In this document: piece after piece, positions 1 through 32,791 of the stretch
Layout of the letters: the number at the start of each line of letters is the position of its first letter
Position numbering within the stretch: the stretch's first letter is position 1
Origin: Candidatus Methylomirabilota bacterium
Lineage (GTDB): Bacteria > Methylomirabilota > Methylomirabilia > Rokubacteriales > CSP1-6
Assembly: GCA_036001065.1 (NCBI GenBank)
Contig: DASYUQ010000025.1
Coordinates: 1 to 32,791, forward strand
Length of the DNA: 32,791 bases
Reading direction: 5' to 3'
Notes under the pieces: generated by a model
Told to the model about the DNA's origin: nothing
The model's input: the letters and a program-made list of their open reading frames with translations, nothing else
Databases searched by the model: none
Program-made: the position numbers and the translations under genes

Positions 1-941
1 TCCCGGTGACCGAGGAGCTCCTGAACGGTCCGGATGTCGTGGTTGTCCTCGAGCAGGTGGGTGGCGAAGGAGTGTCGAAACGTGTGACAGGTCGCGCGCT
101 TCGCGATGCCCGCGCGGCGCGCGGCCTCCTTCACCGCCCGCTGCAGCACGGACTCGTGCAGGTGGTGGCGGCGCCGCTGGCCGGTGACACGGTCCACGTA
201 GAAACGGGTCGCCGGGAAGATCCACTGCCAGGCCCATTCCCGCCCGGCGTTCGGGTACTTGCGCGCGAGCGCCCACGGGAGTTCCACCCAGCCGGCTCCG
301 CACTGCAGATCGCGCTCGTGCTGCCGTTGCACCCCGTGAAGGTGCCGGGCCAGGTCCGCCTTCACGGCGCCGGGGAGCATGGTGACCCGATCCTTGTCAC
401 CCTTGCCCCCACGGACCACGATCTGGTTGGACGCGAAGTCGACGTCCTGGACCCGTAGCCGGGCGCACTCGAGGAGGCGGAGCCCGGCACCGTACATGAG
501 GAGAACCATCAGCCGCGGCGTGCCCTGGAGCTGCTGGATGACGGCCCGCACCTCGGCGCGGGTGAGCACCACGGGCAGCCGCTGCGCGCCCTTCGCCCGC
601 ACCACGTTGTCGAGCCATGGCAAGTCCTGTTCCAGGACGTCCCGATAAAGGAACAGGAGGGCGCTCAGCGCCTGATTCTGTGTCGAGGCCGCCACGTTCC
701 CATCGACGGCCAGCGAGGTCAGAAACCGGGTGGCCTCGGCCGCGCCCATCTCGGTGGGATGACGCTTGCCGTGAAACAAGATGTACCGGCGGATCCACGC
801 GACGTAGGTCTTCTCTGTGCGGCGGCTGTAGTGCCGGGCGCGGATGGCCTGGCGGACCCGGTCGAGGAGTCGGGGCTTCGGCGCGCCGGCGGGGCCAGCC
901 TCACGGACGGCGAGTGTGGCAGCGAGGGCGCCTTCCGACAA
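1..941 (-). CDS. intI: Integron integrase-like tyrosine recombinase (3' end off window)
   Basis: Tyrosine site-specific recombinase of the integron-integrase branch; this family recombines attI with attC. Read on the minus strand, 313 codons are visible and the left edge cuts the gene just after box-III GHR, so the catalytic Tyr lies outside. Visible catalytic residues are R155 (in GLRLLE), K180 (GGKGDK), H286 and R289 ([13 protein letters not shown]) and H312. The segment between K180 and H286 carries the extra IntI domain at about residues 222-262 ([13 protein letters not shown] followed by RRRHH), which ordinary XerC/D proteins lack. An N-terminal SAM-like core-binding domain ([18 protein letters not shown]) is intact. 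The chosen start is TTG at 939-941, because no ATG or GTG lies in frame upstream of the conserved N-terminus; a GGGGG tract lies about 9 nt upstream. No disruption is seen. Whether it serves a cassette array cannot be told from this window. Confidence 0.9.
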
Positions 942-984
942 GATTTCGAGCCCCCTTTTGTTCGTGCGTCTCGAACATAGCCGA

Positions 985-1075
985 GCGGGTCGGAGCCCGC
1001 AAGACGAATCCACAAGACGAATCCACGAGCGGCCGTGAGCGCTCGATGAGTGCATGGGATCGGATACAGTTGAGC
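985..1075 (+). other. Possible attI-like region beside the integrase
   Basis: Between the integrase start and the next gene lie a short GC hairpin (GCGGG/CCCGC, 985-1000), a perfect tandem duplication of a 13-mer AAGACGAATCCAC (1001-1013 and 1014-1026), and one GTTRRRY match, GTTGAGC at 1069-1075. The GTTGAGC is oriented as an attI core would be, reading away from intI. Direct repeats and a GTTRRRY core are expected of attI, but one heptamer match in about 240 bp can easily arise by chance. No attC-like element or cassette follows. Confidence 0.25.
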
Positions 1076-1125
1076 TCATAGGCCGTGGTGTTCAGACCGG
1101 CGAGGCGCTACGCGACGGTGACACG

Positions 1126-1185
1126 CTATTCCAGGTCCAGCGTGTTGGTCGCGAACATCTCCTCCGGATTGACCCGGCTAGCCAT
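1126..1185 (-). pseudogene. Truncated start of a gene coupled to the PrpD gene
   Basis: The MmgE/PrpD stop codon sits inside ATGGCTAG, so an ATG at 1183-1185 overlaps it in the manner of a translationally coupled downstream gene. That reading frame gives only 19 residues (MASRVNPEEMF...) before a TAG at 1126-1128. The rest of whatever gene followed is missing between here and the integrase. It may be the stump of a gene lost by deletion or recombination, or a chance ORF; the product is not recognisable. Confidence 0.3.
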
Positions 1186-2635
1186 GGTGAGCTCGTCGCG
1201 GCCCGGCGCGCCGGGCCGCCGTTCCCGCTCGCTTCGCGCCACGCAGCGCGTCCATCAAGGGGCGGACGGAGGGGAGCGTGTCCAGCCGCTCGAGCAGGCC
1301 GAGCGCGCGCTCGGCCCGCGCCCGGTCGAGGCTGAGACGCGCCGCCTCGCGATACTTGCCGACGAGCTCGTCGCGGCTCATCGGGTTCTCGGGACTCCCC
1401 CACGGGAAGCGCACCGTCTCCGCCAGCTCGCGGCCGTCGTCGAGAACGATCGTGACGGTGGTCCGATCCCCGAACGGGTCGGCGGCCACGCCGGGCGCCC
1501 CCCGCTCGAGCGCGGGGTCGACGTACGTCCTGACGCGCGCCATCATGGCCCGCACCGCGGGGTCGCGCACGCGCGCGTCGGTGAAGGCGTCGAGGCCGAG
1601 GCGGCCGTCGAGCATCGCCACCGCCGCGCAGAACTCGAGGCTCGGCTTGCCCTCGAGCCCTGTCCGGGGCTCGGTGCGGATGAGGACGCCCTGGAAGATG
1701 TAGCTCACGCCGACGCGGATCTCGCGCACCGCGGCGGGATCGATCCGGTGCCGGGCGCGCAGCGCCAGGATCGCGTCGATCGCCCGCTGGAGCGGCGCCC
1801 CGCACGGGTAGGGCTTCAAGACGGAGCCCGCGACCCGGATCTCCCACGCCTCGCCGAGGCCCTTCGTGAGCTGTTCGAGGTCGGCGCCCCCGGGGCCGGC
1901 GAACAGGGCGCAGTAGCCCATACGCGACTCGAGGATGCCCCGGTCGGCGGTGACGCCGCGCCTCGCCAGTTCCGCGGCGACCACGCCGCTGCGGGCGGCG
2001 TGGCCGGCGTGGAACGGCATCGTCATCGTTCCGAACTGCTGGCGCGACCCGCCCGCCATCGCGGTCGCGATCCCGAGGGCCATCTCGACCCGGTGGGCGT
2101 CGAGGCGGAGGAGGTGGGCGCCGGCGGCGGCGGCGGCGACCGTCCCCAGGCTGATCGTGGCGTGCCACCCCTTCTCGTAGTGGGAGGGGTTGAGCGCGCG
2201 GCCGAGCTTCGTGAGCACCTCGTAGCCGATCACGTAGGCCTCGAGGACGGCCCGGCCCGACGATCCGGCCGGCTCCCCGAGCGCGAGCAGGGCCGGCGCG
2301 AGCACGACGCTCGGGTGGGCCAGGGTCACGAACGTGGTGTCGTCGTAGAGGAGCGCGTGCGCCATCACGCCGTTGGCGAGCGCCGCCTGGGTGGTGCCGG
2401 TCTTGAAGCCGCCGGCTACGACGCTCGCCGCCGGCGTCCCCCCGGCTTCGCGGACCCAGGCGGTCAGGATCCGGCCCACGGGTTCCGCCGCCCCCGCCAG
2501 GGTGGTCGCCGTCACATCAAGGAAGGCGGTGCGCGCCAGCGCGATGGCCGCCGACGGAATGGCGCCTCCGTCCGTCTGCGCCACGAACCGGGAGAGCTCG
2601 GCGGTCGCGCCGCGCGCCTCGCCAGCGCGGCTCAC
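1178..2635 (-). CDS. MmgE/PrpD family protein
   Basis: Cytosolic protein of the MmgE/PrpD family (2-methylcitrate dehydratase, cis-aconitate decarboxylase and iminodisuccinate epimerase relatives). Family landmarks are an N-terminal helical domain with LARTAFLDVTATTLAG, then NGVMAHALLYDDTTF, AHPSVVLAPALLALGE, YEVLTKLGRAL and FHAGHAARSGVVAAELARRG, and a C-terminal domain with KPYPCGAPLQRAIDAIL and KPSLEFCAA. The GTG at 2633-2635 is chosen, 5 nt after a GGAG; it gives 485 aa, the usual size. The longer reading from 2725 adds a low-complexity tail that overlaps the transporter remnant. The actual substrate cannot be read from sequence; many members beside ABC importers and CoA enzymes are unassigned. 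It lies downstream of a broken ABC importer on the same strand and may once have been co-transcribed with it. Confidence 0.88.
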   Translation of the reverse strand: MSRAGEARGATAELSRFVAQTDGGAIPSAAIALARTAFLDVTATTLAGAAEPVGRILTAWVREAGGTPAASVVAGGFKTGTTQAALANGVMAHALLYDDTTFVTLAHPSVVLAPALLALGEPAGSSGRAVLEAYVIGYEVLTKLGRALNPSHYEKGWHATISLGTVAAAAAGAHLLRLDAHRVEMALGIATAMAGGSRQQFGTMTMPFHAGHAARSGVVAAELARRGVTADRGILESRMGYCALFAGPGGADLEQLTKGLGEAWEIRVAGSVLKPYPCGAPLQRAIDAILALRARHRIDPAAVREIRVGVSYIFQGVLIRTEPRTGLEGKPSLEFCAAVAMLDGRLGLDAFTDARVRDPAVRAMMARVRTYVDPALERGAPGVAADPFGDRTTVTIVLDDGRELAETVRFPWGSPENPMSRDELVGKYREAARLSLDRARAERALGLLERLDTLPSVRPLMDALRGAKRAGTAARRAGPRRAHHG

Positions 2636-2678
2636 CACGTCTCCACGCCCGTCCCGCCTGGCGTCACCCGCTCCCCGC

Positions 2679-2888
2679 TCACGGGAACCGTGTGGGGGCG
2701 TACCGGGTGTCGACGATGTCGTCATACGCGGGCACCCGCGTGATCAGCCCCGCGAACTTGAGCATCTCGCCGATGTTCGCCACCGCCTGACGGCTGATGA
2801 CCGGCCGGTAGCCCTTGATGCTGTCCTGAAGGATTTGACGGAGAAGTTTCGGATCGATGCCCGCGAAGTACTTCTCGGCCACCTTCAC
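2679..2888 (-). pseudogene. C-terminal remnant of an NMT1/THI5-type substrate-binding protein
   Basis: Only the last 69 codons remain of an ABC substrate-binding protein of the NMT1/SsuA/TauA type. The segment reads VAEKYFAGIDPKLL, then ISRQAVANIGEMLKFAGL, then DDIVDTRYAP, which is the normal C-terminal end of such proteins (usually about 330 aa). It has no signal peptide and no ligand lobes. It overlaps the truncated ATPase by four bases in another frame (GTG AAG ... against CCG TGA). The missing parts are exactly those that lie between the ATPase and the end of the binding protein in a typical operon. Confidence 0.75.
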
Positions 2889-3292
2889 GGCCCCGCGAGT
2901 CCGGTGAGCCGGAGGAGGTCCCGCGCCTTCGCCTCTCGCCGCTCCGGCGGCTCCCCTGCGAGCTCCGGGCCGAACACGACGTTGGCGAGGCTCGTGCGCC
3001 AGGGCAGCAGCGCGTCACGGGCGAACATGTAGCCGATGCGCGGGTTGATGCCCTGGACGGGGACACCGTTTACACTCACGTGCCCGGTGGACGGCAGGAA
3101 GAGTCCGGAGACGATGTTGAGGAGCGTCGACTTGCCGCAGCCGCTCGGTCCCACGATGGCGAGGAACTCGCCCTCCGCCACGTCGAGGGTGACGTCGGCC
3201 AGCACCGGCACCGTACGGCCGTCGATCTCGAAGGCGTGGGAGAGATGCGCGATGCCGATCTTGCGACGCGGCGTGGGGGGCGCCGTTGACAA
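2885..3292 (-). pseudogene. Truncated SsuB/TauB-type ABC transporter ATPase
   Basis: N-terminal half (135 codons) of a nitrate/sulfonate/taurine-type ABC ATPase. The Walker A motif GPSGCGKSTLL and the Q-loop area (IGYMFARDALLPWRT) are present. The frame ends after LTGLAGP, before the LSGG signature, Walker B and the His switch, so the product cannot form a working ATPase (family length about 250-270 aa). The start is TTG at 3290-3292, five nt after AGGAG. The truncation point abuts the C-terminal remnant of a substrate-binding protein, so one deletion probably removed the ATPase C-terminus, the permease and most of the binding protein. Confidence 0.8.
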
Positions 3293-3314
3293 CGATCTCC
3301 TCCGAGCTTATGAA
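3286..3314 (+). promoter_or_regulatory. Sigma-70-type promoter of the thiolase-ligase operon
   Basis: TTGACA (3286-3291), a 17-nt spacer and TATGAA (3309-3314) form a near-consensus housekeeping promoter. The expected start near 3321 leaves a leader of about 73 nt before the GTG of the first thiolase-fold gene, which has its own GGAGG at 3385-3389. The -35 box overlaps the start codon of the divergent ATPase remnant. Confidence 0.7.
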
Positions 3315-3393
3315 GAGTGAACCGGGCGGTCCAAAACGGAAACCGGCGCGACGCTATCACAGTCCTACGACGATCGCAAACGCTGGAGGTCAC

Positions 3394-4524
3394 GTGTCCG
3401 AGCGCGTAGCAGTGGTGGGCGTGAGCCAGGTCGGGTATGCGAGCGCCATCACCGACCGCACGCTCGAGGAGCTGATCTTCGAGGCGGCGAGCGGTGCCCT
3501 CGCCGACGCCCGCCTCGCCTGGAGCGATCTCGACGCCGTCGTGATCGGCGCCTCCGATCTCGTCGACGGACGTGTCATCTCGAGCATGGTGACGGCGCCG
3601 CCGGCGGGCGGCTACATGAAGGACCTGCTGGCGGTAGCGTCGAGCGCGGAGCACGCCTTCGTGCTCGCCTACCTGCGCCTGGCCTCCGGCCTCGGCCACA
3701 CCGCGCTGGTGGCCGGCTGGAGCAAGTGCTCGGAGGCGCCCATCCCGCTCGTGGAGCAGCTCAGCCTCGACCCCTTCTACCGACGGCACGTGGGGATGGA
3801 CGGTCTGGTGGCGGCTGCAATCCAGGCCGCAGCCTACCGCGACCGCTACGGGCTGGAGGAGGCGGCGGCGGCGCGCGTGGTGGTGAAGAACCGGGCGAGC
3901 GGCGTCCGGAACCCTCACGCCGAGCGCCGGCAGGCCGTGACCGCGAACGACGTTCTCGTCTCGCCGATGGTGGTGTGGCCCCTCAAGGCGCTCGAGACGT
4001 CGCCCCTGTCGGATGGGGCCTGCGCGCTCGTGCTCGCCCGCGGGGAGCGCGCCGACACGCTCCGGTGTCCGGCGGCGCAGGTGCGGGGCGTGGGCTGGGC
4101 CTCGGCGACCTACTGGCGGGAGCCGGAGGAACTCGTCGACTCCCGCGCGCTGGCGGCGGCCGCGGAGCGCGCGTACCGGATGGCCGGCGTGCGGGACCCG
4201 CGCCGCGAGTTCGCCGTGGCCGAGGTGTACGATGTCACCCCGTACCACGAGCTCATGGCGTACGAGGGGCTGGGCTTCTGCGGCCCCGGTGAGGGCGCGC
4301 GCTTCGCCGCCGCCGGCGAGGTCAGCGTCAATCCCTCCGGAGGCCTCCTCTGCGCGCACCCGTTCTTCGCCTCCGGCCTCGTGCGGATCGCCGAGGCCTG
4401 TCTTCAAGTCACGGGCCGCGCCGACGGCCACCAGGTAGTGCGCGCGCGGCGCGCGGTCGCCCACGGTGCCAGCGGGCTCGCCGGCCAGGCCCACACGGTG
4501 GTCGTCCTCGAAGGCGAGGCGTGA
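3394..4524 (+). CDS. Thiolase-fold protein lacking the nucleophilic Cys (operon gene 1)
   Basis: 376-aa protein of the thiolase/SCP2 superfamily. The GTG start at 3394 has GGAGG four nt upstream and begins at the conserved VAVVGVSQVGYA strand; a longer TTG-initiated reading from 3286 is rejected because it runs through the promoter. Family marks are the N-terminal halves EEAAAARVVVKNR and NPHAERR, and a C-terminal NPSGGLLCAHP with the catalytic His at 322. The position normally holding the acyl-accepting Cys (Cys-x-Ser-Ser-x-x-Ala) reads A82-S-S-A-E-H-A, so Cys is replaced by Ala. The segment AEVYDVTPYHELMAYEGLGFC resembles SCP2-type lyases such as steroid side-chain Ltp2. It is translationally coupled to a second, diverged copy and is followed by a DUF35 protein, the usual partner of such enzymes. 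I infer a CoA-ester C-C lyase or scaffold subunit rather than a thiolase; the substrate is unknown. Confidence 0.85.
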   Translation: MSERVAVVGVSQVGYASAITDRTLEELIFEAASGALADARLAWSDLDAVVIGASDLVDGRVISSMVTAPPAGGYMKDLLAVASSAEHAFVLAYLRLASGLGHTALVAGWSKCSEAPIPLVEQLSLDPFYRRHVGMDGLVAAAIQAAAYRDRYGLEEAAAARVVVKNRASGVRNPHAERRQAVTANDVLVSPMVVWPLKALETSPLSDGACALVLARGERADTLRCPAAQVRGVGWASATYWREPEELVDSRALAAAAERAYRMAGVRDPRREFAVAEVYDVTPYHELMAYEGLGFCGPGEGARFAAAGEVSVNPSGGLLCAHPFFASGLVRIAEACLQVTGRADGHQVVRARRAVAHGASGLAGQAHTVVVLEGEA

Positions 4525-5708
4525 CGGCGATGCGGCGCGTGGCTATCGTCGGCGTCGGCCAGACCGAGCACCGCTTCCGCCGGGACGACGTGACTTACCC
4601 CGAGCTGGCGCGGGAGGCCGTCGCGCGCGCGCTGGCCCATGCGGGCCTGGAGGTGCGCGACATCGAGGCGGCCGTGCTCGCCCTGGCGCCCGATGCGCTC
4701 ATGGGCGTGGCCCACGCCGAGCGGTGGGTGGCCGACGCCCTCGGCGTGGCTGACAAGCCCTTCATGCGCGTCAACACCGGCGGGTCCACGGGGATCACCA
4801 CCGTGCACGCCGCCTACTTCCACGTGGCGTCCGGCATGTTCGACTGCGTACTGGCGGCGGGGGCCGACCGGGTGGGGGAAAGCGGCGACGCCCAGCTCGT
4901 CCTGAACACGATGTGGGACGTCCTCTACGAGCGGCCCTTCCCGCTCAACGCCATCAACATGCTGGCGCTCCAGGCCGTGCGCTACATGGCGAAGTACGGC
5001 ACGACGGAGTACCACATGGCGCTGGCCGCGGTGAAGAACCGGCGCCACGCGCTCCGGAACCCTCACGCCCACCTCCGGAAGGAGGTGACGGTGGAGGAGG
5101 TTCTCGCCTCGCGGGTGATCTGCTGGCCCATCAAGCTCTTCGACGCCTGCCCGCAGTCCACGGGAGGCTGCGCCCTGGTTCTCTGCTCGGAAGAGGTCGC
5201 GCGCCGGCTGCCGGGGCCGAAGGCGTGGATCGATGGCGTCGGCAACTGCGTGGAGACCTACTTCATGGGGGACCGCATGGGTCCGGCCGCCGAGCACGAC
5301 CACGCCGACGCCGACGCCCTCGCCGAGGCCATCGCCCGGGCCTACCGCCAGGCCGGGATCCGCGACCCCTGGCGGGAGATCGACGTGGCCGAGCTCTACG
5401 CGCCCTTCAGCAACATCGAGCTTCACGTCATCGAGGCGGCGCGGCTGTGTGACAAGGGGCAGGCGGGACCGCTCCTCGAGAAGGGCGAGTTCCACCTGGG
5501 GAGCCGCCAGCCTGTCAACCCGTCGGGCGGGGTGCTGTGCGCGAATCCCATTGCCGTCACCGCCATGGTCCGCGTGGCGGAGGCTGCGCTGCAGGTGATG
5601 GCCCATGCGGGCGAGCGGCAGGTGGAGGGGGCGCGGACGGCGCTTGCCACCGGCATCGGCGGCGACCACCAGTTTTATGGAGCCGTGGTCTTGCGAGGGG
5701 AACGATGA
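4521..5708 (+). CDS. Second thiolase-fold protein, active site degenerate (operon gene 2)
   Basis: 395-aa thiolase-superfamily paralogue of the preceding gene. It starts at GTG 4521, overlapping the upstream stop (GTGA), with AAGG six nt upstream; ATG 4530 is an alternative. It keeps the fold landmarks VAIVGVGQTEH, MALAAVKNRRHALRNPHAH and VNPSGGVLC. The acyl-Cys position aligns with Gly88 (VNTGGSTGIT), and the GHP histidine of the second half is Asn342 (CANP), so both classical catalytic residues are gone. It may be the non-catalytic half of a heteromer with gene 1, or bind ligand only. It ends in an ATGA overlap with a 35-codon ORF, with the DUF35 gene next. Base composition matches its neighbours, so decay is unlikely; the substitutions look maintained. 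Confidence 0.85.
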   Translation: MTAMRRVAIVGVGQTEHRFRRDDVTYPELAREAVARALAHAGLEVRDIEAAVLALAPDALMGVAHAERWVADALGVADKPFMRVNTGGSTGITTVHAAYFHVASGMFDCVLAAGADRVGESGDAQLVLNTMWDVLYERPFPLNAINMLALQAVRYMAKYGTTEYHMALAAVKNRRHALRNPHAHLRKEVTVEEVLASRVICWPIKLFDACPQSTGGCALVLCSEEVARRLPGPKAWIDGVGNCVETYFMGDRMGPAAEHDHADADALAEAIARAYRQAGIRDPWREIDVAELYAPFSNIELHVIEAARLCDKGQAGPLLEKGEFHLGSRQPVNPSGGVLCANPIAVTAMVRVAEAALQVMAHAGERQVEGARTALATGIGGDHQFYGAVVLRGER

Positions 5709-5812
5709 GTGACGTGCGCCGCGTGGTCGAGGAGCGCCACGGGCTCCCCGGGGCGCTCCGAGCGCTGGGGGGTGTGGGGGGCCATGTCGGGGCCCCCCAC
5801 GTCGGGCGATGA
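5705..5812 (+). CDS. Possible 35-aa coupled ORF between thiolase-fold gene 2 and DUF35
   Basis: An ATG at 5705 overlaps the upstream stop (ATGA) and the ORF's own TGA overlaps the next ATG (ATGA at 5809-5812), so a ribosome could pass through all three genes without a gap. The 35-residue product begins MSDVRRVVEERHGLPG and ends Gly/His-rich. It matches no family I know. Its second half coincides with a strong hairpin, so the region could instead be an untranslated coupling or RNA-stability element. Confidence 0.35.
   Translation: MSDVRRVVEERHGLPGALRALGGVGGHVGAPHVGR
5774..5800 (+). repeat. Perfect 10-bp hairpin inside the operon
   Basis: GTGGGGGGCC (5774-5783) and GGCCCCCCAC (5791-5800) are exact reverse complements around the 7-nt loop ATGTCGG. 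No T-tract follows, so it is not a normal intrinsic terminator. It lies 8 nt before the DUF35 start and could affect coupling or processing of the mRNA. Confidence 0.6.
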
Positions 5813-6267
5813 GCGAGCCGGTGATCGAGATCGAGCAACATTGGGATATCCACTACCGTCACGCCGCCGGCGAGACGGGCAGCCACTTCTTCCGGGCGCT
5901 GCGTGAGAAGCGCCTTCTCGGCCGCCGCTGCCCGCAGTGCCGGCGCGTGCTCCTGCCCCCCCGCGGCTTCTGCGACCGCTGCTTCGCCGCCACCGGCGAG
6001 TGGGTGGAGGTCGCGCCCGACGGGGTGCTGGAGGCGTTCACGGTGGTGGCTCAGAAGTTTACGGGCATGCCCGACCCGCCCTACGTGGTGGCGTATGTGC
6101 GGCTCAGGAACGCCGACACGGCGATGGTGAACTACCTCCGCGGCGTCGATCTCTCCGACGTGCGGGCGGCGGCCCAGCGGCTCGCCGTCGGGATGCCGGT
6201 CCGCGCGATCTTCACCGCGCGGCCCGAGGGGCGGATGACCGACTTCTGGTTCGAGCCGGCGCGGTGA
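5809..6267 (+). CDS. DUF35 Zn-ribbon/OB-fold acyl-CoA-binding protein
   Basis: 152-aa protein with a rubredoxin-like zinc ribbon (C41-P-Q-C44 ... C55-D-R-C58) followed by an OB fold (VEVAPDGVLEAFTVV ... PYVVAYVRL). This DUF35/ChsH2-C type is known to clamp CoA substrates and to assemble with thiolase-fold enzymes such as HMG-CoA synthase/thiolase complexes in archaea or Ltp2 lyases in steroid degraders. An N-terminal helix (HYRHAAGETGSHFFRALREKRLLG) is the typical docking segment. The ATG overlaps the preceding small ORF, and its TGA overlaps the GTG of the crotonase. Its position straight after two thiolase-fold genes strongly suggests it is their subunit. Confidence 0.9.
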   Translation: MSEPVIEIEQHWDIHYRHAAGETGSHFFRALREKRLLGRRCPQCRRVLLPPRGFCDRCFAATGEWVEVAPDGVLEAFTVVAQKFTGMPDPPYVVAYVRLRNADTAMVNYLRGVDLSDVRAAAQRLAVGMPVRAIFTARPEGRMTDFWFEPAR

Positions 6268-7073
6268 GCGTCGGACAGGTTCTGGGCTCCGTCGCCGACG
6301 AAGTCAGGCTGGAGCGCGACGGCCCGGTCGCCACGATCACGTTCAACCGGCCCGGGGACCAGAACCGGCTCACGCGGGACGTCCTCCTCGCCCTCCAGGG
6401 CATCGTCGACCGCCTCGCCGATGACGAGGAGATCCAGGCGATCGTCGTGACGGGCACGGGGAATCAGTTCTTCTCCATGGGGATCCTGAACCCCGCCGTG
6501 CGCGCCTCCTACACCAAGGACCAAATCCTGGAGCTCGTCCGGGTCGCCAACCGGCTCTACGACGCCATCGAGGCGCTTCCACAAATCGTCATCGTCGCCC
6601 TGAACGGCGCCGCCCGGGCCGGCGCCGCCGAGCTCGCGCTGGCGTGCGATATCCGGCTGGCCGCGGCGCACGCCACGTTCGCGCTGCCCGAGGCGCTCTG
6701 GGGCGGCTTCCCGGGCGCCGGCGGTCCCGTGCGTCTGCCCGTGATCGTCGGCCGGGCGCGGGCCCTCGAGATCATCTGCACCGGGCGCGAGCTCGGTGCC
6801 GCGGAGATGGAGCGGCTCGGACTCGTGCTCGCCGTCCACCCGGCGGAGCGATTGCTCCCCGAAGCGCACGCGCTCGCCACCCGCATCTGCGCGAGCGGGC
6901 CCCTCGCCACGCGCGGCGCCAAGCGCATCATGAACGTGCGCATGGCTTCTGGATTTACCGCGGCCCGCGCGCTGTCGGACGCGCTCCGCCACGCGCTCGA
7001 ATGGAGCCGGGACGTCGACGAGGGCCTGGCGGCGCATCGCGAGGGCCGGCAGCCGCGCTTCACCGGGCGCTGA
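6264..7073 (+). CDS. Enoyl-CoA hydratase/isomerase (crotonase) family protein
   Basis: 269-aa crotonase-fold enzyme acting on acyl-CoA thioesters. The start is GTG 6264, overlapping the DUF35 stop (GTGA). The family pattern is RLERDGPVATITFNRP, then an oxyanion-hole segment TGTGNQFFSMGI, then NGAARAGAAELALACDI and LPEALWGGFPGAGG. The two Glu residues used by classical hydratases correspond to the Glu of AAELAL and the Glu of LPEAL and are both present. The first oxyanion segment reads FFSMGI where family members usually have an Asp after the Gly. The likely role is hydration of an unsaturated acyl-CoA upstream of the thiolase-fold/DUF35 cleavage step, inferred from operon context. Confidence 0.88.
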   Translation: MSVGQVLGSVADEVRLERDGPVATITFNRPGDQNRLTRDVLLALQGIVDRLADDEEIQAIVVTGTGNQFFSMGILNPAVRASYTKDQILELVRVANRLYDAIEALPQIVIVALNGAARAGAAELALACDIRLAAAHATFALPEALWGGFPGAGGPVRLPVIVGRARALEIICTGRELGAAEMERLGLVLAVHPAERLLPEAHALATRICASGPLATRGAKRIMNVRMASGFTAARALSDALRHALEWSRDVDEGLAAHREGRQPRFTGR

Positions 7074-7075
7074 CG

Positions 7076-8728
7076 ATGCGGCAGGCGGTCGGGATGCCGC
7101 CGCGCAGCCGCACGCTGGGCGACCTCCTCGACGAGCAGACGGCCGCGCGGCCGCGGGCGGAGGCGGTCGTCTTCCGGGGAGAGCGCCTCACCTACGCCGC
7201 GCTGAAGGCGCAGGCCGACGGGCTGGCGCGGGCCCTCCTCGCCGCCGGCGTGCGGAGAGGTGACCGCGTCGCCATCCTCCTCCCGAACCGGCCGGAGTGG
7301 CTCGTCACCGCCTTCGCCGCCGCCAAGGTCGGGGCGATCACCGTCGGCGTCAGCACCTTCTCGACGCCCCGGGAGATCGCGTGGACCCTCGAGCACTGCC
7401 GGCCCGCCGCCCTCGTGACCACGGAGGGGTTCCGCGGCCGGAGCTTCCTCGCCCCGCTCTACGAGCTGTGCCCGGAGCTGGCCGCTGCCGCTCCGGAAGC
7501 GCTCAGGAGCGAGCGCTTCCCCGAGCTGCGCGCTGTGGCGTGCGTCAACGAGCGGCGGTACGACGGCGTTTACCGGCTCGGCGATCTGCTCGCCCGGGCG
7601 ACCGAGGTGAGCGAGGCCGCCCTCGCCGCCGCCCAGGCGGCGGTGGCTCCCGCCGACCTCGCCTATATCCTCTACACGTCAGGCTCCACCGCCACGCCCA
7701 AGGGCGTCACCCTCGCCCACGGCGGCGTGATCGAGAACGGCTTCAACATCGGCGAGCGCCAGCACCTGCGCGAGACGGACCGGCTCTGGCTGGCCGTGCC
7801 GCTCTTCTGGTCCTTCGGATCGGCCAACGCGCTGCCCGCCATCATGACCCACGGAGGCGCGATCGTCCTCCAGGAGAGCTTCGAGCCCGGGGAGGCCCTC
7901 GCCCTCCTCGACGAGGAGCGGTGCAGCGTCTACTACGGGATGACGAACATGGCGCGGGCGATCCTGGAGCACCCCAACCGGCCGCGGCGCCGGCTCCTCA
8001 CCATGCGCACCGGCCTCACCATCGGGCTCCCCGAGGACATCCAGATGACGATGGAGGCCGTCAACGCCCGCGAGCTCTGCAACGTCTACGGCTCGACGGA
8101 GACCTACGGGAACTGCGCGGTGACCGACGCTCACGACCCCCTCGAGCTCCGCCTGCACACCCAGGGGGCGCCGCTGCCGGGGATGGACATCCGGGTCGTC
8201 GATCCCACCACGGGACGGGCCCTCCCCGCGGGCGAGGTGGGAGAGTTCCGCGTCAAGGGGTACCTGACGCCCGGTTACTACAACGACCCTGGGCTGAACC
8301 GCACCGCCTTCGATGCCGACGGATACTTCGTCACCGGCGACCTCGGATGCCTCGGGACCGATGGGCGGGTGCGCTTCCGGGGCCGGCTCAAGGAGATGAT
8401 CAAGACCGGCGGCATCAATGTGGCCCCGCTGGAGGTGGAAGGCGTGCTCCTCACGCACCCCGCGGTGAAGCAGGCCTACGTCGTCGGCGTGCCCGACCGC
8501 GACAGGGGGGAGCTGGTGGTGGCGGCGGTCGAGCTCCACGAGGGCGCGGAGGCGACGGCGGAGGCGCTGGTCGCGTTCTGCCGCGAGCGCCTCGCCGGCT
8601 ACAAGGTGCCGGCCCGCGTCGTCTTCCGGAAGGGCGAGGAGTTCCCGCGGACGCCGACGGGCAAGGTGCAGAAGCCCCAGCTCAGGGAGGAGCTGTCACG
8701 AGTCGTCGCCGGGAGCGGCAAGCGATGA
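7076..8728 (+). CDS. AMP-forming acyl-CoA ligase
   Basis: 550-aa member of the ANL (acyl-CoA synthetase) superfamily: ATP plus a carboxylic acid gives an acyl-adenylate, then an acyl-CoA. The P-loop-like motif YTSGSTATPKG starts at residue 200. The A5 motif YGSTETYGN, A7 VTGDLG, A8 RFRGRLKEMIKTGGINVAPLE and the C-terminal catalytic Lys530 in PRTPTGKVQK are all intact. The ATG at 7076 follows the crotonase stop by two nt. The acid pocket cannot be read reliably, so the substrate is open. It would supply the CoA ester used by the rest of the operon. Confidence 0.93.
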   Translation: MRQAVGMPPRSRTLGDLLDEQTAARPRAEAVVFRGERLTYAALKAQADGLARALLAAGVRRGDRVAILLPNRPEWLVTAFAAAKVGAITVGVSTFSTPREIAWTLEHCRPAALVTTEGFRGRSFLAPLYELCPELAAAAPEALRSERFPELRAVACVNERRYDGVYRLGDLLARATEVSEAALAAAQAAVAPADLAYILYTSGSTATPKGVTLAHGGVIENGFNIGERQHLRETDRLWLAVPLFWSFGSANALPAIMTHGGAIVLQESFEPGEALALLDEERCSVYYGMTNMARAILEHPNRPRRRLLTMRTGLTIGLPEDIQMTMEAVNARELCNVYGSTETYGNCAVTDAHDPLELRLHTQGAPLPGMDIRVVDPTTGRALPAGEVGEFRVKGYLTPGYYNDPGLNRTAFDADGYFVTGDLGCLGTDGRVRFRGRLKEMIKTGGINVAPLEVEGVLLTHPAVKQAYVVGVPDRDRGELVVAAVELHEGAEATAEALVAFCRERLAGYKVPARVVFRKGEEFPRTPTGKVQKPQLREELSRVVAGSGKR

Positions 8729-9447
8729 TCCGGGTCATCGACCTCACTTGGCCGCTCTACGAGGGCATGCCCAATCACCCCGCGCACCCGGTGACGCCGA
8801 AGCTCGTCAGCGGGACGATGAGCCACAAGGGGACGGCTCTCTGGATGGCGAAGAACTCACGCTACGGCCAGGTCTCCTTCGCCAGCGAGCAGTTCCTCCT
8901 CGCCGGCCACGTGGGCACGCACCTGGACGCCCCCTATCACGGCAACCCCGACGGGCCGACCGTGGACGTGCTCGATCTGCGCCACTTCGTGGGGGAGGCC
9001 ATCTGGCTCGACGTCTCGGCGGCCTGCGGCCCGCGGGCCCTGGTGACCGCCGCCGACCTCGAGCAGGCGCTGGCCGCCGCCGGCGTGGCCCCGGCTCCCA
9101 TCGTGCTCCTCTACACGGGCTGGTCACGCACGCGCGACGACGCGCGTCGGTACTTCCGCGACAGCATGGGGCTCGGCGAGGACGCGGCGGGCTGGCTAAG
9201 GAAGCGCGGCGCGCTGACGGTCGGGGTGGATGCGCCGAGCGTGGACCCGGGCGGCTCCGCCGAGGTCCCGGCCCACATGACCTTCTTCCGCCCGCGCCCC
9301 GGCGAGCCCTACATCTGCGTGATCGAGAACCTCGTGCGTGTGGAGGAGATCCCCCGCCACGCGTTCCACTTCGTCGGCGCCCCGCTCCCCCTCAAGGGCG
9401 CCAGCGGCTCGCCCATCCGCGCCCTCGCCCTCGTCGATCTCGGCTAG
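8725..9447 (+). CDS. Cyclase-family (kynurenine formamidase-like) metal hydrolase
   Basis: 240-aa protein of the PF04199 cyclase family, whose characterised members hydrolyse formamides, lactones or imides using divalent metal. The signature H62-x-G-T-H66-x-D68-x-P-x-H72 (GHVGTHLDAPYH) is complete. DLTWPLYEGMPNHP at the N-terminus and GVDAPSVDPGG with the distal His are also family features. The ATG overlaps the ligase stop (ATGA). As the last gene of the operon it may open a ring or lactone to give the acid that the ligase activates; this is inference. Its TAG stop codon lies at the left boundary of a MITE-like insertion. Confidence 0.9.
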   Translation: MIRVIDLTWPLYEGMPNHPAHPVTPKLVSGTMSHKGTALWMAKNSRYGQVSFASEQFLLAGHVGTHLDAPYHGNPDGPTVDVLDLRHFVGEAIWLDVSAACGPRALVTAADLEQALAAAGVAPAPIVLLYTGWSRTRDDARRYFRDSMGLGEDAAGWLRKRGALTVGVDAPSVDPGGSAEVPAHMTFFRPRPGEPYICVIENLVRVEEIPRHAFHFVGAPLPLKGASGSPIRALALVDLG

Positions 9448-9533
9448 TGCCGTTCCAACTTGTTGATACTAAACCTGTCCACGAACGACGTACACGGTGC
9501 CTTCCTAGGCGCGAATAGTTGGAACGGCACTAG
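9444..9533. mobile_element. 90-bp MITE-like element with perfect inverted ends in a TA target
   Basis: Seventeen-bp perfect inverted arms (9444-9460 and 9517-9533; outer part CTAGTGCCGTTCCAACT) enclose 56 nt without coding potential. Read as TA-GTGCCGTTCCAACT ... AGTTGGAACGGCAC-TA, it has 14-bp terminal repeats and a TA duplication, as for IS630/Tc1-mariner-type MITEs. The insertion sits in the TAG stop of the cyclase gene. Because the repeat begins with G, the stop is rebuilt; removing the element and one TA also leaves TAG. No transposase is present in the window. Confidence 0.65.
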
Positions 9534-9708
9534 ACAGATAGCGGCGTCGGGCTGGAAATGATTCTTCGTCGCCCTGGTCGTCCTCGCCGTCGTCCTGGGC
9601 GAGACTCGAACTCGACTTCAGAAGTCCCGAGGCGGTTTCTTGGTGCGGGTGCTCGTAGGTACCCTGCCCGGTGAAGCGATAGCCCTTCCGGCCCTCCGAG
9701 CAGCCCCT

Positions 9709-10010
9709 TCACGTCGGCTCCATCTTGCCGATCAGGTCGCGATCCAGCAGCTCCTCCGTCTCCTGATCATCAGGGCATCGTGAACGGTTGCTCGACGGCG
9801 ACGACCCCGGTGCCGTCCGGGACGTTGTCGCACAACTGCATGTGGGCCATCCTCGGCCGCTCGCCCTGCCCGAGGCCCCGGAAGAGAAGGGAGGCGGAGC
9901 CGTGGATCCCCGATCCGAACGCCAGGGCGGCGGGCACGAAGTCCGGCATCATCCGAGGAGCGCGAGATGGGTAGGGAGCGGTACCGAAGAACTCGCTGCG
10001 CTCCAGGTCG
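9709..10010 (-). pseudogene. Decayed coding remnant, frameshifted, product not recognised
   Basis: The minus strand shows coding-like third-position GC and protein-like sequence. One frame (about 10010 to 9775) contains RSEFFGTAPYPSRAPRMM, then AALAFGSGIHGSASLLFRGL and GTGVVAVEQPFTMP. A one-base shift then continues PDDQETEELLDRDLIGKMEPT to a TGA at 9709-9711. No start codon or ribosome site is convincing. I cannot assign a family. The stretch from 9534 to 9708 and 10011-10393 shows no intact gene, only a weak 9-bp inverted pair (CGAACCTCG at 10044-10052 and CGAGGTTCG at 10099-10107). Confidence 0.4.
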
Positions 10011-10393
10011 GTCTCTAGCCCGACCGTAGGCGTTGACCTGGCACGAACCTCGCCTATTGGGATCGCCCGGTTCCTACCGGGTTCGCACGCTCCTTGGACG
10101 AGGTTCGAGTGCAGGGAGCGAACAGCCCGGAAATTCAGGACAAGAGCACGGTGCCGTGAGGCCGTTGAATCGAGCGTTCAGGGGGTCCTTGTGTCAACGA
10201 GGACATCGCTTGCCAGGCCGGCACATTACGCGCGGTCCCGCTCCGCCTTCTCCTCTCCGGGAGCGGCGTGCGGACACGCACATGGTCAGGGTGAGCGATC
10301 ACGACCGACGGCACGGCCGCCTGACGGAGGCCGCCGAGTCTCGATCCACTCAACAGCCTTGATATCGGAGACAACAAAAAAGGGGAGACGACT

Positions 10394-10993
10394 ATGCGTC
10401 ATATCTGGTTGCGCGCGACGGTGATCGTGCTGGCTGTCATGTGGCTAAGTGGCTGCATGTGGGCGCCGAATAATCGGCGGGTGCTTCGCCCGGAGCCCGA
10501 AACGCCGAGGTCGGCGCAGATGTCCCTGGCCTTCGGGTACATCGACATGACGGATGCTGAACCCCGGCTCGACTGGATCAGATTTCAGCAACTTGCGCCC
10601 ACGCCGAGCGACAACAAGCTGTCGGGTCGGACCAAGGACGGCCTGTTTCTCTTGGACAACCTTGCCTCCGGGTCGTACCAGGTTTATGACTTCGGCGGGC
10701 GCGGTGGCGGATTGCTTGCGAAGGGCTACCTCTATGCAAGCTACCCCTTGTCATTCCCTGTCACACGGCAGTCCGGATTTCTCCGCGTCACCGTGGGCAA
10801 GCCGGGCGTCTACTTCATGGGCGCCTACAAGTACGTGAACGTTCGGGGCAATCGGGTCGGCACGCAGTACGAATATGCCCTGGAAACCATCGCCTCACCG
10901 AGCCAGCGGGAGCTGCTTGAGCGCCTGCTCCAGGTCGTGAGGGGGACCGGGTGGGAGTCCCATGTTGCCGCCAGCCTGAAGTCCGCGAAATGA
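10394..10993 (+). CDS. Hypothetical lipoprotein (lipoprotein pair, gene 1)
   Basis: 199-aa protein with a type II signal peptide: Arg/Lys-poor N-terminus, hydrophobic stretch and lipobox LSGC (Cys near residue 21), so it should be lipidated and exported. The mature part is a beta-rich globular domain (LDWIRFQQL, GLFLLDNLASGSYQVYDFGG, GVYFMGAYKYV) like proteins that present a carbohydrate/DUF-type beta sandwich, but no known family is recognised. A GGGGAGA lies 7 nt upstream of the ATG. GC content and codon choice are more relaxed than in the flanking operons, suggesting a different history. Its stop overlaps the start of the next lipoprotein. Confidence 0.75.
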   Translation: MRHIWLRATVIVLAVMWLSGCMWAPNNRRVLRPEPETPRSAQMSLAFGYIDMTDAEPRLDWIRFQQLAPTPSDNKLSGRTKDGLFLLDNLASGSYQVYDFGGRGGGLLAKGYLYASYPLSFPVTRQSGFLRVTVGKPGVYFMGAYKYVNVRGNRVGTQYEYALETIASPSQRELLERLLQVVRGTGWESHVAASLKSAK

Positions 10994-11619
10994 GGCCGAG
11001 CGCGACGCGACGCCGTACGACCTGGTGGCCCATCGCTCTCGTCTGCTGCCTCGTCGCCGCAGGCTGTGCAGCGGGGCGCAAAACAGTCGCCACGCTTTCC
11101 GACGTGGGGCCCGATCAGGCGATCCTCGTCGGGCGCATCGAGCTTGACCCGCCGCTTAAGGAAGGAGAGCAGGTGCTTACGGGTTCCTTCAAAGGATTCG
11201 CCCGAAACAGTATCATTTTTGTCACCGACGATCATCCGCGGGCGTTCTCCGGGGATCTCTCGCCATCAGACTACATGAAATCCGTGGTTGCCCCGTTGCG
11301 CGTGACCTATTACGTGGCGGTGCCGAGAAAGCCGATCTTTTTCCTGAGAGGGCTTCTCTATGTGACCTGGATCTCGAATCGTTGGGAAAAAGCCTGGTTC
11401 CCGGGAGGGTACCGGGTGGACATTCGCCCCGAAGACAGGGCCGTCTATATGGGAACGGTGCGCTACACCCGAAACGAGTTCATGGACGTCAAGAAGGTGG
11501 AGATCATTGACGACTACAGCCGGGATGCCGCGGAGTTCAGGAAGAGGTTCGGCAGCGGCGTCGCTTTGCAGAAGCGGCTGGCGACGCCAGTGAAAGATGC
11601 GCGAGCCGGTTCTCGATAA
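10990..11619 (+). CDS. Hypothetical lipoprotein (lipoprotein pair, gene 2)
   Basis: 209-aa exported protein starting at ATG 10990, which overlaps the stop of the first lipoprotein (ATGA). It has a basic N-terminus (RRRTTWW), a hydrophobic segment and the lipobox VAAGC. The mature domain is beta-rich, with ILVGRIELDPPL and PGGYRVDIRPEDRAVYMGTVRYTRNEF; this resembles the first protein in style (GxYxV...Y-G...Y), so the pair may be diverged copies acting in one envelope complex. The family is not recognised. Codon use is again less GC-biased than in the neighbours. Confidence 0.72.
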   Translation: MRPSATRRRTTWWPIALVCCLVAAGCAAGRKTVATLSDVGPDQAILVGRIELDPPLKEGEQVLTGSFKGFARNSIIFVTDDHPRAFSGDLSPSDYMKSVVAPLRVTYYVAVPRKPIFFLRGLLYVTWISNRWEKAWFPGGYRVDIRPEDRAVYMGTVRYTRNEFMDVKKVEIIDDYSRDAAEFRKRFGSGVALQKRLATPVKDARAGSR

Positions 11620-11642
11620 CGGGACGCGCTGTGCGCACGGCG

Positions 11643-11904
11643 TTAGCGCTTGAGGCCAGGATGAAGACCCCGGATGAGATCCTCGCCGGATCTCCTGCAT
11701 CAGCTCGCGGTCAGACTGAACCGCCCGGGTCTCCCTCCACGACTCGTACTCGTCGGGGCTGACAAGAACGGCTGCGGGGCGGCCATTCCGCGTGATGAGG
11801 ATCTCCTCGTCAGTCTCAGCGACACGATCCACCAGGCGACTGAGCTTGGCCTTGACCTCGGAAAGGGGAAGTGTCTGCCGGGCAAGCGCGTCAGCAACAG
11901 CCAC
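11643..11904 (-). pseudogene. Broken Phd/YefM-type antitoxin
   Basis: The first 75 codons from GTG 11904 match the Phd/YefM antitoxin pattern: LPLSEVKAKLSRLVDRVAETDEEILITRNGRPAAVLVSPDEYE followed by a DRELMQEIRRG helix. After that helix the frame leaves the family and runs 137 codons antisense through the lipoprotein gene. A one-base shift instead ends within 13 codons at a TAA (11643-11645). No RelE/Doc toxin follows. It may retain DNA-binding ability but is likely a solitary relic of a toxin-antitoxin pair. Confidence 0.6.
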
Positions 11905-12160
11905 CGCGGATGGGTGCGGCGGCGGGGAACACGCCGTCGGGCTCCCAGCCCCACGGACGCGGGCCCCAGTCGGGCGTGAAGACGCGGAAGGCCAGGACCA
12001 GCGTGACGCGGTCGAGCCCGAAGTCAGCGCCTCTCACCTCCACCACGGGCGTCACGCGGACCCATGGCTGGATGACCGCCCAGGTGGCCTCGATGCTCTC
12101 TCGGTCGACGCGAGCCGCCGCCTTGAGAGCGTGGAGCGCCGACTCAGGAGCCCCGAATGC
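11891..12160 (-). pseudogene. Start-less coding fragment upstream of the antitoxin
   Basis: An open frame on the minus strand runs from a TGA (12161-12163) to a TGA at 11891-11893 with no credible start codon. It contains ALHALKAAARVDRESIEATW, then VIQPWVRVTPVVEVRGADFGL, then TPDWGPRPWGWEPDGVFP. The middle part faintly recalls the N-terminus of PLP-dependent threonine dehydratases (RTPVVEV.GADFGL), but the continuation does not, so I make no functional call. It overlaps the antitoxin start by 14 nt. Confidence 0.3.
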
Positions 12161-12225
12161 TCAAGGCGGCCGAAGCCGAGGGCGGCGAGGAGGAGGCGCG
12201 GCGGCCGTAGAGTTGATCCAACGAT

Positions 12226-12600
12226 TCACGGAGAACGGAGACTCTGAGCTATTGCACGGGCTATATCGGCCCCGCTTGCGGGCTTACTGAGCACAAGGCT
12301 GACGCCCAAGCGGCCAGTCACGTCTCGATTAACTACATCGCCAAATCCGGAGAGAACAACGACCGGGATCCGAGCCGCTGCATCGCCCTCGCGGAGCCGC
12401 GCCAGCAGCTCCAAGCCACTCATCTCGCCAGGGGGCATTCCAAGGTCCAAGAGAATGATATCTGGCGTATTCTGGCCAAGGTAGACAAGTGCCTCTTCGG
12501 CAAGTTTTCGTTCTATAACCACGAACCCCGTATCGCGAAGCGCCTCGGCGATCAAGTCCCTTAAGCAGTCGTCATCTTCAACGAAGAGGACCGCGGGCAT
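12226..12600 (-). CDS. Single-domain response regulator receiver protein
   Basis: 124-aa CheY-like receiver with no output domain. The acidic pocket E8-D9-D10, phospho-acceptor D52 (DIILLDLGMP), switch Ser84 (VVLSGF) and Lys106 (LSKP) are all present, so phosphotransfer should work. The start is ATG 12598-12600, since the receiver fold begins there (PAVLFVEDDD); a GGGA lies about 8 nt upstream. The 25-residue extension of the longer frame looks non-coding. No sensor kinase is adjacent. Codon use is less GC-rich than in the catabolic operons. It may pass a signal by protein contact or phosphorelay. Confidence 0.85.
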   Translation of the reverse strand: MPAVLFVEDDDCLRDLIAEALRDTGFVVIERKLAEEALVYLGQNTPDIILLDLGMPPGEMSGLELLARLREGDAAARIPVVVLSGFGDVVNRDVTGRLGVSLVLSKPASGADIARAIAQSLRSP

Positions 12601-12703
12601 TAGCACATCCCAACAGCGCGGGGGTACAGCATGTAACGTTCGCCCGACGGGCGCATGCCCTGGTGGTGCCGGCAATTTGACTGTTTGCGGGTTCCCAAGG
12701 TGC

Positions 12704-12847
12704 CTACGCCTTTATCCGCATCGGGACGGACCGCCAAACCTTCTCCTTGGAGTCAAAGGCCCAGACGCGGCCGTCATCCGTCAGGCCGAAGAGGACGTTT
12801 TCAACCCCTGCAATCTGCGTGAACCTGACTTCGTCTGCCGGCGGCAT
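12704..12847 (-). CDS. Small 47-aa hypothetical protein
   Basis: An ORF of 47 residues on the minus strand, starting at ATG 12845-12847, preceded by AGGAGAAAGG with good spacing. It encodes an N-terminal MPPADEVRFTQIAG, then LFGLTDDGRVWAFDSKEK and VWRSVPMRIKA. This looks like a single beta-propeller-type or WYL-like strand repeat (LxGLTxDGxVWxxD...W..V), a pattern seen in many short unannotated bacterial proteins. It is probably expressed; the function is unknown. No partner gene is clear. Confidence 0.6.
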   Translation of the reverse strand: MPPADEVRFTQIAGVENVLFGLTDDGRVWAFDSKEKVWRSVPMRIKA

Positions 12848-12901
12848 ATACCTTTCTCCTCTCCTGGCCATGTGGTGAGCAGTCGCCGTACGGGGGTCTC
12901 C

Positions 12902-13037
12902 TCAACTGAACCACCCCGCCCGCTGAATCCCGCCCCTCATCGCGAGCGCCTTCTTCAGTTCGGCCTTGATCGTAGGCCACGTCTCCCGCCCAGGGGTGCG
13001 GCCAGGCCTTGTTGACCTTCATTCATTCTGGCGCTCA
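12902..13037 (-). pseudogene. Possible frameshifted small ORF upstream of the 47-aa gene
   Basis: An ATG at about 13037 opens MSARMNEGQQG... which soon loses coding character. A second frame over the same stretch reads WPTIKAELKKALAMRGG followed by IQRAGWFS and a TGA at 12902-12904, without its own start. This looks like one small basic protein split by an indel. The interval 13038-13310 shows nothing else I can support. Confidence 0.25.
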
Positions 13038-13310
13038 TAGGCGATGAGGCCTCCAGCGTCCACGAGGGCGAGTAGGGGAGTAAGAAACGCGAAACTCGTA
13101 AAATCCGCTAGATCGCCGACGTGGCGGCTGACTCCTAATCTACATAAGACAAATCCGGGCCGCCAGCGCTTCTGCATTAAACTCGCATACATCAAGGGGG
13201 GCCTGCGCCACCGCCCAGGCCTCCAAGGAACTTGCCTCCTCGTCGGCCTCCTCAGTAGAGTCGTCTTTCAGGGATGCTCGGTGAACCCGCGTCGGGCAGA
13301 GGAGGCCCTG

Positions 13311-13724
13311 ATGTCCAACCCTGACAAGGCCGCTGATCTGACTGGCCTGCATGTCCTCGTGGTCGACGACGACCAGGATTCTCTCGACGCCATGCAGATA
13401 GCGCTGCAGTTCTCCGGGGCGCTTGTCACGACCGCCCCGTCCGCGAAGAAGGCGTTCGCGACACTGAGCCGGTTGACGCCCGATGTCATCGTGTGTGACT
13501 TGAAGATGCCCGAGGAGGACGGTCCGTCGTTCGTCCGAGAACTTCGGAGGCTCCCGCCACTGCGATCGACCCCGGTCCTGGCGGTCACCGCCTACGACTA
13601 CCTCTACATTCAGCACGAGCTTCACGCCGCCGGCTTCACGGGCTTCATCCGCAAGCCGATCAGCTTTCCCGACCTGGTCCGCGCGGTGGCGGCCCTGGCC
13701 CGGGCGGGGAAGTCCGCGGGCTGA
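13311..13724 (+). CDS. Receiver-domain protein coupled to GlgX
   Basis: 137-aa single-domain response regulator. It has D19-D20-D21 in VLVVDDDQDS, phospho-acceptor D63 (DVIVCDLKMP), T93 (LAVTAYD) and K115 (FIRKPIS). The ATG at 13311 has GGAGG five nt before it. Its TGA overlaps the ATG of glgX (TGATG), so the two are translated together. No kinase is nearby. A receiver paired with a glycogen debranching enzyme suggests that carbohydrate turnover is tied to a phosphorelay, though direct contact is only inference. Confidence 0.88.
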   Translation: MSNPDKAADLTGLHVLVVDDDQDSLDAMQIALQFSGALVTTAPSAKKAFATLSRLTPDVIVCDLKMPEEDGPSFVRELRRLPPLRSTPVLAVTAYDYLYIQHELHAAGFTGFIRKPISFPDLVRAVAALARAGKSAG

Positions 13725-15865
13725 TGGCCTACGATCTGAGGCACCGGACGACGAGGACCCTTGAAAAGGGCGCCCATTACCCGCTGGGCGCCACGCTCAC
13801 CCCCGACGGGGTGAACTTCGCCGTGTACTCGAAGGACGCGACCGAGGTCTTCCTGCTGCTCTTCGAGGCCGCGGACGGGGAGCCCACCGACATCGTCCAG
13901 CTACGCCACCGCACGAAGTACATCTGGCACGGGCTCGTCAAAGGCCTCCAGGCCGGCCAGCGCTACGGCTACAAGGTTCGCGGTGAGTACCGGCCGGAGT
14001 GGGGCCTGCGCTTCAACGAGGCGAAGCTCCTCCTGGACCCGTACGCCAAGGCGGTGACCGGCAAGTTCCGAAACGAGGACAACCTGCTGCTCGGCTACCA
14101 GTCCCAGCCGGCCGCGCCAGACGGTTCTCCCGACACGCGCGACAACACGCGCATCGTGCCGAAGAGCATCGTCGTCGACGACGCCTTCGACTGGCAGGGC
14201 GACAGTTCGCCCGACCTCGCGCTGGAGCAGCTCATCCTCTATGAGGTCCACGTCAAGGGGTTCACCGCGCATCCCTCGTCGGGCGTCCGGTTCCCCGGCA
14301 CCTATCTCGGTTTCATCGAGAAGATCCCGCACCTCTCGCGGCTCGGCGTCAACGCAGTCGAGTTGCTGCCCGTGCACGAGTATTACGTCGACGACTTCCT
14401 GGTCCAGAAGGGCCTCACCAACTACTGGGGCTATAACTCCATCGGCTTCTTCGCCCCGGAATCCTCCTACAGCACCGGGCGAACGGCCGGCAGTCAGGTC
14501 GCCGAGTTCAAAACCCTGGTGCGGGAGCTGCACAAGGCGGGGATCAAGGTCATTCTCGACGTCGTCTACAACCACACCGGCGAAGGCAGTGAGATGGGCC
14601 CCACCATCTCCTTTCGCGGTCTGGACAACCCCTCCTACTACTGCCTCACGGGGCCGGAGGCGGAGCCCCGGCGCTACTACATGAACTACACGGGCTGCGG
14701 GAACAGCGTGAACTTCGACAGCCCGGCCGTGATCCGGCTGGTCATGGACTCGCTGCGTTACTGGGTTCAACAAATGCACGTGGACGGGTTCCGGTTCGAC
14801 CTGGCGTCGGTGCTGGGGCGAGCGGGACAGGACGGCGCCTTTCAGCCATCAGCGTCCTTCTTCGACGCGGTCTCGCAGGACCCGGTGCTGAGCCGGATCA
14901 TCCTGGTCGCCGAGCCCTGGGACATGGGGACGTACCAGGTCGGCAACTTCCCGGTCGACTGGTCGGAGTGGAACGGCCGGTTCCGCGACACGCTCCGGCG
15001 GTTCGCTAAGGGCGATGCCGGGCAGGTGGCCGAGGTGGGCTGGCGACTCACCGGCTCCGCCGACCTCTACGGGGAGGACGGACGCTCGGCCTACAACAGC
15101 ATCAACTTCATCACCTGCCACGACGGGTTCACGCTCCACGACCTGGTCTCCTACCACGGCAAGCACAACGAGCGGAACGGCGAGAACAACCAGGATGGGG
15201 CCAACGACAACAATTCCTGGAATTGCGGCGTGGAGGGTGACACCGACGATCCCGGCGTCCGGGCCCTCCGCAAGCAGCTCATCAAGAACCACATCTGCTA
15301 CCTGCTCTTCGCGTCGGGGACGCCCATGATCCTGGGGGGCGACGAGTTCATGCGCTCCCAGCAGGGGAACAACAACGCCTACTGTCAGGACAACGAGATC
15401 AGCTGGTTCGACTGGACGGCGGTGTCCGGGAACGCTGAAATTCTAGAGTTCTTCCGGAAGGCGATCGCCCTCACGCGTCGCTTTGCGATCCTCCAGCGCC
15501 GGAAGTTCTTCCTCGGCGTGGACCTGGACGACGACCACGTCCCCGATCTCGCCTGGTTCGGCGTCGACCTCGGCCGGCCCCAGTGGAACGATCCGAACGT
15601 CCGCACACTCTGCTATCAGCTCGACGCCAACGAGGACCGATCAGATCCAGAGACCCACCGGCTCTTCTTCATCCTCAACGCGCACTTCGAGTCGCAATGG
15701 GTGAAGCTCCCGATCCTCGAGCCGGGCCGCCGGTGGTCCCGGATCATCGATACGAGCCTGGCGCGCGGTGAGGACTTCCGGGAGGCCGGCCGGGAGGTGC
15801 CGATCGATCCCCCGGATCACTACATCGCCAATCCGCGGAGCACAGTGGTCCTTCTCGATCGATAG
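13724..15865 (+). CDS. glgX: Glycogen debranching enzyme GlgX/TreX type
   Basis: 713-aa GH13 isoamylase-type enzyme that hydrolyses alpha-1,6 branches of glycogen. An N-terminal CBM48-type beta domain (GATLTPDGVNFAVYSKDATEVFLLLF) precedes the (beta/alpha)8 barrel. The four GH13 regions are visible: DVVYNHTGEG, GFRFDLASVLG with nucleophile D359, LVAEPWD with acid/base E397, and ITCHDGFTL with D467. Length and the VQKGLTNYWGYNSIGFFAPE segment match GlgX/TreX. It starts at ATG 13724 in the TGATG overlap with the receiver gene. No glgB/glgP is in view. Confidence 0.96.
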   Translation: MAYDLRHRTTRTLEKGAHYPLGATLTPDGVNFAVYSKDATEVFLLLFEAADGEPTDIVQLRHRTKYIWHGLVKGLQAGQRYGYKVRGEYRPEWGLRFNEAKLLLDPYAKAVTGKFRNEDNLLLGYQSQPAAPDGSPDTRDNTRIVPKSIVVDDAFDWQGDSSPDLALEQLILYEVHVKGFTAHPSSGVRFPGTYLGFIEKIPHLSRLGVNAVELLPVHEYYVDDFLVQKGLTNYWGYNSIGFFAPESSYSTGRTAGSQVAEFKTLVRELHKAGIKVILDVVYNHTGEGSEMGPTISFRGLDNPSYYCLTGPEAEPRRYYMNYTGCGNSVNFDSPAVIRLVMDSLRYWVQQMHVDGFRFDLASVLGRAGQDGAFQPSASFFDAVSQDPVLSRIILVAEPWDMGTYQVGNFPVDWSEWNGRFRDTLRRFAKGDAGQVAEVGWRLTGSADLYGEDGRSAYNSINFITCHDGFTLHDLVSYHGKHNERNGENNQDGANDNNSWNCGVEGDTDDPGVRALRKQLIKNHICYLLFASGTPMILGGDEFMRSQQGNNNAYCQDNEISWFDWTAVSGNAEILEFFRKAIALTRRFAILQRRKFFLGVDLDDDHVPDLAWFGVDLGRPQWNDPNVRTLCYQLDANEDRSDPETHRLFFILNAHFESQWVKLPILEPGRRWSRIIDTSLARGEDFREAGREVPIDPPDHYIANPRSTVVLLDR

Positions 15866-15981
15866 GTGGGCCCCGAACTCGGCACCATGACCACTTTTGA
15901 GGCTGGGGACGCGACACGGGAGTTCGGCTATGTTATCCGCGACGAGCGGCATATCTCAGAGGCAACCTCTTGGAGGTCGTC

Positions 15982-17628
15982 ATGACGGAACGTCCCGTGC
16001 TCAGCATGGAGGAGCTCCGCGCCCGGATCGCGGCCGCCGGCGTGCCCATCCTGGAGGCACGGCTGGAGATGGTCCGCAAGCTCCTGTCCAACGCGCTGGC
16101 GCCGATCCGCGCCGAGGACTGGAGGGCGGCGAGCACGCTGGAGCCCGCCGTCACGTTCAATGCCGGCCGCCCGTCCGGCGGCGCTCCCCTGATCGATTCC
16201 GCCGCGCAAGGGCAGGAGCGCAACCCGGCCGCAACCTCATCGGACGATGAGCTCCCGTACGCCGGCATCCGCGCGCTCGGCCGCCGGTTCCGGAAGCGCG
16301 AGGTCTCGCCCGTCGAGCTGACGCAGACGCTTCTCCAGCGGATCGCGCGCCTGGAGCCGAAGCTCCACGCGTTCGTCACGCTCACTGCCGACCGCGCGCT
16401 CGCCGACGCCAAGGCCGCGGAGGCGGCGCTCCTGCAGGGGGACCCGCGTCCGCTTCTGGGGATCCCCGTCGCCTACAAGGACCTCTACGCCACGCGCGCG
16501 ATCCGGACGACGGCCGGCTCGGCGGTGCTGGCGGACTGGGTGCCCGTGGAGGACGCGACGTGCGTGACCCGGCTCCAGGCGGCCGGCTGCGTGATGCTGG
16601 GCAAGCTCATCACTCACGAGTTCGCCTTCGGCATCCAGTTCCCGGGGCATCGCTTTCTGCCCGCCCGCAACCCGTGGAATCTGGAGCACATCCCGGGTGG
16701 CTCGTCGAGCGGATCGGGCGCCGCGCTGGCGGCCGGCCTCGTAGCAGGCTCGCTCGGCTCCGACACCGGCGGCTCGATCCGCGGCCCGGCCGCCTTCTCC
16801 GGCATCGTCGGGCTCAAGCCCACCTACGGCCGCTGCAGCCGCGCGGGCGTCGTCACGCTGTCCTGGACGCTCGATCACACCGGCCCGATGGCGCGCACCG
16901 TCGAGGACTGCGCCTACCTCCTGGGGGCGCTCGCCGGCCACGATTCCGCCGACCCGGCCTCCAGCCGGGCGCCGGTCGGCGACTACCTGAGTGGGCTGGG
17001 GCAGGGGATCCGGGGGCTGCGGGTCGGCGTGCCGCGCGCCTACTTCCTCGAGGGCATCCAGCCCGAGGTGGTGGCGGCGTTCGAGCAGGCGCTGGGGACG
17101 CTGCGCGAGCTGGGCGCGAGCGTTGCGGACGTCGAGATCCCATCGATCTGGACGGCGCCGGCCTACATGGCGATCATGCTCTCCGAAGCGTTCGCCTACC
17201 ACGAGCGCGACCTGCGCGAGCGGCCGCACCTCTACGGCGAGGGCCTGCGGGACAAGCTCCTGGCCGGCGGCGTCTTCTCGGGCAGCGAGTACGTGCAGGC
17301 GCAGCGGCTGCGGGCGCGCCTCCAAGCCGAGATGCTCGAAGCCCTCCGGCGCGTGGACGTCCTCGCCACCCCGACGATGCCGAGCCCGGCCTTGCCGTTC
17401 TCGGTCGTGCACGACCCGGACCTGCCGTATCCGTTTCCCAAGAGCAACACGGCGCCGTTCAACATGGCCGGCCTGCCGGCGCTCGCGCTCCCCTGCGGAT
17501 TCTCGAGCACCGGACTGCCGCTCTCGCTCCAGCTCGCCGGGCGGCCGTTCGATGAGGCCACCGTGCTGCGCGTCGGGCACTCCTACGAGCAGGCGACCGA
17601 GTGGCATCGCCGTCGCCCGCCCGTGTGA
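15982..17628 (+). CDS. AS-family amidase with N-terminal extension
   Basis: 548-aa amidase-signature enzyme. The catalytic triad is Lys166 (VAYKDLYAT), cis-Ser at 241/242 (GGSSSGSG) and Ser265 (DTGGSIRG), correctly spaced. The first about 90 residues precede the amidase domain and contain MVRKLLSNALAPIRAEDW and STLEPAVTF, resembling the small AtzG-like/DUF4089 partner that in AtzE systems is a separate protein; here it appears fused (inference). The start is ATG 15982 with GGAGG at 15972-15976; an upstream TTG is rejected. Substrate is unassigned: the family covers amides, biuret derivatives and Asn/Gln-tRNA. The 116 nt between glgX and this gene hold no terminator that I can see. It is convergent with the MetE-like gene. 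Confidence 0.92.
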   Translation: MTERPVLSMEELRARIAAAGVPILEARLEMVRKLLSNALAPIRAEDWRAASTLEPAVTFNAGRPSGGAPLIDSAAQGQERNPAATSSDDELPYAGIRALGRRFRKREVSPVELTQTLLQRIARLEPKLHAFVTLTADRALADAKAAEAALLQGDPRPLLGIPVAYKDLYATRAIRTTAGSAVLADWVPVEDATCVTRLQAAGCVMLGKLITHEFAFGIQFPGHRFLPARNPWNLEHIPGGSSSGSGAALAAGLVAGSLGSDTGGSIRGPAAFSGIVGLKPTYGRCSRAGVVTLSWTLDHTGPMARTVEDCAYLLGALAGHDSADPASSRAPVGDYLSGLGQGIRGLRVGVPRAYFLEGIQPEVVAAFEQALGTLRELGASVADVEIPSIWTAPAYMAIMLSEAFAYHERDLRERPHLYGEGLRDKLLAGGVFSGSEYVQAQRLRARLQAEMLEALRRVDVLATPTMPSPALPFSVVHDPDLPYPFPKSNTAPFNMAGLPALALPCGFSSTGLPLSLQLAGRPFDEATVLRVGHSYEQATEWHRRRPPV

Positions 17629-17663
17629 CGGGCGGCGGCGCTCAACGCGGGGAGGGACGCGGC

Positions 17664-18806
17664 CTACCAGAACTCGCGCGAGGCGAGCCGCGCGCCTTCG
17701 GCCATACTGCGCAGCTTGGCCCACACGATATCCGGATCGACGGCGGCCTGGCCCACCCAGGTTCCGAAACCGCAGTCGGTCCCGACCAGGACGTTTTCAC
17801 GGCCGACCAGCCGCGCATAGCGGCTGATGCGCTCGGCCACCAGCTCGGGGTGCTCGATGAAGTTGGTGGTCGAGTCGAGGACCCCGGGGATGATGACCTT
17901 GCCTTCCGGCAGCTTGACCCGCTCGAACACCCGCCACTCGTGGGCGTGACGCGGGTTGGCGGCCTCGAAGGACACGCCGCTGGGCCGTGCCCTGAACACG
18001 ATGTCGAGGATGTCCGCCAGCGGCACGTCGTAGTGATGCGGCCCCTCGTAGTTGCCCCAGCAAAGATGCATGCGCAGCTGCTCGGGCGGGATGTTGGCCA
18101 GGGCCTGGTTGAGGGCCTCGACGTGCAGGAGCGCCATCTTACGGAATTCCTCGAGGCTGAGGCCGGCGAACTGGATGTGCCGGCCCATGGCCAGGTCCGG
18201 GCAGTCGACCTGGAGCACCAGGCCCGCCTGCGCCACGGTCTCGTACTCGCGCTTCATCGCGTCGGCAATGGCGGCCAGGTACGCCTCGTGGCTCCCGTAG
18301 TGGTCGTTTCGGAAGAACAGGGAGATGACGCCTGGTGAGGCCGCGGACATGAAGGCGTCCTGGGCCTTGACCTCGCCGAGCGCCGCCCTCAAGTTGTCCA
18401 CGTCGGTCTGCGCGGCCCGGGTGTCGCGCACGGTGATCGGGCCCGTGCAGGCGGGCGTCTTGCGCCGCGCGCGGCCGGGATCGCCGAACACGCGCCGGGC
18501 CATCGCGGGAAAGTCCACCAAGTCCTGGTACTGAAGCGGCTGGCTCGTGCCGCCGAACCCGCTCAGCCGGTCCTTGATGTAGGTGGCGTAGCTCGGCTTG
18601 CTGAACTCGCCGTCGTTGACGATGTCGACGCCGGCCCCGGTCTGCTTGCGCACGACCTCCGCCACCGCCGACCGGACGCGGGCGCCCAGAGCCGCCGGGT
18701 CGACCGGCACACCTTCGTCCTTCGCGAACATCGTCTGGATCAGATCGTCCGGCCGGGGCAGGCTGCCGGTATGCGTGGTCAGGAAGCGCTCGGTGCTGCG
18801 TTTCAT
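17664..18806 (-). CDS. MetE C-terminal-like zinc methyl/alkyl transferase
   Basis: 380-aa single-domain protein of the cobalamin-independent methionine synthase/epoxyalkane:CoM transferase family. Zinc ligands expected of the family are visible as H247 and C249 (MHLCWGN), E281 (GVSFEAANP) and C345 (VGTDCGFGT). The long segment between C249 and E281 (NYEGPHHYDVPL) is typical of the EaCoMT-like and unassigned branch rather than true MetE. The TTHTGSLPRP N-terminus is a family mark. The thiol acceptor cannot be predicted. The start is the ATG at 18804-18806; a TATAAG hexamer lies 8 nt upstream, so the message may be leaderless. Confidence 0.88.
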   Translation of the reverse strand: MKRSTERFLTTHTGSLPRPDDLIQTMFAKDEGVPVDPAALGARVRSAVAEVVRKQTGAGVDIVNDGEFSKPSYATYIKDRLSGFGGTSQPLQYQDLVDFPAMARRVFGDPGRARRKTPACTGPITVRDTRAAQTDVDNLRAALGEVKAQDAFMSAASPGVISLFFRNDHYGSHEAYLAAIADAMKREYETVAQAGLVLQVDCPDLAMGRHIQFAGLSLEEFRKMALLHVEALNQALANIPPEQLRMHLCWGNYEGPHHYDVPLADILDIVFRARPSGVSFEAANPRHAHEWRVFERVKLPEGKVIIPGVLDSTTNFIEHPELVAERISRYARLVGRENVLVGTDCGFGTWVGQAAVDPDIVWAKLRSMAEGARLASREFW

Positions 18807-18953
18807 GGGTGCCGCTTATATCACGGGGGGACGGCCACCGCCAATGCGAGGAGGACGAGCGGCGCGACCGGAGGACCCCTCTCGTCCGGGGAGGGCCGAT
18901 CGCTTAAGATCTAGACGCGCCTTGGACAACCCGTCTCCGTGGAGGGCACGTCG

Positions 18954-19679
18954 ATGAAGCGAGCGCTCGCGGCCCTCGCGCTGGCGAGTTCGGCGTGCGC
19001 TTCGAGTCCCGGGCTCTCCAGTCGCGACGAGGTCATCCGGCTGATCCTCCCCTCGACGGTCCAGCTTCGCTGTGAACGTGAGGGGGGTGGCCGCCGGGCC
19101 GGCTCCGGGGTCGTTCTCGCCGTAGACGCTAAAACCCGCCGCACCTGGATCCTCACCACCCGACATTTTCTGGAGCCGCTCGCGAAGCAAGACATTTTCG
19201 TGACCATTCCGGGCCGAAGGGAGCGCGTGAGGGCCAAGGTGGCGGCGCTGAGCAGCGATTCCGACCTGGCGCTCCTGGAGGCGGAGGGGATCAGCTTGCC
19301 CCCGGCCAAGCTCAAGGAGACGGCCAAGCTCGGCGACGACGTATGGATCGTCGCCTTCCCGTGGGGGCGTCGCCTGACGGTCGTCGGCGGCGTCGTCAGC
19401 CAGATCGGCCCCGAAGCGGGAGAGGCGCCCGTCGAGGGACCGGCCCGGATGGTCGATGCCTCGGTCAGCTATGGGGCGAGCGGGGGCGGCGTGTTCGACG
19501 CGGAGACCGGTGCGCTCATCGGGGTCGTGGAGAGCCACCGCACGGCTCGGGTGACCACCCCGGGCCCGCCCGAGCAGGTCCTGGAGATCCCGGTTCCTGG
19601 GGAGACGACGCTGATCTCTTCGGAGTCGATCCTTCGCTTCGTCGAACGCTCGGGGTTGCAGCAGTTGATCCGCAAATGA
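18954..19679 (+). CDS. Trypsin-like serine protease lipoprotein
   Basis: 241-aa S1-type (DegP/HtrA-like fold, no PDZ) protease. The N-terminus MKRALAALALASSAC ends in a lipobox-like SSAC, so an exported, lipid-anchored form is likely. The triad is H71 (TTRHF), D104 (SDSDLALL) and S176 (YGASGGGVF). The ATG at 18954 follows GGAGGG by 7 nt. Without a PDZ domain it may be a secreted or envelope protease with a narrow role. A TAAGAT hexamer at 18905-18910 may be its -10. It converges with the DUF1344 gene across a palindrome. Confidence 0.85.
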   Translation: MKRALAALALASSACASSPGLSSRDEVIRLILPSTVQLRCEREGGGRRAGSGVVLAVDAKTRRTWILTTRHFLEPLAKQDIFVTIPGRRERVRAKVAALSSDSDLALLEAEGISLPPAKLKETAKLGDDVWIVAFPWGRRLTVVGGVVSQIGPEAGEAPVEGPARMVDASVSYGASGGGVFDAETGALIGVVESHRTARVTTPGPPEQVLEIPVPGETTLISSESILRFVERSGLQQLIRK

Positions 19680-19713
19680 GGACGGGCATGCCCGCTGGCG
19701 GACATGCCCGTCC
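19680..19713. terminator. Palindrome between convergent genes, likely bidirectional terminator
   Basis: An 11-bp perfect stem (GGACGGGCATG at 19680-19690, CATGCCCGTCC at 19703-19713) with a 12-nt loop begins at the base after the protease stop. It faces the end of the convergent DUF1344 gene. No long T-tract follows on either strand, so efficiency is uncertain. Confidence 0.5.
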
Positions 19714-19728
19714 GATGAGCGGAGACGA

Positions 19729-19980
19729 CTACTTCACTTCGACGCTGGTGGCGATGTTCTTTCCGTCGCGCTCCTCGTAGGAAACCTTCACGTCGGCCCC
19801 CTGCTTCAGCATGTCCATCGAGACTCCCTCGGCTACCGACAGCGTGGTGCCGTTATCGAGGACGATGGTCCGGTCCGACGTGTCGAGGGTCTGGATCTTG
19901 CCCTCGATCTCTCCCGCCCAGGCTCCGGCGAAGGACAGTGCGAGCATGATGATCAGCGCGATGCCTAGCGACTTCAACAT
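19729..19980 (-). CDS. DUF1344 family exported small protein
   Basis: 83-aa protein with a clear Sec signal peptide (MLKSLGIALIIMLALSFAGAWA, cleavage after AWA) and a DUF1344 domain: EIEGKIQTLDTSDRTIVLDN, then TTLSVAEGVSMDMLKQGADV and KVSYEERDGKNIATSVEV. Family members are periplasmic, function unknown. AAGGAGGG lies 7 nt upstream of the ATG. Confidence 0.85.
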   Translation of the reverse strand: MLKSLGIALIIMLALSFAGAWAGEIEGKIQTLDTSDRTIVLDNGTTLSVAEGVSMDMLKQGADVKVSYEERDGKNIATSVEVK

Positions 19981-20079
19981 CGGGAAACCCTCCTTGCGAG
20001 GTGTAGGGGTGTAGGTAGGAGTGTTCGTGTACGCAACCGAGTCTACTGAAGGCGAAGGGCTTCTTCAAGCCGAGGCCGG

Positions 20080-20772
20080 TCAATCGGCCGCCAGCCGGTA
20101 GCCGACACCGGGCTCGGTGAGGAGATAGCGGGGGCGGGCCGGCTCGATTTCGAGCTTGTGGCGCAGGTGGGCCATGTAAACGCGAACGTAGTGGGCCTGG
20201 TCGGTATGCGTCGGCCCCCAGACCTCGCGCAGCAATTGCTGGTGGGTGACGACCTTTCCGGCGTGGCGGACGAGGGTCGTCAGGAGCTTGTACTCGATCG
20301 GAGTAAGGTGCATGTCTCTCCCGCCCACCAACACCTGGCGAGCGGAAAGGTTTACCTGCAGCTCGCCCACCTTGAACGTCGCCTCGCCCTCCTCGTGGGT
20401 AGCTCCCACGGCGTGCCGGAGGGCCACGCGGATCCGCGCCAGCAGCTCGCCGGCGGCGAACGGCTTGCTCACGTAATCGTCGGCGCCGGCGTCGAGCGCC
20501 GTGACCTTGTCGCGCTCCTGGCCCCGCGCCGACAGGACGATGATCGGGACGGCCGTCCACTCGCGCAGCCGGCGGATCACCTCCAGACCGTCCGTGTCCG
20601 GCAAGCCGAGATCGACGATGACGACGTCCGGTTGACGCGAGCCCACTTCCACCAGGCCGTCCGCTCCCGTCGTCGCCTCGAACAACCGGTAGCCCTGGCC
20701 CGCCAGCGTGGCTCTTAAAAATCGCCGGATCTGCGGCTCGTCCTCGATGAGGACGACGACCGGATCAGGCAT
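20080..20772 (-). CDS. kdpE: KdpE-like OmpR-family response regulator
   Basis: 230-aa regulator with receiver (acidic E10-D11-E12, D54 in VVIVDLGLPDTDG, S81, K103 in SKPF) and a winged-helix DNA-binding domain (HLTPIEYKLLTTLVRHAGKV ... HYVRVYMAHLRHKLE ... TEPGVGYRL). This architecture and the closing motif are those of KdpE, which senses K+ limitation or turgor through KdpD. It overlaps the KdpD-like gene by eight bases and is the last gene of the minus-strand block. The nearest transport target is the KimA gene, with no kdpFABC in the window. A phased direct repeat upstream of kimA could be its operator. Confidence 0.9.
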   Translation of the reverse strand: MPDPVVVLIEDEPQIRRFLRATLAGQGYRLFEATTGADGLVEVGSRQPDVVIVDLGLPDTDGLEVIRRLREWTAVPIIVLSARGQERDKVTALDAGADDYVSKPFAAGELLARIRVALRHAVGATHEEGEATFKVGELQVNLSARQVLVGGRDMHLTPIEYKLLTTLVRHAGKVVTHQQLLREVWGPTHTDQAHYVRVYMAHLRHKLEIEPARPRYLLTEPGVGYRLAAD

Positions 20773-22285
20773 CGGCGGGCACCGAGGCGGGGGGCGTTTC
20801 TGTCAGGGGCAGCGTGAACAGGAACGCGACGCCACCCTCGGGAAGGTTCTGGGCCCAGATGTGCCCCCCGTGCGCCTGGACGACGCCGTGGCAGATGGCC
20901 AGGCCGAGACCGGCGCCCCGCCGCCCCTCCGGGGCCGCACGGTAGAACTTCTCGAAGACCCGGTCCTCCTCGCCCTTCGGCAGCCCCGGGCCATGGTCGG
21001 CGACCTCCACGGTGACCTTGCGCTCGGTCGCAGTCGCGATGATCCGGATCGCGCTCTCGGCGGACGTGTACTTGACGGCGTTGTCGAGCAGGTTCACCAA
21101 GACCTGCTCGATGAGCACGTCGTCGATGGCGACGAGCGGCAGATCGGGCGGGATGTTCACGGTGACGCGACGGGTGCCGAGCGCCTTGGCCAGGCGCCCC
21201 AGCGCGGCCCCGACCACCTCCTCCAGCGGATGCCAGTCGCGGCGGAGCTGCAGCGCGCCCGACTCCAGCCGCGTCATCTCTAACAAGTTATGGACGAGGC
21301 GGTTCAAGCGCTCGGCTTCGTCGCGCACGGATTCCAGCAGCTCGTGCCGGGTCCGCTGGTCCAGGTGCGCTCCGCTGTCCAGGATCGTCGTGGCGGCGCC
21401 CGTAATCGCGGCCAGCGGCGTTCGGAGGTCGTGGGAGACCGAGGTGAGCAGCGAGTTGCGGAGCCGCTCCGCTTCGGCGCGCACGCGGGCGTCCTGGGCT
21501 TCGTCGGCCAGGCGCGCGCGCTCGAGGGCGAGCGCCGTCTGGTTGACGAAGGTCTCCAGCTGGCGGAGCGGCTCGGGTGCGGCGAAGGCGTCGCGCTGCC
21601 GAGGCCGGACGCTCACCACGCCGAGCGGCCCACGGTGACCGGGCAGGGGGAGGTACACGGCGCGCGCCGCCTCCGGCGTCGCCGTCCCCAATCCGGTCGG
21701 TTGGCCGTGCTCGAAAACCCATCGGCTCAGCTTGAGGTCGTCCCGCTCGACCAGGAACCCGCCGTCCTTCCGGCTGACCCGGAGGTTGCCGTCGGCGTCG
21801 GGCAAAAACACTGCGGCCTCCGCTCCGAAGACGTCCCCGATATGTCGCGCTGCGATGGCCACCAGCTCGTCGACGGCGCCTGCCTGCGCGAGCTCCCGAC
21901 TCATGGCATAGAGCGCGGCTGTCCGCTGCTCGCGCTGTCGGGCCGCCTCCGCCTGGATCCGGACGCGGATCGTCAGCCCGCTGATGACGAGGCCCACCAC
22001 CAGCATGATGGCGAAGGTCAGCAGGTACTGCGGGTCGGCGACGGCGAAGGTGAGGTAGGGCGGGACGAAGAAGTAATCGAAGACCGCGACGCTCACGACC
22101 ACGGCGAAGACCGACGGGCCGCGCCCGTAACGGGTGGCGATGACGACGATAGCCAGCAGGTACGTCATGATGAGGTTCGCCCGCTCGAAGAAGGGGAACA
22201 TCAGCCAGGAGATCCCGGTGGCCACCGCGACGGCGGCGACGACTTGCCCGTATCCGGCCGCTATCCAGGCACGAACCGCGCGCAC
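20765..22285 (-). CDS. kdpD: Short KdpD-like sensor kinase without the N-terminal KdpD/Usp domains
   Basis: 506-aa histidine kinase. Four closely spaced membrane segments of the DUF4118 type (residues about 5-105, AVVVSVAVFDYFFVPPYLTF), a GAF domain (about 135-270), HisKA with His285 (SVSHDLRTPLAAITG) and HATPase (NLLDNAVKYTS, DHGPGLP, GAGLGLAICHG). E. coli KdpD has about 370 further N-terminal residues (Walker-type KdpD domain and Usp domain, which can bind c-di-AMP in some species); these are absent here, and the upstream DNA codes for another protein. GTG 22283-22285 is chosen; the hexamer TACACT lies 6 nt upstream. Longer readings from 22480 overlap the upstream gene and are low-complexity. 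Confidence 0.88.
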   Translation of the reverse strand: MRAVRAWIAAGYGQVVAAVAVATGISWLMFPFFERANLIMTYLLAIVVIATRYGRGPSVFAVVVSVAVFDYFFVPPYLTFAVADPQYLLTFAIMLVVGLVISGLTIRVRIQAEAARQREQRTAALYAMSRELAQAGAVDELVAIAARHIGDVFGAEAAVFLPDADGNLRVSRKDGGFLVERDDLKLSRWVFEHGQPTGLGTATPEAARAVYLPLPGHRGPLGVVSVRPRQRDAFAAPEPLRQLETFVNQTALALERARLADEAQDARVRAEAERLRNSLLTSVSHDLRTPLAAITGAATTILDSGAHLDQRTRHELLESVRDEAERLNRLVHNLLEMTRLESGALQLRRDWHPLEEVVGAALGRLAKALGTRRVTVNIPPDLPLVAIDDVLIEQVLVNLLDNAVKYTSAESAIRIIATATERKVTVEVADHGPGLPKGEEDRVFEKFYRAAPEGRRGAGLGLAICHGVVQAHGGHIWAQNLPEGGVAFLFTLPLTETPPASVPADA

Positions 22286-22291
22286 ATAGGG

Positions 22292-22297
22292 AGTGTA
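22292..22297 (-). promoter_or_regulatory. -10-like TACACT just before the kdpD start
   Basis: TACACT on the minus strand ends 6 nt before the GTG start, which would place transcription at or near the start codon. A convincing -35 is not visible at the usual spacing. There is no good ribosome site, which supports a leaderless mRNA but does not prove it. This could be a second promoter within the minus-strand block. Confidence 0.35.
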
Positions 22298-22326
22298 GCG
22301 CCCTTCGGGCCCGGGGTCGCGGACGG

Positions 22327-22650
22327 TCAGCGGAGAACGCTGGTGACCACGGCGACCTTTTCGGCGTCCCGCGGCCGCTGCGGGGGCCGCGAGGCGATCA
22401 GACGCACGGTGATCGTGCTCCGAGCGCAGGCGCACCAGTCGACCTGGTCGAGCGCGGCGCGGTTCGCCCGCACCCACCACGCCATCGCGCCGAAGGCGAC
22501 GCCGGCCGTCCCGCCCCCGAGCGCGATCCGGAGCGCGGGCGCCAGCCCCGAGCGGTCGATCAGCGCGAAGGCCGCCACGGTGGGCGGCAGGATCGCGTAG
22601 AGGCGGCCCCAGCGGGGCCGAGGCTTCATCGCCGGTCTCGGCGGCTTCAT
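22327..22650 (-). CDS. Small hypothetical membrane protein upstream of kdpD
   Basis: 107-aa protein with a basic N-terminus and probably two membrane segments (LPPTVAAFALIDRSGLAPAL and IALGGGTAGVAFGAMAWWV), then a soluble tail with CxC (DWCACARSTITVRLI). The ATG at 22648-22650 has GAGG six nt upstream; an earlier ATG at 22689 gives a poorer start. It lies 41 nt before the KdpD-like gene on the same strand and may be co-transcribed, perhaps as a sensor accessory. Family not recognised. Confidence 0.6.
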   Translation of the reverse strand: MKPPRPAMKPRPRWGRLYAILPPTVAAFALIDRSGLAPALRIALGGGTAGVAFGAMAWWVRANRAALDQVDWCACARSTITVRLIASRPPQRPRDAEKVAVVTSVLR

Positions 22651-22704
22651 GACCTCAGCGTGCCAGGTCGGTCGTAAAGACGGTCTCAAGAAGCGGCCGC
22701 GGAC

Positions 22705-22725
22705 CGTAAAAATCGCGTAAAAATC
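22705..22725 (+). promoter_or_regulatory. Phased direct repeat, candidate KdpE/OmpR-type operator of kimA
   Basis: Two identical 10-mers CGTAAAAATC at 22705-22714 and 22716-22725 repeat with an 11-bp period, one DNA turn, which is how OmpR-family dimers bind. A weaker CGTAAAGAC lies at 22673-22681, about three turns upstream. The site lies in the divergent gap between the minus-strand kdp block and kimA, 50 bp before the kimA ATG, and AT-rich sites are typical for KdpE. Confidence 0.5.
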
Positions 22726-22775
22726 CCCGGTCCACCTTCTGACGCGCCCGCTCTGCGGGTAGAGTCGTGGGCGGT

Positions 22776-24602
22776 ATGCGGATCACTCTCCTGAAACAGC
22801 TGCTGGTCGGGCCGCCCATGCCGCTCGCCCAGGCGCGGCACGAGCGGCTGGGCAAGGCGGTGGCGCTGGCCGTGTTCGCCTCCGACCCCTTGTCGTCGGT
22901 CGCCTACGCGACCGAAGAAATTCTCCTGGTCCTCATCCTCGCCGGCAGCGCGGCCCTCAGCTATTCGCTGCCTGTCGCGCTCGGCATCGCCGCGCTGCTG
23001 GCCGTGGTCGTCATCTCGTACCGCCAGACGGTCGCCGCCTACCCACAGGGGGGCGGCGCCTACCTGGTTGCGAAGGACAACCTCGCTGTGCTCCCGGCGC
23101 TCACCGCGGCTGCGGCCCTGCTGACCGACTACGTCCTGACGGTTTCTGTGTCAGTCGTGGCCGGAATCGCAGCGCTGACGTCGGCGGTGCCGGCGCTCCT
23201 TCCCTATCGGGTGATCCTGAGTGTCCTCGCCGTCGGTGGGATCGCGCTGGGAAACCTCCGCGGGGTCCGCGAATCCGGCCGGATGTTCGCCGCCCCGACC
23301 TACGTCTTCGTCATCAGCATTCTGGGCATGGTCGGCTACGGTCTCGTCGCCGCCATCTTCGATTGGCTTCCCGAGGCGCCCTACGAGCCCCATCCCCCCG
23401 GGCTCGAAGGCGTCGGGCTGTTCCTGTTCCTGAGAGCGTACGCCGCCGGCTGCACCGCGCTGACGGGCGTCGAGGCGGTCTCCAACGGCGTGCCGGCCCT
23501 GAAGCCCCCCGAAGGACGAAACGCACAGACCGTCATGACCTGGCTCGGCGTGATCTCGATCACGATGTTCCTGGGAATCACCTATCTGGCCTACGACTTC
23601 GGGATCATCCCGGGCGGCGACGAGACCGTGGTGTCGAAGATCGCCCGCCGGGTGTTCGGCACTGGGGTGCCGTATTACGCGGTCCAAGCGGCGACCATGC
23701 TGATCCTGCTCCTGGCCGCCAACACGTCCTACGCGGACTTCCCACGCCTCTCGTCGATCCTCGCGCGCGACCGCTTCGTGCCCAGGCAGTTCGCGAACCA
23801 GGGCGACCGGCTCGTCTTCTCGAACGGCATCCTGATCCTGAGCGGGTTCGCCATCCTCTTGATCGCGGTCTTCGGGGGCGATACCCACGCCCTGCTGCCC
23901 CTCTACGCGATCGGCGTGTTCATCTCCTTCACGCTCTCGCAGGGCGGTATGGTGCGCCGCTGGCTGCGGCTCCGGGAGAAGGGCTGGCGCTGGCGCGTGT
24001 GGGTCAACGGGGTGGGGGCGGTCGTGACCGGGATCGTGCTGCTCACGCTCGCCGTCACGAAGTTCGGCGAAGGCGCCTGGATCGTCATCGTCGTCATCCC
24101 CATTCTGGTCGTCATCTTCCTGGTGATGCACCGGCACTACGAAGAGGTGGCCAGGGAGCTTTCGCTCGAAGGGCTGGAGGGCCCACCGCAGTTCCAGCAT
24201 ACGGTGCTCGTGCTCATCGGCGACGTCCACCGGGGCGTCGTGCGCGCGGTGCAATACGCCAGGACGCTGGCTCCCACCGCCGCCGTGCGGGCGGTCTACG
24301 TGGAGACCGACCCCGCGCGCACCGCCAGGCTCGAAGAGAAGTGGAGCAAGTGGGGACTCGGCGTTCCCCTGGTCGTCCTGGCGTCGCCCTACCGGTCGAT
24401 TTTGCGCCCGCTGCTGGACTACGTGGACCAGATCCAATCGCGGGGCGACGATCAAATGGTCACGATCGTGCTGCCGGAGTTTCTGCCGCGGAAATGGTGG
24501 CAGCACCTGCTGCACAACCAGACCGCCCTGCTCGTCAAGGGCGCGCTCCTGTTTCGGAAGAACACCGTGGTCGCCGACGTGCCGTACCTGCTCAGGCACT
24601 GA
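22776..24602 (+). CDS. kimA: KimA-like APC-family potassium importer
   Basis: 608-aa membrane transporter of the amino acid/polyamine/organocation superfamily, length and layout as in Bacillus KimA (formerly YdaO), a proton-coupled high-affinity K+ importer. The first helix FASDPLSSVAYATEEILLVL and AYPQGGGAYLVAKDN are hallmark family sequences; about 12 helices follow (to about residue 455), then a cytosolic domain (FQHTVLVLIGDVHRGVVRAV, then RAVYVETDP) as in KimA, where c-di-AMP can bind. ATG 22776 is chosen; GTG 22767 is in frame. TAGAGT (22760-22765) lies 10 nt upstream as a -10 candidate. It is divergent from the Kdp-like sensor genes, suggesting KimA takes the role of KdpFABC. Substrate K+ is inferred from family. 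Confidence 0.85.
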   Translation: MRITLLKQLLVGPPMPLAQARHERLGKAVALAVFASDPLSSVAYATEEILLVLILAGSAALSYSLPVALGIAALLAVVVISYRQTVAAYPQGGGAYLVAKDNLAVLPALTAAAALLTDYVLTVSVSVVAGIAALTSAVPALLPYRVILSVLAVGGIALGNLRGVRESGRMFAAPTYVFVISILGMVGYGLVAAIFDWLPEAPYEPHPPGLEGVGLFLFLRAYAAGCTALTGVEAVSNGVPALKPPEGRNAQTVMTWLGVISITMFLGITYLAYDFGIIPGGDETVVSKIARRVFGTGVPYYAVQAATMLILLLAANTSYADFPRLSSILARDRFVPRQFANQGDRLVFSNGILILSGFAILLIAVFGGDTHALLPLYAIGVFISFTLSQGGMVRRWLRLREKGWRWRVWVNGVGAVVTGIVLLTLAVTKFGEGAWIVIVVIPILVVIFLVMHRHYEEVARELSLEGLEGPPQFQHTVLVLIGDVHRGVVRAVQYARTLAPTAAVRAVYVETDPARTARLEEKWSKWGLGVPLVVLASPYRSILRPLLDYVDQIQSRGDDQMVTIVLPEFLPRKWWQHLLHNQTALLVKGALLFRKNTVVADVPYLLRH

Positions 24603-24711
24603 TGGTGGGGGTCGCCACCCCTGGGGCCGGCGCGGAATTGTTCCAGTGGATTTTGTCCCGCGCCCGGGGTAGGATTCGGCGCCCCCAGTCACCGGGGCAG
24701 GAGGACCGCCT

Positions 24712-24903
24712 ACGACACTCTCCAGACCGTCGGGCCGGCGTCACGAGCTGTCATTCCGCCAGAGCTTCGTTCGATGCCGCGAGTGCGGCCAGGAGGTCGA
24801 CACGCTGAGCGTATGGCTGGAGGAGCCCTGCGCCGGGCGCGAAGCAAGTTCCCAGCCACCGCTGGAGCAGGGCGCCCGCGATGAAGGAGACAACCGCCTT
24901 TAG
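24712..24903 (+). CDS. 63-aa Cys-rich protein with apparent ACG start
   Basis: A 64-codon frame runs from 24712 to TAG 24901-24903. It has no ATG, GTG or TTG in its coherent N-terminal part and an in-frame TAG lies upstream. AGGAGG at 24699-24704 stands exactly 7 nt before the first codon ACG. The product carries VRCRECGQEV (C22, C25) and a third Cys at 40 (WLEEPC), suggesting a small metal-binding knuckle, then an acidic tail (LEQGARDEGDNRL). Family unknown. Either ACG initiates, or an ATG was lost by mutation or by assembly error. The rest of the 24603-25032 gap shows only the following promoter. Confidence 0.45.
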   Translation, partial: TTLSRPSGRRHELSFRQSFVRCRECGQEVDTLSVWLEEPCAGREASSQPPLEQGARDEGDNRL

Positions 24904-24961
24904 GCGTTGATCGCGACCGCTCCCCCGCCTCCCGGAGCTGCCCCGCCCCCTCCGAAGATCG

Positions 24962-24991
24962 TTGAGATACGCGCCTCGCCCATCCTACAAT
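24962..24991 (+). promoter_or_regulatory. Promoter of the OmpA-family lipoprotein gene
   Basis: TTGAGA (24962-24967), an 18-nt spacer and TACAAT (24986-24991) give a good sigma-70-type promoter. The predicted start near 24998 leaves a 35-nt leader that contains AAGGAGG before the ATG at 25033. Confidence 0.55.
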
Positions 24992-25032
24992 CGATCTGAG
25001 CTGAACCACGAACCCGAAAGGAGGCGCCAATT

Positions 25033-25875
25033 ATGCAGAGGAGCCATCTCTTCGCCCTCTCTCTCGCAATAGGCTTGCTCTCCGGGTGTGTCTCGGAGTC
25101 CAAGTACCAGGCTCTGGAGACGAAGACTTCAGCGGAGCGCGCGGCGCTGGTGAAGGACATAGCGGGACTCCGGTCTCAGACGGCCAGCCTGCGCGAAGAT
25201 GTCGCCCGTCGGGAGGCGCAGGTGGCGTCCCTCAACCAGCAGACGACCGACCTGGAGGCTCAGAAGACGGCGCTGGACGCCCAAAAGACGGCGCTGGAGC
25301 GGCAGATCGCCGCCCTCAATGACCGCCTGGCCGACACCCAGAAGCGCGCGACAGAGACGACCGCGCAGAAGGACGAAGAAATCAACCGTCTCAAGGGGAC
25401 CTACGACAATCTCGTCAAGGACCTCCAGGGCGAGATCTCGAAGGGGCAGATAAAGGTCACCCAGATCCGGGACAAGCTGTCCGTCCAGTTGGTGGAGAAG
25501 ATTCTCTTCGACTCGGGCAAGGCGGAGATCAAGACCGAAGGCAAGGACGTCCTGGTCAAGGTCGGCAAGGTTCTCCGTCCGGTGAAGGACAAGCAGATCC
25601 GCATCGAAGGCTATACGGACTCGGTGCCGATCAGCGCCGCCCTCCGCCAGCAGTTCCCCACCAACTGGGAGCTCTCGACCCAGCGGGCGACCACGGTGCT
25701 CCGCTTCTTGCAGGACAAAGGCGGCGTGGAGGGCAAGTATCTCTCGGCGGTCGGCTATGGCCCCTTCCGGCCCGTCGCCAGCAACCAAACGCTGGAGGGG
25801 CGCGCCGAGAACCGCCGGATCGAGATCGTCCTGACCCCGCTCGACGTCAAGGACGTCCTGGGCGAGCTGCGCTGA
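25033..25875 (+). CDS. OmpA-family coiled-coil lipoprotein
   Basis: 280-aa envelope protein. The signal peptide ends in the lipobox LLSGC (Cys19). Residues about 25-150 form a long coiled coil with Gln/Ala heptads (repeats of LEAQKTALDAQKTAL), and residues 155-275 form an OmpA/MotB-type peptidoglycan-binding domain (ILFDSGKAEIKTEG, then IRIEGYTDSVPI, NWELSTQRATTVLRFL, and GRAENRRIEIVL). The TDSVPI and the RAENRRIEI block are the diaminopimelate-contacting motifs of the family. Likely an outer-membrane lipoprotein tethering the membrane to peptidoglycan. AAGGAGG precedes the ATG by 8 nt. A strong terminator follows. Confidence 0.93.
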   Translation: MQRSHLFALSLAIGLLSGCVSESKYQALETKTSAERAALVKDIAGLRSQTASLREDVARREAQVASLNQQTTDLEAQKTALDAQKTALERQIAALNDRLADTQKRATETTAQKDEEINRLKGTYDNLVKDLQGEISKGQIKVTQIRDKLSVQLVEKILFDSGKAEIKTEGKDVLVKVGKVLRPVKDKQIRIEGYTDSVPISAALRQQFPTNWELSTQRATTVLRFLQDKGGVEGKYLSAVGYGPFRPVASNQTLEGRAENRRIEIVLTPLDVKDVLGELR

Positions 25876-25881
25876 GCGCGT

Positions 25882-25918
25882 CGGGGGTCCCGCCCGGGGG
25901 GACCCCCGCCTTTCTTTT
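25882..25918 (+). terminator. Rho-independent terminator after the OmpA-family gene
   Basis: A perfect 9-bp stem CGGGGGTCC/GGACCCCCG (25882-25890 and 25900-25908) with a 9-nt loop is followed by CCTTTCTTTT. It separates the OmpA gene from the Os1348-like cassette. Confidence 0.85.
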
Positions 25919-25932
25919 CCGCTTCGCCGTGG

Positions 25933-25938
25933 TATGAT
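25933..25938 (+). promoter_or_regulatory. -10-like TATGAT before the Os1348-like gene
   Basis: TATGAT lies 10 nt before ATG 25949, just after the previous terminator, so a transcript would begin within a few bases of the start codon. No -35 consensus is clear. The near-leaderless arrangement fits the lack of a ribosome site. Confidence 0.4.
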
Positions 25939-25948
25939 CCCCCGCGTC

Positions 25949-26167
25949 ATGGCGCAACGACTGCCGGAGCTCGTGGGACGCGCGATGATCGACCCGGAAT
26001 TCCTGGCCGACCTGCAGCGCGCGCCCGAGTCCGTCCTGGCCAGCTACGAGTTGACGGACGACGAGCGTGCCGCCATCCGCACCGCGCTGGTCCGCCTGAC
26101 CCAGACGCCGACCACCCAGCGCGCGCAGGCCTTTCGCACCGCGCTCCTCCGCCGCGTCGCCACCTGA
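25949..26167 (+). CDS. Os1348/NHLP-like small protein, possible peptide precursor
   Basis: 72-aa protein from ATG 25949 (an ATG at 25934 overlaps the -10-like hexamer and is less likely). The core ELVGRAMIDPEFLADLQRAP, followed by ESVLASYELTDDERAAIRTAL, matches the helical pattern of Os1348-family and related NHLP/Nif11-clan small proteins, some of which act as leader parts of ribosomally made peptides. The C-terminal tail (TQTPTTQRAQAFRTALLRRVAT) is Thr/Gln/Arg-rich and has no Cys, so it is not a classic core peptide. It heads a three-gene cassette with a cyclic-nucleotide-binding protein and a PqqD-like/M50 membrane protein. Family assignment is by pattern and not by search. Confidence 0.6.
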   Translation: MAQRLPELVGRAMIDPEFLADLQRAPESVLASYELTDDERAAIRTALVRLTQTPTTQRAQAFRTALLRRVAT

Positions 26168-26182
26168 GCGGGGCGGCCCGCG

Positions 26183-26683
26183 GTGTCGAGTCCCGCCGAG
26201 ACCGCCGCGTTCCTCAAGACCGTCCGCCTGTTCAAGGAGTTCGCCCAGCCGGAGCTGCTGGCCTTCGCCTCGCGTCTGCGCGAGCGGGCGCTCCGGAAGG
26301 GGCAGGTCCTGTTTCGCGAGGGGGACGCCGGTCAGGAGATGTTCGTCGTGCGCGGGGGCACCGCGCTCATCTCCAAGGCGGTCACCGGACGCGTCGAGAA
26401 GGTGCTGGGGCGGGAGGGGGCCGGCGACTTCTTCGGTGAGATGAGCCTCTTCGACCGCGCCCCGCGCTCGGCCACGGTCCAGGCCGAGACCGACGTGGAG
26501 CTGCTCGTCCTCGACCGCGACAACCTGAACCTTCTCATCGAGGTCAACCCGCGCGCGGCCGCCGCCTTCTTCCACGCCCTCGTGCACGTCTTCATCGACC
26601 GGCTCCGCGCTTCCGGGAACCTCGTCGCCGAGGTGACGCGCTGGGGCCTGGAGGCCACGGGGCTGGACGTGGAGTCGCGATGA
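26183..26683 (+). CDS. Cyclic-nucleotide-binding domain protein
   Basis: 166-aa single-domain protein of the Crp/cAMP-binding fold without an HTH. The phosphate-binding cassette FFGEMSLFDRAPRSATV has the conserved Glu and Arg, so it probably binds cNMP or a relative. The beta-roll start GQVLFREGDAGQEMFVVRGG is canonical. GTG 26183 follows the Os1348-like stop by 15 nt, and the TGA overlaps the next ATG (ATGA). It lies between a putative peptide gene and a membrane protease-like gene, so it may gate that process by second messenger; inference. Confidence 0.85.
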   Translation: MSSPAETAAFLKTVRLFKEFAQPELLAFASRLRERALRKGQVLFREGDAGQEMFVVRGGTALISKAVTGRVEKVLGREGAGDFFGEMSLFDRAPRSATVQAETDVELLVLDRDNLNLLIEVNPRAAAAFFHALVHVFIDRLRASGNLVAEVTRWGLEATGLDVESR

Positions 26684-27906
26684 CGGTCGGCCCGCCGCCG
26701 CGGCGGGCGAAGCTCGAGCTGCTCGTCCGCGGCGACGACGCGGAGAGCTTCGAGGTCCGGGAGGTCGGCAGCGCGGCGGCCTGGCTCCAGCTGCGGCCGA
26801 CCCGCGTGCCGGAGGACGCCTGGGAGCTCGCCGAGGTGACCTCCCGGGTCGGCCCGCAGCAGAACTTCGTCCTCAAGAACACCCGCACCGATCGCTTCCT
26901 GATGCTTTCCGAGCGCGAGCGCTTCCTGTGGGACCACATGGACGGGCGCACGTCGCTGCAGGACCTCGCCACGGCCTACGTGCTCGAGTATGGCGCGTTC
27001 GATTTCGAGGTGATTCCCGCGCTCATCCGCAAGCTCCAGCGGGCCGAGCTGCTCACGCTCACGCCGGCCTCCGTGCTCCGCCGGGTCCTGGCTCGCAACC
27101 GCCGGCGCTGGCTGCTCCAGATGGCGGAGCGGGCGCTGACCGCGCTGGAGCGGATCAACGTCTCCAGCCGAGGGGTGCAGCCGTTCTTCGAGCGGCTCTA
27201 TCGCGGGGGCGGCTTTCTCCTCTTCACGCGCGCCGCCGTCGTGCTCTGCCTCCTGCTGGGGGCAGTCGGGATCGTCGCCGGCGTGCGACTGTGGCCCGAG
27301 GCCGACGCCATCGCCCAAGGCCTCGGCGCCAACCCCGTGAAGGCGATCCTAGTCGTCAAGCTGTTCTTCTTCGTGACGGTGGCGTTGCACCAGATCGTCC
27401 ACGGCCTGGCCCTCGTCCATTACGGCCGCCGCGTCCGCGAGTTCGGCTTCACCTTCTTGCACGGCTTCGTCCCGACGTTCTACGTGGACGTCACAGACAT
27501 CTTCATGGCCAGCCGGCGGGCCCGGGTGGTCACCGCGCTCTCGGGCACGCTGGTGCACCTCGTCCTGGGGGCGCTGTGGTTCGTGCTCGCCGCGCGGCTG
27601 CCGGCCGGGTTCGCCCAGGCCTTCTGCGCCACCTCGGGCATGATCCAGTGGCAGGCTTTCGTCATCGCGCTCTATCCCTGCTGCTTCATCGAGATGGACG
27701 GCTACCACGTGCTCGTCGACCTGCTGGGCGTCCCCACCCTCAAGCAGGACGCGCTGGCCTACGTGGGGTCGCTCTTCCGGGCCGCGCCGGTCGTCCCCTG
27801 GGGCCGGGAGGCCGGGCTCTGGATCGGCTACGTCGCCGTCTCCACCGTCTCCGTGGCCGCCTTCGTGGCGTTCAACGTCTGGGTGATCGTGCACGCGACG
27901 ACCTGA
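26680..27906 (+). CDS. PqqD-like domain fused to M50-family membrane protein with HQxxH
   Basis: 408-aa protein. Residues about 66-130 (FLMLSERERFLWDHMDG, then LATAYVLEYGAFDFEVIPAL) resemble the PqqD/RRE-type winged-helix peptide-binding domain. Residues about 180-400 are membrane-embedded and match the M50 zinc-protease branch linked to peptide-export and NHLM systems, including FYVDVTDIFMASRRARVV and EMDGYHVLVDLLGVP. The usual HExxH is H237-Q238-I-V-H241, i.e. Glu to Gln, whereas the distal Asp (D340 in EMDGY) is kept. It is probably a pseudoprotease that binds or inserts peptides. It starts in an ATGA overlap with the cNMP-binding gene. Confidence 0.8.
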   Translation: MTVGPPPRRAKLELLVRGDDAESFEVREVGSAAAWLQLRPTRVPEDAWELAEVTSRVGPQQNFVLKNTRTDRFLMLSERERFLWDHMDGRTSLQDLATAYVLEYGAFDFEVIPALIRKLQRAELLTLTPASVLRRVLARNRRRWLLQMAERALTALERINVSSRGVQPFFERLYRGGGFLLFTRAAVVLCLLLGAVGIVAGVRLWPEADAIAQGLGANPVKAILVVKLFFFVTVALHQIVHGLALVHYGRRVREFGFTFLHGFVPTFYVDVTDIFMASRRARVVTALSGTLVHLVLGALWFVLAARLPAGFAQAFCATSGMIQWQAFVIALYPCCFIEMDGYHVLVDLLGVPTLKQDALAYVGSLFRAAPVVPWGREAGLWIGYVAVSTVSVAAFVAFNVWVIVHATT

Positions 27907-27952
27907 GGGTCGCGGTCGCGGCGAGCGGGTCGGGCCGCCGCGACGATGGCGC

Positions 27953-29299
27953 TCAGCTCGCCGCGTCGGCCAGCAACGCTTCGACCGCGGTGGTGATGGC
28001 GCGCGCGTCCGTCCCGGCGGCGGGCAGAGTCGTCGACGAGAGCCGCGTGCGCTGCTCGGCCTCGCCCAGAGCCGCCACCCGGGCCTGGGCGCGAGCCCGC
28101 AGCGCGTCCGCCAGCAGCAGCGCGATCTCGCTGAGCGCGGCCAGCGCGGTGGCGGCCTCCTGGGGGGGTGATTGTGCCTCCCGCAGCAGCTCGCGGAGAC
28201 GCTCGCGCACGCGCGTCGACACGCGCGCGCCGTTGCCGCGCACCTCGAGCAGGTCTCCGGGGACCGGGCCCCACTCGAGCGCCAGCTCCTGCGCGTCCGC
28301 CCGGATGAACGGCGCCAGCGGGGCGGCGCTGGTCGCCGCCACGACCGCGCCGATGCCGCCCGCCACGGCGTCGGCCAGGGGCCGCGTGCCCGAGGCGGGC
28401 GGCGCGTCCTCGGCGAGGCGTGTCACCTCGCCCTCACGTGTCAGCTCCAGGTGATCGGCCACGGGGCCACCGAGGACCCAGAGCGAGCAGCGCACGCGGT
28501 CCTCGACGTCCCGCACCCGGCGGGGCGCGTGGCGCGCGATGCCCTCCCAGTCCGGCCGGTAGTACGGGCGACCACGCCAGACCACCTTCTCGATGCGCCC
28601 GCGGAGCTGCACGTACGCGCCCTCGGGCGTGAAGACGCGCTCGTGCGGGGCGGGGCGCCAGGCGAGCGAGAGGTCCATGAAGGCCGCCAGCGGATCGTCC
28701 GTGGACGTCTCGTAGCGGAACGACTCCAGAAGGGCGAGGAAGAGCTGCTCCGTCGGATAGGGGCCGCCATACGCGATGCCGGTGCGCCGCTGGTCGGCGG
28801 CCAGCGCCGCGATCAGGTTCAGGACGGCGATCCCCCCGCTCGGCGGCAGCCGGCCGGGCTCGGCGAGCGTCGGGATCCGGTCGATGCCGGCGTAGTCGAG
28901 CGCGTCGTAGACGGTGAGGGGCGTGCCGGCCGCTCCCACGCGCTCGGCGTGCCAGACGCGGTCGGAGAGTCCCCAGGGGGCGTCCGCCGCCGCCCGTGGC
29001 TCGATACGCAGCCACGAGCGGTCGGCGATGCGGACCCACGCCGCCGCGAGAGTGTCGGCCGACCAGCGGAGGGCGCAGAGCGGCGCGCCGTGGCGGTCGA
29101 GCTCCAGCGCGCGGCGCCGGGGCCCTCCGGGGGGCGGCGCGTAGCCGACGATGGTGCCGTGAGCCTCGACGACGAAGTCGCCCGCGCCGGCCTGGCCCCC
29201 GAGGGCCCGCCGCAGATGCGCGGCGGTCGCGGGACCGACGGCCCCCGCCAGCTCGTCGTCGAGCCGCGACAGGAGCCGCGCGGCGTGTCCGACGTCCAC
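27953..29299 (-). CDS. Uncharacterised 448-aa protein, convergent with the M50 gene
   Basis: 448-aa soluble protein starting at GTG 29297-29299 (a longer reading to 29941 runs antisense through the amidase and is rejected). It has no membrane segments and no familiar motif. The N-terminal half has Gly-Pro-rich loops and an LSDRVWHAERVG segment; the middle holds GIAYGGPYPTEQLFLALLES, then RGRIEKVVWRGRPYYRPDW; the C-terminal third is Ala/Arg-rich helix (LSEIALLLADALRARAQARV). TATCAT sits 7 nt upstream, so the mRNA may be leaderless. It ends 46 nt from the M50-like gene, facing it. Function unknown; homologues should be sought, as codon use is that of a real gene. Confidence 0.7.
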   Translation of the reverse strand: MDVGHAARLLSRLDDELAGAVGPATAAHLRRALGGQAGAGDFVVEAHGTIVGYAPPPGGPRRRALELDRHGAPLCALRWSADTLAAAWVRIADRSWLRIEPRAAADAPWGLSDRVWHAERVGAAGTPLTVYDALDYAGIDRIPTLAEPGRLPPSGGIAVLNLIAALAADQRRTGIAYGGPYPTEQLFLALLESFRYETSTDDPLAAFMDLSLAWRPAPHERVFTPEGAYVQLRGRIEKVVWRGRPYYRPDWEGIARHAPRRVRDVEDRVRCSLWVLGGPVADHLELTREGEVTRLAEDAPPASGTRPLADAVAGGIGAVVAATSAAPLAPFIRADAQELALEWGPVPGDLLEVRGNGARVSTRVRERLRELLREAQSPPQEAATALAALSEIALLLADALRARAQARVAALGEAEQRTRLSSTTLPAAGTDARAITTAVEALLADAAS

Positions 29300-29306
29300 G
29301 GAGCGG

Positions 29307-29316
29307 ATGATACAAT
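29307..29316. promoter_or_regulatory. Overlapping divergent -10 hexamers
   Basis: ATGATACAAT contains TACAAT on the plus strand (29311-29316), 6 nt before the GTG of a mini-ORF, and TATCAT on the minus strand (29307-29312), 7 nt before the GTG of the 448-aa gene. Both imply leaderless starts, and a single polymerase could occupy only one direction at a time. Clear -35 boxes are missing on both sides. Confidence 0.4.
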
Positions 29317-29322
29317 GCACGA

Positions 29323-29358
29323 GTGGATAACAAGATCGAGGTGCTGACCTCCGCGTGA
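29323..29358 (+). CDS. Possible 11-codon upstream ORF coupled to the amidase
   Basis: GTG GAT AAC AAG ... GCG TGA encodes MDNKIEVLTSA, and the A of its TGA is the A of the amidase ATG (TGATG). A TACAAT hexamer six nt before its GTG would allow a leaderless transcript. The amidase itself has no good Shine-Dalgarno upstream, so re-initiation from this mini-ORF is plausible. It may also be chance. Confidence 0.35.
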   Translation: MDNKIEVLTSA

Positions 29359-30767
29359 TGAATCCCGAGGAGCTGATCTGGCGCTCCGCGCTGGAGCTCG
29401 TCGACCTCGTTCGGTCCAAGCAGCTCTCACCGGTCGAGATCACCGAGGCGGTGCTCGCGCGCATCGAGGCCCTCAATCCCCGCCTGAACGCCGTCTGCCT
29501 CGTGGCCCACGATGCCGCCCGCCGCGCCGCCCGGGAGGCCGAGATCGCCGTGGTCAAGCGTGAGCCGCTGGGGCCGCTACAGGGCGCGCCCGTCTCCATC
29601 AAGGACGTCATCTTCACGCGCGGCCTGCGCACGACCGGTGGCTCGCGCCTGTTCGCCGAGGTCGTGCCCGAGGAGGACGCGGTGGCGGTGGCGCGCCTGC
29701 GCGCGGCCGGGGCCGTCATCACGGGCAAGACCAACACGTCGGAGTTCGGCCACAAGGCCGTCACCGAGAACCCGCTGTTCGGGATCACGCGCAACCCCTG
29801 GAACCTCGAACTGACGCCGGGCGGCTCCAGCGGGGGCGCCGCGGCAGCGGTGGCCGCCGGCCTGGGGCCGCTCGGCCTCGGCACGGACGGGGGTGGATCC
29901 ATCCGCATTCCGGCCGCGTTCTGCGCGGTGTACGGCTTCAAGCCCTCCTGGGGACGCGTGCCTCAGCATCCGGGCTTTCCGGGCTGGGACTACGTCGGCT
30001 GCACGGGCCCCATCACGCGGACCGTGCGCGACGCCGCGCTCGTGCTCGACGTCATCGCCGGGGGGGACGATCGCGATCGCTACTCGCTGCCCCGCGAGGC
30101 GGGCTCCTATCTGGAGGCCTGCGACGAGGAGATCAAGGGCTTCCACGTCGCCTGGACCGCCGACCTCGGCTATGCGGCGGTCGACCCGCGCGTCCAGGCG
30201 GTCTGCGAGAACGCGGCGGCCGAGTTCGAGGCGCTCGGCTGTCACGTCGAGGTGGTGAATCCGGGCTGGGACAGTCCCGAGGAGGTCTTCGGCACGCTGA
30301 TCGCGGCGCAGTTCTACGCGCACTGGTCCGATCACCTTCCGGCCGCCGAGGCGCTGCTCGATCCGACGCTGGTGAAGCTCATCCGGCGCGGGGGCGCAAT
30401 CAGCGCGCGTGATTACCTCGTCGCCGCCGAGCGCGTGAAGGGCTACTGGAGCGAGGTGCAGGGTTTCCTGGCGCGCTTCGACCTGCTGCTCACGCCGACC
30501 GTCGCCGTGCCGCCGTTTGCCGCCGGTCAGGCGCCGCCGCGGGAGATCGCCGGCCAGGACGTCTCGGTGCTGGGCTGGATGCCTTTCACCTATCCGTTCA
30601 ATCTCACGGGCCAGCCCGCGGCCAGCGTGCCGGCGGGCTTCACGGACGACGGCTTGCCCGTCGGCCTGCAAATCATCGGGCGGCGCCACGCCGACCGGGC
30701 GGTGCTGGCCGCGTCGGCGGCCTACGAGACGGCGTGCCCGTGGAGTGAGCGGCGCCCGCCGCTGTGA
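29358..30767 (+). CDS. AS-family amidase (GatA-like)
   Basis: 469-aa amidase-signature hydrolase. The triad Lys82 (VSIKDV), Ser157/158 (GGSSGGA) and Ser181 (DGGGSIRIP) is complete. It lacks the N-terminal extension seen on the amidase at 15982 and the gatB/gatC neighbours expected for a Glu-tRNA amidotransferase, so it is likely a free amidase; the substrate is unknown. ATG 29358 is preferred to GTG 29355 because the ATG overlaps a mini-ORF stop. It overlaps the following membrane gene (GTGA). Confidence 0.93.
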   Translation: MNPEELIWRSALELVDLVRSKQLSPVEITEAVLARIEALNPRLNAVCLVAHDAARRAAREAEIAVVKREPLGPLQGAPVSIKDVIFTRGLRTTGGSRLFAEVVPEEDAVAVARLRAAGAVITGKTNTSEFGHKAVTENPLFGITRNPWNLELTPGGSSGGAAAAVAAGLGPLGLGTDGGGSIRIPAAFCAVYGFKPSWGRVPQHPGFPGWDYVGCTGPITRTVRDAALVLDVIAGGDDRDRYSLPREAGSYLEACDEEIKGFHVAWTADLGYAAVDPRVQAVCENAAAEFEALGCHVEVVNPGWDSPEEVFGTLIAAQFYAHWSDHLPAAEALLDPTLVKLIRRGGAISARDYLVAAERVKGYWSEVQGFLARFDLLLTPTVAVPPFAAGQAPPREIAGQDVSVLGWMPFTYPFNLTGQPAASVPAGFTDDGLPVGLQIIGRRHADRAVLAASAAYETACPWSERRPPL

Positions 30768-31519
30768 CCACGCCCGAGCCGCGGCACCGCCCGGGGCTGA
30801 CGCCGGTCGCGCGCTGGGCCCTGGTTTCCGTCTTTCTCGCCGCGGCCCTCGTTTTCGTCGTCTGGCTCGTCGTGACCGATGCCCCGAGCATCCGCCTGGT
30901 CGTCCGGCTCTACCGCGACAAGCAATTTCTCAAAGACACCGTCGCCTCGTGGGGGTGGCTGGCCCCCGTGGTCTTCGTCGTCATCCAGGCGCTCCAGGTG
31001 GTCGTCTCGCCCGTGCCCGGCGAGATGACCGGACCGGTGGGCGGGGCGCTGTTCGGCACGTGGTGGGGCCTGGTCTACTCGACGCTCGGCCTCACGATCG
31101 GGACGCTCTTCTGCTTCTGGGTGGGGCGCAAGTGGGGCGAGCCGCTCGTGCGGCCGTGGCTCAGCGAGCACAACTGGAACCGGCTGAACTTCATCCTCGA
31201 GGCCGAGGGCGCCATTCTCTGCTTCATCCTCTATCTCACGCCCGGCTTTCCCAAGGACATCATCTCGTACCTGTTCGGCATCAGCCCGATGCCGTTCTGG
31301 CTCTTCGCGCTCGTCTCCACCCTGGGCCGCCTGCCCGGCACGTGGATCTCGTCCTACTTCGGCGCCCACGTCGCCGAGCAGCAGTACGTGTACGCCGCGG
31401 TCTTCATCGCGCTGATCATGGCCACCTGCTTGCCCCTCTACTACTACCGGGATCGGATCATCAAGCGCTTCCATCGAAAGAGCGCGCCTCCGCAAAAGGT
31501 CCAGCGGAAAAGTCCTTGA
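30764..31519 (+). CDS. DedA/TVP38 (VTT domain) membrane protein
   Basis: 251-aa polytopic protein of the DedA/TMEM64 (SNARE-associated, VTT) superfamily. It has an N-terminal helix (ALVSVFLAAALVFVVWLVV), then WGWLAPVVFVVIQALQ and the family re-entrant segment MTGPVGGALFGTWWGLVYS with GTLFCFWVGRKWG, then YLTPGFPKDIISYLFG and GRLPGTWISSYFGA. Members act as lipid scramblases or transporters such as undecaprenyl-phosphate flippases; which applies here is open. GTG start overlaps the amidase stop. Its TGA lies within the -35 of the next promoter. Confidence 0.85.
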   Translation: MTTPEPRHRPGLTPVARWALVSVFLAAALVFVVWLVVTDAPSIRLVVRLYRDKQFLKDTVASWGWLAPVVFVVIQALQVVVSPVPGEMTGPVGGALFGTWWGLVYSTLGLTIGTLFCFWVGRKWGEPLVRPWLSEHNWNRLNFILEAEGAILCFILYLTPGFPKDIISYLFGISPMPFWLFALVSTLGRLPGTWISSYFGAHVAEQQYVYAAVFIALIMATCLPLYYYRDRIIKRFHRKSAPPQKVQRKSP

Positions 31520-31545
31520 CGCGGGTCGGCCGGCTCCGGTAGAGT
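31516..31545 (+). promoter_or_regulatory. Promoter of the DAHP synthase leader
   Basis: TTGACG (31516-31521), an 18-nt spacer and TAGAGT (31540-31545) make a plausible sigma-70-type promoter. The predicted start near 31552 falls only about 6 nt before the ATG of the leader peptide (31558), so the leader peptide mRNA would be almost leaderless. Confidence 0.5.
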
Positions 31546-31557
31546 GCGGACACGCTC

Positions 31558-31635
31558 ATGACGAACGCGCGCCGACGGCACTTCGGGTTCTTCTTTTATT
31601 ACTTCGCCGAGGTCCGCCCGGGCGCTCTGACCTAA
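31558..31635 (+). CDS. Phe/Tyr-rich leader peptide of the DAHP synthase gene
   Basis: A 25-codon ORF that is too short for ordinary gene callers. It encodes MTNARRRHFGFFFYYFAEV..., with five Phe and two Tyr within eight consecutive codons (codons 9-16; codon 10 is Gly). Such runs of codons for the end-product amino acids are the hallmark of attenuator leader peptides. It lies directly before a set of mutually exclusive hairpins and a T-rich terminator, upstream of a gene for the first enzyme of aromatic amino acid synthesis. No strong ribosome site is seen. Confidence 0.8.
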   Translation: MTNARRRHFGFFFYYFAEVRPGALT

Positions 31636-31718
31636 CCGAACAAGAGCCGCGGGCGGACCGAAAGCCCGCGGCGAGACGATCCAGGCCGCGGGCTCAATCC
31701 CGCGGCCTTTTGTCTTTT
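31611..31718 (+). promoter_or_regulatory. Transcription attenuator with five pairing segments
   Basis: Segments: A GGTCCGCCCG (31611-31620, inside the leader peptide), B GCCGCGGGCGGACC (31646-31659), C GCCCGCGGC (31664-31672), D GCCGCGGGC (31685-31693), E CCCGCGGCC (31699-31707), then TTTTGTCTTTT (31708-31718). A:B, B:C and C:D each pair perfectly over 9-10 bp; D:E is a perfect 9-bp stem (31684-31692 with 31699-31707) before the T-tract, i.e. an intrinsic terminator. B and D share the same 9-mer. A ribosome that stalls at the early Phe codons leaves A free, favouring A:B and C:D (read-through); a ribosome that reaches the stop covers A, favouring B:C and D:E (termination). The wiring is inference; the pairing is read from sequence. 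Confidence 0.75.
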
Positions 31719-31862
31719 GGGGATCACGGGAGATCGGTAACCGCCGCGCCGGGCCGGAAACCCGGAACGAGATGAGTCGACGTGCGGAGCCACCCGCACC
31801 TGCGGCAGGCCACCCACGGTAGAAGCCGTGCTGGCGGACCCCGCTACAAAGGAGAGACCGCG

Positions 31863-32791
31863 ATGATCATCGTGCTGAGGTCGGGATCGACGGACGCCGA
31901 GCTCGAAGATGTGTGCCAGCGCATCCGGCGGATGGGGTACACGCCGCACACGATCCGTGGCGAGCTGCGGACCGTGATCGGCGCGGTGGGCGACGACCGT
32001 GGCAAGGAGCGGCTCCGGAGCCTCGAATCGCTCGAGTGCGTGGAGCTGGTCCAGCCGATCCTGCAGCCGTTCAAGCTCGCCAGCCGGGAAGTGCGGAGCG
32101 AGGCGACGCGGGTGCGCGTGGGCGATGTCACGATCGGTGGCGACCGACTGGTGATCATGGCGGGCCCCTGCTCCGTGGAGTCGCGGGAGCAGTTGCTGGA
32201 GGTGGCGGGACGGGTGAAGGAGGCGGGCGCCACGATCTTGCGCGGCGGCGCGTTCAAGCCGCGCACCTCGCCGTACGCCTTCCAGGGCCTGGAAGAGGAG
32301 GGGCTGAAGCTCCTGGACGAGGCCAGACGCGAGACGGGCTTGCCGGTCGTGACCGAGGTGATGGAGCCGGACAAGGTCGACGTGGTGGCCGAGCACGCGG
32401 ACATCCTCCAGATCGGGGCCCGCAACGTGCAGAACTTCTCGTTGCTGCGGAGGGTCGCCGAGACGAAGAAGCCGGTGCTCCTCAAGCGCGGGATGTCGAC
32501 CTCGATCCAGGAGTGGCTGCTGTCGGCGGAGTACGTGCTGGCCGGCGGTAATCCGAACGTCATCCTGTGTGAGCGCGGCATCCGCACGTTCGAGACGGCC
32601 ACGCGGTTCACGCTCGATCTCAACGCCGTCCCGGTGGTCAAGAAGCTGTCGCACCTGCCCATCGTGGTCGACCCGTCGCACGGGACGGGGCACTGGGAAT
32701 ACGTGGAATCGATGGCCATGGCGGCCGTGGCGGCGGGCGCCGACGGCCTGATCATCGAGGTGCATCCGCGGCCCGCGGAGGCGCTGTCCGA
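31863..32791 (+). CDS. aroF: DAHP synthase, type I-beta (3' end off window)
   Basis: 3-deoxy-7-phosphoheptulonate synthase condenses phosphoenolpyruvate with erythrose 4-phosphate as the first shikimate step. About 309 codons are visible; roughly 30 more are beyond the edge. An N-terminal ferredoxin-like regulatory domain (residues about 1-75, [17 protein letters not shown]...) precedes the barrel, as in the Thermotoga-type enzymes feedback-inhibited by Tyr/Phe. Active-site motifs are [48 protein letters not shown] and [16 protein letters not shown] precedes the ATG by about 9 nt. The stretch 31719-31862 between terminator and start has only short hairpins (CCGGG/CCCGG, GTGCGG/CCGCAC). The symbol denotes the enzyme class and is not a claim of orthology. 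Confidence 0.93.

Follow-up and report, generated by a model that had tools for sequence, protein, structure and literature searches.

Organization of the locus

Two adjacent genes in the genome of a Candidatus Methylomirabilota bacterium raise the question of what reaction, if any, can be supported by a pair of thiolase-fold proteins that both lack the nucleophilic cysteine. The genes, termed here g1 and g2, lie at the head of a tight plus-strand operon of six genes within the window (the whole stretch of DNA that was analysed, 32,791 nucleotides):

3394..4524, + strand: g1, upstream thiolase-fold subunit; GTG start, with GGAGG 5' of the start
4521..5708, + strand: g2, downstream thiolase-fold subunit
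5809..6267, + strand: DUF35 partner (PF12172 and PF01796), with a Zn ribbon (CxxC-x10-CxxC) plus an OB fold
6264..7073, + strand: crotonase/enoyl-CoA hydratase family protein (PF00378); GTG start overlapping the DUF35 stop
7076..8728, + strand: AMP-binding acyl-CoA ligase (PF00501)
8725..9447, + strand: putative cyclase, a kynurenine-formamidase-like metal hydrolase (PF04199)

The two thiolase-fold genes overlap by 4 nt, and their products share 37% identity. The partners named in an earlier note on this DNA, a DUF35 protein, a crotonase, an acyl-CoA ligase and a cyclase, are all found in the operon with g1 and g2, as evidenced by Pfam domain matches. Both glutamates of the hydratase site are apparently present in the crotonase, judged by what we take to be the hydratase motif. 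No acyl-CoA dehydrogenase was detected in the operon, and no match to a 3-hydroxyacyl-CoA dehydrogenase was obtained among the 29 window ORFs scanned.

The window is a single contig of a Rokubacteria genome (G000), whose closest named relative is Candidatus Rokubacteria GWA2_70_23, with 88% identity in g1. In the relative termed L010, a complete ABC transporter is encoded divergently from the cassette, an arrangement suggestive of organic acid uptake; the substrate-binding protein of this transporter (L010 566-1591, minus strand) is presumably of the NitT/TauT type. At the corresponding place in the window lies a shortened ABC ATPase (2885-3292, minus strand), and at about position 2889 some 2.1 kb is missing relative to L010 (L010 776-2860), representing either a deletion or an assembly join. 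An integron integrase occupies window positions 1-1079 on the minus strand (TIGR02249, 408.6 bits against a cut-off of 265) and runs past the left contig end.

Fold and active-site residues of g1 and g2

AlphaFold single-chain models were obtained with pLDDT values of 88.0 for g1 and 88.3 for g2, and in these models both proteins are full-length thiolase folds, matched end to end. For both subunits, the best fold match by Z is archaeal acetoacetyl-CoA thiolase, with a VIA Z of 52.0 for g1 (to 6ET9) and 55.6 for g2 (to 6ESQ). The corresponding values are 44.6 for g1 to Ltp2, and 48.0 and 47.8 for g2 to Sal and Ltp2, respectively. Because lyases and thiolases both match well, the structural comparison with Ltp2 and acetoacetyl-CoA thiolase proposed in the earlier note confirms the thiolase fold but cannot choose between a thiolase and a lyase. 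The aligned residues do differ, in that the archaeal thiolase keeps the Cys and the HDCF motif, unlike g1 and g2.

The suggestion that two neighbouring thiolase-fold genes have both lost the nucleophilic Cys is borne out by the models and alignments, and neither protein carries the Cys-dependent thiolase triad of a nucleophilic Cys and two His. In the case of g2, Gly88 is found at the Cys position, as had been noted, Tyr293 at the His of HDCF and Pro295 at its Cys, and the Asn previously noted in place of the C-terminal His is Asn342, at the His of GHP. The situation in g1 is less clear-cut: a short loop occupies the Cys position, and Tyr279, Val281 and His322 lie at the other sites. Thus, the loss of Cys from g1 stands, whereas the assignment of Ala82 to the acyl-Cys position depends on the alignment, with Ala82, Ser83 or Ala85 all defensible. 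His322 is retained at the second His position of g1; the L010 relative (88% identical) has Asn.

Distribution of tandem Cys-less pairs

Tandem pairs of this kind are found well beyond the window. Cys is missing from both genes in all 31 pairs examined, which come from at least seven phyla (two archaeal) and, as they were selected for their similarity to the window genes, do not represent an unbiased census. On the basis of this recurrence, an isolated degenerative event or a sequencing mistake was rejected as the source of the Cys loss. A DUF35 gene lies near each of the 30 non-redundant pairs, and the arrangement of pair and DUF35 gene recurs in order across distant phyla. When a genome collection of 84,980 species was scanned with g1, seven loci were recovered (one from Rokubacteria, two from Chloroflexota, one from a Deltaproteobacterium labelled Myxococcota, two from Actinomycetota and one from a Nitrososphaerota archaeon), every one with a tandem pair and DUF35. 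Whole-genome searches identified the pair in another Rokubacteria genome, as well as several pairs inside single genomes. Among 251 Chloroflexota genomes, nine gave a match at the strict cut-off, one of which (G189) is a Cys thiolase, and two adjacent matches were found in 3 of 95 genomes of the window's own phylum (G000, G088 and G089). Pairs are also present on plasmid records from Simplicispira, Cupriavidus, Rhodococcus, Streptomyces, Tsukamurella and the haloarchaeon Haloterrigena.

Several loci were handled separately in these counts. L061 and L062 repeat L016 and L010 and were left out, as were L063, for which L102 was used, and L070-L079, for which wider stretches were used; the G341 pair (L076), which has the same residues, fell out with the dropped rows. 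The two genes at L101 lie 0.8 kb apart and were entered as two singles. L010 is included in the residue count of 31 pairs and lies outside the 30-pair sets used for neighbourhoods, co-divergence and the column scan.

Conservation of the cyclase and of PrpD with the pair was not supported among the examined loci, where PrpD is limited to the window and L010, and the PF04199 cyclase has one weak match beyond the window (L086).

Other arrangements of thiolase-fold genes were encountered. For instance, the Simplicispira suum plasmid (L080 6535-15775) brings together in one cluster a Cys-less pair with DUF35, a Cys thiolase, and an Ltp2-like protein that has YDHF, the Tyr and its own OB-fold gene. 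A third pair type, with Tyr-Asp-Pro-Phe downstream and Asp or Asn upstream (L052, L060, L072, L073, L075-L077), occurs among Chloroflexota and in a single Actinomycetota genome; two DUF35 genes frequently accompany it. A single-gene clade of Rokubacteria thiolase-fold proteins has Thr for Cys and keeps HDAF/GHP (L006, L022, L025-L027, L029, L033 and L034), resembling ST0096 (4YZO), where the residue is Ser.

A residue signature confined to the downstream subunit

In residue tables taken from the full realignment, the downstream genes (n=31) have Gly in 31, Tyr in 30 (Phe in Haloterrigena) and Asn in 31 at the triad positions. At the two non-Cys positions, Tyr is present in 7 and His in 9 of the upstream genes (n=31), and in 28 of the 31 the shorter loop leaves a gap at the Cys column. 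As judged from these alignments, the upstream subunit is without a catalytic triad. The earlier note had looked to gene 1 for the Tyr pair of the lyases, an expectation that does not hold: the Tyr aligned to Tyr294 of Ltp2 and Tyr302 of Sal is the one conserved downstream, and the second Tyr of Ltp2 is missing from both g1 and g2. A lyase Tyr peculiar to g1 was dropped as a candidate on the basis of its low upstream conservation.

The same positions emerged from a scan of all columns that named no positions beforehand, and that retained columns near-invariant in the downstream subunits (at least 28 of 30) and shared by at most 5 of 20 single-gene Cys thiolases. Four columns were picked, namely those of the Cys, the first His and the second His, plus a Trp (W236) that is near-invariant in downstream subunits only. 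At the first three, Gly (30/30), Tyr (29/30) and Asn (30/30) replace the Cys, His and His that are each present in 20/20 of the single-gene thiolases; since these singles were picked with Cys and HDC, invariance of the Cys and first-His columns was built into the set, whereas that of the GHP His column was not.

Phylogeny and co-divergence

In a tree of 104 proteins, all 65 pair members lie beyond one branch with an SH-aLRT support of 99.9, and the Ltp2-like proteins neighbour this clade with a support of only 88. The upstream subunits group apart from the downstream ones, and the branching of the two groups is similar. The Tsukamurella rows (L085) fall inside a 26-row upstream group (support 98) and a 26-row downstream group (support 95), and thus share clades with pairs of the window type.

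The two subunits have also diverged together. Across 30 pairs, distances among g1 proteins correlate with those among g2 proteins at r 0.63 (0 of 5000 permutations); the correlation is tighter, at r 0.93 (4 of 5040 permutations), among seven pairs from a single genome, a comparison free of species effects. The nearest neighbour is identical for g1 and g2 in just 13 of the 30 pairs.

Proposed reaction and its alternatives

Taken on their sequence features, g1, g2 and the DUF35 protein probably assemble into a heteromeric aldol lyase of Ltp3/Ltp4 type, with catalysis residing in g2 and not in g1. In the proposed pathway, the ligase would make a CoA ester, the crotonase would hydrate the enoyl-CoA, and the lyase would cleave the resulting 3-hydroxyacyl-CoA with no need for a 3-hydroxyacyl-CoA dehydrogenase. 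Here, Tyr293 of g2, in the place of Tyr294 of Ltp2, would take a proton from the 3-hydroxyl, and the Calpha-Cbeta bond would break to yield an acyl-CoA enolate together with a ketone or aldehyde. Space at the acyl-Cys site would come from Gly88, and Asn342 would probably hydrogen-bond the substrate or the enolate. The degenerate g1 is envisaged as a probably non-catalytic partner whose part is to complete the dimer and give the pocket its shape, with DUF35 binding beside the acyl-CoA tunnel as a scaffold. By analogy with the C24 branches of sterols, a tertiary 3-hydroxyacyl-CoA would give a ketone on cleavage, a substrate type for which a thiolase would be unusable. A steroid substrate itself is unlikely, as the window genome has no match to KshA_C and a single P450.

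The neighbourhoods of the pairs weakly favour a route of hydration followed by cleavage. A hydratase is found near 15 of 30 pairs versus 4 of 20 single Cys thiolases, but 3-hydroxyacyl-CoA dehydrogenase genes lie close to 4 of 30 pairs versus 2 of 20 singles. Identical residues could work in the reverse direction, and it is conceivable, albeit unlikely, that the pair catalyses some other Cys-free acyl-CoA reaction, either decarboxylation or condensation via an enolate (forward aldol or Claisen), with Tyr293 and Asn342 forming the enolate site. The existence of PhlABC, where an active and an inactive thiolase-fold protein are paired with DUF35 in synthesis, is consistent with such a role, but the active subunit PhlC retains its Cys, and a C88S mutant of a homologue is among the structure matches. 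Slow malonyl-CoA decarboxylation has been reported for the Cys-less TbSLP, whereas Sal showed none according to its authors (PMC12329534). However, the ligase, hydratase and transporter next to the cassette point to breakdown.

A quite improbable alternative is that g1 and g2 are both non-catalytic, acting as thiolase-derived proteins that bind or carry acyl-CoA or lipid. The label of lipid-transfer proteins given by NCBI to related families is in keeping with this idea, as is the degenerate triad of g1, but the near-invariance of Tyr and Asn at the catalytic positions of g2 over distant pairs argues for selection on chemistry. Finally, a thiolase or acyltransferase using a Cys from elsewhere is very hard to credit: Cys340 of g2 is near the site in sequence, two residues before Asn342, with a Cys also in L010, L012 and L013, but its position varies among other pairs, and g2 has no His at either His position. 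In g1 no Cys is close to the site, the nearest being Cys112. A Cys elsewhere in the active site, which the earlier note would have counted against its reading, does not turn up.

Returning to the aldol lyase, a broader proposal can be put forward as speculation that is much more apt to fail than to hold. Under this proposal, the pairs would be ancient and widespread two-subunit pseudo-thiolases that break Calpha-Cbeta bonds at a new Gly/Tyr/Asn site, its missing general acid being supplied from across the dimer by the degenerate partner, providing a route for beta-branched acyl-CoAs, of which the sterol Ltp3-Ltp4 system would be one late case. If true, this would represent a means by which bacteria and archaea handle beta-branched acyl-CoAs that are barred from the 3-ketoacyl-CoA stage. 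There is a practical side as well. Annotation labels the genes of such pairs thiolases or lipid-transfer proteins, with the result that they would pass for enzymes of beta-oxidation; the Gly/Tyr/Asn signature together with tandem pairing may provide a simple annotation test for distinguishing probable lyases from true thiolases.

Comparison with known systems

PhlABC resembles the window cassette in having two thiolase-superfamily proteins, one active and one inactive, with a DUF35 protein, but it performs a synthetic acylation with one Cys-bearing subunit, whereas neither window subunit has the Cys. In the case of Sal-Shy(DUF35) (9MYR), catalysis is ascribed to Tyr302 and Cys304 of YDCY, with Gly replacing the thiolase Cys (PMC12329534). 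The Gly and the essential Tyr302 base are common to g2, whereas the position of Cys304 is occupied by Pro295 in g2 and Val281 in g1. Sal-Shy is an alpha-beta-beta-alpha assembly with a single type of Sal, unlike the two thiolase-fold types of the window pair.

Ltp2-ChsH2(DUF35) (6OK1), which relies on Tyr294 of YDHF and on Tyr344 (PMC12329534), has in common with g2 the thiolase fold, the DUF35 partner, Gly at the Cys position and the Tyr base, matched at the HDCF His position by Tyr293. It has one type of thiolase-fold subunit against two in the window. When an Ltp2-like protein from the window's own genome is aligned to 6OK1, Tyr344 falls at the GHP His column, where g2 has Asn342, and the His of YDHF corresponds to Pro295. 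On these alignments, g2 matches both Ltp2 and Sal in the Gly and in the base but matches neither in the second catalytic residue.

Ltp2-ChsH2 had been named as the known parallel to the window pair, yet Ltp3-Ltp4 is closer, as evidenced by a Tsukamurella pair, family cut-offs, architecture and residues. The Tsukamurella plasmid encodes DUF35 and members of PRK07937 (593.4 bits) and PRK08313 (734.3 bits), both past cut-off, with a crotonase and a ligase near, and this pair has Gly, Tyr and Asn downstream and no triad upstream. From protein lengths and gene order, we take PRK07937 to be Ltp4 and PRK08313 to be Ltp3, the lengths and order of the Tsukamurella genes being those that we assume for Rv3521-ltp4-ltp3 of M. 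tuberculosis. The window proteins score far below the cut-offs of these families (136.3 against 419 for g1 with PRK07937, and 342.3 against 514 for g2 with PRK08313).

In M. tuberculosis, ltp4 and ltp3 are listed in a published table as Rv3522 and Rv3523 (PMC6429209). The genes ltp3 and ltp4 are described as acting on branched side chains (PMC6273163, PMC6593523). In the sterol route as outlined in a review, the ligase FadD19 and hydration precede cleavage of the C24-C25 bond by the heteromeric aldol-lyase Ltp3-Ltp4 (PMC6678751, citing Wilbrink 2012). Ltp3 is unmentioned in the main text of the Sal paper (PMC12329534), and the open-access literature searched yielded neither a structure or assay of the Ltp3-Ltp4 pair nor an account of a wider pair family.

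Like Ltp3-Ltp4, the window has two adjoining Cys-less thiolase-fold genes and a DUF35 gene, with g1 in the Ltp4-like position and g2 in the Ltp3-like position. The order differs, being DUF35-Ltp4-Ltp3 in the known system and g1-g2-DUF35 in the window, and so does the probable substrate, since Ltp3-Ltp4 act on C24-branched sterol side chains and the window genome is without a KshA-like gene. The description of Ltp3-Ltp4 as a heteromeric aldol-lyase was already known; what the present comparison would add is the wider pair family and its residue signature, which tie a genetically known system to a broad family and name candidate residues for mutation.

Follow-up and report, generated by a model that had tools for sequence, protein, structure and literature searches.

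A conserved three-gene unit of a Rokubacterial family encodes a probable site-2 pseudoprotease with an RRE/PqqD-like domain, together with an Os1348-like protein and a cyclic-nucleotide-binding protein

The three-gene unit described here is kept across one family of Rokubacteria. Its third gene encodes a relative of the site-2 proteases in which the catalytic glutamate is replaced by glutamine in every ortholog, and all three metal ligands are retained. In the predicted structure, an RRE/PqqD-like domain is fused to the site-2-protease fold. The protein is therefore unlikely to cut its substrate, because the equivalent change abolishes the activity of SpoIVFB. We propose, tentatively, that it may bind or sequester the small Os1348-like protein encoded by gene 1, and that the cyclic-nucleotide-binding protein encoded by gene 2 may control this binding.

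The three-gene unit and its distribution

The window, that is, the whole stretch of 32,791 nucleotides that was analysed, belongs to a genome of Candidatus Rokubacteria (4.46 Mb, 239 contigs), which served as the reference genome (G000). The unit lies at positions 25949-27906 (+). Its three ORFs were present exactly as claimed in the original prediction, including their coordinates, the 15-nt gap between genes 1 and 2 and the ATGA overlap between genes 2 and 3. Gene 1 (25949..26167, +) encodes a 72-aa Os1348/NHLP-clan-like helical protein. Gene 2 (26183..26683, +) has a GTG start and encodes a stand-alone cyclic-nucleotide-binding protein of 166 aa. Gene 3 (26680..27906, +) encodes a protein of 408 aa, the probable pseudoprotease. 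The left border of the unit is a terminator-like hairpin with a T-rich tail (25882..25918, +; hairpin with T tract at 25882-25908), located exactly at the 3' end of the upstream OmpA-like gene. A hairpin with a T tract does stand where a strong terminator had been predicted, but the pattern by itself is weak, since 2 such sites were found and 1.4 were expected. No RiPP-modifying enzyme was detected among the window ORFs scanned, in agreement with the predicted absence of radical SAM, YcaO and lanthionine enzymes. Downstream of the unit, a convergent ORF (27956-29371, -) is kept in about 47 of 53 loci. It has no Pfam match and is divergent from an amidase gene.

An extended -10 element, TGG-TATGAT (25930..25938, +), is positioned 10 nt before the start codon of gene 1, an arrangement of the leaderless-mRNA type. 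The hexamer TAT[GCA]AT, preceded by T[GC]N and ending 6-10 nt 5' of the gene 1 start, occurs in 35 of the 54 orthologs, where shuffled sequences would give 0.3. Among the remaining 19 orthologs without the extended -10 element, 16 have a Shine-Dalgarno-like site before gene 1. At the same gene 1 start, one part of the family has a leaderless-type promoter and another part a Shine-Dalgarno site, and this split preserves a natural trace of a change in how translation is initiated. The start of gene 1 at 25949 is considered correct because the in-frame upstream ATG at 25934 sits inside the conserved -10 element. No extended -10 hexamer was found before genes 2 and 3 in the ortholog loci scanned. 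Because the element precedes gene 1 only, the pattern is consistent with a single transcription unit that begins at gene 1 and would be leaderless in most family members.

Gene 3 has strong orthologs (about 50-93% identity) in 55 of the 57 genomes of the same family, a count that includes one genome with the gene divided over two contigs. Among the 38 remaining genomes of the class or phylum, no strong ortholog was found. Genes 1 and 2 showed the same pattern (each 55/57 and 0/38), where orthologs of gene 2 were counted by profile at E <= 1e-40. The order and strand of the three genes were identical in all 53 ortholog loci fetched, which counts as a single evolutionary gain and not as 53 independent events because every genome comes from a single clade. 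Genes 2 and 3 retain their 4-nt overlap in 31 of these loci. Co-occurrence beyond chance, which had been named as a check of the original prediction, was therefore found. One of the two exceptional genomes (G079) is uninformative on the absence of the unit because its contig stops at the neighbouring gene, before the locus. In the other (G067), the unit is absent and its flanks are joined on one contig (L161:2918-3029). Where the sister genome G068 has 3.3 kb (L076:5456-8759), G067 has about 110 bp that contain no N. This deletion is clean, and therefore the module can be lost as a whole.

No upstream gene family is common to more than 14 of the 53 loci, and about 47 of them share the downstream neighbours. 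The dN/dS values from pairs of close relatives were mostly 0.08-0.33 for all three genes, although the closest pair had too few changes to judge in the case of gene 1. The overall result indicates that the unit is one gain kept under selection, and that it is a vertically inherited near-core module of one Rokubacterial family. A single-sequence scan of public contigs, with a reach limited to close relatives, gave close orthologs in records of Candidatus Rokubacteria (Rokuibacteriota). No plasmid copies of gene 1 were found and no viral copies were confirmed. A function in anti-phage defence was rejected, as the PADLOC matches were to cNMP domains only.

The cyclic-nucleotide-binding protein and the coupling of the genes

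Gene 2 matched PF00027 at 1.4e-22 with 79.9 bits, above the curated cut-off of 27.5, and its closest solved relatives are cAMP/cGMP-binding regulators. Its phosphate-binding cassette, FGEMSLFDRAPR (26432..26467, +), is canonical, and E86 and R95 are invariant. The C-terminal motif, EVTRWGLEATGLD (26630..26668, +), is invariant at 10 of 13 positions in 40 sequences. A partial match to TIGR03896 was also obtained (1.9e-12). In the TIGR03896/NHLM transport-associated cNMP proteins and HetC (PMC10986499), a cyclic-nucleotide-binding domain is tied to peptide maturation or export. Gene 2 differs from them in being a single domain, and neither an ABC exporter nor a peptidase-transporter is present at the unit. 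Because class III cyclases are encoded in all 57 family genomes, with nine matches in the reference genome, a second-messenger input to the three genes is possible.

Solitary cNMP paralogs (L134-L141) occur in eight genomes. They are longer than gene 2, carry the same C-terminal RWGLEATG motif and have no partner genes nearby. Most of them carry an N-terminal extension of the RNRPE type, which is rich in arginine (DRRRRERR). The RWGLEATG motif was considered as an operon-specific docking motif and was rejected, since the solitary paralogs also carry it.

Distance correlations were calculated with the neighbouring amidase as control. They were 0.48 for genes 1 and 3, 0.48 for genes 2 and 3, and 0.26 for genes 1 and 2, as mirror-tree values that carry no valid p-value. 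The same correlations of the convergent neighbour with the three genes were -0.05, 0.17, and 0.03. This ORF was rejected as a fourth member in spite of its conservation, as it lacks both a Pfam match and a co-evolution signal with the unit. The signal among the three genes would place gene 3 at the centre. Co-transcription without a common complex was also considered. For example, gene 2 could encode a sensor of general use and gene 3 a membrane receptor with no relation to it, the two being joined through inheritance of the operon. The partnerless paralogs of gene 2 with the same C-terminal motif are in line with such an arrangement, as are the generally conserved downstream synteny and the origin of all genomes from one clade. 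However, the gene order is kept in every locus although the upstream genes turn over, genes 2 and 3 overlap in translation, and the co-evolution signal is centred on gene 3. We regard separate functions as rather unlikely.

Fold and catalytic site of the gene 3 protein

The profile match of gene 3 to Pfam PqqD (E 0.015, 16.0 bits) was below the curated cut-off of 23.4, and 27 of 53 orthologs matched this profile at E <= 0.1. The match to the M50 profile was also below the cut-off (E 0.18). Better matches were obtained with the daptide metalloprotease NF041824 (5.6e-28) and LiaK (3.6e-13), both again below cut-off. The structure model of gene 3 is of moderate confidence (pLDDT 78, pTM 0.61). 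Residues 38-130 (26791..27069, +) form a winged-helix RRE fold in the model. This domain was matched by VIA-align to 5v1v (Z 9.9, rmsd 2.7 over 84), 6jx3 (Z 9.8), and 5sxy (Z 8.5), and by Foldseek to TbiB1 (prob 1.00). Residues 167-403 adopt a site-2-protease fold, with matches to 8vjl (Z 10.0 over 160 residues), 7w6y (Z 9.8), and 3b4r (Z 8.8). E-to-Q variants of SpoIVFB and RseP (8vjm, 9j83) are among the structural matches. The fusion of a PqqD-like domain with an M50 domain, as originally proposed, is therefore seen in the predicted structure, and structure prediction, which had been named as a further check, gives an RRE/PqqD fold for the first domain. RRE folds are found also in proteins without peptide binding. 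Within gene 3, the RRE helices are conserved (0.79-0.84), and conservation is highest in the re-entrant-loop region (residues 248-278; 0.90 mean identity). In site-2 proteases, a re-entrant substrate loop lies between the metal motifs.

The metal site of gene 3 is kept and its catalytic residues are not. The motif HQIVH (H237-Q238-H241; 27388..27402, +) retains the metal ligands, and Gln stands in place of the catalytic Glu (HExxH) in 54 of 54 orthologs. The Gln238 codon is CAG in 52 and CAA in 2 of them, both one base from Glu. The motif Y332...E338-M-D340-G-Y-H343 (27673..27708, +) contains the third metal ligand, D340, and is invariant in the orthologs. All three ligands, H237, H241, and D340, are conserved in 54/54 orthologs. 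The Asn at position -8 of the metal Asp is replaced by Tyr332 and the Lys/Arg at position -2 by E338; these two residues and H343 are invariant as well. The distant relatives with a readable motif, namely Rokubacterial paralogs and plasmid-borne relatives, daptide mpaP among them, all have HExxH. Position -8 is Asn in the aligned distant relatives, except for an Anoxybacillus protein without the DG motif. As known from the mjS2P literature, the -8 Asn assists catalysis. E-to-Q changes are used as laboratory trap mutants, made by structural biologists to hold substrates. In SpoIVFB, the same substitution (E44Q) abolishes proteolysis, while the substrate still co-purifies (PMC11486902). Proteolysis by gene 3 is accordingly unlikely, because this very change is found in all orthologs, and the claim that the M50 protein cleaves or processes could not be upheld. 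Gene 3 is very likely a non-cleaving relative of the site-2 proteases. Judged from its residues, it is probably a pseudoprotease that retains binding.

Gene 3 could still be an enzyme if the general base had moved to E338, two residues from D340, with a slow or altered metal-dependent activity. In place of the Lys/Arg of distant relatives, E338 is invariant, as are H343 and all three metal ligands, and the gene is under purifying selection. On the other hand, the -8 Asn is likewise replaced, by Tyr, and we know of no precedent for a relocated general base in site-2 proteases. We consider a moved base unlikely and retain the non-cleaving protein as the better explanation.

The known relatives of gene 3 differ from it in several features. 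It shares its RiPP-associated M50-type domain with the daptide metalloprotease MpaP (NF041824) and YydH/LiaK. The MpaP profile scores 98.1 bits against a cut-off of 300; it spans residues 60-368 and so takes in a large share of the RRE-like part. However, MpaP keeps HExxH and sits in daptide clusters with mpaC/D/M, whereas no daptide enzymes were found among the window ORFs and conserved neighbours of the unit. The fold and the three metal ligands are shared with SpoIVFB, RseP, and mjS2P, in which the catalytic Glu and Asn are not replaced. SpoIVFB also has a cytoplasmic regulatory domain (CBS); gene 3 has an RRE domain instead of CBS or PDZ, and its cNMP sensor is a separate protein. Proteins of the PqqD-M50-HlyD type (L105-L122), which combine similar parts, are found in the same genomes. 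They differ in their open frames of about 450-925 aa, their intact HExxH and their LDGYY/YDGYY motifs, and they are not adjacent to Os or cNMP genes; elsewhere, such proteins adjoin RND/HlyD genes. The closest architecture seen outside Rokubacteria is a stand-alone 371-aa PqqD-M50 protein on an Anoxybacillus plasmid (L150:2413-3528). It has HEFSH, lacks the DG motif and is located in a thiocillin-type RiPP cluster. EGY3, a plant site-2 pseudoprotease (PMC10978774), is an inactive relative that acts by stabilising other proteins. Unlike gene 3, it lacks the zinc motif, has no known RRE and is a chloroplast protein.

The Os1348-like protein and the proposed mechanism

Gene 1 matched NF038399 (Os1348) at 5e-10 with 39.3 bits, just below the curated cut-off of 40, and all of its 53 orthologs matched at E <= 0.01. 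Its profile also matched the crystal structure of Os1348 (6lk7) at 1.3e-4. The structure model of gene 1 has five helices (pLDDT 79). The fold search with this model was weak, with a best Z of 4.4, and 6lk7 was not among the listed folds. The kinship rests on the sequence profiles, by which gene 1 is homologous to Os1348. It is more distantly homologous to LigA-like and nitrile hydratase alpha helices. The other clear NF038399-like matches in the reference genome (L126, L127) are an apparent true nitrile hydratase alpha subunit (metal motif CTLCSC) and an apparent small LigA-like protein adjoining a LigB-type dioxygenase gene. In Pseudomonas sp. Os17, Os1348 is dimeric, and the amount of the protein is governed by genes downstream of its own (PMC7726476). 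Like gene 1, it is the first gene of an operon, which includes a putative metallopeptidase (PMC7726476, PDB 6lk7). That operon differs in its acetyltransferase, gluzincin, and SagB-type genes and has no cNMP or RRE-M50 gene.

Gene 1 had been put forward as a precursor, with a variable C-terminal core named as a feature to look for. Its length is constant at 72-73 aa in all orthologs, and no hypervariable C-terminal core is present in them. The C-terminus is conserved as (R/K)R(V/W)AT, with 63% mean identity over the last 13 residues and R69 invariant, and no modification or export genes are conserved nearby in the 53 ortholog loci. These features do not agree with a RiPP precursor. A daptide kinship based on the conserved C-terminal Thr was rejected, as five orthologs end in Met and daptide enzymes are absent nearby. 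A device in which gene 1 is recruited through the RRE domain of gene 3 and cleaved or exported under cNMP control would be supported by the relatedness of gene 3 to RiPP metalloproteases of the daptide and YydH/LiaK types, by its RRE fold and by the Os1348/NHLP-clan relationship of gene 1, but it is improbable in view of the HQxxH motif in 54/54 orthologs, the fixed and coreless gene 1, the lack of a conserved modification enzyme or exporter, and the vertical inheritance in 55/57 genomes, as RiPP clusters are usually patchy. An active RiPP protease was rejected on account of the HQxxH motif and the missing core.

We propose the following mechanism instead. The three genes would be expressed as one unit, and gene 3 would be a membrane-embedded site-2-protease relative. 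Lacking the general-base Glu and the partner Asn but keeping the metal ligands, the substrate-loop region and the N-terminal RRE/PqqD domain, it may hold a peptide or protein without cutting it, as a natural counterpart of the laboratory E-to-Q trap mutants. The likeliest partner of the RRE domain would be the co-encoded helical protein of gene 1, or else another peptide. The gene 2 protein may bind cAMP or cGMP and switch capture or release accordingly. The mechanism as a whole, in which a pseudo-site-2-protease with an RRE domain would respond to cNMP and bind or sequester a small Os1348-like partner, is plausible, although we stop somewhat short of calling it probable. A more speculative reading is a signalling complex common to the whole lineage. 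Here a second messenger would control an intramembrane protease that is catalytically dead and carries a recognition domain of the RiPP type, and the ligand of this protease would be a conserved, unprocessed NHLP-clan protein.

Each part of the unit has known relatives. In a targeted literature search, no description was found of their combination or of a lineage-wide disabled site. To our knowledge, conserved site-2 pseudoproteases have hardly been described outside plants. The inactivating swap in gene 3 is the same E-to-Q change that is used for substrate trapping in the laboratory, and here it is fixed across a bacterial family. The unit also presents an RRE domain together with an Os1348-like protein in a setting that looks non-RiPP and vertically inherited. 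This is relevant to the question of why some genes of the Os1348/NHLP clan are without modification enzymes. If the proposed mechanism is true, RiPP recognition parts would have been reused in membrane signalling rather than in natural-product synthesis. The unit also offers a concrete and testable handle on signalling in the Rokubacteria, an uncultured soil lineage.

Follow-up and report, generated by a model that had tools for sequence, protein, structure and literature searches.

The region upstream of a type I-beta DAHP synthase (DAHPS) gene in a metagenome-derived bacterial genome very probably constitutes a ribosome-mediated transcription attenuator that senses Phe and Tyr and, in many relatives, Trp. 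Comparison among relatives supports the leader, its codon run, the stems, their spacing, the association with DAHPS and, in several relatives, the lack of room for another promoter. The hallmarks of an attenuator were found as follows: a run of end-product codons in a short ORF, with stall and stop positions that, by model calculation, leave the first arm of the antiterminator free or cover it; an antiterminator and a U-tailed terminator whose stems exclude each other; and a regulated gene downstream with, as predicted from the sequence, no promoter in between (gap down to 6 nt).

The window analysed here (32,791 nucleotides) comprises the initial 32.8 kb of a contig in a genome of 4.46 Mb, the closest relatives of which are Candidatus Rokuibacteriota. 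The first-pass annotation of this DNA had named the gene downstream of the leader a type I-beta DAHP synthase, and profile searches confirmed this assignment: the protein matches NF006421 (480 bits) and TIGR01361 (387 bits) and combines the PF00793 core with the N-terminal ferredoxin-like domain PF18152, as expected for type I-beta.

Table 1 Features of the DAHPS leader region and of the related Leu/Ile element. Positions are those of the window unless a locus is given.
Feature	Position	Strand	Details and basis
Promoter: -35 TTGACG 31516-31521, 18-nt spacer, -10 TAGAGT 31540-31545	31516-31545	+	sequence pattern
Leader peptide ORF MTNARRRHFGFFFYYFAEVRPGALT, 25 codons, stop TAA 31633-31635	31558-31635	+	near-leaderless start (predicted)
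Regulatory codon run F-G-F-F-F-Y-Y-F, including rare TTT and TAT codons	31582-31605	+	aromatic fraction, TTT enrichment
Segment A 31611-31620 and extension 31624-31628	31611-31628	+	A:B paired in 99% of cells; extension 90%
Segment B: 31650-31659 to A, 31646-31654 to C, 31643-31647 to A extension	31643-31659	+	inverted repeats, alignment
Segment C, partner B or D	31663-31672	+	B:C 98.8%, C:D 99.1% paired
Segment D, partner C (antiterminator) or E (terminator)	31683-31694	+	inverted repeats, alignment
Segment E 31699-31708 and T-tract 31708-31718; intrinsic terminator with D	31699-31718	+	D:E 99.2% paired
Inverted repeat A:B	31611-31620/31650-31659		100% complementarity
Inverted repeat B:C	31646-31654/31664-31672		100% complementarity
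Inverted repeat C:D	31663-31672/31685-31694		100% complementarity
Inverted repeat D:E	31683-31692/31699-31708		100% complementarity
Shine-Dalgarno-like AAAGGAG of the DAHPS gene	31848-31854	+	sequence
Type I-beta DAHP synthase (regulated gene)	31863-32791	+	last gene of window; cut by window and contig end
Leu/Ile leader, five-segment layout, ahead of ppdK run	L121, G000:C82:16092-16220	-	also L162-L181

Architecture and conservation of the leader

The boxes TTGACG-N18-TAGAGT form the only promoter-like site in positions 29000-32791 (3.8 kb; shuffle mean 0.1), and the same boxes precede the leaders of relatives. The plausible promoter noticed in the first-pass annotation is thus retained, but not the distance of 22 bp given there between the -35/-10 pair and the ORF, as the ATG follows the end of the -10 box by 12 nt. 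Because of this short distance, the leader mRNA is probably nearly leaderless, with a predicted transcription start at about 31552 and a 5' UTR of about 0-6 nt. Among relatives, group I leaders have their ATG about 9-13 nt past the -10 box (near-leaderless) and group II leaders have an AGGAGG-type ribosome-binding site followed by GTG or ATG. Within one family, the near-leaderless start of group I, as in the window, is exchanged for a Shine-Dalgarno start with longer 5' UTR in group II (L027, L033, L035, L037-L039), and the distance between A and the stop grows from 21 to 24 nt.

The 25-codon ORF with FGFFFYYF proposed at first reading is present (Table 1), and TTYTWYTTYTWYTWYTTY, a pattern of six Phe/Tyr codons, has a single match in the window and is absent from all 100 shuffles. 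Among 38 aligned leaders, 36 keep the aromatic run, with F and Y interchanging. Phe, Tyr and Trp account for 62% of codons -11 to -4 before segment A versus 5% of codons -17 to -12, and codon -3 is Phe in 37 of the 38 leaders. Trp occurs in 17 of them and is absent from the leader of the window. TTT makes up 32% of the Phe codons in the leader run compared to 2.5% in DAHPS genes (odds ratio 18, p about 1e-15); the choice of regulatory codons among synonyms is described to set the sensitivity of an attenuator (PMC1183508). The spacing of the stop is nearly fixed, at 21 or 24 nt after the GTC of segment A in 35/38 leaders. In three leaders with intact stems, namely L023 1826-1910, L028 861-945 and L140 (MRSRAACTGCYVSCFPSREVCPRALTD; GFSVVDFPFSE), most of the aromatic run is gone, and L023 and L028 cluster by their DAHPS genes (99/95). 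Decay and another signal are candidate causes.

The peptides of the relatives consist of a variable N-terminus, often with Arg, the aromatic run and a tail like EV[CR]PGALT or VCPSALTP directly before the stop; further examples are MGTSTRRIGFFSFFYFAEVRPGTLT and, with a GTG start, VEQTGGRIEQGWRFYFFYFAHVCPSALTP. Since conservation within the peptide is highest in EV[CR]PGALT, this stretch could be regarded as an arrest peptide responding to a metabolite or to secretion instead of codon starvation. This is very unlikely: segment A with its extension codes for the tail, C/R, P/S and P/L replacements alter the peptide with retention of pairing, the N-terminal part of the peptide is variable, and F and Y interchange at the aromatic positions. 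Because A:B pairing survives the C/R and P/S replacements, the tail is conserved as RNA and not as peptide.

Segments A-E with mutually exclusive perfect stems and a terminator with T-tract, both claimed in the first-pass annotation, were recovered as four overlapping repeats of full complementarity, the last of which gives a terminator-like hairpin (31683-31708) followed by TTTGTCTTTT; TTTTGTCTTTT stands directly after the last inverted repeat. Folding of the 169-nt leader is 4 sd more favourable than that of its shuffles, and the helix energies in the window are balanced (B:C -20.8, C:D -21.3 and D:E -21.5 kcal/mol). The palindrome CCGCGG is present in all of B-E, so that part of the cross-pairing comes free, and it is the comparative data that make the mutually exclusive stems convincing. 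In the alignment of 38 leaders, the stems were scored by paired cells, two-sided changes, shuffles and register-shifted controls. All four stems are paired in 98.8-99.2% of cells and both alternative structures in 97-99%, and pairing drops to 36-54% when the partners are slid by 1-3 columns. Two-sided changes affect two pairs of A:B (G-C/C-G in 8 sequences, U-A/C-G in one), B:C (G-C/A-U in 10 sequences) and D:E (G-C/C-G in 3 sequences). C:D, with a nearly invariant D, varies mostly on one side, mainly G-C/G-U, and shows the weakest covariation of the four stems. Cells with two-sided changes exceed those of shuffles, the observed value being reached by 1/500 for the read-through and 0/500 for the termination structure. 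The comparison across relatives suggested in the first-pass annotation has thus yielded both the Phe/Tyr run and covarying stems.

In a scan upstream of related DAHPS genes, the same small ORF was seen ahead of DAHPS in nearly all Rokubacteria. A covariance model detected the element in 54 of the 57 genomes of the family, and the remaining three have no assembled DAHPS 5' end or no DAHPS. DAHPS is the next gene on the same strand for 60 of 62 strong matches (median gap 33 nt), and the other two also run into DAHPS, at contig ends. The element, which had been taken for an unusual compact version, is therefore the standard design in this lineage. At 6-16 nt, the smallest gaps between element and DAHPS, seen in several relatives, are too short to hold a further promoter.

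Two further explanations were weighed. A VTT-protein gene lies directly 5' of the leader on the same strand, and 154 nt separate segment E from the DAHPS start in the window, so the hairpins might only end the VTT transcript, with a DAHPS promoter after the terminator and an ORF present by chance. We regard this as extremely unlikely, as no promoter-like site was found between terminator and DAHPS in the window, the element ends 6-16 nt from DAHPS in relatives, the aromatic run and the stop spacing are conserved and a conserved promoter precedes the leader; the explanation was disfavoured already on these grounds. A structured leader with a terminator ahead of a biosynthetic gene could also be a metabolite riboswitch or a T-box. 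The probability of this is close to nil: a search against Rfam, including amino-acid operon leaders and T-boxes, gave no family at the gathering threshold and only unrelated low-threshold matches far below the cut-off, and such an RNA would leave the conserved aromatic run unexplained. A search for tRNA/tmRNA gave no match.

Some observations concern the surroundings of the leader. At 31833-31843, just 5' of the ribosome-binding site of DAHPS, GGCGGACCCCG shows 91% complementarity to segment A (31608-31618), which may be chance. The order VTT gene - leader - DAHPS is present twice in the assembly, on the contig of the window (G000:C25) and on G000:C198 (L085), where the leader peptide is MATWWRRVGFFFYYFAGVCPGALT and the copy runs on into a second DAHPS. 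The DAHPS of the two contigs are 82% identical, and no near-identical second copy of the amidase adjoining the window copy was found in the assembly. The two syntenic copies meet contig ends and may reflect either duplication or strain mixture. In relatives (L156, L157, L009, L016, L025), DAHPS is followed on the same strand by a TonB-like gene and thrS-infC-rpmI-rplT-pheS-pheT, and pheS starts within a few bases of rplT in several relatives. A promoter-like site lies ahead of thrS (L085 3619-3648); with such a site present, attenuated DAHPS transcripts may or may not extend to pheST. No leader was seen upstream of trpE and pheA in the source genome.

Proposed mechanism and folding calculations

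We infer the transcription start, translation, stalling, the polarity of control in the cell and the relevance of Phe versus Tyr. Transcription would start about 6 nt before the leader ATG, and a ribosome would load on the near-leaderless end and trail RNA polymerase. When Phe-tRNA (or Tyr-tRNA) is short, the ribosome would stall in the FGFFFYYF run, the early codons of which are mainly Phe. Segment A, which starts 8-29 nt 3' of the run codons, would then stay free and pair with B, leaving C to pair with D, and E, deprived of D, would let the polymerase enter the DAHPS gene. With charged aromatic tRNAs, the ribosome would reach the stop codon and cover the 3' half of A and the extension, upon which B:C and then D:E would form and transcription would end at the T-tract.

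For the 38 leaders, the ribosome footprint was masked and the emerging RNA was folded. When the ribosome occupied the first aromatic codon and D had emerged, the mean pairing was 0.99 for A:B and 0.98 for C:D, and C:D exceeded 0.5 in 38/38 leaders. With the ribosome at the stop, A:B was lost and B:C was leading on average, with a mean of 0.56-0.63. The logic put forward in the first-pass annotation, i.e. read-through upon stalling at the Phe codons and termination upon full translation, fits these calculations as well as the spacing of codons, stop and stems. After synthesis of E, D:E prevails at equilibrium in all states, the stalled one included (mean about 0.8; window 0.92), and therefore the decision for read-through must be kinetic: C:D would have to form before E is made. 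When the mask of the ribosome at the stop was extended over the first base of B, C:D replaced B:C in the window as D emerged; B:C could still form first, as C emerges before D.

In the unmasked RNA, A:B (mean 0.86; 1.00 in the window) and C:D form first, and a 5' protector segment pairing with A in the untranslated state was not found by unmasked folding. Because no 5' segment protects A, the untranslated RNA should, in this model, default to read-through. In the his leader, a further 5' protector segment is present and termination is the default; untranslated trp and his leaders terminate, unlike the default predicted here. The wiring, likened at first reading to multi-segment his/leu leaders, thus lacks the protector segment of a his-type six-segment leader. 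The likeness to the his leader of E. coli/Salmonella lies in the extra hairpin between control region and terminator and in the relay of alternative stems (PMC1183508).

Related forms and a Leu/Ile counterpart

Aromatic leaders followed by two successive U-tailed terminators are found in other families of the class (L127/L040, L133, L136, L144-L147, L149), and L143 has the two terminators at a contig start. Three-segment aromatic leaders occur in other families (L128, L129/L055, L150, L151) and in Desulfuromonadales, where a Phe/Tyr/Trp leader of their own (FFGGFYFWSGFYF) precedes the same DAHPS type (L045, L048, L050, L053, L057, L062); A and B of the Desulfuromonadales leaders differ together between L062, L057 and the others. 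In the family of the window, no U-tract follows the first hairpin (B:C), and D:E is the sole terminator. On a simple reading, a tandem-terminator attenuator would need C:D to disarm its second terminator, and the relay would have stayed after loss of the first U-tract. In a DAHPS tree of 56 proteins (mis-framed row L034 ignored), the architectures cluster and the tandem and three-segment types change several times; therefore the direction of change is not proven.

Among the weaker matches of the model (E about 1e-5 to 1e-10) is an element that precedes ppdK in the source genome and in many others of the family, with leaders like MTLITARVLSLGLILLALPGLPGASAK. The gene ppdK heads the run ppdK - dapA-like - ilvB - ilvN - ilvC (source genome, G047), followed in the source genome by leuA and leuB; these names were given by eye from translations, and only ilvB passes its cut-off (TIGR00118). 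We read the element as a putative Leu/Ile attenuator of branched-chain synthesis. Both leader and stems are retained throughout the 26 genomes examined, and the peptide is also signal-peptide-like. Segments B/C/D/E read CCACGGG/CCCGTGG/CCACGGG/CCCGTGG in the ppdK element versus CCGCGGG/CCCGCGG/CCGCGGG/CCCGCGG in the window, and the difference in step of all four segments supports C:D. The frames over segment A are offset by one base between DAHPS and ppdK elements, which may or may not derive from a duplication.

These forms bear on the reading that A:B versus B:C controls, with C:D incidental to the CCGCGG palindromes and D:E an ordinary second terminator. The palindrome common to B-E, the mainly one-sided changes of C:D and the existence of three-segment versions without D:E (L128, L055, Desulfuromonadales) are in line with it. 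Where D:E is the sole U-tailed hairpin, however, the leader could not act on D:E without C:D; moreover, C:D is paired in 99% of cells of the 38 leaders, and the ilv/leu version has a fully complementary C (GCCCGTGGC) and D (GGCCACGGG), both of which change together between the elements. We thus consider a partial relay unlikely and retain the full one from A to E. With slightly less than even confidence, we propose that the five-segment core is, in Rokubacteria, a codon-swappable cassette with read-through as default for want of a 5' protector and on a near-leaderless mRNA, used with Phe/Tyr codons for DAHPS and with Leu/Ile codons for ppdK-ilvBNC-leuAB, which originated from a tandem-terminator form, in which C:D enabled a single stalled ribosome to disarm both terminators, and then lost the first U-tract. 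In other families of the class, Val-rich leaders such as MDLLRSTTYKRSVVVAVVRACPRAGGV were seen, whose A/B core is similar and whose terminators are paired (L130, L131, L132, L134, L137), followed by genes for a sigma-54-type regulator or malate synthase or by genes without assigned identity.

Comparison with known systems

Classical attenuation of a DAHPS gene, which the first-pass annotation took as known, is exemplified by aroR-aroF of C. glutamicum. As described there (Neshat 2014 via PMC11802643), a Phe-Tyr-Phe leader precedes the DAHP synthase operon and read-through is reported on Phe limitation, Tyr being without effect. The two systems, likened here through this published description, share an aromatic leader peptide ahead of DAHP synthase and differ in phylum and in the shorter run of C. 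glutamicum. Attenuation was also proposed for the Acholeplasma uORFC-13-1 motif, in which aroF is preceded by a terminator and by an ORF containing one or more Phe codons; this motif differs in its ribosome-binding site, in a U-run coding for Phe and in its consensus, and is described only in Acholeplasma and environmental sequences (PMC8632094). As in pheA and pheST of E. coli (pheL, pheM), a Phe-codon leader stands over Phe-related genes, and DAHPS of relatives lies upstream of thrS-infC-rpmI-rplT-pheST, but control here is at DAHPS, and pheA of the source genome has no visible leader. The attenuator leader peptide trpL of Sinorhizobium meliloti is likewise translated from a leaderless 5' end (PMC7298713), in that case for a Trp operon and in an unrelated RNA.

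In the literature searched, which left most subscription journals outside, no paper was found on such elements in Rokubacteria, in Geobacter or ahead of ppdK. With DAHPS attenuation itself known, what is new is the five-segment relay at DAHPS, the series of forms and the use with a second codon run. The finding places classical attenuation at the entry of the shikimate pathway in an uncultivated soil lineage for which we found no earlier report. The short RNA makes the steps of the relay, the untranslated default and the effect of the leaderless start accessible to reporter or in vitro tests, and the three-segment, tandem-terminator and five-segment forms provide material for studying the origin of multi-stem leaders.
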